From Mesodorylaimus sp. YZB2_4 (Eukaryota; Nematoda; Enoplea; Dorylaimida; Dorylaimidae), in the NCBI GenBank assembly GCA_030248295.1, contig JASANH010001234.1:744001-808000 (forward strand): 64,000 nucleotides of DNA, in the 5' to 3' direction. The translations under genes were made by a program, and so were the position numbers. Below the pieces are notes generated by a model. That model saw nothing but the letters and a program-made list of their open reading frames with translations, ran no database searches and was not told the DNA's origin. Positions 1 to 64,000 of this stretch are shown here, one piece after another. Numbering within the stretch: position 1 is the stretch's first letter; every line of letters begins with the position of its first letter.

Positions 1-18
1 ATAGTATATGTCCTTCAG

Positions 19-3000
19 TCAGAGTGTGCGAACCCAACCCATGTCAGAACAACGGATCGTGTTTCACCAAGGGCTTCTTTGGCGCTGGGTACATGTGCGT
101 GTGCGCAAACGGATACTTCGCGCAAAGTGGCACTTATTTCGCGGCTTATGGAGGCTTCATCACTTAAGTATATATACCCCTGTGTTGAAGATCTGAATTT
201 TCACGGCCGTGAGAACTGTGTGCGCTAAGCTGCCTAGCCACAGAGCGCCTATCAGCCAATCAGAGATAGGATTAGGAAGAATGAGCTCGCCCCTAAAAAT
301 CAGGCAATCTACCATCATCTGGTCAGCAACCTGGAAATTCTCGTTTTTTCACAAACACTTACAATTGCTCATTGCTTATTCATTCTCAGGTCAGAAAAGT
401 ATTCGAAGTTTTTGTTATTCCCCGATTCTGTGAGAGATTTTTATACATTTGGACTTTTTAGGTGATTTTGTGTGAAGATTTGTTTGATTCTGCCTTTTAT
501 GGTTATGCTTTACATAAACTGTCTGTTTTACCCTATCTTATTGGTCAGAGAAAAACTACAGTAGCCTCTGAATTTAGTCTATAAATGAGTGGGAGAACGG
601 AAAGGTTGACAGCTCATCGGCGTCTGAAACGACAGCTTGGCAAGCAGGGTCGTAAAGAGAATTGGAGAAAATTGTCTTTCAGTACCCACACTCCAGAAAA
701 TGATCGTCGGGCCAATTTAATCATCAACAATGAACCAGAAGTATTTGAACTAAAAAATATGTAGGACAGATATAGTTTCACTGACTGACAAAAAAACCAG
801 ACATAGGATCTGAGACAACAGATTGCCCGAATGATGTCTGTCTGCCCGTCTGTCAATTAAAAGGGCAATTTTCGCTCGTGAAAAGTGATCCGCACGCTTC
901 GCCCATGTGCGAGCTGTGCATTCGGCTGCACAGGGTATAAATACAGGAGCAGGCCCAGGGAGCGGCAATTCATTGATTCAGTTGATCAAAGATGACTGGC
1001 CGAAATTGGCCGAAATTCTTCATTCATTCTACTTTTTTGCTCTGGAATCAAGCACATCAATGCGGGCCGACTGGGCTTGTTTTTAGGTGAGTGTTGGACA
1101 GGATTCTTGGATCCACTCGCAGTCAGATGACCATTCCTTACCGCAGATCCTGGTAGCAACATTTGCGCTCGCAATAGAAATTATACACGCGTCTCTGTGG
1201 GTCAGTTTGAAGGTTGCTTCGGCTTCACGGAAAAGGAAACCACGTGGGAGTTTGGTCGAGATCGATGCCGCGACGATGGTGGCACGCTGGCTGTTTTTCA
1301 ATCCTTTGAAGAATACGTAAGGGCAACCGTTGATTTTATGATTCACAGCCCCGAGATTGCTGCATTAACCCCAGAGGTGCTTTTATAGAATGACGCGATG
1401 GCCAAGAGTCCTTTGCTAAACAGCTCGCTCTATTTTGTTGGGTGGAACGAGGACGGCAAGATCAATGTCAGTGCGGGCCCCGAGACTGTCTGCTGCTTGG
1501 CGACGCCGAACTTTGCAACATACGATCAGTAAGCATCCTACATTGCATCAGCAGAGTCCCCTGACTCCCTCGCTTTTTCAGGCCCGCCTCGCTGCTGGCA
1601 GACAACGACAACGATCGAGCCATCTTCAGATGCGGGGTCATGCCGCAGACTCGCCAGACGGGCATGAATGGACTCACCATAAACCCCAAACCAGTCTACA
1701 ACAAGACCTGGCAGGCAATGCACAGCCCCAAACTGTTTAAGTGCCCCCAGGACGCCTACGATGGACCACTACAGCCGTACGTGTGCCGTCTCCCAGGGGG
1801 AGCCGACCAGAAAACGTGCCTGTGCGGCAAGTGGAAGGAGCCCGGGGTCAGGAATTTCAAGGGCGACTACTTCACAGTGGCCGACCAGACCGAGTATGTG
1901 CTCGTGGACAACGGGGCCAGCTACAGGATTAGCATCCTGCTCTGGAGCGACGGACCACCCGCCTTCCCCGACACCAGCAGGTACACGCCAGACCACGGAC
2001 TGCCAGTGGCGGTGGTCAGGGTCGAGGTCGGAGGAATGGTAAGCCAGTGACAGGGCCTTGGAGTGGGAGAGAGCTGAGGAACAGGGAAAGGGTCGACGGG
2101 GAAAGGAAGACAACTTTGCCTCTTCGCTCATAGTGCACAAACCACAGACCAAGTGTCAGCGTCATTCACTTTTGTCTAGCTCGAGTCTGTTGCAGATCCT
2201 GGACATGACCGCACGCAACGGGACTGTGGTCTTGCTGGCTAATGGCGTCGAAAAAGTTTGGCTGGGCACCACAATGAAAATCGCGGGTGTGACTGTGGGG
2301 ACTGCCTCGACCGCTGACGGATGGCGGGCAATGGTAAGAGGTGTGTCCCCTTGGGGCCAATATTCAGGTCCACCCTTTGCAGATTGTGTCCTTCCCCAAC
2401 TACAACCGGATCGTGTACGATGGCAAGAACGTGGAGTTCATGACTGTCGATTTTTTGGGCAACTCTCTGAGGAACGGACTGTGCGGCACCTGCAATCCGG
2501 GCGTGGTCAGGGGCAACCCACTGAAGAATGGGCGCCTGGTTAGTAGGTCTGGGGTGAGACGTGAGGGCAACCATGACCCCATCTCTTCTTACAGACCAAA
2601 AGGAAGACCCTGTTGGCGTCGAGCTGGATCAGCCCTCGTGCTCGCTGGGTCAGCCAGCCCCCGGCCATCGAGACCTGCCCATCTGAGACTGCCAGGCGTG
2701 CGGCTGCCGACAGGTGTCGTCCCCTCATTGACACGACGGGGGTCTTGGGGCCGTGCCTGGCTGGCAACAGGACTGTCGCTGAGATGGCGGCCAGGTCCTA
2801 CAGGGAGTGCGTGAGGAGGGCGTGCTCTCATGGCCCAGCTGCCGCCTGCAAGTATTTTAATGACGTGGTCGCGCACCCCAGTTGTGGCGTCACCTACGTT
2901 TTTAAGGTCGCCATACTATTGTCTTGCAGTAAGTTGTTAGCTTATCTTATATATTTGCATGGACATTTTGCCTCGGAAGGGTCTGGGGAGCTGGAACAGA

Positions 3001-6000
3001 AGGAAGCCCGGGAATCAAAGTTAGGAATCAGGAAATTATATGAGGCTTGGGCGGGAATCGACCAATGGTCTCAGAGATTAGTGAGCCATAAATCTGATGG
3101 TTCCAACCCTGGTCTAGACTCGATGAGGTGCGTGTTATAAAGACGCTCAAGCTTCCAGTCTCTTATAACTTTTGCACTTTTGGAGGCTGGAGGCTGCAGC
3201 TTTGACAAAAATCTGCAGTTTAATCGTCAGACGGGCGGGGATCGGACCTTTTTCTGTTGCAAGCTTATTGATCCAATCATTCTGTCCCTACATTCCAATC
3301 ACTCCCAGCATGACTAGCCACGCATTTTCAGGCCGTCGAGCTTCCTGTCCAACCAACAAGAAGTACTTCGAGCCGAGTTCTGGCGGCATCTGCTACCACG
3401 TGGGCGACAAGGACATGTACTGGGACCAGGCCTATCGCTACTGCCACTCGATCGGGGCCCAGCTGGTCTCGTTCATCGACAGCGACGAGTCAGAGTTCCT
3501 TAAGTGCAAAGTGAAGTAAGTGTGCGGATCCTCTGTGCGCGGGATCTGACTCCCATGAGTCTCAAACGTTGTGTTGATAATTCAGGAGCTCTCTGGACTC
3601 TGAGTCGGAGTTCCTTTGGTTGGGTGCCGTCAGGGACAGCTTGGACCAACGCCACTGGACTGACGGCCGGAGCTCGAGCTATGACAACTGGGGTATGTGC
3701 AATGATGCAGATGCCGGGAGTGCTTTCGTTTTGGTTTGTAAAAATGCCGAATTATTTTCAAGCTTACTAACAAGAACCCTCAGCGCTCGAGCCATCAGGG
3801 TAGTCCTCAAATTTTCATGACCAGCCTGCTATTTCTGACCCCTGGTGCAGAATTAAAAATCCTTAGAAGATGCTTGAAAAATTGACTTTGAGCTCAAGGC
3901 TAGATCGATCTTCAACTCTCTGATGATCCTCTGAAGCTAAGTGGCTTCTATTTCTACTGACAGCTCGAGTGTTTTGGAATATTGTCTCTTTTGGTATCGC
4001 CCCATGCTTCCATTTCAATTGCAATCTTTTATCGCTTTTTGCAGGCGGGGCCACGTAGGCTCTGGGTTTTTGGAACATTTGTGAGGGCTGATTCAAGCTG
4101 AGGAATGCTTGCAAAGCCTCATTCATTTGTCTCACAGTGCATTTGACAACAGTGGTGCTCGAAGCAACTTGTCTTTGAGCCCTAGTATAGGACTAGGCCG
4201 CTCTCAAATTTCCTTACTCAATCTGGTATCTATGATCTCTCGCAGCATAGAATTAGAAATCCTGTAAAATGAAAAAACTGAGAAGGATCGATGTTTAGCT
4301 TGACTTCCGCCAGGACGATCCTGCTTTCTCTGAAGCTGTGCGGATTCAGTTCTTGTCGACATCTAGTTTTTTGGAACTTTGCCCCTCTTTGTCATCTTCT
4401 TAAGCTTGATTCTCTTTTCCACATTGCCTCGTCTTTGGTGCTGGCTATTTAGACTCTGTGATTTTGTGTTTGAATGAAATCCGCGAGACGCTTGCGATAC
4501 CTTGTAATACGTTTGGGTCCGCATTACTGAAGGGAGTGACCGGCGGAGCTTTTGCGCCTCGCCAAAAGCCCATGGCAGCCTACCAAGTCTTCCGACCTTG
4601 TATATGGCTCTGCGGAGTATCGATTGCCAGTCGAGACTCTACATCCTCATTCATTCGTCTCGTTCAAAATTATGACAACAGTGTCGCCGCACATATTTCA
4701 GACAAGTCGAGCGAGTACGATGACGATCGCTGTGGCTCGTTCCGCCTTTCTGACGGCAAGTGGGTCATGAGTTCCTGCGCGACGGACGCGTTCAAACCCT
4801 TCTGCTATGTCTACAGCACTACACAGCGTGAGTGGTGCTGTTGGGGAGTGCCTCGTGGGACTGAGAATGGTTTGGTTTCAGATACGTGCTCAGACTTGCC
4901 ATGCCCTCCTCCCAAGGTTTGCATCGATGGAGCATGCATGCGGGCACCTGCCCGAGGTAAATTGGCTTTTTTTGAGTGGTATTCTTTTTTCGCTGATTTT
5001 TCAGCTTATTTAGTGAATGCGTGCGAGCCCAATCCATGTTGGAACAATGGGATTTGCTTCACCAAGGCTTTTTACGGTAGCGGTTACATGTGCGTGTGCG
5101 AGAAAGGATATTTTGGGTCGCGGTGCGAAAGAGCTAGTGATGGAACGTGGACAATTCCAGGTCTGTGCTTTTATCAAGCATTTTGCTAGAAACGAGGAGA
5201 AGCCTTGCACTTGTTTTTAGCTCCTTATCTTGACTCGACTCAAATCAATTCCTTTGCTCTTGTAATCGACCGACGTTCACCACCCAGTCCATGCTGGAAA
5301 AAAGATGAAGACTCTGATTATCTTGTTGTCACTGATGAGCCGCTGACATGGGAGCTAGCCAGAGAAACTTGTAGGAATCATGGCGGCCGCTTAAACTCTT
5401 TAGAACTGGAAAAGGATGTAAGAACGTTTTGGCTTAATAACTAAAGTAAGATTTTCAGGCTAACCAGAGGGTCACTTTTAGATGAGCGCTTTTGGATCTG
5501 TGCCCGCGTATTCGGCTTATTTGTACTACAGAGGATGGTATAGGAGAGATGGTGTTGAGTACAATGACGATGATGATGTGGACTGCCAATTGTGGGCGCC
5601 AGAGTAAGCAGTAATTCAACCAGATTTCGGATTGTCCTACACTGTTTTCTGTTATTTCATTTATAGTGGTTGTGAGGACTCGGATAAAGTAATGTGCTCA
5701 CTGGCCACGCTTGATGGCAGTCAACCGCAAGAAAGTTGTTCGACATCGAGCTCTGTTGGTGCAAAACCATACGTTTGCAAAAGACACGCTAAAAGCTGTT
5801 TATGCGCCAAGTGGTTCGAGCCAAGCTTTCGCACTTTTAATGGCGAGGATGTTCCTGTGGAAGACAATACAGGATACTTGCTATTTTCAAGCGCAAGATT
5901 CAGCATAGCAGTAGCAATGCACAAGGCATATCCTGAAGGATATGATGAAGGTCGATTCACTGCGGGGGAATATTACGCCCCGAATGAATGGCCAGGAATT

Positions 6001-8140
6001 AGTACTGTTTTATTCACATTTCTTCATCCAACGTCGAATAAAACACGTGTACGTAGTTTGGGCTACCATGATATTGAAGCATATGGAGAGCGTGCTATCC
6101 AGGTTTTTTTTTATCTAGCCAAGCCTCTCTTATAGATGTGCTATTTTCACACTTTCGGACACTGGCCTTCTCCAAACTACAACAACGGTGGAGATCATAT
6201 TGAATCTGATTGCGACGACTTTGAGCCTTTCATTTATGAGCGAGAAATAGACCAAGATGAATATGGACTAAGAAATGCAGAAATATATGTAAGTTAGAAT
6301 CCCATGGAGCCTCCAAATCATGACACAAAAGCACACACTACAGTAGAGGAGCAAAACATTACACATACTGTAGTGCACAACACAATCACAGAGTCGTACA
6401 TTCACCAAACTCCTGTACAGTTTGTACATGTAGTATGAATGCCACTAAAGGCGGCTGCCTTGATTTGGTTGGACAGCACACTGGTCAGCCCAGGTTTGAT
6501 TCTGGCTGGCAGAAAATGCAAGTCTCTAGGCTGCTGTCAGTCGATAGTTTGTTGTTTTAGATGTTAGACGCACTGACTGAGTATGGCTTCATACTTTTCT
6601 ACGATGGATTCAATGTAGAATTATTGGTTAATGTTTCCATTGCTGCCGCCACAAAACCAGGAAACGGCCTATGCGGAAGTTGCGATGATCATCTGCGCGA
6701 CTCGCTATTCTCCAGCTCACACATGCAAGTAAGAGCAGCACCAGCTGTCCATGTTGATACAGGAAACAACTCTGTTGTTATAACAAGGAAGGGTGGAGCA
6801 AATAAAATTAGTGCAGTCAGAGTTAAATAGATTTTGCGAAACACTAAACTTTTTCGCATTACTTTCTTCCCGGCAAGACTGGTCAAAGGCAGTTTCTCAT
6901 TTTATGCACTGGTTTTTTGAAGGAACTTGATAACAGTTACTAATATGGCCAAATACTTTAGGTTGAAAACAAAAGAGTTGCTGCACGGAATTTCATCTGG
7001 GCAACTGATCTATGGCAGACTTCGAGTCGTCGTGTACCAACTTGCACATCAGACAGAAGTTTCGAGGGAGCCTTGCGCATGTGCTTTCCAATTTTTGATG
7101 AAACTAAATTTGACATCACCGAAGAGGAAGAGGAATTTAATTTTTTATGGCGGTCATGCCTGAAAGGCTCTTGCGAATATGGCCCCATCGGCGCGTATGC
7201 GGCAACCAAAAATTACTTTTGCAATGATGATCCATGTGGTAGGAGCTGCTTGCATTGATTGGCCCAATTCAAATTTTCTTTTCTTAAATGGACGCTTCAG
7301 ACAAACATAAGGGCCTGAAAATCATTTTGACTCAAGGTCCTTTTTTGATAGTTTGTTTTCACTCCTTTTTAGATCGCTCTGACATATGTGAATTGGACGA
7401 CTGGTTCTATTTATCAGAAAACGACGACCACTGTCTGTACTATGACTCTGGTTTGAAAGATTATTTCACCGCGTTAGATTATTGTCGAGCTCTAACCTAC
7501 TCATTAGCTCGAATGGATTGGCAAGATGAAGACGTCATGGACCGTCCTATCAAATCTAGCACGTGGGTTGGTGCAATTGCAGATGCAGACAACCAGGTTC
7601 CATTTTGGTTGACTGGTTCTGATTCAGGATATGGTAAGCGAAATTTCTTGTATTGCATTGTACTATAGGCTCCATTCATTCATCCATGTTTTATTCTTAT
7701 CCAAACGCCAAGGCGCACTCGAGGGATAAGAAACACAATTGACACTGTTGCAGTAAAGTCAACCACACAGCCATATTTTTTTCAAACTGTGTGCGAGTAT
7801 GAGCATTATACAAAGTTGTCACTCTAAATCTAGCATTATGTCTTCGGGAATATACTCTAGTATTTTAGATGGAGATATGGCTGGAGCCACTTCTGTTTGT
7901 CCTTATGTCGCTGATTCAGAAAGCACTGCATGGAAGCTGGACAAAACATGCAACGAGAAAGCTAGATATGTTTGTGCTGTACCAAGTGGAAGTAAGTGCT
8001 CATCATGCCAACGCTAATAGCGCGCAGAACGTTTTTCCTTTTCAGAGTGTGGCAGTACATTTTGCGATCCACCTGAAAAGTGCAATGCAGACACGCAAAC
8101 GTGCGAAAAACGCGAGCCCAAAATTTGGCCTGTGTACTGA
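19..8140 (+). CDS. Large secreted EGF / C-type lectin / VWD protein (5' end outside window)
   Basis: Exons: 19-~127 (3' limit uncertain), 1147-1316, 1389-1528, 1582-2038, 2196-2333, 2383-2538, 2595-2928, 3332-3515, 3586-3692, 4702-4827, 4882-4956, 5005-5136, 5221-5417, 5482-5603, 5667-6102, 6136-6288, 6561-6728, 6962-7238, 7373-7633, 7869-7991, 8046-8140; phase is kept from 1147 to the stop (about 1283 aa). Domain order: EGF, C-type lectin (CTLD), VWD with CLCGKW and GLCGTC motifs, a Cys-rich C8-like block, CTLD, short Cys-rich and full EGF, CTLD, second VWD (CLCAKW, GLCGSC), C8-like, CTLD, Cys-rich tail. Thus one module occurs twice. Such proteins are extracellular and bind glycans or assemble into mucin-like polymers; the ligand cannot be told. 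The first EGF exon lacks an obvious sixth Cys and its donor (about 128) is weak. No signal peptide is in the window, so the protein must start upstream. Confidence 0.8.
4510..4665 (+). repeat. Dispersed repeat in intron of the lectin/VWD gene, related to 27948-28125
   Basis: Both copies share the series GGGTCCG.ATTACTG, GGCAGC.TAC, AAGTC.TCCGACCT and end with AGTATCGATTGCCAGTCGAG. The copy here lacks about 45 bp that in the other copy holds the hairpin core (TGAAAC...GGGTGACG). It lies in the 1-kb intron 3693-4701. No coding capacity; identity of the family unknown. Confidence 0.6.
7681..7743 (-). mobile_element. 3' fragment of the tRNA-Glu-like SINE
   Basis: On the minus strand it reads a run ending in CCCTCGAGTGCGC followed by a TTTGG.ATAAGAATAAAACATGGA tail, matching the 3' half of the SINE copies at 19071-19225 and 26545-26705. 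The tRNA-like head is missing. It sits in the intron 7634-7868 of the lectin/VWD gene. Confidence 0.5.
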
Positions 8141-9236
8141 AGAGATGCATGGATATGAGATTATGCATGCAGCAGAATGACGCGTTATTTGTACGTCTAT
8201 CTGAAAATGCGAAGAAAGTAAAAGAGGAATCTGCATAAGGAGCGTTTCTTGAATTACTGGGACAAGACACGTTTTTACCCCTTATTTCTGTCTTATCTTT
8301 TTCCATTCTGCAAAAAAACAAAATTTCAATAGTCGATTCACTGACCATCTAAACCGTTTGCCGTGTTGGCCGTCGCGACCAGCTTCCTATGCGCTTGGCC
8401 GATGAGGTCGACCGTAACTGGACATCTCTCAGGACAGTTTATGACGCAGGCAGAGACCAGAGTCACGAACAGATGATCCTGCTAGTAGCAAACAAAGTAG
8501 AGTAAAAAAGTTGTTAAATCCAGCATATACTGTATGTAAGCAGATGAACCAAGGAGCTGAATTACAGGAGTTCCTGTGGCATTGAAAAAGAGGAAGTTTT
8601 TGTTACAGATGACAACTCCTGAAAGACAAATTCGCACATTGGCGCAGCAAAACAGTACAAAAAGCGTATACACAATGAGCACAGAAATGTCTGTCTTCAA
8701 ACTTAGCTAAAGCTGCTTCCGCACTCCTCCCTGCATTGTCGCACTTTAATAGCGTCAAGGACGACGAGGCTGTCTTAACTCCCCGCCGAAATGATGCAGG
8801 CAGCTGAGAGAGATGCTGATAACCACTGTTAAAAGTAACAGATCTGTCAATGTACACGGGGAAATGAAAACAAAATTTTTTCAATGTTTCAAGCTGTTGT
8901 TGTTTTGTGTTGCTTACACATTTATTCAAATTGTCGAAACATCTCATTTCTTTTTTCTAATAAAGAATTTCGACTTTTTTGAATAGGTGCTCGAAATTTC
9001 GGATATTTTTTTCAGCGTAAGTGCTAAACAAATATCACAACTTTTTTAATATTTCGACATCAATTCCAGAGTGCACTTCGAAGCATGGACTAGCCTTAGC
9101 TTATTCATAAACCACGCTGTAGTTAGCATGCTTGGATTGGGAATAACGTTGCAAGTATCAAACGCTAAATTGACATAATGACATGGCAGTAAATGTTAAA
9201 TTAAAGTTACATGATTTCTTTACCCTACAAATTTTA
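8141..9236. other. Intergenic, no gene seen
   Basis: AT-rich stretch between the stop of the lectin/VWD gene and its decayed copy. No ORF with family resemblance, no RNA gene and no repeat that I could match elsewhere in the window. Confidence 0.5.
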
Positions 9237-10481
9237 AGGCTCTTGCTCATATGACAGCGCCAATGATGACAACTGATGTCAGTATAGTCCAGGAGCAACA
9301 GTCAAGATGAACTTCTATGACGCCTCAGTCCAATGCCACAAACGAGGCTTTTTCCTGACCAGAGTCACCGCCAACGACCAAATTTACGATGATATAGAGT
9401 TCGTATGACATAATCCTGTGTCTTGCAGGAGAATTTTTATTGTGCATCTGCTTTCAGGTTAGATACAAGCTCTTACTGGGGCGGAGTCATCGCCGAGATT
9501 AAGTACCGAATACCATTTTCACTGAAGGGCACCGATGACCCTAACGACCGTAAGTACGTAGTTCCTTGCCTTAATTATCTGGAGCCCAGGAAATATCCTG
9601 GCAATTCCATTTTGCGCACAAACTAAGAGCACTCGAAAGTTACAGCGTGAAAACTGTGTGAAACTTCATACTGCCTGCCCAGATTTTTTTATACTCGACC
9701 CTTCTCGTTGCAGGTGAGATCCACAGGAGTAGTTCAGAGTGCCCAGCTCTCACTGCGCAAAAGGAGGAGTGGACTTCTGCTGAATCATGCAGCGAACCGC
9801 ATGCTTTTGTGAGCGGCGCAGCGAGACACAGTAAGCACTTGCCTCTGTAATCCCCCGCCTGGCAGGCCATGGCGAGTGGGAGAGAGAAAGCGATACTCTC
9901 CCCTGGCTGGAAGACGTCAACCCCTCGGGTTGATGTTTCAGCCGTAAGACTTGCCTGCTCCAGTCGGAGTTTTTATCCCGCTGACTTCGGTCGGCCACCT
10001 CCCTCCTACGCCTGCCATGCTTGGTTACACGAACACGAACAAGACCAGCTGGCTAGGCTGCCCATTCCAGTGTTGGTCTAAACGCCCCTGACCGTGACGA
10101 ACATGGGCGCACCCAGAGGTTCGACGGGCACTTACACCACTATGAATGGCCCCAAAGGTCCGTGACGCCAATGTAACCAACCCTGGCAGGCGTAGGAGGG
10201 AGGCGACCAAAGTCAGCGGGACAAAACTTCCGACTGGAGCAGGCAAGTCTTACGGCTGAAACATCAACCCGAGGGGTTGACGTCTCCCAGCCAGGGGAGA
10301 GTATCGCTTACTCTCTCCCACTCGCCATGGCCTACCAGGCGGGGAATTACACCTCGAAATCAGCAGTTTTTGGCTTATGATTGGAGCAACCTTTCAGATT
10401 GCAATGACAAAAAAATGCATTCCACCCAAGATTTGTGACAATGGAGTGTGCAAAGACCCAAAGAAGGGAACGTGGCCCTGA
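9237..10481 (+). pseudogene. Decayed duplicate of the last lectin domain and tail of the upstream gene
   Basis: Exon-like blocks at about 9240-9399, 9463-9549, 9715-9836 and 10410-10481 reproduce the order of the final CTLD and Cys-rich tail of the gene ending at 8140: a block with QCHKRGF, one with SSYWGGVIAE (parent: STWVGAIAD), one with SECPALTA...ESC (parent: SVCPYVAD...TC), and a tail CIPPKICDNGVC (parent: CDPPEKCNADTQTC) that likewise ends in W-P plus a stop. Two lesions argue for a pseudogene: an in-frame TGA just before the first conserved Cys (9276-9278), and an A7 run near 10411 that puts the tail +1 out of phase with the preceding exon. A foldback transposon occupies the last intron. 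An alternative acceptor at about 9284 would skip the TGA but lose the first Cys, so a functional shortened product is not excluded. Confidence 0.7.
9846..10351. mobile_element. Foldback element: two 180-bp LTR-like arms in inverted orientation, 4-bp target duplication
   Basis: Left arm 9846-10029 (minus orientation) and right arm 10172-10351 (plus) are near-complementary over their full length; each begins TGT and ends ACA. The outer flanks are CCTC at 9842-9845 and CCTC at 10352-10355, a perfect 4-bp duplication, so the whole 506 bp inserted as one unit. The 142-bp centre is unrelated to the arms except that its last bases, CGTGACGCCA, also precede the second arm of the element at 29055-29778. 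No ORF for a transposase: non-autonomous. Confidence 0.8.
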
Positions 10482-11151
10482 AGGGCACCAGGTGATTTGT
10501 TGATTGGCATCAGTGAATGATTCAGGCGACCATTGAGTTGTCAAACGATGCCTGAAGTTGAGAATAAAGAGTCTGCATTGAAACTTGCGCACATGTGGAG
10601 AAGGAAGAAGAGAGCTAGTGACATGACACACACATGAAGCAGCCGCAATCATCATCGCGTTTCATTAATTGGACAAACACTGGAACGCACTGCGGTTTTG
10701 AAGAAAAGGTTTTCAAGAAACTCGACCCGGGACTGGCCAGTCTAATTTTTTGACCCCCGTTTTCCATTTGCTCCATCGAAAGTACTCACAAAACTGATTG
10801 TCTTGACCAAAGTAAAATTGTCTATATATATTTATATGGAATGGAGATTATGTAGAATCCACTGTGGATTCCAAAGTTTTTGAAATCTGGGCAATATCTT
10901 GGCTTCAATAAGCGCCAGATGCCGAACTAATAAACTATGGCGCAAAGCGGTGAGAGGAGAATGGCACGCAGCAGATCTGCTAAAGAGCCTCTTGCTCCTC
11001 AGGTTGGTCGCGGCTGATGCAGCTTGACTAAATGCACTCACATTGCCGATAGATTGAGGCCATTGCCAGAAAATTTCTGCTAAAGGGCTGGTGTACAAAG
11101 GACACGAGCTCGCCAAAGTTGAGTTATCAAATACGTCGAACCACATACTAT

Positions 11152-11227
11152 CTGTTATTTTTGGGAATGTGCGCGTGGCAGTTTGCGCTAACGTGAAGGG
11201 CCTGTATATTTCCGAAGAAAACCGGTG
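11152..11227. repeat. Hairpin repeat, second copy at 31651-31723
   Basis: Imperfect inverted arms beginning TCTGTT.TTTTTGGGAAT and ending with the complement GAAGAAAACCGG, around a centre GCGCTAACGTG that is identical in the copy at 31651-31723. Two copies with the same centre and arms indicate a small foldback element or a structured repeat. Confidence 0.55.
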
Positions 11228-11249
11228 ATACTCGTACGTGCTTATCATT

Positions 11250-11500
11250 TACCCTTCGTCCCTCCAGGGTCGATAAACGAGGAAAGACCTTATGGGGCTG
11301 GACGCTCTCGAATCCGAATCCCTTCACAGGACACAGGCTGGGTTTGGTTGCCCCACACATCGTGGGGTAGCGACTAACACGCATCCTGCCCCAGCATGAA
11401 TCCTTCATGACCCCAGTCGATGGCAAGATAGAGCCAGCTAATAAACCCCCTAGCCTTCGGGAAAAGGGCCAAGAATCGACCCCCCCTACACCAACCGAAA
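11250..11500 (+). mobile_element. Truncated copy of the long Pol III-type repeat
   Basis: Shares with 26880-27150 the series CCCTCC.GGGTCGATAA, GGCTCTCGA, CACAGGCTGGG, GTGGGGTAGCGACTAA, CAGTCGATGGCAAGATAG and CCCCCTAGCC. The tRNA-like 5' head seen at 26763 is absent here. Confidence 0.65.
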
Positions 11501-12060
11501 TGGTTTAAAAACTGTCCATCACCAAGTTTTACGACCTTGTTTTGATCGCCGCCAGCCATCGCTAATCCGCTTGTTTTCGACCAAATACGAAATCTCGCAG
11601 GGTGGGCACATTGAGCTTACTGTACTCTCTCTTGGACCAAATGCAGTCATGCAGCCCCTTGATGAGAGGAAGCACCTGGCTTACTGTTGCCGCGTCGCCT
11701 GAGGGGGCACATTCACAACAACGTGGTAGATAAAGACCCAGTTCCTGTTGTGAGCAAGGCCAGAAGGGCACTCGCCAGATTGGCTGGTTGAAAATGCGTT
11801 TGATCAGCCTGTGTAAATGTTGGAATGGAATTGATTGATATGCATGGGCGATAAAATAAGAACCTCTGTGGGCGATTTTTAAATATTGTAATGTAGGTAC
11901 CTACGTATGTGCGGGTGTCGTGGGTGGAACAAGGTGAAAAATATAGCTGCCGCATGCTGACTTACTGTATTGTGTCCAGTTTGTGGACCTGAATAAAGAG
12001 AAAAAACAATTTTCAGCGCGAGATGCCTTGGTGTCTAAGATCGCTAGGAATATAACCCTC

Positions 12061-12181
12061 TGCTGGCTGGCCTTGGCGAGTGAGAGAGAGTAATCGAAAC
12101 TCTCCTCTCGGGTGATGCTTCAGCCGCAGGTCAAGTCGTAAGACTTACCTACTCCGTAGTAGTGATTTCCTGCCAGGCACG
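12061..12181 (-). mobile_element. Diverged solo copy of the 180-bp LTR-like element
   Basis: Contains GGCGAGTGAGAGAGAGTAATCG and GTGATGCTTCAGCCGCAGG with the same spacing as in the copies at 9846 and 40857. Ends are eroded and no target duplication is visible. Confidence 0.5.
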
Positions 12182-12289
12182 ATTGCATGAAGGCCGTATT
12201 TTGGCCAACAGGAACCGTTTTTAAAATGGGCCCACTCCTCGATTCAAACAGATCCAACTTATTGTCTTGTTTTAGAAATAACTCAGCAA

Positions 12290-13764
12290 ATGCGTCCCTG
12301 GCTTCTCCTCGCTCTCATATTCCTCCCACTCCTTTGCGAATGCGTGCGTCTGCGCTCTCGAAACGTTCGTTTGGGCACGAACCCAGGCGCGATTATCAAA
12401 ATTCGCAGATCAGCTTTAGACTCGTTCTTCAGCAATGTTAGCAAGCTGACACCTCGTTACGCCAACAAGGTGCCCGTGCCCGAGATATCAGCCACGGTGA
12501 GCGGGGTGGACATCGCAACCAGAGATCTACGCGTCTCCAACTTCGATGAGCCCAAAATCAGTTACGCCCTGTCTCCACCGAACGGAATTAACGGTTCTTT
12601 GGAGTTGCCCTCGGTCAACATTCAAGGCCCGTTCAACGCCACTCGTCGGACATTCTTCAGAACACAGCACGACAGTGGCTTGCTGACACTAGGGATATCG
12701 AGGTCAGTTTCCAAGCCAGTATTGGAGAATCAGACAGCGGTGCACCCACGATTTCCTCATTCGAATGCCAATCCTCATTGGGACCAGCCAACCTGGTTGT
12801 GCGCAATGCCAAGGAAAGATTCGCCATCGAAGTCATGGCAATTGCGGCTAGAAATTTCCGCTCAATCTACCATTCCCAAGTATGCTCTACCACCAAGCGA
12901 GTGGTTTCGAGTCAGCTCAATCGTCTCCTGGCCAAAATTCCTAGTGTTTTCGAAATAAATAGAAAAGTAGCGTTCAAATTTCAAGTGAAGCCGAGAGTGG
13001 CCAGTGAGTATGTGCAAGTGGCCTTGTATGGAAAAGTGCTGAGTGAGGAGATCAGTCCATTCGTGCCCGCCAAGTTCGTCGAGGCGCCCAACGACGATGC
13101 CATGGTGGTTTTATTGATAAGCGATGCGCCCTTCAACGACCTGGCCTATCAAGCTTATGTGAACAAGAAGCTGGAATTCACGATCGACAGTGACAGCCAC
13201 CATCTGCTCTATAGTCTTGTCCAGTTGGAATGCCAGCCTCAGGATGAATTGTGCTTGGGCAATGTGGCGCCTGGATTGGCCCAAAAGTATGGAGCTACTG
13301 CTTCAGTGCAAGTCTCTTTCAAAGCTTTGAAAGCGCCCGAAATTGAATTTATTGAAGACAAGGCAACTTTTATTGCCGCTTTTGCATCCGAATTGATAAT
13401 TAGTCCCGCCAATGACACCGGTGTGTTTTATCATGAAGCGACGGCTTCGATCGATCTTGGCGGCTCATTGAAGATCAAGATTAAAGAGAATATTTTGTAC
13501 GCCAAGATCGATATTGAACGGGTGATCATACGCATTGATGAGGAGCATAATAAAAAGTGGGAAAATAAGATTACGAACACGATCAAGAAAGTGGTGGAAG
13601 AGTATATCAATGGTCAGTTATTACTCAAAGGCCTTCCCTTACGTTTGCCTTTCGGAGTCGGAGTCGACGAACCTGCCATCAAATTTGCACCACACACGAT
13701 GCAAGTGCATGCTGGGTTCGAGTTCGAAACTCAAACGAGCTCGGAGGAAGAAAGGGAGCAGTGA
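12290..13764 (+). CDS. BPI/LBP/CETP-family lipid-binding secreted protein, one frame break
   Basis: ATG at 12290 opens a hydrophobic signal peptide (MRPWLLLALIFLPLLCEC), followed by a two-part BPI-like fold: N-terminal barrel to about residue 200, with GAPTISSFEC matching the conserved G-P-T-x(n)-C region, then a C-terminal barrel ending near PFGVGVDEPAIKF with a hydrophilic acidic tail. Length of about 490 aa equals the family norm. Such proteins bind lipopolysaccharide or phospholipid outside the cell. The gene seems intronless, unlike all its neighbours. The first 130 codons are in one frame and the rest in another; the switch lies near 12690-12700 (after SGLLTL, before DIEVSF), compatible with one missing base. 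A 47-bp intron, 12614-12660 (GTCAAC...TTCTTCAG), would also restore the frame but deletes a conserved-looking stretch. An upstream acceptor ends at 12275. Confidence 0.65.
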
Positions 13765-16089
13765 TAAGGGGATGCGATGATAAGGTTGACGTGTGGGCTC
13801 CAATGTTATTGCGGCTTGGATAGAGAGGCAGGGCAAACAAGGACGCGCTTTGAAATACGAGTAGAGCAGGAGTCATTTTCGTGACGAACCACACGACATG
13901 TGGCCCTGGTGTAGGCATACGCATGGACTTGGCATGTACTATGCCCTCTGGCCTATTCGTGCACTTGTTCCTCTCCTAATGTAAGTCAGGGCCAGCACGC
14001 AACCAACCGAGAGCGAGGTCGAGGTCGAGTGACTGGGCTGATTGGGCATCGGTAGAGAACTACTGTAGTCTTGAGTTCCTGGTCTGAACTTGCTCTGTGA
14101 GCAGTCCGTCAGAATCCCTTTTACGGCCGGCACGTGCGGCTGCTCCCCGAATTGTGAGTCTACACGGCCCTTGTCGTGTGGGACAGTAAACTATAGTACA
14201 AGGTGTCCGTGAACTGCGTGGGTTGGTTCCTGTGGCTCGAGCTATCCTCTGGTCAGCCCTAGTCTACCCTAGGGCGAGCCAAGGATTTCACTGGTAAGCT
14301 GGTATCTGCAATTGCTGCGGGCTTTGAGAGAGCCTTGCATTGTGATCTGACGCCCTGCCGCGCGATGAGGGCAGACCCGGGACGTGGTAGAGGCGACCTG
14401 ACTCTCGACTGATTCCGAGAGGACTACCAGCCCTGGTTTTCATAGTCCTCCCACTCATTTGCGAATTCGTGGTGACTCACGCGACACGTGGGCCTGGTGA
14501 CCTGCTGTTCGTGCGTGCGTTAACAGAGCTTTGCATGGGGTTGTTTCAAAATCTCTGTGGGTCGGGCCCCATGCCACTTTAGCTTTCCCATGGGTTCCAA
14601 CCCGTTTTTGCCAGTAGCTGGCAAGCAGTCATAAAAGCAAGGCTGTGAGATGACCAGCTCTCACGGAAAGTTCCCACCCTCCCCCAACACGATGGCATGG
14701 CTTGGGCACTGACTTCCTTGGACGATGGGTGGGCTGTGAACCCTGTCGGCGGCAGCAGAGGTCTACTCGTTTGGGTTCCGCCTTTCCACTCGGGACACCT
14801 CGATGGTGCCGGTGAGTCACCTTCGGCATGGCGTGCAGGGTCAGCGAGGGTTTATGGCTCGCACACCGACCTCCTTGATGAGCCCAGCCGTTTGCTGAGC
14901 AAAGGGGTACCACCTGTACCCCTTACTGCTGCACCACCGCTGTCGCTCCCGGCATGGAGTGGTGTACTTGTAGCCAGCACCCCTAGCGGTCGGGAGTAAT
15001 CGATACGCTCCCCTGGGTGGGACGTCACCCTCTTCGGTTGATGTTTCTAAGGCAGGTATAGTCGCGAGACTTGCCCTCCTCCAGTCGAAGTTTATCGCCT
15101 AGACTTCGGCCCGTGCTCGACTATCTCCCGCCGCCTGGGTGCGCTGGCTACATACTGACGGTTTTAGACAGAATCACATGCACGGACAGGAACATGTTGT
15201 CCAGCCTTTCTGCATAGCCTGTCTGCAGGGCTGGACAACGAAAAAAAGCAGCCTAATAAAGGAGGACAGTGCTTTGCAAATAGTCCATACCATGCATGCC
15301 TAGCAGTAGCCCAGTAACGTCAATAAGTAGCTGTTGCAAAAGTCGGAAACGAGTAAGCAGTGCTTTGATGTCTGCTTTAACTGCGTAAAAGTTCACCGAA
15401 GGCGGCTGTATCTTGCCTCGACTCGACTTGTACGTACTGTAACTGCCTTGCAAGCCTGTTCTTGCACGTTTTCAAGGCACCTCAACCTTTCTTATGGTGC
15501 AAGAACAACATTCTGAGGCAGTTTTTACAAACTCGAGGCATAAGGTGTGTTCTCGATCGCTCATGTACTGTATGGAATGCAGGCTTTCCACTGATGGAGC
15601 CTGTCGAAGGTAACCGCGGTGCCTTGCTGAAGATCACTGCTGTTGTGAAACTCTCGGCCCCACTCGCACTCGTACCACCTATGGTCAGCCTGCTTCCATC
15701 AGAGTTCTGTATTTATTTTTCAAGGCTTGGTGATGGCTCTTCTGGTCGCCTGAAGCGAAAGCTTTGGTCGTCGTGCAATATCGCATTAGTCTGTGCCAAA
15801 CTATGCGCGCTGTGCCTGTGCCTGTTTGTGAAGACTACTAGCACGTGTTTACTCGCACTATCTCTCTGGGCCAATTTGCAAACTAGTCTATCGCCCAGCC
15901 GTCCTCTCCTGGCCGCCTGTTCCGGTTCCAAGAGTGTACTCGCAGCTGTGCCAACTGCGCGAAAACACGTCCCTAGATAATTTATTGTCGCGCGGCGAGG
16001 TACGATGTTGATGCGAATACTCGGGATGGGGTGGCCAGTGGCCAGTGCTCAACAAATCGTAGATCGTACACTAGTTTGTTTCTGCAGGT
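13765..16089. other. Intergenic, repeat-rich
   Basis: No gene recognised. Holds a pair of short related blocks with CACGACATGTGGCCCTGGTG (about 13888) and CGCGACACGTGGGCCTGGTG (about 14480), and a solo 180-bp element at 14969-15152. A 3' splice site TTTCTGCAG ends at 16087, two bases before the ADHFE1 ATG. Confidence 0.5.
14969..15152 (-). mobile_element. Solo 180-bp LTR-like element with perfect 4-bp target duplication
   Basis: Starts TGTAGCCAGC, ends GCTGGCTACA, and is flanked by TACT at 14965-14968 and TACT at 15153-15156. On the minus strand it aligns end to end with the arms at 29055-29235 and 29598-29778. The intact target duplication shows that one arm alone can behave as a unit, either as a solo LTR or as an independent short element. 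Confidence 0.8.
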
Positions 16090-19000
16090 ATGGCTTACAG
16101 AAGAGGATTAGCATCGAATTTATTGTCGGCTTTTGCATCAGCGAGACACACGTGCCCTCATCATCAGTGCGATGGGGGACTGACCAGGATCACCAGACGG
16201 GTTCGATCTGGTAAGTACGGTGAGGCCTATGGGTGGTACTGGTGGCTTTGCCTGCGCGAGTGTGTGTGACACATGCAGTTGTCGAAACCATTCAGTCCAC
16301 CCCCTCCCCCGCGGTGAGTCAAGGATTTGCTGAATCTGATGGTTTTCTAGCCCACATGTGTGGCCTGACTAAAGTAACATTTTTAAGGTCAAGCCGATCA
16401 AGACACGGATTATGCATTCGAAATGGTCTGTTCGACCATTCGTTTTGGTCGTGGAGTGACTCGAGAAATTGGTTACGATTTGAAATCCTTGAATTGCAAG
16501 CGTGTTATGATCATTAGCGATGATCGAGTGGCCAAAATGAAACCAGTCGAAACTGTGGTTGACAGTTTGCGGACGCAGAATATCCAATACCATCTCTACG
16601 ATAGGGTCCGAGTTGAGCCGACGGACACGAGTTGGAAAGATGCTATCGATGTGGCGCGTAGTCAACCATTCGATGCATTCGTGGGGGTTGGAGGTGGGTC
16701 GAGTATGGACACTGCAAAAGTGGCTGCTTTGTATGCTGCTCATCCAAATGTGGACTTTTTCGAGTTCGTACCCAAACCATTCGGTCGTCAAGCACTCCCA
16801 ACAAATGCGTTAAAACCTCTAATAGCAGTGCCTACCACTGCTGGCACCGGAAGTGAGACAACGACTGTGGCAGTCTTTGATTTCGAGAAGGAACATATCA
16901 AAACTGGAATCCGGACACGTGCTATCAAACCAGCATTGGCCATTGTGGATCCGGACAACGTTAAATCGATGCCCAGGAACGTGGCCAGTGAGTTGACTTT
17001 TGGCAACCTTGATCAGAGTAGGCCTGATCACTTAGGGACTGATCAGAGTAGGCCTGATCAGTTAGGGACTGATCAGAGTAGGCCTGATCAGTTAGGGACT
17101 GATCAGAGTAGGCCTGATCAGTTAGGGACTGATCAGAGTAGGCCTGATCAGTTAGGGACTGATCAGAGTAGGCCTGATCAGTTAGGGACTGATCAGAGTA
17201 GGCCTGATCAGTTAGGGACTGATCAGAGTAGGCCTGATCAGTTAGGGACTGATCAGAGTAGGCCTGATCAGTTAGGGACTGATCAGAGTAGGCCTGATCA
17301 GTTAGGGACTGATCAGAGTAGGCCTGATCAGTTAGGGACTGATCAGAGTAGGCCTGATCAGTTAGGGACTGATCAGAGTAGGCCTGATCAGAGTAGGCCT
17401 TATCAGAGTAGGCCTGATCAGTTAGGGACTGATCAGAGTAGGCCTGATCAGTTAGGGACTGATCAGAGTAGGCCTGATCAGTTAGGGACTGATCAGAGTA
17501 GGCCTGATCAGTTAGGGACTGATCAGAGTAGGCCTGATCAGTTAGGGACTGATCAGAGTAGGCCTGATCAGTTAGGGACTGATCAGAGTAGGCCTGATCA
17601 GTTAGGGACTGATCAGAGTAGGTCTGATCAGTTAAGGACTGATCAGAGTAGGCCTGATCAGTTAGGGACTGATCAGAGTAGGCCTGATCAGTTAGGGACT
17701 GATCAGAGTAGGCCTGATCAGTTAGGGACTGATCAGAGTAGGCCTGATCAGTTAGGGACTGATCAGAGTAGGCCTGATCAGTTAGGGACTGATCAGAGTA
17801 GGCCTGATCAGTTAGGGACTGATCAGAGTAGGCCTGATCAGTTAGGGACTGATCAGAGTAGGCCTGATCAGAGTAGGCCTTATCAGAGTAGGCCTGATCA
17901 GTTAGGGACTGATCAGAGTAGGCCTGATCAGTTAGGGACTGATCAGAGTAGGCCTGATCAGTTAGGGACTGATCAGAGTAGGCCTGATCAGTTAGGGACT
18001 GATCAGAGTAGGCCTGATCAGTTAGGGACTGATCAGAGTAGGCCTGATCAGTTAGGGACTGATCAGAGTAGGCCTGATCAGTTAGGGACTGATCAGAGTA
18101 GGCCTGATCAGTTAGGGACTGATCAGAGTAGGTCTGATCAGTTAAGGACTGATCAGAGTAGGTCTGATCAGTTAAGGACTGATCAGAGTAGGCCTGATCA
18201 GTCGAGGCCTAAGAAGGGTAACCCCTGATGTATTCGGTCGCACGAGGTTCAGAGCTGGCTTTCTTGTCTTTAGTGCATAAGCTTCTTGTTTTCAGTTTAC
18301 AGTGGTTTTGACGTGCTGTGCCACGCCTTAGAAAGCTACACTGCTCGGCCATTCAATCAGAGGCGACCAAGACCACAGACACCAGCGGAAAGGCCTGTTT
18401 ATCAGGGTAAACTGTGATCATTTTTTGTTACCAAACCGACCTTTTTTTGTGACAGGTAGCAACCCAATTAGCGATGTGTGGGCTCGAGAGGCGCTGCGGA
18501 TTATGAAGGACTACTTCCGCAGATCGGTGTCCGATCCAAATGATGATGAGGTGAGTTGACTGGGGAGAACTATGTAGGACTGAGCAACGATGATGGGAGC
18601 AACGATGGGTGGGGGTGGGGGTGAGGGACATCGGTGCAATGGAGTCGGTGCATTCTTGGCTATGTGAGTGTTCAGATCCCATTCACCATACCCTTGTATA
18701 TAACGTTCCAAGAGGTTGAATTCGGATTAGAAATCAAGACACCAAAATTTGTAATCTTAAGTGCGGGTTCGATTCCCGCTCAGGGTTGAATTTTCCGTGC
18801 GTGCTGTTAGCTCCTGGTCCTCTCCTCGATCCTGAATGCTGCTAGCCTGATCAGCCTGCTGGTGTTACCTGCACCTCGTGTGCCAGTGTTCCCCCTCCGA
18901 CTTGCTGCACGGCAGGTGTGTCTACACGTGGATATACTTCCATGTTATGCCCACCCCAGCACAGGGTCAAGTCTAGCCAAAAGCTGTTATTTAAACCAGT

Positions 19001-19957
19001 TCTAATCTGCCCCGACTGCCTTCGGTCCATTGGCGCTCATCGACTAGAGGCCAGCACTGCCCCTGGGTCCTATCATGCCATGCTTTATCCATACCCAAGC
19101 ACTGTGCAGACAGCGCACTCGACGGCTAAGGAACACATATTTGAGAATCATATTTTACTTAGGTGGGAGTCGAACCCTATCCTGCAAGTGAGAGGCAGAT
19201 GCCTTAACCGCTAGGCCACTACCCGGTGTACCCATTGCGGCAAGTACGTTTTAAAGGAGTCGCTGTGCTTTTAGGACCGCACCGCCAGAGACCCGTGTTG
19301 GTGCACCCACCCGCGCTGAGGTATCCTTCAGGCATTCAGTTCAGTGGTTAGGCGACTTTTCGTGTCTTTGCCTGCTTCAATGCACCCTAGTGTTTTAGGT
19401 GTGTCAACATGACCGCTAGTCCTTCGCGAGCACAGATGACATTCACTTGATTTTAGGCTCGTAGCAAAATGCTGCTGGCTAGCTCATTCGCTGGTGTCGG
19501 TTTCGGCAATGCTGGCGTGCACTTGTGCCACGCACTCTCCTATCCAATTTCGGCCAATGTTAGGTCCTACATTCCCTCTGATTATCCGCCATCGGCTCCC
19601 ATAATCCCACATGGATTGGCCGTGGTGACAACAGCTTGCGCCGATTTCCAATTCACAGCACCCGCCTGTTCCGATCGGCATTTAGAAGCGGCTGGACTGC
19701 TAGGCGCCGATGTGGACAAATATAAGGGCAAGGGGGGCGACGTGGCTGGGAACGTGCTGGCCGACGTAATTCGAGGATTCATGAGCGATTTCAAAGTGGC
19801 CAACGGACTCAAGGCTATGGGATTCGAAAGGAAGGACACCACAGAATTCGTGGACAATGTAGTGCGCTCGTTGCAAGGCCTTTTACACCTGGCCCCCAAG
19901 GAACAAACGAGCGAGGCACTGCAGAAGATCTACGACGATTCTATGGTCGTATACTAA
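16090..19957 (+). CDS. ADHFE1: Hydroxyacid-oxoacid transhydrogenase, mitochondrial (iron-type alcohol dehydrogenase)
   Basis: Exons 16090-16210, 16388-16987, 18296-18406, 18456-18550, 19457-19957 join in phase to 475 aa. The enzyme oxidises 4-hydroxybutyrate while reducing 2-oxoglutarate to 2-hydroxyglutarate in mitochondria. The N-terminus ([20 protein letters not shown]) is basic and amphipathic like a mitochondrial presequence. Seen motifs: [17 protein letters not shown] (cofactor loop), [37 protein letters not shown], and the family signature [17 protein letters not shown] with metal-binding His residues. Length and motif order match animal ADHFE1. Intron 2 (16988-18295) is filled by a minisatellite that happens to be open in the exon-2 frame; it lies inside the conserved stretch between PRNVA and SGFDVLCHA, so it is intronic and not a protein insertion. 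Intron 4 carries a SINE. Confidence 0.92.
17011..18203 (+). repeat. 30-bp minisatellite array, about 40 units, in ADHFE1 intron 2
   Basis: Unit made of two half-units, GATCAGAGTAGGCCT and GATCAGTTAGGGACT. Nearly all units are identical. A variant (an internal swap to GAGTAGGCCTTATCAG) occurs at about 17391-17405 and again exactly 480 bp later, so 16 units were duplicated as a block. A second variant (GGTCTGATCAGTTAAGG) appears at 17611, 18121 and 18151. Since 30 is divisible by 3 the array stays open in one frame as a decapeptide repeat; the other two forward frames have a stop in every unit. Confidence 0.97.
19071..19225 (-). mobile_element. tRNA-Glu-like SINE in ADHFE1 intron 4
   Basis: On the minus strand: an A-box-like TGGCCTAGCGGTTAAGG, CTGCCTCTCAC at the anticodon position, a B-box GGGTTCGACTCCCACC, then a tail with CCTTAGCCGTCGAGTGCGCT and TATGGATAAAGCATGGCATGA. 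Other copies at 26545, 51511, 51893 and 55370 share the same head and tail. The acceptor stem is not paired, so this is not a functional tRNA gene. Confidence 0.8.
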
Positions 19958-22192
19958 ACGAGTGCATGGGTGGTTGGTTGTTATAGGGTGACATTATGCA
20001 GCCATATTTACTGCTCTGCATGTCTAATATAAAGATGGTAACAACATTGTCATTCACGCACATAACTTTGTCACTCATCAGGAGGAGGGCCTCGAATAAA
20101 TTTGTCGTCTATTGAATCTGTGACTAGCTAATAGAAGGAGCTTATACTTAGCTATAATCTAACATTGATCTGAGGCTTTGCTCCTGCAGTAGAAGCAGCC
20201 TAATCCAAAAATTCATGCCTATTTTGGGAATAGGCTCAGTTCATGTTGATAGCGGTACTGTGTGTACTGCGCACTGACTGTTAGAGGTTAAATCGAGCTG
20301 AAGAGTCGGACTTACACAATTGGAGTTGGTGGAAGACAAGAAGCCTTGAATTTGACTTGGCTGAAATCGAGTCAGTGATTTGGACTTCCGTCTTGGGAGC
20401 AGTAAAAAGGGGCACTTTTTGCAGGAAGGAGAAAGGATTGGGTGTCTTGTCCTGATCAGATGGAGAAGGGAGAGTGGGTTTTTTTGCAAGATCTTATCTA
20501 GAGTATAAGGAGGTGTTGAAGAGAAGAAGGCGAGGCGGGCGCCAAAGTTAATTTGAGTTGTCACGTAATGGCGAATTAAAAGTGATGTCGAGTCTTGTGA
20601 CTGGAGAATGGCATTGAGATGTCCAAGAATTTTTGTACCCTTAAGCGGTCTCTGACGTTTTTTCATTTCTGATGGCCTTCTACGTAACTAAATTCGCTGC
20701 CTCGTGCTTGCTATGAAGAGTTCGTTGACTAGGTCTTGTCGTCGAGTTGACAACGAGCAAGGCCTCGTTGGTCGGTGTAATAGCGTATAAGGAAAGTCGG
20801 GCGTCAGCTTAGCTCAGAGTAGCCACCCCGACTAGGTTCGTTGAGCCGTGGCGAAAAAGCGGGCCGACGGAAATCGTTGACGAGCGAAAGGAGGCGCTGA
20901 TTGAGACAGGGGCTTCCTCGAGGGCCGTGATTCTTTCTATTTCACTCTTGCAAAGATGGCCGTTTGATCTGTAGTAGTCGAAGCAGTCTCCTTGTTTCCG
21001 TCCACCAAAGAGCCTTGCTCAATTACACGCATCGTTTGTTCGGAGTGTGGGCAATTCTTAAATTTTTCTCTTCATTCCATTCTTTTTGCTTAAAACGAGA
21101 ATCGATAAGGGTTTTGGTAGAGAGCCTTTCCGGGCCGCTATCGCAATCCTAAGTAATCGGAAACAGGAAAGCGGACGTGCCACCATACATGCTTACTTGA
21201 GCACTCCGAGCGCTGACCCTTCCGCTCGCCTGGCACTTGCAAGTGTGACCTGCGTTATCAGCTGAGAAGCAAGAGCGTTGCAGAAGCGACACAGAGGAGG
21301 TAAGAGGGGGATGTTTGTATGTCCATCCGAATGTGAGCATTCAATTCTTGTCAGCCTGGGAATTTCGATTCGAAATTTGATGTTTTCGCGGCTATGACCC
21401 CGTGGGAGTGCCCTCTCGTTTGATTTATCTTTCGTCGTTTTCGAGAGGTCCTTGTTGAAGTGCCGCGTCAAAGCCTTCTAGAAAAGGCCTTTTTCGTGTC
21501 GTGCTCTCGTGACCCTGTCTATTTATGCATTTCGCGCAAGTCACCTGCTCGAGAAGCTGCATAATTGAGTATGGATGACGAAGAGGCAATTATGAAGGCG
21601 AAATGAGGAGGCTAGTTACACGCCCCATCACACATGTAAGGTGCGAGTGTGACTGGGGTCCCTGTCAAGCTCGGGGGGACAGTCGAGTCGATTCTGTCTG
21701 TGATATACCAAGCCCTGATGACCGCGACTCCTGCGCTTTCATTTCTGTGCCAGTCGTTTTTTTGTGACTATCTCACCTCTCAAGTCGCCCGATCGCCTTA
21801 GTTAAGTAAAGACTCTTTAGTAGTGTGCCCATTGGTTTTCCCACAGCGACTTCTTCTATCCGATCGATGTGACTCTGTTGAGCTCGTTAAGGATGGGCTC
21901 ACCTGACTTGCACGCTTACATTGTCTTCGAACGGCGGAAATCCGATTGCATTCTCTGATGCCTTGTCGGCAAACAAAAAGGGTTATGAACATCTAAAAAG
22001 CAGCATATCTGCTTTGAAGCCGTTAGAGATAGTGTGCGATTGATGGGCTTCGTTCTTAATGGTGGCATTGTTCTCGCAGGTCACCTTGTTTCTGTTGGCT
22101 GCCCCTAGTATTGTGTGGGGTGTATCTCCTTACTACTGTGCATGTTTGCAGGTACATGCACGCTGGTTTCTGCAGTGGCAATCGTGCCAAGA
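19958..22192. other. Intergenic region between ADHFE1 and the GPCR
   Basis: AATAAA at 20095-20100, 138 bp after the ADHFE1 stop, is a possible polyadenylation signal. Otherwise I see no gene, RNA or repeat I can name; open frames here have no family features. A good 3' splice site (TGGTTTCTGCAG) ends at 22174, 18 bp before the GPCR ATG. Confidence 0.5.
20095..20100 (+). terminator. Candidate polyadenylation signal of ADHFE1
   Basis: Canonical AATAAA hexamer 138 bp downstream of the ADHFE1 stop; a weaker AATATAAAG lies at about 20026. Based on the hexamer alone. Confidence 0.4.
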
Positions 22193-25100
22193 ATGGAGCC
22201 GGTCGAAACAGTGTCAGTCCCAATTTGGATGTGTTCGAAGGCGAGTAATGAGTCGTGGTGGAACGCGAGCATGAATGCCAGTTGCGATGAGGCGGCCGAT
22301 GTGCACACGAGGGTGAGTCCGTATCCGCCGTGGGTGGTTATATTCCTGTGGTTGTTGACTGTGCTCTTCTCCGTCGAGACGATCCTGGGCAATTTGTTAG
22401 TTTTATTGGCCTACAAATTGGAACGAAATATACGAAGGCAGCTAAGTAATAAATTTATTGTCTCCCTGGCTATTACGGATTTAATCATCGGCATGGAAGG
22501 TTTTCCATTGCTCACCGTTTACGTGGTCGGCCGTGAACGATGGCCGCTGGGCCACTTGCTCTGCCAATTTTGGCTATTTCTCGACTACACGCTTTGTCTG
22601 GTCTCCATATTGAACGTATTGCTGATCACAGGTAGGCTGCACTCGCAGAAGAGATTCTGCGCGGATGGGGTCCCTCTCGTGGTATACCCAGCAGGTAGAG
22701 ACTATGCTTCATCATTACAAGAAGCAAGAGGGCTCTTTTACACTGACGGGAGTCGAACACGTGAGAGGCATGCAGGCAGTGAAGGCCATGCTGACCCTCT
22801 GCAATACAGTCGGGTCACTGGGCTACCCTGCCACCTCCAGCCCTAGGTACACCTCACACAGGCACAGGGGTTACGATAAGGTCTCATGCAGACAGTCTTC
22901 CCTTTTCAGTTGACCGGTATGGCTCAGTGTGCTACCCGGCCAAGTACAGAGTGTGGCAGACTCGGTCTCGAGTTCGAACATTTATCTTCATCAGTTGGAT
23001 CGTGCCTTGCATTCTGTTCGGAATGATGATATTTGCTTGGGAGCCAATGACCGGCCAAGGAATGGACGATTCGGGCAAGTGCTACGCCCCCTTTCTCAAT
23101 GACCCCTACGTCAATATGGCCATGTATATTATCTACTATTGGACCACATTGGTGGCCATGTCCGTCCTTTATCGAGGTATTCACACGGCGGCCAAGGCGC
23201 TGGAGGATAAGAGCAAAGCCCGCGAACGACAGACCATAGCACTGCTGCTCGGACAAAGGTGCATGGCGCAGGTGGGTGTGGGCATGATATTGCATTCGTC
23301 GGCAAGTGATGACGAAGATAACATGGAATCGTTCTTCCATGCACCGACCACTGTGGACGGTGGGTACGTGACTGACGAATGCGTCACTACTGAATTGGCC
23401 AGGGACACTTCTGACACTGGTACCACTGCGGCCACGGTGGCCAACAGTACTGTGCAAGGTTACGAGGAGCTGAGAGACGATATCGCCATGACGTCGGATA
23501 GCGACGAGAAGAGCCCATTAAATGTGCCAGCTATTGTCACACCAACTGTATCAGTGAGCAGTATGCGAGTAGTGGACTCACCTTCTGCTGAAAAGACTCG
23601 ATTTATACAGAAGAAACATTTGTATAGTAAATTTGGGGAAGGCGATGACGAAGAGGATGCCTCGGTGGCCCTGATGCCATTGATCGAACAATTGGACGGC
23701 CCCTCCAAGCCCCCCTCCGCATCGCCATCAATAACCAGTAGTTTTTTCACTGGGAGTCCATCCAGAGCAAAAATCTTCACCTCGTCGTACAATTCGGTTG
23801 CACCGAGTGTGAAACGATCAACTAGTCTTCGTCGAGTACTGGCGCCAATGAACTCTTACGGGGGTGTGGCTAGTCTGGCGTCGAAAACTAAACGAACCAA
23901 GCTGATCGGCTCATTGTCATTTGATGAAGAGAAGATCAGTGCTTGTAGAAAACAAAGCCCTATGCGTAAAGTATCTGCTACACTGGAGGTGAGGAAGGCC
24001 GTCTATGGTAAGCCACCGACCCCCAAAAGGAGACCAAGTACTGCCAACAATGCAATCTCGCACGCCAGCACGTGCTCGTTGGATTTCTACGACAGTAATA
24101 AAGGAAGTGTGGGCAGGTAAGTCGATGATGAACGATGCTAAGAGCTATTCTGGCTTTATGTTTGACGAGTGGCCCTTAAAATCAATGGGCTACCTGTTAT
24201 AGGTACACCTTGACTGTGAGGAGCCGGGAGAAGCTGACGCCCGTCGCCTACATGACATTTGTGAACTGCATGTACACGCGCAGTTGTGTCAGATGCACTA
24301 AACTGCCATTCCATCTGATGTGAGCCTATCAGAAACACTGTGAAGGCCAGCACTGTCACATTTCCGAATTTAATGGACTGAAAACGCACTAAACCACAAC
24401 TGCGCACTAGATAACTACAGGTTCAGGGACTTAAGAGAACGTGGAAGTCTCATACGCTGCTGTAAATGAAGAGAGGTCGCATATAGAAGTGGGGTCACTA
24501 TGGGTCATGCCGGATATGGCAAAGAATTGATGGGGTGCGAATTGTCGACAGGTAACCTCTGTGCAAGAAGATGTAGGATTTTTTATGCGACCAACCATCA
24601 ATGGGGAGCATGGATCTCCACTCTACTTATTATTAGGTCGAACTAAGCTGGAACTCAAGCAATAGGAGGTGTGGCAGGCTTTGCTAGAATGCTTCAGCTG
24701 GTGGGCGAGTGACCTTCAATGCAAGTGATGCCTGGCACGTACGCCCTCATTACAGGACTGCGTGGGCAAGGGCACTACTACAAGTAAAAGGCTAATAATC
24801 AGAGCAGAGCTATACTAGTCGACCACACACGACCCAACTCAAAGACCACGCTGCCAAAAATATTAAACTAGAAGCCACACCCTTGCCAGACAAAAAAGAC
24901 CACCAGCGGAGGTGACCTGTATTTGATTGTGTGGCCTTGATTAGCACGGACACCTTTGAGCAAGATGGGTGAAGTACGGTTTCAGATACGAGAAATACCA
25001 AACTTCTGTGTTTCAGTTTATACGGCGACACTAGTCTTCATTCAGTCTTCGATTTTGGATCTTTCGTTTCGACTATTGAGACAACGGAAGTCGATGACAA

Positions 25101-26265
25101 ACTGCAGGCATCAGCGGCAGGAAGTATGGAAACGTCCATGGTTGACAGCTCCTCCACCACAAGCACTAAGCAACAGCCAAATGGAGATTTGACCAAGGCA
25201 GTGGTGCCTGAATCGGGCACCGCTTCTTCCCTCTCGTCGGCCATCTCAGCTTGGACTCAGTCGGGGACCATATCGACCGTGAGTCAACTTAGTCCGTCCA
25301 CGTGCGAACAGTCATCCATGGCTCCTTCCACCTCATCGCCAGCAAAACTACTCCAGCTGGCCGACGAGAATGGCTCTGCGTCAGTAACCACTCCACCTAA
25401 CTCTCACTCCCAATACCCAGTCTCTTCTCGACCATCCATCCAGATCAAGATCAGTCCCGACACTGAACTTTTGACCCCCATTATCGAAGAGGAGAAGTCT
25501 ACGGCCACCACGTCCAACTCGGTCGCCCCTTCTCCCTACCTTGAATCACCACGTCGCCAGTCCTCTTCCGGCTTATTCAGTGGTCGTGGCCGACAGGGCA
25601 CTAAAAGGCAACGTGAAGACCAGAAAGTGGTTCACTTGACCGTGCCTGGATCGTCGACTGGATCGAGCAACACGGACAGACGTAAGGCCTCGACCGCCAA
25701 CAAGAAAGATAAGGGACCCACTGGGCGACGTCGCAGCGACAGGGACACCGACTGGAGCCGTTCAAGTTGGCAGTCGACCGCATCGTCCATTTACTGCGAT
25801 ACTAAGAAAAAGAACAGTCGAAAATTCGGGGGCAACATCGACGAAGATGATGATAGTTGCGCAAGTGGCAACGCCAACAGGGACGAAACCAGACCAAACA
25901 GTGCTGCTGACGAGTACCAGAATGGGAGTAGGAAAGGCTCGCATTGGTTGGTCAACCTGTTCAATAACCCGACCTCCATCTTGAATAGGAAACGTAAAGT
26001 GACTAAGGCCGAACGTCGTGCCAGGAAGGCCTTCCGTACCATAACGGTCATCGTGGGCACGTTCGCCCTCTTCTGGTCGCCCTACTACATCGTGGCTACC
26101 ATCTACGGGTTTTGTCCAGACTGCGTGCCCGCCCCCTTATTTCTCACCAGCTACTACCTGTGCTATCTCAACAGTAGTTTCAATCCGTTCGCTTACGCGT
26201 TTGCCAACAGATTGTTTAGAAAGACATTTATTCGTATCCTTCGTGGTGATCTCAGGCGTACGTGA
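22193..26265 (+). CDS. Muscarinic acetylcholine receptor-like GPCR, type-B (GAR-2-like)
   Basis: Exons 22193-22631, 22910-24116, 25017-26265 join in phase to 964 aa. N-terminus has NES/NAS glycosylation sites. TM1 has ETILGNLLVLLAY, TM2 SLAITDLIIG, TM3 WLFLDYTLCLVSILNVLLIT followed by DRY across the first splice, TM4 SWIVPCILFGMMIFAW, TM6 FRTITVIVGTFALFWSPYY, TM7 LNSSFNPFAYAFANRLFRKTF. The Asp-Tyr in TM3 is the amine-binding pair of muscarinic receptors, but TM6 has Tyr where M1-M5 have the antagonist-contacting Asn, as in the atropine-insensitive B type; this suggests a Gi/o-coupled GAR-2/mAChR-B-like receptor. The third intracellular loop spans more than 600 residues, Ser/Thr-rich, encoded by both long exons. 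ATG 22193 was chosen because a splice acceptor ends at 22174; an in-frame ATG at 22115 lies upstream of that site. Confidence 0.85.
22655..22800 (-). mobile_element. Possible SINE remnant in GPCR intron 1
   Basis: Minus strand shows CTGCCTGCATGCCTCTCACG, then GTTCGACTCCCGTCAGTG, the anticodon-region and B-box pattern of the tRNA-Glu-like SINE, but the A box is unclear. Weak match. Confidence 0.35.
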
Positions 26266-26544
26266 TTTGCGTGCGTGTTCAGTCCGACTCGGTGCCGTCG
26301 ACATAATTATGTGTCATATTTATGCCATAAAACGATGATACCTGTGCACGTTGGATGAGCGGAGGGACTCAAAGGAGTGACCGACTAGCCCACATCAAAA
26401 ATCCTAGCAAAACTTGCACGATTCCTTGGTGTGTCGTGACCTGGCGTGGCAGTTTGGAAGGACCGATGAGCGAAGAGACCATTTTTAGACAGAAAATATG
26501 GCTTAGAGTAAAAAAAGAGACAGGGTGAAACATGAGCCGTGCCC

Positions 26545-26705
26545 TTGTCGTGGCCTAGAGGTTAAGGCGTCTGCCTCTCACGCTGGGTGCGCACTTAGAT
26601 GGGGGGGGGGAGGTTTCGAAACTCACCGGTGTAAAAATTGTAAAACACGAGTTCCTTAGCCCTCGAATGCGCTGGAGTGCCGATACGGATACAGTATGAC
26701 ATGAC
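26545..26705 (+). mobile_element. tRNA-Glu-like SINE
   Basis: Head GTCGTGGCCTAGAGGTTAAG and CGTCTGCCTCTCACGCTGG, a G10 run replacing much of the B-box area, then the tail CCTTAGCCCTCGAATGCGCT and a degraded GGATACAGTATGACATGAC. Same structure as the copies at 19071 and 51511. Confidence 0.75.
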
Positions 26706-26762
26706 ACGAGGCTACTTTTCGGGAGTAAGTACATACAAGAATTCTTACAGTTTACAAGAGCC

Positions 26763-27195
26763 CGCCTGTGTGGTGTAACGGTCAAAGGTGTGTCACAGTT
26801 TGCTAGGCAAAGCTAGAAACCGGTCGATCCTGAGTTCAACTCTGGCCGTCTGAGGTGAACGTGAAGTTCTCTCTGCGCCTTGCACGCCTGGCGGTGGGCG
26901 ACTCACCCTTCATCCCTCCGGGGTCGATAAGCGAGGAGAGGCCTTAAGGGCAGTAGGCTCTCGAGTCCGGGTCCCCTAACGGGGCACGGGCTGGGTATGG
27001 TTACCCCATGAGGTAACCACTGACACCGCGGGGTAGCGACTAATACACGCTCTTGCCCGCCATGCATCCCGGATTGACCCTAGTCGATGGCAAGATAGGG
27101 TACGGGCAACTAACAAGCCCCTAGCCCGCAGGAAAATGGCCAAAAACGATCCCCTGCTCTGGATTGACCAGGATGGCTAAAAAAAGAGGGGGAGA
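26763..27195 (+). mobile_element. Long Pol III-type repeat (about 430 bp) with tRNA-like head
   Basis: Starts with a tRNA-like part: TGGTGTAACGGTC (A-box-like) and CTGAGTTCAACTCTGGCC (B-box-like), followed by about 300 bp shared with 48080-48440 and 11250-11500 (GGGTCGATAA, GGCACGGGCTGGGTATGG, GGGGTAGCGACTAATAC, GATGGCAAGATAGGG). No ORF. Probably a second SINE family, unrelated to the Glu-type head. Confidence 0.7.
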
Positions 27196-27947
27196 TGAAG
27201 AGAAAACTAATTTCACACTCCAAGCCCCTATCGGAGCACTCTTGCTGGCTCAAGGCAGATGAGACTACAAGCCCCCACAGAGCCTCTATTTATCTTCTCG
27301 GTTTTCCAAGCTTTTGAGCTGTTGAGTTGACTGTGGCGACTAGTGTACTGCAGGGCAGCGGCGTGACGGTAAAATCCTTGGCCTATCCTAGGACGAACTA
27401 GAACAAGCCCGTGGGGCTTACGCATGGTACGATGACTGTCGTTTTGGCGACATGCATTCTAGGCTCGCTGTTGCGTCGCCTATCAGTGGGACGCGTGTCA
27501 GTGGAACGCGTGTTTTTCAGCCTTTCGCACATTCGACTCCTCTCTGTGTGGTGCTGTTCATACAGGCGATACGTAGTTTTGACGATCAGCATATCTGATC
27601 AATTTGGTCTATTAGCAGCACCACTGACAATGTAATGCACGTGACCTTATTAGAAAGCATTTATTAAGTGATGGAAGAAAAAAGCACTCATACTGCTGCA
27701 AGCATCCGGCCACATCATACGTACTACCAAAGGGGCCGCCTTGAATTTTTACTGGAGGTCATTGGGGATGTATTTGCCAAAATCCGCCACCAAGGCAGGC
27801 GATAGTTTTGTGATTCATCCCAGTGCATCAACTGTAAGAACCTGCCAGCTCGTATAGTGAGCTGATGCTCGCTTATATGCTGTTCGATTATAAAATAGTA
27901 CGAGTACAGCTCCAAAACTGACAGCTTCAAATGTTAAACTGTAATTC

Positions 27948-28125
27948 GACTGGGTCCGTATTACTGGAGAGTGTGGCCGGTGGAGCTTTAGAACCACGCT
28001 AAAAAACCCAGGGCAGCTTACTAAGTCCTCCGACCTAGTACATGGCTGAAACGTCACCCGGACGGGTGACGCTCCCAGCTGCCGGCTCCGTGCAGAGTAT
28101 CGATTGCCAGTCGAGCCCCTACAGA
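27948..28125 (+). repeat. Dispersed repeat related to 4510-4665, with hairpin core
   Basis: Same 5' and 3' segments as the copy at 4510-4665, plus an inner block GCTGAAACGTCACCC / GGACGGGTGACGCTCCCAGC that is the core motif of many repeats in this window (35005-35320, 33700, 48850). Confidence 0.6.
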
Positions 28126-28707
28126 ACGTCTTTCACGGTGCAGCAATAATCGCAGTACACAAAGACCATCAAAAGATACAGCACCTATTTCATGTGATCG
28201 AGTGCGTACAGGCTAGGTCGGCTAATCGGAAGCCAGTCGGCCCACGTGATCAGTGAAGTGTAGACGCAATAATGTTAGAGCTGACGATGAAATGCCCTAA
28301 ATGTTTTTTTAGCTTTTGTCGCAACGATAGGGACTAGTTAATCGAGCGTGATCACTTCTATATGCTTCTATAGCCATATGCTCCATATAAGTATTGGCAC
28401 CTTTTCTACAGCGCCACATGCACACGTCGCTCTACCGCGCAGGGTCTACCTAGATAGCAAGGCCCCCCACAGAAAAGCGCCGCAGTAACGCACGATTCAG
28501 TGGGGGCCGTCCGTTTGAAGTGCGTCCTATCGGCGACGCCAGAACGCCACGCGTCGTAGCGGCTGCATGCCGCCAGGGGACGGCCTTTTCCACACACAGG
28601 AACGAACCCACGTGGCCCACGACACCTCGTGTATCTCTTATTCGTCAACCACCCACAAGGCCCGTTAAGGCTCACAACTTGGAGGGCGGCCGTGTCGCTC
28701 CTGGCGG

Positions 28708-28900
28708 ATGGACCTGAACCTGAACCCGAATTGGATAGAGTGCAATTCAGACCAGGAACTCAATATCAGTCACCGCCAAATTCCTGCAAACCAAACCAGT
28801 CAAACGGCCTTGATCTCGCTCTCGGCCTCGTGTCTGGCCCTGGCCTAGGAGAGGCAGACCAGCTCCCTGAACCGGTGCAGGGTGCAGATAAGGTATCCAC
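28708..28900 (+). repeat. Dispersed repeat, second copy at 32872-33000
   Basis: Both copies contain CCTGAACCCRAATT, CAGACCA, a CTAAACCAG-like block, and GTCTGGCCCTGGCCTAGGAG / GTCCGGCCCTGGCCTGGGAA, ending with CCCTGAACCRGTGCA. The copy at 32872 is shorter. No coding potential. Confidence 0.55.
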
Positions 28901-29054
28901 GCCTACTACAGCGGCTAGTGTATTGTGCGCATATGCACACTGTACTTCACCGTGCAGAACACAATTCTTGCCAGTTTGCTAGCGACTTTAAATTCTGGGG
29001 CCTTCAGGTCGGCAGGCTGATGCCTTAACACTGAATCACTGCATCATGCACTGG

Positions 29055-29778
29055 TGTAACCAGCGCACCCAGGCGGCGGGAGATAGTCGAGACCGAAGTC
29101 TCTAAGCAAAAAACTCCGACTGGAGGTAGGCAAGTCTCGCGACTATACCTGCTCTAGAAACATCAACCGAAGAGGTTGACGTCCCAGCCAGGGGAGCGTA
29201 TCGATTACTCCCAACCGCCAGGCGTGCTGGTCACATTCCTCCCACCGTTGGAAAAATGGCGTCCCCGCCATTCTCCAACTGGGAGAACCAACACCCCAGT
29301 GGTGGTGCCTTATCAGCGCTAGGTGTTCCACCCACCGTCGCGCTAAGGCGCACCAAACGCTCGCCGAACCTTCTCCTCCCGCGTAGGTAATAGCGGAGTA
29401 GGTTTTGCCCGCTGGCCCCTGGTGCCTACGTGGAGGCAACCCAGACCAAAGTCTGGTAGGGAGTACACCTGCAGGGAACCCTCGGGCCACAGCAAGCGCA
29501 GGCGCGCCAGTCCGGCATTCACCACAACCACCCGGGCTAGCACACTAGTCCATAAGGGGCTTACATCCGAAGAAGGCCCTTTGGTTCGTGACGCCAGTGT
29601 AACCAGCGCACCCAGGCGGCGGGAGATAGTCGAGACCGAAGTCTCTAAGCAAAAAACTCCGACTGGAGGTAGGCAAGTCTCGCGACTATACCTGCTCTAG
29701 AAACATCAACCGAAGAGGTTGACGTCCCAGCCAGGGGAGCGTATCGATTACTCCCAACCGCCAGGCGTGCTGGTCACA
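29055..29778 (+). mobile_element. Paired LTR-like element (TRIM-like): 181-bp direct repeats, 4-bp target duplication
   Basis: Direct repeats 29055-29235 and 29598-29778 look identical, each running TGTAACCAG...CTGGTCACA. Flanks are CTGG at 29051-29054 and CTGG at 29779-29782. The 362-bp interior has no ORF with similarity to gag or pol and no clear tRNA primer-binding site after the left repeat or purine tract before the right one. The last interior bases (CGTGACGCCA) are shared with the foldback element at 9846-10351. Identical repeats imply recent insertion or gene conversion. Confidence 0.85.
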
Positions 29779-30060
29779 CTGGCCTGAGCCCAATCGGTGC
29801 TTTCTAACTGGGAAGGCAGGCAGAAAAGGTTTCTAAGCTCCACACTGAAATGGAAGCCTGGAAACCTCTTCCTCCCGATCATCTCCTATACTTGCTTCTC
29901 CAAACTTTCGACCTGTGATTTCATGGTTCTCGTATAAGCTTCCACAAACTTTTCATTTATATGCTCGCCACTGATGGCATGAAAACGCGAAAATCAGACT
30001 GCGAGGTGTTTTCCTAGTCTACTTCAGCACACACTGCGAAAAACCATCACATGAAGACAT

Positions 30061-32038
30061 CTACACACGTTGATCAGTGAACATCAGGTACAGAAAGCCG
30101 TCCTCGTCCTTGTGCTCGTTATACACCTGCTCCATAGTCAATGTCGACGCCAGCAACTCAGTACCTTTCGCCAATAAGAATAGCGGATCAGCGTAAGTCG
30201 CATCGATCTTACGCTTTATTAAGTAAGAAAGCTGATTAATAGTCGTGCTTCTTGGAACGCTTAATTTTGGCATATCGTAGTCTCTTAATTGACAGCCTTC
30301 TTTTTTAAAAATGATAAGTGGTACTCGGTCGGGATGCTGTAAGAGAGCTTTCCTACTCTCCTCGCAACGCTGGTCAAACGGACTGTTGTGCTTGTACTTC
30401 CATATATCTAAGAAGAATGAAGGGAATTAATATCTGATTGGTCAAACAGTTCTGAGCCACGCCCCCAACGACCCACAGTATTTCTCACGCACTGAAATTT
30501 GGAAAAGTCGAGACAATAAAACATGCTATGTAGAGAGTCACTGGCGATCGAGTGACTAGTGCTAAGTCTCCCTTACTTGAGCCACGATATGGTACAGCGA
30601 TTGCTGTCTGGCCATTAATGGTAGCGATGGCATCCAAAATTGCTTTGTCACTGAACAGACCCGACGTTCGAGCTTGACCAGACAAAAAATTGATCGGTAA
30701 GAGGGGCAATCGGATGCAGTCGACAACTGAGTCTGCATCGTCACGTCCGTTCAGTTCAGTCCACTTGCAAACAGCGCTGTGAATTTCCACTTCAGGGGCT
30801 GCGAAATCGTTGCGAGAGAGAAGTTCTTGGACGAGGGCCTGAAAAGAGAGCATGCGCTTGTCGTAGGGACTGTCCAATCGGCTGCAGGCCATATGGTTGA
30901 TCCACACGACCTGTATTGCACTCACGACCAGAACACCCCACATGAGAACATCCTGCTGTCAACAGCAACGTGACAGCAGGATGTTCTCCTGCAGACTGGG
31001 CCACAGCACAGCAGGTGGAATTAGGTAGACTCAAAGCTTGGCTGTACTTTCGGCTGCCGTCTATTCGCGCGGAATGTCTTGACGGCACTTTTTGATCGTG
31101 AGTGACGCGAGGGTCCATCTAGCTGTGAGACAAGATACTTGACACGCTCACTTTTGGCAACTGCAGAAATTCAGGCTTCTCCAGGACGCTACTAGCATGG
31201 CCGTCGGCAAAACGCAAGCAAGACTCAGCCAGAGCATCCATGGAGAACTCGTGGGCCGCAGTGTAAATTTCTAAGAATGTCTCCAGTGTAAGAATCGATT
31301 TCTGGTAGTCGATAATGGCGGATTCCAATTTTGTGAACAAGTATTTATTGGCCAATGCTAACATGGCCACCGTTTGGTTAGGAGCGAGCTCGGTCAAGGA
31401 TAGGCGGCCAGCGTAGATGTAACGAAGGAGCCGCTTGAACAGATCCGTGTTCGGCTCGTCAATGCGGACGACAGTTTGAGACGATTCGATCATATCATTG
31501 GTGAGAAGGATGCTGAAAATAGTTGTACAGTCCATAGGAGAGTCACCAGTAGGAGTAGGAGTATACTGTAGGGCTCTGGAAGACTGCGTCAGGTTGCAAA
31601 GGACCTGGGGGGGGGCGCAGCTTCACAATCAATTTAGGACAGCCCTACTATCTGTTTTCTTTGGGAATGTACACGCGGCCTATGCGCTAACGTGGAGGGC
31701 GTGTATATTCTCAAAGAAAACAGGTTATAACTCATTTCACAACCAGCTTGGTGCCACCTACTATAGCTTCTTAAGACGACCTCTGATATATCCTGAGACA
31801 CTTTGAGGCGTCTACATTTCCTGTAGCTGGAGGGAGCAGGGATAGGCGGGAGTAGAGAGACGCTGGGGCAACCATCTTACCGGAAGTACTCGCTTCGCTC
31901 ACACAGCACACCTTTGTGCGCTGGCAACTCTTCTCCATTGACCATCAGATTAACATCACTGAACCGAGGATTGAGGTAAAGTCGTGCCATGTCGTCTTGC
32001 ATATCGCTTCCATGCTGAATTTCCCCATCGTTGACCAT
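30061..32038 (-). CDS. BTB-BACK (BTBD9-like) protein fused to an Atg8/LC3-like domain
   Basis: Exons (minus) 32038-31881, 31512-31152, 30838-30577, 30407-30061 join in phase to 375 aa. Residues 1-170: BTB domain (FSDVNLMVNGEELPAHKGVL, LLRYIYAGRLSL); 170-258: BACK domain with RNDFAAPEVEI and RLPLLPINFL, close to BTBD9, ending at the same YRG point where BTBD9 goes on to discoidin domains. Exon 4 is a complete Atg8 domain: FDQR, HPDRVPLIIF, KLSVPRSTT, FLLAKG, VYNEHKDEDGFLYLMF. No discoidin domain was found. The Atg8 frame has no ATG of its own: a stop lies upstream of its acceptor. It ends FTDQRV-stop, without the glycine used for lipid conjugation. BTBD9 is thought to be a Cul3 adaptor and Atg8 binds LIR motifs in autophagy, so a fused adaptor is conceivable. 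Alternative: two genes with an unseen short 5' exon for Atg8; the intron 30408-30576 has a CCAAT and a GC box. Confidence 0.6.
30944..30988. repeat. Perfect 17-bp palindrome with 11-bp loop
   Basis: Arms GAGAACATCCTGCTGTC (30944-30960) and its exact complement (30972-30988) lie in intron 3 of the BTB-Atg8 gene. Could be a small foldback remnant or an RNA hairpin in the intron. Confidence 0.9.
31651..31723. repeat. Hairpin repeat, copy of 11152-11227
   Basis: Arms TCTGTTTTCTTTGGGAATGT and a complementary GTGTATATTCTCAAAGAAAACAG-type right arm around a centre with GCGCTAACGTG. In intron 1 of the BTB-Atg8 gene. Confidence 0.65.
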
Positions 32039-34569
32039 TTTGACTGCTCAAGAGGGAACAAGCTTAGCTGGTGTGAGTAGAGGCCAGCACTGTGTTTACT
32101 ACAGACTGCGAGTTCACATCTGACTAGAAACTTTTATAAACGGCCTCCTGGCCAGGAATGCGTTAGTTGCGCAAGAGTGGCGCAAGCGTGATTCACCAGC
32201 TGGAAGATGTCGAATGTAAAACTGCAACGATCGCTCACATCTTTCTGTCTACACCGCAGGGCGTGATTAAAACGCACGTGTTCAGCGAGCTGTAAACCGT
32301 GCGAGTGATGGAGTAGGTTGAGAAGACTGCAGCGGTGCAAATGGAGTCTAGTTTCAGCATTGCGCGATGGCAAACACAACGAGCACCTGACTCCCTCCCT
32401 GCTACGATAGTTACCAGTCGAGGTGCAGAAAGAGAAAAAAGAGGGGTGATTTTCCCTTGGTTAGCCTATCATTACTATGTAATACGATTGGGTCGAAGGG
32501 AACGACTGCTTGAGCTTTTGCACCGCGCCAAGAACCCCGGCTGCTGTCACATGTCAAAAGAATCGCCATGTCAAAGTAACTGGAATAATTTGACATGGGC
32601 AAACGACAAGGGCAAAGTATCCGGGAATAATTTTTGAGTACTATCTTCCAGCAAGCACTATCTGCCAACGAAGACACAGAATGTACAGTACAGTAGTAGG
32701 TGCGCATAGAAGGGCTGCTACTAGCCAAAGCATACCTTGAACCGCTTCGGGTTTGCACTGTTGACCTTCTGCGCCAGTATACGCCCGCTTCCAGTATCTT
32801 CGAGTGTAAACGCCTTTGCCCACCTAAACTCCCAACTCGGAGAGCGACCACAGGTGTTGGCCCCGAAGGAGATTCTGCTGATCCTGAACCCAAATTGCCT
32901 GAAATGCAGTCCAGACCACGAATACCAGTGCCACTAAACCAGTCGTGTCCGGCCCTGGCCTGGGAAAGCCGACTGGTTCCCTGAACCAGTGCACTGAAAA
33001 GCGTCCTCGCCTACTACCACCTCGTCATGTACTCGCCTCGTCACTTGACATATGGCAACATCGATCGATGTCTAGTACCCGTGTCCAATTACACATTCCA
33101 GATTATCCATGGAAGGTCTGTCAACCATTGCTTTCTTTTGCTGTAAGCCCGAGTTCCTGTTGCTGCCAGCCAGATTAGCTTGGGGGTGTGGAACTGGCCT
33201 CGGCTACTTACAAGCCTGGTCCAGTCGACTCGCTTATTATGGTGCCCAGACGACGATACAAGCTCAATCCTTTGCGAAAAATAAAAAATGGGTTGAGTCG
33301 TCTTGTACTGTGCTCCAATGATACTGTAAGTAGACTGAAGCCAAAAGTAGAGTCCTGTTGAACACAAGAAACTCGTGCGCACAGAACTTCTGTGAAATTG
33401 AGTGAGCTGTGGCATCAAAGATGAGGTGCTCAGAAAATACTGTAAAGTGTAGATTTTCTCATAGCTTGAGTATAGCAGTAGTCAAACATGATATTTCTTG
33501 ATTCCTGTGTGATGTGCTCATCTGCATGGATCATATTGCCAGGTCAGTGGCTCGACGCAATCGATACTCTGCACGAGCCTGCAGCTGCCCGCTACCCGTC
33601 AGAATGTTAGCTTCCCAGGGTGCGAACGCTCCACTGGTCACTCCCTCCAACAGTACGTCGGGTTCCGCGCTGCAGGAGGGAGAGACTGCCAAAGCATGGT
33701 GTCTGATCCATGGTTGAAACATCACCCTGACGGGTGAAAGTCGATCGATTGCCGGACGAACTTCTATCAGCATCTCTTTAGTGCACTTGCACGGAGTCCG
33801 TGTAGAGGCAGCTCCTCCACACCATGCATCTCGGCGAAGCAAACCAGCACGTGACCTCTGTCAGAGTTGCATCTAGGAGAGTGTCTTGTGTCGGATGAGA
33901 TGTGACCGTAGAGCAAGAGGACGCAGCAGTCTGTCATACAAGCGTGCACAAGATCAGTGACATTTGACAAAGGACTCACCCAGTCCGAGCACATTCATCT
34001 TGACCATCCAACTAAGCCATATGTGGACACACCCTCGTGACTCCTAGGGCAGTGTACTCATTGGATCAACGCGGGGCGGACGCACAAACGTCACGCATCG
34101 AACTCATTCGTGCAGTCAACCAGCCAGTCAGCTTGTTGGATAAGCGCCAAACGAAAGTAGGCAGCGAGTTTAGCATTGAACTTTCGCTGTTGTGAGGCGG
34201 GTGGCACGTGCGAAAGTGCTGGCTTCCATATTTGTCTACTGTATAGAGCAGTCTTATAAACAGCGTAGACTGGATGAAATGCTTGTGTGCACAAGAGTGC
34301 AATTGGATGTTTCGAGTCAGAGCTACTCTATTGATCGAAGGAAGAAGTGGATGAGAAAATGATGGAAAGGCAACTTATTTGAAGAGATTGCTAAAAATAG
34401 GAAAATCATGTTTTGTTGCTTCCAATTTGGGATTTGATTTTCAATGAATCGGTCTATGATCGCGATCAATGATCAATTTGTGATCACCTGGATGTACTGT
34501 GCGATTATTTATATCAGAACCATATGGTGGTGGTAGTAGTAGAGTGGTGGTCAAAGGTAAGTGCTGGTG

Positions 34570-34705
34570 GGCCAGGGCGAGTAGAGGAGGGGACTAAATC
34601 TCCCCTAGCTGGGAAAAGTCAACCCCGCGGGGTGATGTTTCAGCCGCAAATAGTCAGGACGCCATTGCCATGACTTGTTCTCCACTGCGCCTGCCAGGCT
34701 TGGTT
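34570..34705 (-). mobile_element. Diverged solo copy of the 180-bp LTR-like element
   Basis: Contains GGCGAGTAGAGGAGGGGA, then GTCAACCCCGCGGGGTGATG and TTTCAGCCGCA and ends CTGCCAGGCTTGGTTA, the order seen in copies at 9846 and 40857. No clear target duplication. Confidence 0.55.
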
Positions 34706-35004
34706 AAAGAGTGATCTGTTTGATCAGCATTGGAAGCATTGGTGTGTGGTCAGTTCGACAATTGTGATTAGCGAACTGATTGATCGAACACTGATCGCGA
34801 GCACTGATCGAACTGAATTTGATTATTATGGTTCAGACAGACGCCTGTTTGATCTCATGGCCATTCACCAGTGTCTCTTTCTTGCAGATGCGCACTTCTG
34901 ACACTCCCAGCACCTGCTGTCTGCAACTGTGGGTGGTACGAACCACGGGTCACGGCAAGTTCAAGTACTTATGGATTTGAAACTCAGGGTATCAATCTAG
35001 TCGT

Positions 35005-35320
35005 TCGATCTGGTCCGTGGCTTAAACATCAACTTGGCGGGTGATGGCTCCTGCAGCTGGTTCCTGAAAAGAACCAGACGAGCCTCGAAAAAATGGGTTC
35101 TGTAGTCTTCCGATCTGGTCCGTGGCTGAAACATCAACGCGACGGGTGACGTTTGCAGCTGCAGGTTTCATTTAGAGGACCCAGTGCCGGGCGATCATCG
35201 AAAAAGTGGGTTCTAGTCTTCGGACCTAATCCATGGCTGAAATATCAATGTGACGGGTGACCCTTCCAGCTGCAGGTTCTGTGCAGGACCCAAAGCCAAA
35301 CGAGTATGGAAAAGGTGGGT
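35005..35320 (+). repeat. Three-unit tandem repeat of about 105 bp
   Basis: Units start near 35005, 35108 and 35216, each with TTCGATCTGGTCCGTGGCT-like sequence, then AAACATCAAC, GACGGGTGAC, a CAGCTGCAGG block and a GAAAAAGTGGGTTCTAG-like end. The inner core also occurs in many other repeats of the window. Confidence 0.8.
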
Positions 35321-35589
35321 ATAGTGATGAAATGGAGGCTGCCATGACACAATGAGATTCAGTTGTGGCTATCATGGTGTTGTGACAATAAACTATAAGA
35401 CTGTTATGGTGTTGGTCTTGCTGTCATGCTCATTAGCATCCAATGGTTCCTTGCTCTTGTTCGATTTGTGTCCGCTTGGTCTTTTGTGTTGTTGCAGGCC
35501 GTGCGGACAATGTGATCTGGCCAGTAAGCCAGGAGAGGACGAGACGACATCCCCATCAGTTGTGTTCAAATTCACTTTGCTAATCGATA

Positions 35590-37041
35590 ATGCAATGGCC
35601 GAATGTATGGCCATTTATTGCGCTCGGATTCTGTTGCCTTCTCGTCGCCTTGGCCTTGTATAGTTTTATGAAATGGTGAGTGGGGCCAAGGGGTGGGTGT
35701 CCGATTCTCGCCTGGACAGTCACTTGAAATGGATTTTCTGTAGGCTGAGGCATCAAGCTCAATTCGAAGCTGGGTTCAGGAAATGTAAATATACGCAATG
35801 GACTCGTCGTAAATTGCCCGCCGAGGTAAGTGGAAGTGCAGCCAAGGAGCGGATGAATCTACGTTGTGCTTGTTGGTTCAGGTGTGCAGCATATGCCTGG
35901 AACGATTCGCGGAGAACCACACCATTGCGGCAACTCCATGCCGCCACGCATTCCATGTCAAGTAAGGGTGCCATGTGGTGGGTGACTGAGGGGATGGTAC
36001 AGCAGGGGTGGCCTGTCATGGCTGGGTTTGGGGGGCAGAGCAAGAGCGACCTGTGGGAGTTTAAGTGGACAGGCACCCGTGGGCTATGGCTGAGGAAGGC
36101 ACGAGTAACCAAGCCTGACAGGCGTAGGAGGGAATGGGCCGACCGCAGATGCCCAGAAGCAGAAAATCACAGGTCATAGTGTGCAGGAGCACCGAGTTAG
36201 CATAAGGCTCAAGTTTGTCCAATTCAGGTCGACGCTCGAAACCATTGATTGTGACCGCTCACCATCAGTCACGTGACTTGGACTTATAGACAGTTCAGCA
36301 CTGTGCTTACCCTCACCCGCCCCCCCGCCACCCACCCATCACATGCTAGGTCCAGAGAGCGGAGTATTACGCCATACCACTGTACTGCAGTCATCTCTCA
36401 CAATTAGGAGCAATCATAGGGTTTAAAATGACGAGGGTTCGATTCCTGATCCAACCATGGTCTAGGAAGTCTGGCGAGTTGTCACATCATCAGTTTAGTG
36501 TGTCGTACGAACCGCCTCTAAGTGTGCGATCGAGTAGGGACACCCTATATTGGAGTCAGGGTCTGATATCACTGTACTGTACCGTGAAGTGTGCATTCGA
36601 GTTCAGGCATCGTGCAAGCTACCCTCACCTCCAGAGTGGTGCCTTCATGAGTAAGAGATTGCTAGTGCGCCCCAGCCCCCAGACTTCCCTGTTTCTTAGG
36701 AGGCCGCGCGGAGCTTAGCAAAGACCAGTGAAACATCAACCTGACAGGTTGGCGTGCCCCACTTCTGAAAGAAACACCGCGGTCTGAACTCCTTGCTGAA
36801 ACCTGGTTTCGAGCAGTGCAAATCCTAAACTCGAAACCTGTATCAACCTGACCCAGGTCTGGAAACCTACGCCAGCTGTACTAGGATGCGAGGTTGAAAT
36901 GCCAGAGTGCAGTCCAAACTGTCCACTCCTCTTCATTTCAGGTGCTTGGAAGCCTGGTTCAAAGTCAAGCACGAATGTCCAGTATGCAAGCGGGTATGTG
37001 GCAAAAGCGATAGGTCCAGTACGGACGAGGACCCTGTGTAG
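35590..37041 (+). CDS. Membrane RING-H2 E3 ubiquitin ligase, RNF24/RNF122-like
   Basis: Exons 35590-35675, 35744-35825, 35882-35961, 36942-37041 join in phase to 115 aa. Residues 8-27 form one transmembrane helix (PFIALGFCCLLVALALYSFM), followed by LRHQA, the same juxtamembrane motif as vertebrate RNF24/RNF122, a basic linker, and a RING-H2 finger: CSIC at 58-61, CRHAFHVKCLEAW, ECPVCKR. All eight zinc ligands (C3H2C3) are present. Ligases of this group sit in the Golgi/ER or endosomal membrane and pass ubiquitin to membrane proteins. The ATG follows an in-frame stop, so this start is plausible, but a 5' exon adding a lumenal N-terminus cannot be excluded. The last intron is 980 bp and holds an LTR-like fragment at 36105-36135. 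Confidence 0.8.
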
Positions 37042-38876
37042 CTGACTCGTCCCGTGACTGTTCTTGTAATGGACTGTGACAGTGCACCCCAAGCCACGCG
37101 ACTTGCATGTATAGATAGTTCAGTACTGTACTGCCCCCCGCCAAGCGCATGCTAGGTCACGAGAGCAGTGTATCACGCCACGCCACAATGAGAAGGCAAT
37201 CGGTAAGCTTCAAAAAGAAGAGTGAAGCAAATGACGAGGGTTCAACTCCTGGTCAGTCCTATTCTTTTTGATTCTCAGATCACCCACTGCTACGAAAGTG
37301 GTCTGAGACCCCACGGCTTGTCGTGGTCAGCAGCACGTGACCACAGCATTTTGGTAGACGATGAATGGCGAGGGTTCGATTCCTGGTCAGTCCTATTCTT
37401 TTTGATTCTCTCACTGGTACGAAAACATGCCAGGGGACCAATGGTCTTGCTGGTCGTGGTCAGCAGCACGTGACCGCAGCATCTCGGTAGAGTGGTGGGG
37501 TCCTAAAGGCATGCACAGTAGCTTACAGTAGCCGAGCATAATGTAACTAAGGAGAAGTTCCCTCGTGCACTTCCGTTATTCTCCTTTTCTCGTTTGACGC
37601 GTTACTAATAGTTCGTTCGGGGCGTCTAGGCATGAATTCTCGTAATGCAGGGGAGGGTATTCAAAGCGGTAGCCCGTCGGCCAACTAAGCAATCTACATA
37701 TAAAATACCCGAGCCTATCTTGATGCTACCTACCCACGCGCCAAACAGTTCCCTCAACATTGCTCGCTTAGAAAGCTCAGACTCGAGCTCGACTACCCGC
37801 CGAGCTGCTACGATTACCGGGCTGCCTATACGGCTGCCGTAGATGGTCAAAAGCACGCCCGGCATAAATAAGCGCGCACAGCTCAAGATGCTTTCAGGGC
37901 AGCTGTTAGAGCCGATTCTATCTCGCCTCTATTGAAATCATTGCCGTGCACACTCACTCACCCGAGCCCACCTCGGTTACGGTAGGCCAACAAACATATA
38001 AGCTTTCCTTCCAACATGTACTCCAATTGTGACAAGATAGAACGATGACTCCCTGCACACGACCTACCCCTACTTCTCTCATATATGTATAGCTGAGCAA
38101 ATCAAAACGCACATTGGCCCAAACCAACCACAAAAAATACATGACTTGGTCATTCCAAGAAATAGCTCATAACTTATCACTCGCAAGGACCAATCGTACA
38201 AACCACTGCCCACCAAATAAAATACATCCCCCCAAAAAAGAGATATGCCAAGCCTCCAACAACACAAATCAGCCCTGAATCAGCACAACGCCTCCCCAAA
38301 TACACCATGGCCTCGATGAATGACTGCCGATCAGTAAATCATATAAAATAGCCTCCATATTCGCTCATGGAAAGTGTACCCATTTCATAAAATGGCAAGA
38401 CTGAACCGCACCACACGCCTCTTGACCAGAGTGGCCCCCAAACATCGAATGCATTGTTACCATTTCAAACAAAAATATTCCCCCAAAAAAACCATGAGAA
38501 ATTTCGAAAATGCGTTTCAACTAAAAATTATTCAAGGCACGGCATGGAAGGCTCCCAACTCAATTAACGGCACAAAATTCGACATGGTTTCCAAGGCACC
38601 AACGAAAAAAACCTGCCCCTATACAAGCCAGGAATATTATGAAAACCAAACAAATGCATCACCGTTTTCCACAATACCTTTCAAACATTTTTTCTTGGTC
38701 ATCCCCTCAAAAACTCATTTGACTAGTAAAATTCGAAAAAAATCAACGAATGTACGTGACTTTGTGACTTTGTAACAAGTGATATTTTTAACCCAATATT
38801 CCCCAAATTCCAAGCAAAGAAAGCGCAAAAAAACAGAAAATATCAAATTAATTTCAATTGCTTACTTCCCCAATTT
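37042..38876. other. Intergenic region between convergent RNF24-like and zinc-finger genes
   Basis: Contains a tandem duplicated block at 37221-37495. From about 37950 the sequence is AT-rich; the open frame 38374-38775 (+) lacks recognisable features and I do not call it. Confidence 0.5.
37221..37495 (+). repeat. Tandem duplicate of about 140 bp with Pol III B-box-like start
   Basis: Units at 37227 and 37367 both begin GGCGAGGGTTCGATTCCTGG or close, continue TCAGTCCTATTCTTTTTGAT, and share GGTCAGCAGCACGTGACC near their ends. Another start of this type is at 36431. Likely a short SINE-like repeat duplicated in tandem. Confidence 0.7.
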
Positions 38877-41800
38877 TTAATTATTCATCGAATGTACACC
38901 GCTCAAAGCGGCTCTAGGCCATAGCGACTGAGCTAAAGCCGTATACGATGCTAATGCGGCCAATGAAAATTCTGTGGCATTCGTATTCGTCGCCGAATGA
39001 AATTGACTCGTTTGCGAAACAGGTGTCGTCGCTTGACGATTTCTATCATTCTCATTCGTAGCGCACGAAACTAATCTTTGTTCAATATTTATTTTCGTAT
39101 CGACGGTGGTCGGCGATGAATCGGCCGATGCCGCACTCAAATCCGATTGACGACTACTCGTCGAATTGCCCATCAAACCTTTCACACCAAACACGCGACA
39201 CGTACGACGACGAGGCGTTGTATAATTCTTTTCGTGTGTGACTTTGTGACGTAGTAAATTATCTTTTCGATTGAATCTAAAAAAGAACTTATTTTGCATT
39301 AAAATGGTCGATCGATTTATCTGATAGAAGAAATCGATTCGATCGATCGACTTGTGTGTGATCGCGCACAGTCGAATCGATGGATGATCACGCATAATCA
39401 AATCGAATCGATGGATGATCGCGTATAATCAAATCAATTCGATCAATGATAGCGCGGGATCGATTCGATTCGATCGATCAATGATCGCGAAAACGAAATC
39501 GAATCGATCGAATTCATGATCACGCACAATTGAGTCGATTAATCATGGCGTAACCAATCCAATCGATCGCTCAATGACCACGCATAATCGATTGTCAGAA
39601 ATTGTCAAGTCAATTAATCCCAAAAAAACCAAACTTACTTTTTCAAGCAGTAAGGACATTGATGAGGTCGCAGTCCAGTATGTATGAATTCGTGTTTTTT
39701 CAATAAGAATTTGTTCGAGAACCGTTTATTACAATTATCGTGAGTGCACTTGTACGGCTTTTCGCTCCCTGCAAAAATAACGTTCTGTACATGCAAAAAA
39801 ATATAAGCAGCACAAAATCTGGCGAGTAGACAAAGCCATGAAAGGAATAGCGTTCGTTCGGGATCCCGATAAGGAGTGGTCGAGATTGTGGTTGTGGAAA
39901 TGTTTCAGAAGAGGAAGCTGGGGAAACTTTGGCGGATAATTGAACTGATAAAGAGAAAGGGAGGCAGTGTTTCTAATTGGTAACTGATTCTTCGCTGTTT
40001 TTGCTGGCCTGATTTTGGATGCCATGATAAATACTGTACTTGAAATTATCCAAGCGAAGAGAATCTTTTGGACCTTTATTTGCTGCCTAATCAGGGTGGG
40101 GTGTAAGCCAGCATCGACCGATCCGATCCAGGGTCAGGATCGGCCCGATCCGGTTCATAAAATACAAGATTGGCGGGAATGACGTGTTTGGCACTGACTG
40201 TGAGTTCTCACCAACCTGCCCTGTTTCTTCGCTGTAACTCTCTATCAGACCACTCCAAAGACACGGGAGAGCAAACCAGCGCCTACAGTGGGATTAACTT
40301 AAAAGCTGATTTGGGAGAAAAAACTTGACTTTCTCATCATAGTATGCCACACTTTATCATTTTCCATCAAACAAAGCGCGAAAAATTTTAGTTGCTGATC
40401 CGGCCGATCCAGCAGTCGGATCCACCCTCTGGATCCGTCGATGCTGGGGTGTAAGCCATCTACTGCGGATAAAATGTGGAAAAAAGCACTCTTTAAAAAT
40501 CCCTATCCTAGTCGGGAATGAGCTAGTCCCGATCCTGAGCGAACGCTTAAAACGAACGAACTAGGCTGTACTGCAGTGTGGTGGGGAATCCAGACCAGAC
40601 CTTAAAGATCCATGAAAGCAAGGAGCGCACAATCCGCAAAGATCCCAAGCGTGGACGGATGCACACACAGATATGCTCATCGAAGGGACCAGAATCCACA
40701 TTGCCAGGGCCGGACGGGCAGGCGGACGGACAGACATGGACTATCGAATCGAGATCCCTAAGGCGAGGCAGCCAAAAACAGGGGATTTTGAAAAAGAGAT
40801 CCCACAAAGGAGTGAACCAATGAGGGAACGGACACGTGTGGTTCCAAAAGTGGTCCTGTACCCCTCGTGCCTGGTAGGCCATGGCGAGTGGGAGAGATAA
40901 TCCTTTTCCCTTGACGGGTTGATGTTTCAGCCGCAGGCATAGTCGCAAGACTTACCTGCACCAATCGGAGTTTTTATCCCTCCTACGCCTGCCAGGCTTG
41001 GATACACCCCCAAAGCCAATCTACAGTAGGTCCAAAGAGCGAAACAACCAAAAAGGGTCTTTGAACGTAGATGGACACAAAAAAGAACTGAAGACGAGGC
41101 AAATCCCAACAACGGGTGCCTCCCCTCATGCCGAAGAACTAAACCACAGAATCTACAGTAGGTCCCAAAGGAGAGGCGCACGCATCCTAGCGTAATAGGC
41201 GCGTTTGGCCTGTGGGGAAGGTCGGCTGGGTTGGAGGGGGGGAAGGGGGAAGGGGTAGAGATCAGATCAGATCGCCTACGCCTGATCTGATTGCGTATGA
41301 GACAGATCAGGCCACGTCAGGTCAGGTTTGGGTCGAGTCGAGTGAGTGAGTTGTATGAATGTTTACATACAGTACTGTAGGCTGGCTGGACAATCGGCCT
41401 GTCCTTGGAGGCCAGGTTTTGGTCCTGCCCGCATACAATTTGATCGCTTTTGCTTCCTTCCTGCTGGACCTAAGGGGGGGTCTCGAGAGGAAGGGTTCAA
41501 TGTCCTGGCCGGCCCAACAGGGGAGTTACCCCCTACCCCCTTGCCTGTACTCGGTTACGTATTTGGTTGGCTCGAGTATCAGTTGCCTTCGTTGGCCGCT
41601 CGATACGCTCCTCCAGGCCAGGCAGAAACCCGTCGGGGTGATGTTTCAGGATCTCACAACTAGGAGACCAGCTGAAGGGTTTTTGAGACCATCCGCCCCC
41701 GCGGTACCTTCTCCAACGGCCATTCAGCCCGTTTCACTAGGCGTGGGCAGGCCCAAAGGGATCGACCCCTGGTCAGTCCTTGCTTACCTTGTCCTCCGAC

Positions 41801-43348
41801 GCTCGATTCGGCCAACGAGCTATCACCATCGCTGTGTTCATTCTGCTGCCGTCTTCTCGTATCGTCCGGATCGGACACAGTTGGTGAAACTAATTCGTGT
41901 CGTTTTGTCGGTTTCTTTTGTTTCTGTCCATCCGATTGACTCGTCCTGCCAACAGTTGACCGTCCCCTTTGCATCGGCGCAGTTTCTTTCGATGGTTGAC
42001 GAATCAACGGGCTAACGCAGGGCATGGCGGCCGTTGGAGCGGTGAAACACGATTCCAAACTTGGCGCATGTTGTTGCGATGTAGTGGACGTAGCGAACGA
42101 TGACAAACCACCACCGCGTCCAGTTCGAGGCGAAAGAGCGGCGGCTAGCATACTAGTGGTTGTAACGGGAAATACTCCGCTGGCGGCCATCATAGCGGCT
42201 GCTGAATTGACAAAGTCCAAACGTGAAACACCGCCTGGTAAGAATAAAGTCGGTTCCATCATAGCGGCAGCCAAATTACGTGCGGCCACTTCGGATGGGA
42301 ATAACGTATCGCAATCATTTTTAGCATTCGTTGTTGTATCGCAATAAACGGGCGTCATGTCGGGCGATTTTGCCACATTGGGCGTTATTGAATCGTCGGG
42401 TTTCGGACTCGGCGAGCGCGAATCGCCCGCATCCATATTGACATTTTGATGACCAGATTGCTGGAAAATTAACGCTAAAGCACTAGCGCTATTCCCGCGC
42501 GCTTTCAATTTGGCCACAGCGTCTTCGATACTACTCGAACTTCGACTACTGCCACGTTTTCTCGGCGGTGTGGTCGCACAAATCGAAGCGCTCGAATCAC
42601 GACTCGGCGATTTTTGGTCATCTCCGTTCGATGGTGGCGAATTGACGGCTTGTACGGAATTATTTGACACGGGTCCATCTTCGTCCATCATTCCATTTTC
42701 TTCATCATTATTATTCAGTATAGGCGAATTGAAATTTTCTTCTTTAATTTCAATATCGGGTTCTTCTTCGTCCGGTTCCGTCGTTTCTGATAATTTCGAT
42801 CGATTCGTAACGGATAAATCGATAACCAGCGATTTTAATTGTTTCAATTCTTTAACTATTTTCAGCAGCATACGCCGAGTGAATAGAGCCTCGTTGGTGA
42901 CCTTTTCCGACGAGGCGAAACCATTAAAAGTGGATGTCTTTGACGAATTGTTGGCCGAGTGAGCGACTGACGAAATGGCGTTATCACGCGCGATCTCGAG
43001 GCCGAGTGTAGAGACGGGCGAACGAGACGGTAATGGCGGAGGTAAAGTTTTCAGATCGGTAACTGCGAACTCGGGTAAAGTGATGCGATAACGATCACAA
43101 AGACGAAATATGCGCAAAATGGCTTCTAGACTTCCGACGCAAGTCGAAGACAATTCTTCTCTTTCATTGTCGATAGCATTTAATAAAGGCGCAGTTCGTT
43201 CGTCTAATCGTTCGTAAGCATCGACAATGTCTTTATCTGCGAAATATCGAACGATTACCGCGCACAAATCTTGATCGGGAATCGTATTTCTATGATTTTT
43301 CACGTAGCACAAAACGGGGTCGACGATTATTGACTCGTTTCTATTCAT
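38877..43348 (-). CDS. C2H2 zinc-finger protein with long acidic/serine-rich N-terminus
   Basis: Exons (minus) 43348-41788, 39768-39639, 39276-38877 join in phase to 696 aa. Exon 1 (520 codons) has a helical N-terminal part (NRNESIIVDPVLCYV, EELSSTCVGSLEAILRIF) that looks like a folded domain I cannot name, a probable coiled coil (RRMLLKIVKELKQLKSLV), an acidic segment (EPDEEEPDIEIKEEN) and a long Ser/Pro-rich disordered region. Exons 2-3 encode two C2H2 fingers: C-x4-C-x12-H-x3-H (CTHDNC...HEFIH) with a GLRPHQ-type linker to CPYC...HKVTH, the second split by intron 2; then a Ser/Ala-rich tail. The SEKPYKC start is a normal zinc-finger linker. Likely a nuclear DNA-binding regulator. Intron 1 (2.0 kb) carries two mobile elements, intron 2 a degenerate satellite. 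It diverges from the L1-domain gene, about 1 kb between ATGs. Confidence 0.8.
39300..39600. repeat. Degenerate tandem array rich in ATCGATTCGATCGATCAATGATC
   Basis: Six to eight units of about 31-40 bp, each with ATCGAATCGAT, then GATGATCACGCATAATC or near variants, inside intron 2 of the zinc-finger gene. A shorter stretch of similar type is at 34440-34490. Confidence 0.8.
40109..40446. mobile_element. 338-bp inverted-repeat element with 10-bp target duplication
   Basis: Ends CAGCATCGAC (left) and GTCGATGCTG (right) are exact complements, and the next ~50 bp on each side, GATCC-rich, also pair imperfectly. GGGTGTAAGC stands at 40099-40108 and again at 40447-40456, a perfect 10-bp duplication. 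Long terminal inverted repeats plus a 9-11-bp duplication fit a Mutator-like (MULE) non-autonomous element. It lies in intron 1 of the zinc-finger gene and has no transposase. Confidence 0.85.
40857..41006 (-). mobile_element. Solo 180-bp LTR-like element
   Basis: Runs TGTACCCCTCGTGCCTGGTA to GCCAGGCTTGGATACA and contains GTTGATGTTTCAGCCGCAGG. Flanks GTCC and CCCC do not match well, so the target duplication is lost or never existed. Confidence 0.65.
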
Positions 43349-44373
43349 AGCGGACCACCGGGAGTCGCCATGATAAATAAACGTATAAATACGAAAGAAT
43401 AGACGATTCGGAATGCTAACTGAGCAACGGGCAAACGGGGCACTTCAACTTGATCCAATAGTGAGCACTCGGAAATTATAGTCAGAAAGACCAGAGTGAT
43501 ATTTACATACAAACCTCCATGTCCTAGAACGAATACAGTAAGCCTCTTGTAAGAAAATCTAATACGACTTTGTAAAACTTTAGTAGCACTGAACTCGGAA
43601 AGAATGAGACGGTTGAACCGGCACCGACAAATATAATAGATGAGGAGAAAAAGGTAAATGCGTTCGGTTAACCTCGGTAGGAATCTAATAAACAATGCCT
43701 CTTTCTACCAGCCATTCCTCCCGCCCTTGCACGCGCCACTAAAAGAGTGCTAAATGGCCTCCCTCCAACGTAAACGATAGGTATATAAGACTGGCAATTT
43801 TACGTTTCATAAGTATCTCTTCTTCTATCCCCTCCGCGAAAACTAAAACGGCGCGTGTAAACGAAAAAGGGCCGCCGAGCGCGTAACCTCACCAGCAACC
43901 TCCGATGACCTAAATTCCATTCCGTTACTGCACCACACCGCTCCAAGCCAAAACCCGAACCGGCCAGACGATTGGAGGACATCTCCTTTTACGGAGTGTT
44001 CAAGGAAACTGTACCACGCACGTGTTCCTGAGATTAGGTAAAATATAGTTTCAGGGTCGAAATAAAAGCGGACATTTTTGGTGACTGTGGCCTGAAAATA
44101 AACGTATTAGCACGGTTTTAGTATTAAATGAAAAGTTGTTGTGATAATAATAAGAAGGCGAATAAAAACAGCGAAAAATATTTTATTTTTTAATGAAGCT
44201 GAATCTTAAGACTTTCCGAGCTTTTTGTGATTCGAGATTCGGTACTTCGAGTGTTTGACTTTATGATTCGATTCCTGTTTTGATCGAGTTACAGAAAATT
44301 CGATGTGCGTAAGAAATTTTCATTCTTCTTAACAAGAAAACTCAAAGAACTGATCAAACGAGCGTTGGCGAAA
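43349..44373. other. Divergent promoter region between zinc-finger and L1-domain genes
   Basis: About 1 kb between two ATGs pointing away from each other. No repeat matches elsewhere except GGTAAAATATAGTTTCAG at 44037, one of the dispersed ...TGAAAC..TATTTTACC motifs. No TATA or other element that I would assign with confidence. Confidence 0.45.
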
Positions 44374-46476
44374 ATGACGGAAAATAAAAAAGAAAAAAGT
44401 CAAGCAAAAATTTCGAAGAGAAGAAAAATAAACTCGGATATTCCTCGGGAAGAAGCAACTGGATTCGATTTCGACCAGGTATAGTAAGGATGTAGGATTT
44501 TCAATGTGCAGGCATGACTGATCGATTTTAACCCAGCCGAATTCGCTTCTGTACTGAAAATGTTTGGCCTTCATGAATCACAAAAATAACGATTCCGGTC
44601 ACACCTAAATCCTTCGAGTTTTTAAGATGGAGGGGTTTTTGGACCAAAAATGGTGACGATCTGATCTCTGATCTCCTCTCAAAAACATTACATGCCTCGG
44701 ATTTGTGAGAAGAATTCAAATGTTTAGGCTCTTCAAGCCATCAAAGCTCTTCAAGATTACGTGAAACAAAAACCGACAAAACCCGGATCAAACAAATCAG
44801 ACGAAAATATCGGATTGTTTGCCGATAATCGTGATCTGTATTTTGACGTAGTTATGAAGAAATATCCCATTCATATTCCGGCGGTCAAATATATAAAAAT
44901 GTAAGTTTTTCGAAGTTTAAAAAAAATAAGTGATTTAATTTATATTTTTAGATTACTTCCTCATCCGTTTCACGATCCCCAAACTGCGTCGTCGTGCATT
45001 TTTGTTCGTGATTTGGATAAATATCCGCGTCGAAGTCAAGATCGAGAAAAATCGCAGAGAATTTATAAACAATTTTTTGACGAGATGCAACATTTGACGG
45101 GCTTCACCGAGGTACGAGTGATTTTGATTTGAAAAAGTGAATGGGGGAAATCGATAAAAAATTACTCAGAATTATGTTTCGACTGTAGAATGTTTCAAAA
45201 ATCAAGGAAAGAAGTTTAACAAAAATGCTACAGTAGATTGAAAAAAATTAAATGAAAAAGGTGTTTAAAATTTAAATTTTTCCAATCATGCTTTTATTGT
45301 ATAAGAAAATAAAGTCAAGAAAAAAATTTGAAGAAAATTCATAGAAGTAACAGTAGTTTGGAAAAAATTAAATGAAAAGTAAGAAAAGTTTGAATTTTTT
45401 CCTGATTCGTACAATGTTTTTTTTTGACAGGTACTCTCAGTTAGTCAGTTACTAACGGATTATAAAACTTACGAAGCTCGGAGAAAGTTGTGTCATTCGT
45501 ATGACGTCATGATTGCTGATAAGCGTTTGAAAGGGCAAATTACGAAATGGTTAGGCAAAGAATTCGTTCAGCAAAAAAAGTAAGCAAAACTGATTTTGTA
45601 CTTTTAATCTGAAAAAAATATGATGGGATTTTTCACATTTTTTAGAACACCATTCCTTATCAATGTGACGAAGAATGTTCGTAGGAGTTTTCTGCGTGTA
45701 TTCGGATATACGAGAGCAATTTTGACACCGAGTACATTGAAATTGTAAGCGGAGGGGGGGTTGTATGAATCGAATAGTAGGTGATTCAATATTTTTTTAG
45801 CAAAGTGAAAATTGGACGAATAGATCAAATGGCTGAAGATATTTTGGAGAATTTGAAAATTGTAACGCATCGATTGGCTGCTAGGATACCTGGCAAATGG
45901 CAGAATGTGAGGTCGGCTTACGTTAGCGTGCCAGCAATCTACGATTTGCCTGTTTATGTTGATTGGGGTAAGTGAGTTTGTAATTTCGGGATTGATGGGA
46001 GTTGAGATTAGGATGATTGTTGATTAGAGGTAGATTTACATTTCTGATAGGGCCATGCCTAATAGCTGGAATGGCAGGATGGTTAGTCGTGCGTGTACTC
46101 GTGTGGGCTCATGGGGAGGAGCGTAAATTCAAATTTAGAAAATGGCGGGAAAATTTGAACAAGATTTGGGACTGGATTTTGTTGTTCTACTGTGGAATGT
46201 GGGCCTTGCTCGAATACACGGTTATTGCTGAAGTGAATGAGACTGCGTGGATCTGGATAAGAATATGATTGGTTTTTAGGATCGAGTAATGAGATCAAAT
46301 TTCCGAAACGAGTGAAACGAAAGCGTGAATTTGTGGAAGACGAGTTGACAACGATTGGAAATGGAGATGATGAACCAACGCCCAAGGTACGCGTTTTTGA
46401 TGACGGAACGATACGAGTGGCGAAGAAGAAGAGAATTGTGGAGGTGAAGAAAGAGGAAGTGAAAGAAGAGAATTGA
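44374..46476 (+). CDS. Ribosomal L1 domain-containing nucleolar protein (RSL1D1/Utp30-like)
   Basis: Exons 44374-44478, 44728-44900, 44952-45111, 45431-45579, 45646-45744, 45801-45967, 46280-46476 join in phase to 349 aa. After a lysine-rich N-terminus (residues 1-35), residues ~40-290 form a ribosomal L1-like domain: KKYPIHIPAVKYIKMLLPHPF, CIFVRD, YDVMIADKRLKGQI (the typical FDLFLAD-like strand), LGKEFVQQKKTPFLINVTKN, then a second lobe MAEDILENLKIVTHRLA and RSAYVSVP. The C-terminus is basic with KRVKRKRE and a lysine-rich end, a likely nucleolar signal. Family members act in 60S/90S pre-ribosome assembly. Introns are 50-320 bp with TTTTTAG acceptors. The 3' end is 211 bp from the stop of the convergent MAM gene. 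Confidence 0.85.
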
Positions 46477-46687
46477 GGATATTAATGTGGGTCAAAGAGG
46501 TTTTTAGGTGGCCTTGTTTTGGGAATATGAGATTTATTAAGATTTTAGATTGGATTTGTTTCTGGGGACGGTAGAAACGGGTGTTGAGACTATACTTGAA
46601 CAGCATGTTGTAGGAACATGAGTACACGGGGCGTAAGTACGGATAAGGTAACACGTGTGGACGGGAGGCTGTACAGGACGAGGTATG

Positions 46688-49600
46688 CTAGCAGGCTGGC
46701 GAACCGTTGCGTTCGCGTACTTCGATGTTGTCGATGCCGATGTAGTTGTTCTGCTTGAGTCCCTCGGCCACGAACAGGACCTGAAAGGGGAGTGGGTAGA
46801 GGGGGTCCGTTGGGGGGGGGGGGGGCGGACTAACTGTGACGGGCTTGGTCCTCAGGTCGGAGGGGATGTCGGACGGGTTCAAGTCGACCACGCTTTCCTG
46901 CCAGTCGAGGGCGTCGACGTCGATGCGGAATGTGGACGGGCAGAGGGAGGTGGTGTCGAATAAGCAGACTCGCAGTTGGGACGTGGAGCTGAGCAGGTGA
47001 CGGAAGAAACGGATGCTGAGGGGTCGGTCCAGCAGAAACGGCTGACTCTGGGCCACGAATAGGTCCTTGAGACCACGTCGTTCTCCGCTAGCGAGCACGA
47101 ACGGGTTGGACGAGTCTGAAAGATAAGCAGAAGTGGGTAGGGCGCACAGGCGAGGTGAAGGTGGGTGAGTTAATAAGATGTGGGGTACTCAGGGGAGGTA
47201 CAGGTTGCCCCGGGGGGATCTGGGGTACTCCAGGGGATGGGAGCACGGTTAGTCCAGGGTACGTAGAGGAGCTCAATCCAGGGGGAGATTGAGCTGGGGC
47301 AGTCCAGGGGAGGTGGAGCCAAGGTTGTGTCCAGGGGAGGTGCAGGGTACCCAGGGGAGGTGGAGCTAGGGTAGTCCAGAGGAGGTGGTGCTACAGGGGC
47401 GTACGCAGGATTCGAGGTAGGGGGTGGGGCGGGGGATCACCGCCGGAGGCGAAAATTTGGGTTTTCAGGCTCCCAGAAATTGATTTTTCTCTATGAACCA
47501 CTGGTCAAGCACAAAGAATTCCCACAACTTCAACTTTTGTACGGAGTGCCGGGTGTGGGGAAAAATGCACAGGTACCTTGACACTTTTTCTTGGGAGGGG
47601 GGTTCATTCGAACCCTTTCACCCCCTGCTTACGCGCCTGCTAGGGGTAGTCTAGGGCAGATCTAGGTTGTCCTTTTGGAGCTAGGGTCCATGGGGCTAAC
47701 TCAGAGTGAAGTCATCCTAGGAGTACTTACTTGTCAATCCATTCACGTCGCGCGGAATGCCCGTGGCTCGGTTCCCAACTGGTCCATGGACAATGCGCCA
47801 TGCAATTGATGCGCCAGGACCGAGCAGATTATAACCGCATGTCTTATCTGCAAAGAGAACACAGTTTAGGGAGGGGCAGAGAATCGCACGCAGCATCTGA
47901 CCATCGTCGAACGAGCAGGGCACCACTTCGCAAATGTTCGACACGCGTCCACTTGGCTGGCCAGAACTGGGCTTCTGTCTCGATCCAGCCAATGAAACTG
48001 GTCCAAGCTGAGAGCTGGATTCTGAAATTGGAGACCATCTCAGAAGTGACCAAAGATCACACCTGATCATGAGCCCCGTTAAGCCGCCTGGATGTTGTAG
48101 CAGTCAAGGGCGTCTGCCACAGTTTGGCGAAGCTGAGCTGGAACCAAGTTGGCCTGAGCTCAACTCTGGCCGTCCGAGAACTTGGTGGTTCTCTGTGCGT
48201 CTTGCACGCCTGGCGGTGGGTGACTCACTCTTCATCCCTCCTTTAGGCCTTATGGGGCGGAGGGCTCTCCAATCGGGGTCCCCTCACGGGGCACAAGGTG
48301 GGTATGAACATCGCGGAGTGGCGACTTCACGCGCTCCTGCCCTCTTTGCAGCTCGGATGGGCCCTGGACGATGGCCAAAGGTCAACTAACAAGCTCCGTA
48401 TCCCGCGCGAAAAGGCCCCGTGGAACGACCAGGATGGGTAAACAAGCGAATAGACTTGCCAGTAACCAGCCTGGCAGGTGGAGGAGAGACGGGTCTAAAC
48501 TCGACTAGAGCAAAGCGGGAATATACACCTGCCGCTGAAGCATCAACCCGAGGAGTCGATGCATGTACACACCAGCTCCAGAACGTGAACGTCAGTGAAG
48601 GGGTCGATGTTTCCCACCAAGCCAGGAAAAGTCACTGATTTTTCTCGCCAAGCACGAGGGTTGAGTGCCTTTGGATTTGGTCACCACTTGTCTTGACCAA
48701 CAGCGCCAACAGGATCCAGTCTACTCAGACTAAGTGCACCTACCAAGACAGGTGCACCCGTTTCCCAGGGGACTCACTGTCTATGCATACAAGAATGTGC
48801 AGAGGGAGTGGCTGGTACAGCGGAGGGCAGCCAATCAAGTCTTTGGACCTGGTCAATTGCTGGAACATTACCCTGACGGGTGCTGGTCCAGGTGTCTTCT
48901 CCATGTCTCTACAATGGTACGAAGCGGTTACAGACCTCCGATAAGCCTTCGCGCCCTACTGGGTTGGACCTGTCGGTTCAGACAAATGGCTGAATGGCGA
49001 GAAAATCCAAGCTGGTCCCGTGTCACCCTCGTGCCTGGTAGGCCATGGCGAGTGGGGAATAATCGATCTCTCTGGCTGGGAGATGTCATCCCGTCGGGTT
49101 GATGTTTCAGCCGCAGGTGATGACTTACCTGCTGCAGTTGGCAACCCCCCTCCTACGCCTGCCAGACGTGGTTACACCTGCTGTGGAGTATAGTATAGCT
49201 TATAAGGGTCTTTCACTCACCCTCATCACACAGCGTTGACGTGTAGACAATATCGTCGATGAATGCAATGCCGCCAGGCTCAGTCACAAAGTTTTTGACT
49301 TCGAATAAAATCTGAAAAACAGAATATCCAGCACGATCGGACATGCCAGGCTGGAAGTAAGTTACCTCGAATGGTTCCCGGATGGGACCTGGAATTGTGA
49401 CTATAGCTGGTCCTGGGGCACCACTCAAATTCAGACTGTCGCTGCACGTGAGCAGATCAGGATTGTCCACACTTCGCGTGCAAATACGAAGTTGGACGAG
49501 CGGGGTCAGCCAGAATCTGAAATGGTATTATAGTACAATGGTAGCGGGTACTTTTAGCGTAAGAAACCTCTAGCTGCAACCACATTTTACCAACATGAAG

Positions 49601-52600
49601 TGAGGTGAGAACAGGCAGCGTTGGAAGGAATATCAAGCTGAAACTACATTTTACCCACGGCGTGCGAGAATGTGCGCTTGTGGTCTGGTGAGAACAGGGA
49701 AACATGAGAAGGAATCTCAAGCTGAAACCATATTTTACCCTCACTACGCCAGAATGTTGACCAGTAGTATAATGAGAACTGGGCAGCAGAGAGAAGATCA
49801 CATTCTTTCACTAGTGTGAAATATGGTTTCAGTTTGGCTTTCTCAGCGTGTCAGAAAGGGAAGCAGACAAGACGACGGACTGGCTGATTACGTAGCCTTA
49901 CCTGAATTCCAAGGTCCCATCACCAGGTTGCTCTGGTACCACATCGCTGACCAACCAGACTTTGTACTCGCCGAGATTCGCTGCAGTCAACAGGAATGGA
50001 CTGTCTGAAGAAGGAAAAAAAAGGCCCAGTTTTTTTGAAAAAGTGTTACCATCAGAGAGATTCGAACTCGCCAACTGGATCCCAAATTTACCAAACTGGT
50101 CAGGGATTATGACCTTATACCTGTCTGTGGCTTGAGCATATCCCACTGATATTGGACAATGTGGTCTTGTACCCAGTGAGCTGAAGGGGTGCCCAGCGGA
50201 TGGGGGCCATTTACGTGTACTTGTTGGCCAAGGCCGATCTGATTCAAATGCGATTAGGAGACTAAATCACATTTAGATCCCAAAGGTGTAGGTTCAAATC
50301 CCACTCGGGGAAAATTTTTTTGCTATAAACAACGATTCTCTCATGTGTCCATTCCGGATGACCTAATGAACTTTGGGTCACAGGAACATGGGGCCATGCA
50401 GTGGGTGCTGACTTACTTGGTGTGACCCTGGTGCCAGTATACAACTGTAATCGATCGGCATCGACTGAGCCATCGCTGATGTAGAACTCGGCATCGTCCT
50501 GTTTGCTGTTCCTCCATCGACACTGACGCCAGTTGCTAAAGTCACAGGTCAGGTCCGATGGGCAGACGATCGACTGCGTCGAGGCGGTGCCTAAAAGGAC
50601 GCGCACGTAACAGGACCACTCGTCGGAGAGGGTCCGCTATTTCTGGATTATCTCAACAATGAATATGCGATAGCGGACATGCACCTGTCATTTTAGAAAT
50701 AGGGTAAAATATGGTTTTCGATTAGACCCCGGGGGGAGGGGGTAGATGGGTGAGGGAGGGGAGTCATGCCGACCTTGTAGGGGGCTGCCCCATGCCCATA
50801 CACGCACGATGGATGTGCGGGCCAGTTTATGGGAAGACAGGGTTGATTAAGGAGGGGAAGGTGAATCATCTGCCACCAATACAATAACTGCTCTAACCCT
50901 AGGGCAGGGGTTATGTTCATAGTGATATGCCTGAGAGGAAGAACCCACTACAAAGACATGCTAGTCCCATCCCACATCACAGCACGATGACTGCAAGGTG
51001 TGGCCAGCAACTGCTGAACTGCAGTCCCCTGGGTATCTTTGACATCGGCCCCTCTGTTTCTTGAAACTGGAGACCAAGAAAGGGCTAACTGAGTGACTCC
51101 ATGCCCTTCTGTAGTGCTTATTGTAATACGACTGCTAGGCATTACACGATACTGATGAGACCAGTGTCATCGTACTGCCGTACAGGCGCATTTATAGTCG
51201 ACAAAATTTTTACTCCTACCCCAAATATAGGTGTAATTGCCATATACTTAAGCGTGTGCTATTACTCCTACCGTAGGGGTAGTTGTAGAAATTTTGTCGA
51301 CTATAAAAGCGCCTTACAGGGCTGCTGGGTGATACAGCGAGGCGAAGGTACGACTAGATGCATATGCGAATAGAATGCACTGAGGCACATTACACTGCTA
51401 ACCGCCTCTGCATACTGCAGGTGCATTTTAGCATTCAGTGCATGCCCCGTGAACAGATGCCTTGGCATATCAAACGGCTGACTGTGAGACTGTAGCCACA
51501 CCCTGCCCAGACCTACTGCGGGTAAGGCGTCTGCCTCTCACTTACAGCGGACGGTTCGACTCCCGCCGTGGTACAAAATGATTGTCATTAAAATGTTCCC
51601 TAGCCCTCGAGTACGCTGTGGTGCTTGGCTATGGATAAAGTATGGCATGACTGCAGTGCACGGGCATGGTCCGGGCTGAGGTACACCCTTTGTGGTTGTC
51701 TGAACGCTGTCAGGGGTCCTACGATACTTCGATTGGCGGGCGTGGAAGAGGATGTGGCTAACAAAAATCAAACTGAGTCTAGGACTACTGTTCACCTTGC
51801 TGCTGCAAAACACCAGGGTTGATCGATATATTTCTCGAAGCCATGGCCTGCACGACTGCAAGGGTAACAGCGTGTTGTGCATGGTTTGACCCTGCCATAT
51901 TAAGTCATACCTTATCCATAGCACAGCACCACACAGAGCATTCGACGGCTATCATCATTTTTGACCCTGGCGGGAGTCGAACCCTCGCTTGTACGCGTGA
52001 AAGGCAGAAGCCCTAACCGCTAGGCCACGACCATGCTCCGGGAGTCTTATGGAAAAACCTGCCCTTAGAGAAAGTTTTCTCTCCTAAAATGATAGAAGCA
52101 GTTAATTTCACGAGCAGGTCTGGGTTTCACTTAAAAAAAGTCAAATTAAGAAATGGCGGCGAAACTTAAATTATCCTTTTCCGCAACCTTGCATCTAGGC
52201 AGCACATGTTCTAGTCTACACTCTCTCAGAAAGCAAGTAAGGCACAGTCATTGAACGTTTTGACCCCATCAGTATGGTCAGCATGGTGCACATGGAGCAC
52301 GTTGACATAACAGTCATGTGCTGTGGTGCATACGGGTATTCACAGTGACTGTGACTGTCTGCGAAGACAAATCATAACGAAGTGTCCTAAAAAATGAACA
52401 GCCTAGCTCCAGGGTCGCGGGTTCGATTCCCATCCGTCGCAAAGTTTTTGTCTTTTTGGACCATGCCACAAAACCAAGCCATGTTTACTCACCACTGTCG
52501 AATGGTTTGGCCAACACGTTGCCGAATGCACCTGGAATAAAGATCATGCTGTAGCAGTCAGTGTCATCAAGTCACCTTGCCTCTACTGAATAGTGCAAGT

Positions 52601-53448
52601 GCAAGTGCGTATGGCCTATGCCCTCACAGGACCCACGTGAATCGGTATGGTGTGGTAGACATGTGTACCACTACAGCACAGCAAATCAGTGTGCGCACAA
52701 ATGTGCAGTGCGCGTGTACTGTGATGGTACAGGCCAGCCCTTACCCACTAGTGCATACACTGTGCACTGGTGTACCCAGTGCACCCAATATGGTGTGTAC
52801 GTAGGTAGGTACACACCATATTGTGTGTGCCACTGCAGTGTGCTGTACCTTTACAAAGTGTACAGATACGTTACAGCGAGTGAAGGCAAGCTTGTACCCT
52901 CACAGTACACACAGTACACACTTGAGTGTGTACATTGATTTGTGTACACAGCTGTGTACCAGCAGGTGAGTGCAATATGAGAGGCTAGCTGGGTGGGGTA
53001 TGTTGTGGCTCTCTCATGGTCCGTGCTTGTAGTCACAGCACAGTACATACACTGTACATGTGCTCACACGCATGCAGTCAGCACACTGGCAAGTGTACTT
53101 ACTCTTCAAATTAGGATTCAATGTTTCGATGACCTGCTGATCAGTCTCGGATCGAAAATTAGTTGGCAGCCACTGGTTAATGTCCCAAATTAAGTTCCTA
53201 TCCCCCGACGACGAGGAGGCTTGATTAATGAGATCGACCGATTGCGCCACACCCTTGCGACGACTCGTGCCCCCACCACCCCCGCCCGGGCCGCAAGCCA
53301 GGGACAGGTGGTGCAGACTGATGGTGAACACGAACAGTATGGCCAGCAGAGGGTCCAACAAGCTAGGCACAGTCAACGAGGTACTGGCCACTCGTCTCCG
53401 CACCCTCTTACGCCTAGTATAGATCATCTGATCAGTTATCACAGCCAC
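46688..53448 (-). CDS. Secreted or membrane-anchored protein with two MAM domains
   Basis: Exons (minus) 53448-53103, 52531-52493, 50590-50417, 50004-49902, 49516-49366, 49311-49221, 48021-47902, 47847-47731, 47115-46835, 46780-46688 join in phase to 504 aa. N-terminus: basic residues, then a hydrophobic stretch (LLDPLLAILFVFTISLHHL) near residue 40 acting as signal anchor or late signal peptide; a Gly-run; a spacer. First MAM domain: LTCDFSNWRQCRW to AFIDDIVYTSTLC; second: CSFDD, CGYNLLGPGASIAWRIVHG to YIGIDNIEVRERNG. Both keep the C-x-F-(E/D) start and the closing (G)IDDI pattern. MAM domains mediate adhesion or protease assembly at the cell surface. No protease or phosphatase domain is attached. 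The donor at 47901 (GTCAGA) is weak; reading through that 54-bp intron is also open, so it may be retained. Introns 2 and 6 are long and full of repeats. Confidence 0.75.
47180..47400. repeat. Degenerate tandem array, GTCCAGGGGAGGTGGAGC-type units
   Basis: At least eight imperfect repeats of CCAGGGGAGGTGGAGCTAGG and GGGGTACTCCAGGGGA-like blocks, 20-40 bp apart, in an intron of the MAM gene; strongly purine-biased on the plus strand. Confidence 0.7.
48080..48440 (+). mobile_element. Long Pol III-type repeat copy
   Basis: tRNA-like head with GAGCTCAACTCTGGCCGTCC, then CTTCATCCCTCC, GGGGCACAAGGTGGGTATG, GAGTGGCGACTTCACGCGCT, in the same order as 26763-27195. In intron 6 of the MAM gene, opposite strand. 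Confidence 0.65.
48463..48650 (+). mobile_element. Diverged 180-bp LTR-like copy
   Basis: Begins TAACCAGCCTGGCAGG, contains GCTGAAGCATCAACCCGAGG, and ends in a CAAGCACGAGGG-like sequence; internal part partly duplicated. Next to the Pol III-type repeat. Confidence 0.45.
49021..49176 (-). mobile_element. Solo 180-bp LTR-like element
   Basis: Runs TGTCACCCTCGTGCCTGG to CCAGACGTGGTTACA. Flanks CCCG (left) and CCTG (right) match at three of four positions, a probable eroded target duplication. Carries GTTGATGTTTCAGCCGCAGG. Confidence 0.7.
49540..49830. repeat. Tandem repeat of about 85 bp, three to four units
   Basis: Units contain GTGAGAACAGG, then AAGGAATCTCAAGCTGAAACC and ATATTTTACCCTCAC-like ends at about 49573, 49632 and 49720; an inverted copy of the end (GTGTGAAATATGGTTTCAG) closes the block at 49818. 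In an intron of the MAM gene. Confidence 0.7.
51184..51314. mobile_element. 131-bp foldback MITE
   Basis: Arms of about 38 bp: left AGGCGCATTTATAGTCGACA..., right ...TGTCGACTATAAAAGCGCCT, continuing through AAAATTT and CTCCTACCCC/GGGGTAG. TAC stands on both outer sides (51181-51183, 51315-51317), a possible 3-bp target duplication. No ORF. In intron 2 of the MAM gene. Confidence 0.8.
51511..51650 (+). mobile_element. tRNA-Glu-like SINE
   Basis: GGGTAAGGCGTCTGCCTCTC, B-box GGTTCGACTCCCGCCGTGG, tail CCCTAGCCCTCGAGTACGCT and TGGATAAAGTATGGCATGA. Same layout as copies at 19071 and 26545. A second copy in opposite orientation follows at 51893. Confidence 0.75.
51893..52036 (-). mobile_element. 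tRNA-Glu-like SINE, opposite orientation
   Basis: Minus strand: GGTCGTGGCCTAGCGGTTAG, CTTCTGCCTTTCACGCG at the anticodon position, B-box GAGGGTTCGACTCCCGCC, shortened tail ending TATGGATAAGGTATGACTTA. The best-preserved tRNA-like head in the window. Confidence 0.78.
52786..52823. repeat. Perfect 15-bp palindrome in a GTACAC-rich stretch
   Basis: Arms CAATATGGTGTGTAC and its complement enclose GTAGGTAG. The surrounding 52580-53100 is unusually rich in GTGTAC/GTACAC words. Intron 1 of the MAM gene. Confidence 0.85.
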
Positions 53449-53904
53449 TGATCAGCCCTATCCACTCGACATATGGCCCATGAATGTGTCCATCCTCTGA
53501 CCAAGGCGCATCCTGTGCACCAGTATTTCTGGGTCACGCTCGACTCGCCTATTCAAATTACCAAGATGCCCGTAACTGAAGCCGATCCAGAGGCGGAGGG
53601 AGATGTCAACCCAGTGCCCCATCCATTCATACGCCCATCCCTTTATTGGCCACCGCGCGCCAACTCTCCTAACTACAATAGGACCGACACAACGCCTTTC
53701 TCCTGGCACTCTCAATAAGGAAATGGAAAGAGGTCATCGGACAGACATCCTCAGGGCTAAACACGACCAACAGGCCCAATCACACAAACTAACCCCCCCC
53801 CCATTTGGCATATTCCACATCCAGAATATGAAATTACACAAAACACATCGTCTCACTCACTTTCAAAAAATCAAAAGAACAAAAAACATTTCCTAAAAAG
53901 GAAT
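53449..53904. other. Spacer between WRN 3' end and MAM-gene 5' end
   Basis: 456 bp between two minus-strand genes: it should hold the WRN polyadenylation region and the MAM-gene promoter. A C8 run lies near 53798. I see no clear AATAAA or TATA on the minus strand. Confidence 0.4.
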
Positions 53905-56900
53905 TCACATCGGATCATCGAAACAATCGATAATATCCGCCAAATCTTCATCGTAATCTTGAATTATTATTTCGTCGTCGTTCGCCCCCAAGTAACTCGC
54001 ATTTCTTTCTTTGCCCTGATCTTTGTTCGAACTTTCCGCTTCAGCCTCGTCCAATTCGCGAGACACTGGCAGAATCAATGAGGCGGGTATGTCACCCATA
54101 CACCGATTCAACCACTGCTTGGCCGTATTCGATAATGATAATGTGTGCCCGAATCCACCCTCCACATTACGCTCTTCCAAATAACCACTCGACTTCAACA
54201 TGGTGCCTGAAGAAAACAAATTTTTTCGAGCCTCACAAAATGAGAATTTTTCCCAGATGATGGAGTGGTGGTTCACAAGGTTGACCAATAACCTTTTAAC
54301 CAGGTTCGACTCCCACTGAAGGCAACAGTTTTTGAACCTATCTCAATTAAGAAAGCCTGCAGTAAAGTCATTTTATCATGCCAAAAAGAATAAATTTAAC
54401 TTAAGTGATACTACAAGTACGGTAAGCACTCAGAATCGATATTCCTTTCGCCGTGAGTTCGACTCCAACTCACGGCAAAGTTTTTTGTATGCGCATCTCG
54501 AATAAAAAGCCCTAAGTAAAGTCATTTCACCATGTCACACAAAACAGCTTTTTACTTACGATCAGGTGGTGGCTTAGTGGTAAACTCTTCATTGATAATC
54601 CTTCAACCGCGGGTTCGACTCCCACTCAGGACAAAGGTTTTTGTCCGCGTAATTTTAATTAAAAAAGTACAAAGCATCTTTCTATTTTTAAACAAGTCGA
54701 AGTTAAACCCCCTTGTCGAGCATGAAAGATAGACATCTAATCCACTTCGATGCGACCTCCATGTTTGGCCTTATGCGCCACTCCTGCCCATTTATTCCAC
54801 GCTGTACAGGTGAAAACCCGCTGCTGTACTTTTAACCGACTGCACACCATGTTCCCGAAGTTTACGTGACCCGGGTAAACTATAGTCAACCGAACTATGA
54901 GTACTCAAAAACTAATGCCTTGAGTGGGATTCGAACCCTCGCCTCCTAAATTATCGGAGCTCAGTCAGAGATCAAGGCTCGAAGGTTCGAATCCCTCTCA
55001 ACCCTAATTTTCTGTTACACCAGTGAAACAATTATGAACCCCTGCACACTCTCCACCCTGCTCAGACAATCCAAAAACTTACCAAACGCTTTCCACCATT
55101 TTTCCGAAAATGACCTTCAAAAAACATCATTTCAAATCTTATTACAAAATCCCACAAATAAACCTACTTTCCAGTTCCAAACACCGAATCGTTAAACCAT
55201 TGACATTTCATTTTCTTGCTTTTCTGAAATATAAATTCAATCAATATTGCCCAATCAAATATGCCCAAAAAATGACTTACACTGCCCCGTAAATACAAAA
55301 CGATCATCTGCAGCCCGTATCGACCACCCAAACTCTAAAATTGAAGAACATAATTCAGGTTCTATAAAAGGCGAGGACGTCTGCCTCTCACACCAGGTGC
55401 GCAGTTACGGGCGAGTGTTCGACTCGCGGGCCGGTAAATCATATTGTGTAAAATGTGTCCCTTCACCCTCGAGTGCGCATAAGCGTTTGGTGATGTGGTA
55501 AAACATGAACATGAACATGAAATGATTTTCCTCTGACTTTTTTCATTAATACTGTAAATCCTCACAAAAGGCGGGTAATTTAAAGTTTGAAACCTCAAAA
55601 TGCAATCTCTCAATATTCCCTGATTTTGGCTTAAAAATTTACATGTTCCCTGATCGCTCCAGGTTTTCCCATTTTTCTTTTAGCCCTGTTTTTTTTAAGA
55701 CCCAATCAAGAAAAAAAATATTTTCACTTACATTTACTGCTTGAAAAAATTGAAATGATTCTGCTCCAAATTCACGTTTCTCGCCAACAAAAGTGGCCGG
55801 TTTGAACATCGAGGTTTCATCTCTGAAAAAGCACCAGTGTAAATTTTAGACTAAACCAAGCAACTCACTTACTTTCGACAATTATCACAGCATTTTTCGG
55901 GATCACAATTAAGCATCGTCGTTTGAGCTTTCATCGTTTCGTCAAAATGCGATAGTAGAAATCTAAAAAGTAAAATTTTGTTTCAAGTTTTCCCTCCAAA
56001 TTAAATTAGAAAGAATTCAAAATACATACTTTCGTCGGCAGCTAGTCGTCGCGAGATAATCTCGCATTTTCTGTTGCATTTCCGATTTATGTTCACGAAA
56101 TTTGGCGGATCGAATATCTTGCATATAGAATCTTAAAAAAACACCAGAAAATTAAAAAAGAAAAGAGAAAAAATATGAACAAATGCTTACGAGTAAATGG
56201 CGAAATCACCATCGTTATAGAAAACTGTACAAATCGAAGGAAGCCCGTCTCGTCCAGCACGCCCGATTTCTTGATAATAGGATCTGAAAAAGGGGGAAAT
56301 CGAATTGTACAAGCTTGTGCAGACCCTCCATGAGGTCCCTTGTGATTCTTGTTCCCATTACTTTGCCGGCAAGGAAGGTGTTTCAGATGCCAATGTTTTG
56401 GTCAAACTTCCCACCAAAACTCGATTCCTTCCAGTGTCTCCCACACGGCCAACTACAGTAGCTGACCCCTTTCAAGCTAGAATAGCGAACCAGATAAGAC
56501 CAGACTGGACTTACTCGATATCTTTGGGTGCGCCGTAATGGATGACACGCCGAACGTCCCGTTTGTCGATGCCCATACCGAATGCTACAGTGGCCACGAT
56601 CACCTGAAAAAGTATTTCATAGATCATCTTTTCGCTTGAAACAACTGACAGTCTGACCTTACCTCCACACTGGATACCTAACCTCAGCGAGTCAAACCCA
56701 GCCCCTGTGGTCAAATCGAGTCCCTACAGTAGTTGATCCTATCAATAGGCCCCATCTTGGCCCACTGTGGACTCCTAATCTGAGAGCCGAGCCCCCACAC
56801 CAGCTGATCAGAAGGCCTCACCTTGAACCACCCACCCTGGCCCTGTCTGGACCCACTGTAGCTTCAGTGAATCAGAGGCTAGGTCCCAGCAGTCCTGGCC

Positions 56901-59900
56901 CTGTCTGGACTAGGTCCTGATACTGATCCCAGGTTCAGACAGCCCAATCCAATCCAGACTGAGGCTACAATAGGTCCAATGAAGTCAGTGGACTCCTAGC
57001 CTGGCGGCTCAGACTCTAGCCTCAGAGAATACCTTAGGCCAGGTCTAGACAAGGCCAAGGTAGGCGACCCAGACCCAACCCATTTTTTCAGTGAAGTATA
57101 TTATCAATATGACGCACAATTTTGTGAAATCATTCTTTACTGAGAACCCTTGAGGGAAAGCAATCTTGTTCGCACAGAGGCTTTGCTCGAAAGTCTTTCT
57201 CCAGAAAGAAGTTGTGAGGATAGTGGAAGAGACTGCCCTGGCCTCCCCAGGGCAGCGGGTAGCACATTTTGACAGCGCACTCTGAAAGTTGACCCTACGA
57301 TGAACACATTTTTGAGCAGTTGAGTGAGTCGTGCCCCGATCGCATCTTCATCGACTGTACCCTGGGATCTCAGGCATACCAGAAGCTACTGATCTAGCGG
57401 GTGATAAACTGGCATGATCTTATCTGACTGCACCTCCGAATTCGGATTTTTGACTCTTTCCAAACCACCTGAGACCTGACAAGTATCCTGCTCATATTTC
57501 AACGATCGTTCCCCTCTCGAGCTGGAAGTTTTAATTCTTCATGGCCTCAGCTGAGGGACCATTTTCACCAGGGCACTTAAATCTTACAAGCCCTGTTCCT
57601 CGAACGGAGAGATGATGGTCTCCCGTCATCATACTCACCCGCCTTTTCACTGGTCTGAATAAATTTGCAGGAAATACCTGTTTCAAGGCAAGAAATCACT
57701 CTCAAACCAAACCAACAATTCTAACCCAACCCTCCCAAAGAGCACGAGGCTTCTTAATGGGTTCTGACTGACCAAACTTTCAAAATTAGGACCTAGCTGA
57801 CCTGATCTCTGACTGCTAGTCGACAAGAGATCAGGTCAGAGCTCGATGTCATCTGCTGACAGGACGATTTCTCAGTTCCGTCAGTCAGACTGACATGTCG
57901 AATTAGACTAGCTGGGGGCACTGGGTGCCTTTCTGAAACACCAAGATCCGTCGATTCGAAACCAACGGACATCGCAGTGGCTTCAAAACGCTGTGCCGAT
58001 CAACCACACACTCATGCTGACTCCAAGTAGAAAAAAAGTTTCTTAGCGTTGGTTTCGAAAAAAAGTCGACTCCCACAACCCAAAACCACCACTCCAAAAA
58101 ACCCGACCCAAAAATGTGGGTTAGGTTTTGGGTTCGATCGGGTTTTTGGACCCAATGTCGGACCCGGGACCAGCTAAAGGGGGAAGGGGGTTCGGCTGGG
58201 AGTCTACTGACCTCATTGCTCGTAAGTCCACCCTTAGCTAACCCGATCGAACTGTCCAACCCTCATCTTATCAAACGCCCATACACTACTGCACCTGCAA
58301 GATGGACACCACACGTAAAGGGGTTTCCACGGACTTTTCAAGATTGAGAATAAGGGTTTTTCAAGCTTTTCAGGCTTCCGAAGGAACGCTACACGCTGGT
58401 GAGCATACCTGGCAGCCACCGCTACTGAACCGTTTCTGAGCTTGATTTCGATCATGAGGCGACATCCCAGCGTGATACAAACAACATTCGATATCCAAGG
58501 CTAAAAAATCGATGAAAATCGATTGGAAAAATTAAAATCGGAGGAAATGACTTACATTCTAAATGCATGCATAATTTTTCGCATTTATTTCTGGTCGGAC
58601 AATAAATAATAGTTGATCCATCGAACGAATACGAGTCCCGACCACCGTGCCTACTCACATTCATTACACTGCACAGATCGTCGTGCATTTTCGTTTTTCT
58701 GCGAACTTCCAAATAAAGATTTGGTCTAAAATTCAAAAACAACCTTAAAACTGCAAAACTCAAACCACTCACTGACAACATGCCGATTGAATCCGGTACA
58801 TGTAACCAACGGGTTCGAAAGTCGAAGATTGCAAATGATATCTTTTTGAACGGTGGGAGTAGCAGTGGCTGTCAAAGCCATAAATGGGACCTAAAAAATT
58901 GAGAAAATTCAAAAAATAAATGAAAATCAATTATAAATGTTTACATCAGGAAATGCTCGACGAACATTGCCTAAATTTCTGTACGACGATCGAAAATCAT
59001 GACCCCATTGAGAAATACAATGAGCTTCGTCGACGGCGAATAAGGTCAAACCTCAAATAAAATCAAAAATGTTCCGAAACAAAAAAATTTACGAATTGGA
59101 TTTATCAAATTACACAATTCTTACCAATCGATTGATTCAATTCATGCAACAATTTAGTACCGCCAGCCGTTTCGATATATTCTGGGGTCAAATAGACCAA
59201 TTTGTACTCCTTTCTTAATAAACCAAATTTTTTTAGATTTTCATTCAAATTTATTTATAAAACACAAATATCAAAATTCGCGAACAATTTTTACTTACTT
59301 GAACAAACCTCGAATTGTTTGCTTTTTCGCAGTTTGAGCAGATCCGAGAAAACAAGCGCTGATGCGATTTTCACTAAAAATTTCGAACAAAATATCGATT
59401 ATCAAAACTCAACGCAAAAAAACTTACTTGAGTGATCGAACTTGATCTTCCATCAACGAAATGAGAGGCGAGACAACAACGGCCAATCCATCCGAGTAGA
59501 TTGGCGGGAATTGATAGAGTAGACTTTTCCCTGATCCAGTCGCCATAATCACCAGTTGATCACGTTTTTCGTGCAAAATTGAACGGATGACATTCCACTG
59601 ATGACTGAAATAAGCTTCTGGCGGGTGCAAATACTGAAAAAAGAGCATAAAACCCAACCTTCTGAATGATGTGTGTCCAAAGTTTTCTTTTAGAATAACT
59701 TCCGCATCGCGCTGACTGGTCGATGGCGGATCGATACGAGAAATCGATTGAGTTCGATCGGATCGATTACTAAAGAAATGAAAAAAAGAGAGAGAAAACA
59801 AAAAATGTGAGTCGTACTTTTTGAATGACGAATTTCCGTGATTAAGTTGCCGCGAAGTGGTTGGCTCTTCGAATTGATTGCTTGAAACTTGAAAATTTCG

Positions 59901-60539
59901 ATCAGATCGATTACCAGTTCGATCAAACGTCCTTGATGAATCGAGAATGCGGAAAGTAGATGGAGGTTGAAAGCCACTTGGAATGGAAATAGTTGGCGAA
60001 ATGTTGGGTTTTGTTGCGGCTGACGAAACTATAGTATCGATTTTCATTCTAAAAAGGGCAGATTGTGATTTCGCATTTGACCGATGGTACTCTTTAAGTA
60101 CCTCTTCGGTGTGGTAAAATCGTTATCGCTAACATGATCAAAAGAACGAACAGGATCAAGCGATTTGTTTAATCGTCCGAATTTGGTTAAATCTGATAAA
60201 TTTAAATCCACCGACGGTTTCTTTTCCGAAGCGACACCAGGTTTTCTGAATTTGAATACCCTAAAAAATGAAGTAGAAATTTGGGAAAAAAACAAAATAA
60301 GACATAATCTGGACCTACCTTATCGGAGTGCTACAATCACTTTTTACAGATTCTTCTAATTTGGCTACTGACACGGCGTCGAGACATTGCGCGATATTAT
60401 CGAAGTCTGCATTTTCTGTCTTCGGTAAATTCGACTGAAGCGAAAGTTTTTGATTATAAACCACCGTTGACGGCTCGAATCCCACTTTTGGGGCGGGTTT
60501 CGGTTCTAAAGGCACTCCATTCCGTCGAAATTTGAACAT
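53905..60539 (-). CDS. WRN: Werner-type RecQ DNA helicase without exonuclease domain
   Basis: Nineteen exons (minus): 60539-60319, 60260-60102, 60048-59818, 59769-59428, 59373-59299, 59213-59125, 59051-58945, 58890-58784, 58725-58556, 58500-58409, 56603-56515, 56283-56191, 56131-56030, 55962-55873, 55822-55732, 55334-55281, 55223-55168, 55114-55083, 54206-53905. They join in phase to 833 aa. Motifs: Walker [47 protein letters not shown] box [35 protein letters not shown] (WRN-specific), [50 protein letters not shown], zinc-binding [13 protein letters not shown] winged helix with WWKAF and SGYLEE. The ~200-residue N-terminus is disordered and no exonuclease or HRDC domain is seen, as in nematode WRN-1. 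Acts in replication-fork and recombination repair in the nucleus. The exon-8 junction needs a GC donor. An acceptor (TTTTTTTCCTAG) ends just before the ATG. Confidence 0.88.
54290..55015. repeat. Cluster of B-box-like tRNA fragments in the last WRN intron
   Basis: GGTTCGACTCCCACTGAAGG at about 54303, GAGTTCGACTCCAACTCACGG at 54457, CGGGTTCGACTCCCACTCAGG at 54609 (with TGGCTTAGTGGTAAAC upstream), and GTGGGATTCGAACCCTCGCC / GGTTCGAATCCCTCTCAACC in opposed orientation at 54927 and 54981. Short Pol III-derived repeats; none folds into a complete tRNA. Confidence 0.6.
55370..55512 (+). mobile_element. tRNA-Glu-like SINE in WRN intron
   Basis: GACGTCTGCCTCTCACACCAGG, B-box-like GTGTTCGACTCGCGGGCC, then CCTTCACCCTCGAGTGCGCA and a tail with an ATGAACATGAACATGA microsatellite. 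Between WRN exons 55732 and 55334. Confidence 0.7.
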
Positions 60540-63500
60540 GTCTAGGAAAAAAACCGAAATATATAAAGGAAAGAAAAACTTCGATGGCGCCTACTTGCAA
60601 GACAATTTTGCAACTAAATTTCTCTGAACCGAAACATAATTTTTATAATATGGTCATGAATTTTTGTCAAATTTCGGTTTTGATTTTGAATTGTTTGGCC
60701 GAGCCGACCTCCACCCACGAGACGAGACGATATGCAGCACACCTGCGATTCGCGCACTTTTGAGGTAAGCAGAAGAATTTGTCATAAGCAGTACGTTCAA
60801 AAAAATTTGATTTGCGTTTGCCGACTGTATCGCCGCCGGTCGGCGGGCAGAGTCTGTCCGTCCTCTGTACTTAATTTGAAGTCGCGATTTTTAAAATTTT
60901 GTATTTTTTTAGCTTTGTAATTTTAAAAAACTCATTATCAGAAGCATTTTGTGGAACTATGCTCGGACAACGCGCTCATTTGCTGAAAACCATTTTGGCG
61001 GCGTCAGCTGATCGATTCATCAAACGAGCACTCTGTTGAGTCGGTAAGCATACTGTATGCACTGTCAAACATTTGTAGATTTTTGAAAGCTGAAACAGGT
61101 CCATAAACAGGTCGCTGTCTTTTTTAAAGTTTTGAGAGAATTGGCTGGTCCAAACTGGAATTAGGTCCGAGAACGAGCGTTGAGTATGAGTGAAGTGTAG
61201 TGCTCCTACCTGCTTACTAGAGAGTGATTAGCAATCCCTAATGCTTACCGTGTTTTACCAATATTGAGTACACATAACATTAGGTACGTAACATGTTCCC
61301 TTCCGTGATGTATAACATTCCGTGTACTTGCAGCCATCTTGAACGCCTACAGAATATATTTCACTTCTGGCGTCACAATTTTTAAAGTTGCCCCTTGCAA
61401 AAATGAAACACAAGCAGAATGACTGTTTGTGCTGATTGTGACGAAACCGCAAAAAAAGACCGAAAAACAAAAAAATTTTCGAGGTTTTTGTGTTCAGCTT
61501 TACGTTTTTCGCACACAGCCGACATTAATGCTTTTGATAATTTTAGTAATTGTAGCGTCACGCTTTTGGCGACTTTAGATGATACTAGTGTTGCAAATGA
61601 CGTCGGTTTTTCAATTTGACTTTGAAATTGACTTTGAAAATGGCTAAAAAATTTTTTTGACCTTGACTTTGACGGGGCACAAATGCTTAATTTTGACATA
61701 GACATTAACTCAAAATTGACCTTTTGCAAAATTTTCAAGAAGGTTCCATGGACACGCCCTTTGTCCCACCAGGCAGATAGCTCGCATGCCGCCCCTCCTT
61801 TCCTAAGCCTTCGCCAAAGTCTCGAGGCTGGCTACGGCCGAGCCTGTCTGGGTGTCACATCCGGATCGGATCGGATTCCATCTGTTCGGATTAGACATCC
61901 GATCTGATCCGAAAAATCACCATCCGAAAATCGGATTATCCGATCCGACATTCTCTAAGCTGATGGTGTTTGCAATGACCGTTGGCTTACAACTAATTGT
62001 TGCGCAGTTTCTCTCCAACCACTCTAGTGTGATGAGGGAGATGATATCAGTATCAGGATCAGTAGATGCTTTCTTTCTTCTGCTCATAATTAGGGTTACT
62101 AGTCAACTTCTCATTATTATTATTTGAGACCAGATAAAACATTTGAAAGTTTATGAAGTTTCGTTGAGTTTAACGCAACAAAACCGAAATTTGAATTCAA
62201 CGCATCAGTTGGCAAGGTTGCCTTTGCAGATTTTGCAAATGTATGAAGTCGGAAGATAGGAATATTTGAGAGGAGAGGAAAAAGTGGAAATACTTGTTTT
62301 TATAAAAAATTTGAAGTTAATAACAGTCATTTATGAGCAGCATGGATCTTCTTTCTTTTATCAGCTTGTAAAGTAATCAGATCCATGATAAGCAGTGCGG
62401 CTGAGAGAGGCTGCGTTTGCCATGGCAGCATGATGTAAATACTGCATGTTCATGGGGAGCGACCTTTCAAAGTTGATGCGTTATTGACTGTTTAAAAATA
62501 ACATTATGCATTATTGTTTGTGCAGAACGTTTATATATAGGCGGAAGCATGCCAGGTACACTCTGATCCATTGCATCATATCTTGCGAGGAAGCAGTAGA
62601 TAATGGCTCAGTTTTTGTTCAAGGAGACGACAGTTCATTGAATTTCCATGAGCTTCCTATCGCCTGCCCTTGATTGGGTCAGATTACTGACTGGATTGGT
62701 CCATAAACTTTCAAATTGCTGAGCTAACTGAATCTAGAGTAGAAGGCTGTTTTGTTCAAGAAGGGAAACCAAGGGTCAAGCACTGTCTACATTCTAATTT
62801 TATTTTATATCACCATAAAACTGGGTGGACCATCTTCCTTTACTAATCTTACTAGAAGTCCATACAAAATCTTTTTAATATTTACGACTCATTTCTGCTT
62901 CTTCCATATTCAGTGAAACGTCAGTTGTGTCCTGCTTCTTTTTGGTACGTGGTTTTGGTTTGATACTTATCTGAATGCTATTACTGGCACAGGAAAAAGA
63001 AAGCAGAACTCCATCTTCTTAAAAAGATTTAGCGAAAGTTAAAAAATCCCGCCTTATTACAGTTATATGCAATTACCACAAACTGGAACTGAAATCTTTC
63101 ACAAAACTGTGAGGAAGTGGCTGAGCATGTTTTAAAACGACATCAGAACAAACGATTTGAAACGATATACAGAAATTGCTTGGAAAAACCTACTGCGTAC
63201 TCTTGGTTTTGGCTCATGGATTTAAATAATGCGTGCACAAAATGTCAAACTTTTCTTGACTTCTCGCGAGATTTTTGACTTTGACATTGCCTTTGACAGG
63301 GGCTCCAAGAAATTTTTGACATGGACATTGACTTTGACTGAGGCCAAAAATTTTTTTGACATTGATATTAACTTTACCGTAATTTTTAAAACATACGATT
63401 TTGACAGGATTTTGAGTTTGACATTGACGTCAATTGCAACACTAGATGATACGTAGTTCACGCTAAAAAACTGTGTTTTAGTGCCTGTGTGCCAGTCGTA

Positions 63501-63575
63501 CATACGCCATGGTCGTTTTTGCTAATGCTCATCGGCTGCCAAAAACGACTCTTTCATCCGACGATGACATTGACT
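60540..63575. other. Upstream of WRN: no gene recognised
   Basis: AT-rich. TTTTGGCGGC near 60989 resembles an E2F site 450 bp upstream of the WRN ATG, but this is one short match. 61566-61740 and 63225-63455 hold related TTGACATTGAC-rich repeats in opposite orientation (both with a TAGTGTTGCAA.TGACGTC block). A run of CCGATCCGA/CGGATCGGA words is at 61858-61945. Nothing else named. Confidence 0.45.
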
Positions 63576-63827
63576 CCGCGGCAAGTTAATCACGGAAATT
63601 CGTCAGTCAAAAAGTACGACTCACATTTTTTGTTTTCTCTCTTTTTTTCATTTCTTTAGTAATCGATCCGATCGAATTCAATCGATCTCTCGTATCGATT
63701 CACCATCGACCAGTCAGCGCGATGCGAAAGTTATTCTCAAAAAAAAATTTGGACACACATCATTCAAAAGGTTGGGTTTTATGCTCTTTTTTCAGTATTT
63801 GCACCCGCCAGAAGCTTATTTCAGTCC
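63576..63827 (+). pseudogene. Inverted partial duplicate of WRN exons 3-4 and their intron
   Basis: About 250 bp nearly identical to the minus strand of 59604-59856. It includes the end of WRN exon 3, the whole 48-bp intron with donor GTACGACTC and acceptor TTTCTTTAG, and the start of exon 4 up to the residues PPEAYFS, just before the helicase core. Because the intron is kept, it arose by DNA duplication and not through RNA. The reading frame is still open (for example [16 protein letters not shown]) with mostly conservative changes, but downstream sequence is unrelated and no helicase motif follows in the window. Confidence 0.8.
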
Positions 63828-64000
63828 GAGACGTTGGCACAACTATGCGCTTTTATGCTTTTGATTCGACGGTCTGGCATGGCAGTGGGTTGCGCACTGT
63901 TCTGAAAAATGATTCATCGAGGCTGCTGCTTTGAGATGCACATGTTTACTGAACCGATCGTGATTTGTTGCCTGGCGAAGGTCCAAATTTTATGTAGTCG

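Follow-up and report, generated by a model that had tools for sequence, protein, structure and literature searches.

A gene on the minus strand of a 64,000-nucleotide stretch of the Mesodorylaimus sp. YZB2_4 genome (the whole of this stretch is referred to as the window) contains an in-phase reading frame in which BTB and BACK domains are followed by an Atg8 domain, and the sequence of this BTB-BACK-Atg8 frame has been confirmed. Splicing of its four exons into a single mRNA is predicted. According to the preferred reading, to which a probability of about 55% is assigned, the BTBD9-derived BTB-BACK part and the Atg8 exon would form a 375-residue protein, likely a cullin-3 adaptor, in which a non-lipidatable Atg8 domain takes the place of the discoidin substrate module.

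Reading frame, splice sites and surroundings

The frame comprises 1128 nt (375 codons plus stop) in four minus-strand exons, which are joined in phase (exon-end phases 2, 0 and 1) across GT..AG introns of 368, 313 and 169 nt (Table 1). The first-pass annotation had proposed four exons keeping phase throughout, and both the coordinates and the phases proved correct; the re-derived 375-aa frame matched the Pfam families BTB (1.3e-21), BACK (7.1e-17) and ATG8 (1.8e-21, residues 273-374). The Atg8 exon had also been described as lacking an ATG and having a stop ahead of its acceptor. Its open frame begins after a stop codon at 30427-30429, upstream of the acceptor, and no in-frame ATG precedes the domain.

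Table 1. Location of the exons of the window gene and of the other sequence features described in the text.
Feature	Location	Strand	Description
Exon 1	31881..32038	-	Start codon and N-terminal half of BTB (MVNDGEIQ...SEYFR); phase 2 end at GTAAGA
Exon 2	31152..31512	-	Remaining BTB, including the phi-x-E motif, and initial BACK; phase 0 end at GTGAGC
Exon 3	30577..30838	-	Remaining BACK as far as YRGS; phase 1 end at GTAAGG
Intron 3	30408..30576	-	169 nt, separates BACK from Atg8; donor 7.3 bits, acceptor 8.3 bits
Exon 4	30061..30407	-	Whole Atg8 domain in one exon, without ATG of its own; ends FTDQRV-stop, without C-terminal Gly
Palindromic repeat	31635-31752		Short repeat in intron 1
Direct repeats	29054-29235 and 29597-29778		Identical, 182 nt each, 543 nt apart
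Rhodopsin-type receptor (7tm_1)	22109-26265	+	Three open stretches
C235 gene	L036 2026-4473		BTB-BACK-ubiquitin-like
C143 gene	L037 2737-4512		BTB-BACK-ubiquitin-like
Partial C235 copy	L036 9196-8795 and 6335-6222	-	BACK-ubiquitin-like, inverted beside the full gene
GABARAP genes	C36:226403 and C1:1714223		Two near-identical proteins

Splice sites were scored with matrices derived from the homology-defined introns (17 donors and 16 acceptors) of Atg8 and BTBD9-type genes in the same genome. The scores of intron 3 fall within the leave-one-out ranges of 4.0 to 12.2 bits for donors and -2.7 to 14.1 bits for acceptors, and in the surrounding 6 kb about 1.0% of 395 GT and 1.7% of 404 AG dinucleotides scored as high or higher, those of intron 3 included. 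Exon 3 can also be read onward into intron 3 until a stop at 30485, as it would be if the cell made no fusion. In that case intron 3 would contain the end of the BTB-BACK gene, while exon 4 would be either a retrocopy in decay or part of a separate gene whose first exon has escaped notice. This alternative is considered improbable, as donor and acceptor are good, the phase is right and the 169-nt gap leaves scant space for a promoter and a first exon.

The domain order rests on a single assembly, but an assembly chimera is a very remote explanation, since the window contains no N, the junction is in phase, only 169 nt separate the BACK and Atg8 exons on a contig of 885 kb, and DNA searches of the genome (145 Mb, 1067 contigs) detected one copy of the locus. 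A haplotig or second copy of the fusion was also considered and rejected: none was found by DNA, and the remaining matches were confined to one stretch of intron 1, which is a dispersed repeat. This short palindromic repeat has at least 39 copies elsewhere in the genome with 91-99% identity (40 of 821 candidates were scored) and resembles a small non-autonomous transposable element. Immediately downstream of the gene lies the pair of identical direct repeats.

Ten long open stretches of the window were compared with Pfam. Seven of them matched a family, none relevant to the fusion, and the families were rhodopsin-type receptor (three pieces), EGF, LBP/BPI C-terminal, iron alcohol dehydrogenase and DEAD. 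The receptor pieces are on the strand opposite to that of the fusion gene.

BTBD9-type genes of the genome

The BTB and BACK domains of the window gene are of BTBD9-type sequence, as revealed by Pfam, protein search, alignment and tree. A canonical BTBD9 is present on C18, with BTB, BACK and two F5/8 type C stretches recognised by Pfam on its spliced model, and its identity to the BTBD9s among the matches listed is 52-64% along most of the protein, with one at 47%. The genome also has 31 Wnt matches, and these together with the canonical BTBD9 mark it as metazoan. The window BTB-BACK half is 46% identical to this protein over the shared part and also has the YRG end, a phase-1 intron nearby and the phi-x-E motif; however, it lacks both discoidin domains and carries the Atg8 domain there. 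The YRG point, at which the BTBD9-like part had been annotated to stop, is where the canonical gene enters its discoidin part through a phase-1 intron (YRGFL/I, the slash marking the intron), one codon away from the equivalent intron of the window gene (YRGS/N).

No discoidin exon was detected in the 64-kb window by tblastn with the discoidin part of the C18 BTBD9, the sole match (E 4.0) having an internal stop, so that no other C-terminal module is visible in this stretch for the BTB-BACK exons. No ubiquitin-like exon that they could use was found in the window by tblastn either, and both results argue against a BTB-BACK gene independent of the Atg8 exon. A six-frame Pfam search of the genome for discoidin gave three matches, none of them on C18, where the discoidins were recognised by reading the exons and then confirmed on the spliced model; the six-frame search therefore overlooks real domains split by introns.

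In two other BTBD9-like paralogs, on C235 and C143, BACK is followed by a ubiquitin-like domain (Pfam ubiquitin, 3.1e-11 and 8.5e-12, respectively). In the C235 gene one open exon covers both the last part of BACK and the beginning of the ubiquitin-like domain, and hence this fusion needs no splicing, while the corresponding junction of C143 is a tentative 45-nt intron. Both genes have a phase-1 intron at the same N-G/x place inside the ubiquitin-like part, and both domains lack the terminal Gly-Gly. On our reading of its sequence, the C235 domain is also devoid of the ubiquitin hydrophobic patch positions, which we take to be L8, I44 and V70. A partial extra copy of the BACK and ubiquitin-like parts lies beside the full C235 gene; upstream of this copy, at the place expected for its first exons, is a long A-rich stretch of low complexity, possibly reflecting a gap or a decayed duplicate.

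The two siblings resemble the window gene in belonging to the BTBD9-derived group, in the exon-end phases of the BTB-BACK part and in holding a beta-grasp domain in the same slot, but their domain is ubiquitin-like and that of the window gene is Atg8. Three BTBD9-like paralogs without the discoidin pair thus hold a beta-grasp domain in its place, ubiquitin-like in two and Atg8 in one, and the simplest reading is that lineage-specific BTBD9 duplicates swapped the discoidin pair for beta-grasp domains. A real BTB-BACK-Atg8 fusion is more likely because of these siblings of the same design, one of them fused inside an exon, which also weighs against a BTB-BACK gene ending in intron 3.

In a 19-row BTB-BACK tree, the window gene was placed with C235 and C143 (91/97) and C235 with C143 (99/92), and the four genes of the genome were grouped (82/84), with the canonical C18 gene outermost; this group of four was next to a nematode row (86/98). 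Resolution of the tree is poor, with 3 of 16 inner branches starred, and the fork between the window gene and C235 plus C143 is unstarred. A wider reading, put forward tentatively and with somewhat less confidence than the preferred one, is that BTBD9-derived cullin-3 adaptors may form a family in this animal with ubiquitin-fold substrate slots, one member of which, carrying a captured non-lipidatable Atg8, would as a single protein wire the ligase directly to autophagy.

The Atg8 exon and its docking site

The Atg8 exon matches the Atg8 fold, with a Pfam ATG8 score of 76.7 bits against a cut-off of 27; NCBIfam gave no match, as expected of a prokaryote library. It has 42/113 identities with human GABARAPL2 and 40-41/113 (about 35%) with the GABARAPs of the same genome, two near-identical proteins whose genes have common intron positions. 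The most identities being with GABARAPL2, the Atg8 part may be of GATE-16 descent, but the window branch is too long for placement: in the Atg8 tree this branch was extremely long and the program warned of unsure placement. In the LC3-type gene of the genome (C56) the start of the last exon was placed by reading frame, without a scored splice site.

Like GABARAP, GATE-16 and LC3, the window exon encodes a complete Atg8 fold. Unlike them, it lacks a start codon, a C-terminal Gly and introns, it is the C-terminal module of a longer frame and several residues of its LIR site are altered. The exon ends at the position of GABARAP V114, short of the lipidation Gly that is present in the other three Atg8 genes of the genome, all of which have introns. 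The intronless state and the lack of an ATG and a C-terminal Gly count in favour of a decaying retrocopy or separate gene, and the weak codon score points the same way. With training on 10 of 14 exons (four were excluded for frame errors), the correct frame of the Atg8 exon had the best codon-usage score of the six, equalled by 6.2% of random window stretches, in comparison with 0.8-2.9% for exons 1-3.

Decay is disfavoured by the 114 codons of the exon, which stay open despite about 35% identity to the GABARAP of the same genome. In neutral-decay runs, which assume this GABARAP as parent and no divergence while the copy was functional, and in which indels were uncounted, 36 of 2000 sequences were stop-free at 36% identity, 46 of 2000 at 42% and 86 of 2000 at 50%. 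Columns invariant in ten other Atg8 proteins were kept in 13 of 22 cases and the other columns in 27 of 91 when the same genome's GABARAP was the reference (Fisher p 0.013); with human GABARAPL2 as reference the other columns were kept in 28 of 91 (p 0.024). These data suggest, with some doubt, that the Atg8 domain is fast-evolving yet functional.

It had been proposed that the fusion reads LIR motifs directly. For the docking site we used a list of positions that we take to constitute HP1 and HP2, of which E17, V51, Y49 and L50 are confirmed in published papers; by this list 6 of 8 HP1 and 3 of 6 HP2 positions are kept in the window domain. The residues E17, R28, P30, I32, K48, F104, V51, P52 and L63 are conserved, and the altered ones are Y49L, L50S, I21A and K46M, together with L55. 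In GABARAP and GABARAPL1, joint mutation of Y49 and L50 serves to disable LIR docking (PMC10289813, PMC8172835). Since both of these residues are changed, to L and S, direct LIR reading by the window domain is uncertain; the proposal is weakened, although the kept HP1 and HP2 positions are in its favour. The domain may bind an altered ligand set or use another face.

An unlikely possibility, though less so than the absence of any fusion, is that the fusion protein is made with an Atg8 domain that has ceased to read LIR motifs and provides the BTB-BACK dimer with a beta-grasp docking module whose role is structural or whose specificity is different. The four named substitutions at the LIR site, the very long Atg8 branch and the occupation of the same slot by a ubiquitin-like domain in the siblings would agree with such a loss, but the nine conserved site residues and the more frequent retention of invariant Atg8 columns would not, and the UIM-type face of the window domain (F-L-L-A) still resembles that of LC3B (F-L-L-V).

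Putative CUL3 adaptor function and searches for relatives

BTBD9 has been described as a CRL3 adaptor (PMC7181851), and a term search did not find it in the main text of a 2026 compendium of human E3 ligases (PMC13061254). The phi-x-E motif in the BTB domain contacts CUL3 (PMC3616122). In the window gene this motif is M-I-E, aligned to M-E-E of SPOP, and it is M-R-E in the C18 BTBD9, L-K-E in C235 and M-S-E in C143. The cullin-3 adaptor suggested in the first-pass annotation thus stands as a putative role, to which the BTBD9 family membership and the kept motif lend support, and the window protein is likely a CUL3 adaptor.

Human CUL3-KBTBD6/7 is recruited by GABARAP to the membrane substrate TIAM1 (PMC5538626), and structure 4xc2, which concerns the KBTBD6/7-GABARAP link, was among the fold matches listed for the Atg8 exon. 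Both systems tie a BTB-containing CUL3 adaptor to an Atg8 protein. In the human complex, however, GABARAP is an independent protein bound non-covalently by a LIR of the adaptor, whereas the window Atg8 lies inside the predicted frame of the adaptor. The same CUL3-Atg8 link is suggested because the window frame fuses in cis parts of KBTBD6/7 type and of GABARAP type.

In the mechanism that we propose for the BTB-BACK-Atg8 protein, the Atg8 exon would have arisen by retrocopying and then been captured by a duplicate of BTBD9. CUL3 would be bound by the BTB dimer through M-I-E. The Atg8 domain would offer a soluble docking surface, either a remnant LIR site or the UIM-type face, through which autophagy-related partners are drawn to the ligase or the reverse. 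The window protein would do in cis what human CUL3-KBTBD6/7 does in trans with free GABARAP.

Among the matches listed in the protein database searches, none had a BTB-BACK-Atg8 or a BTB-BACK-ubiquitin-like architecture, and the BTB-BACK-Atg8 order was not found in a second species among these matches. The fusion protein gave 10 matches (nine BTB-BACK and one Atg8, none with both). The C235 protein gave 4 distant BTB matches and no BTBD9, which indicates that the word-based search is of limited reach. With an alignment of the four genes as query, the 7984 candidates with most common words were scored, and the best 120 of 1249 matches were without PF02991 or PF00240. Three stretches of viral contigs fit a pattern with the Atg8 exon and none was confirmed, and the only match of the fusion in genome contigs was to the BTB region (27% identical), in a Verrucomicrobia MAG. 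Neither type of fusion was found in the titles and abstract openings of the papers listed by targeted searches of an open-access library. The statement of the first-pass annotation that no protein of this order is known to have been described is consistent with these searches: the component parts are known, but the BTB-BACK-Atg8 order is apparently new, and new to us.

In humans, the known link between a CUL3 BTB adaptor and an Atg8 protein is a short peptide contact, that of KBTBD6/7 with GABARAP. If the preferred reading is true, a covalent fusion occurring in nature would indicate independently, from evolution, that the CUL3 adaptor-Atg8 link matters, and it would represent a natural design by which a ubiquitin ligase is delivered to partners in autophagy. 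From an Atg8 domain that escapes lipidation one could also learn what Atg8 is able to do without a membrane anchor, and the siblings of BTB-BACK-ubiquitin-like order suggest that a beta-grasp domain is able to act as the substrate module of a CUL3 ligase.
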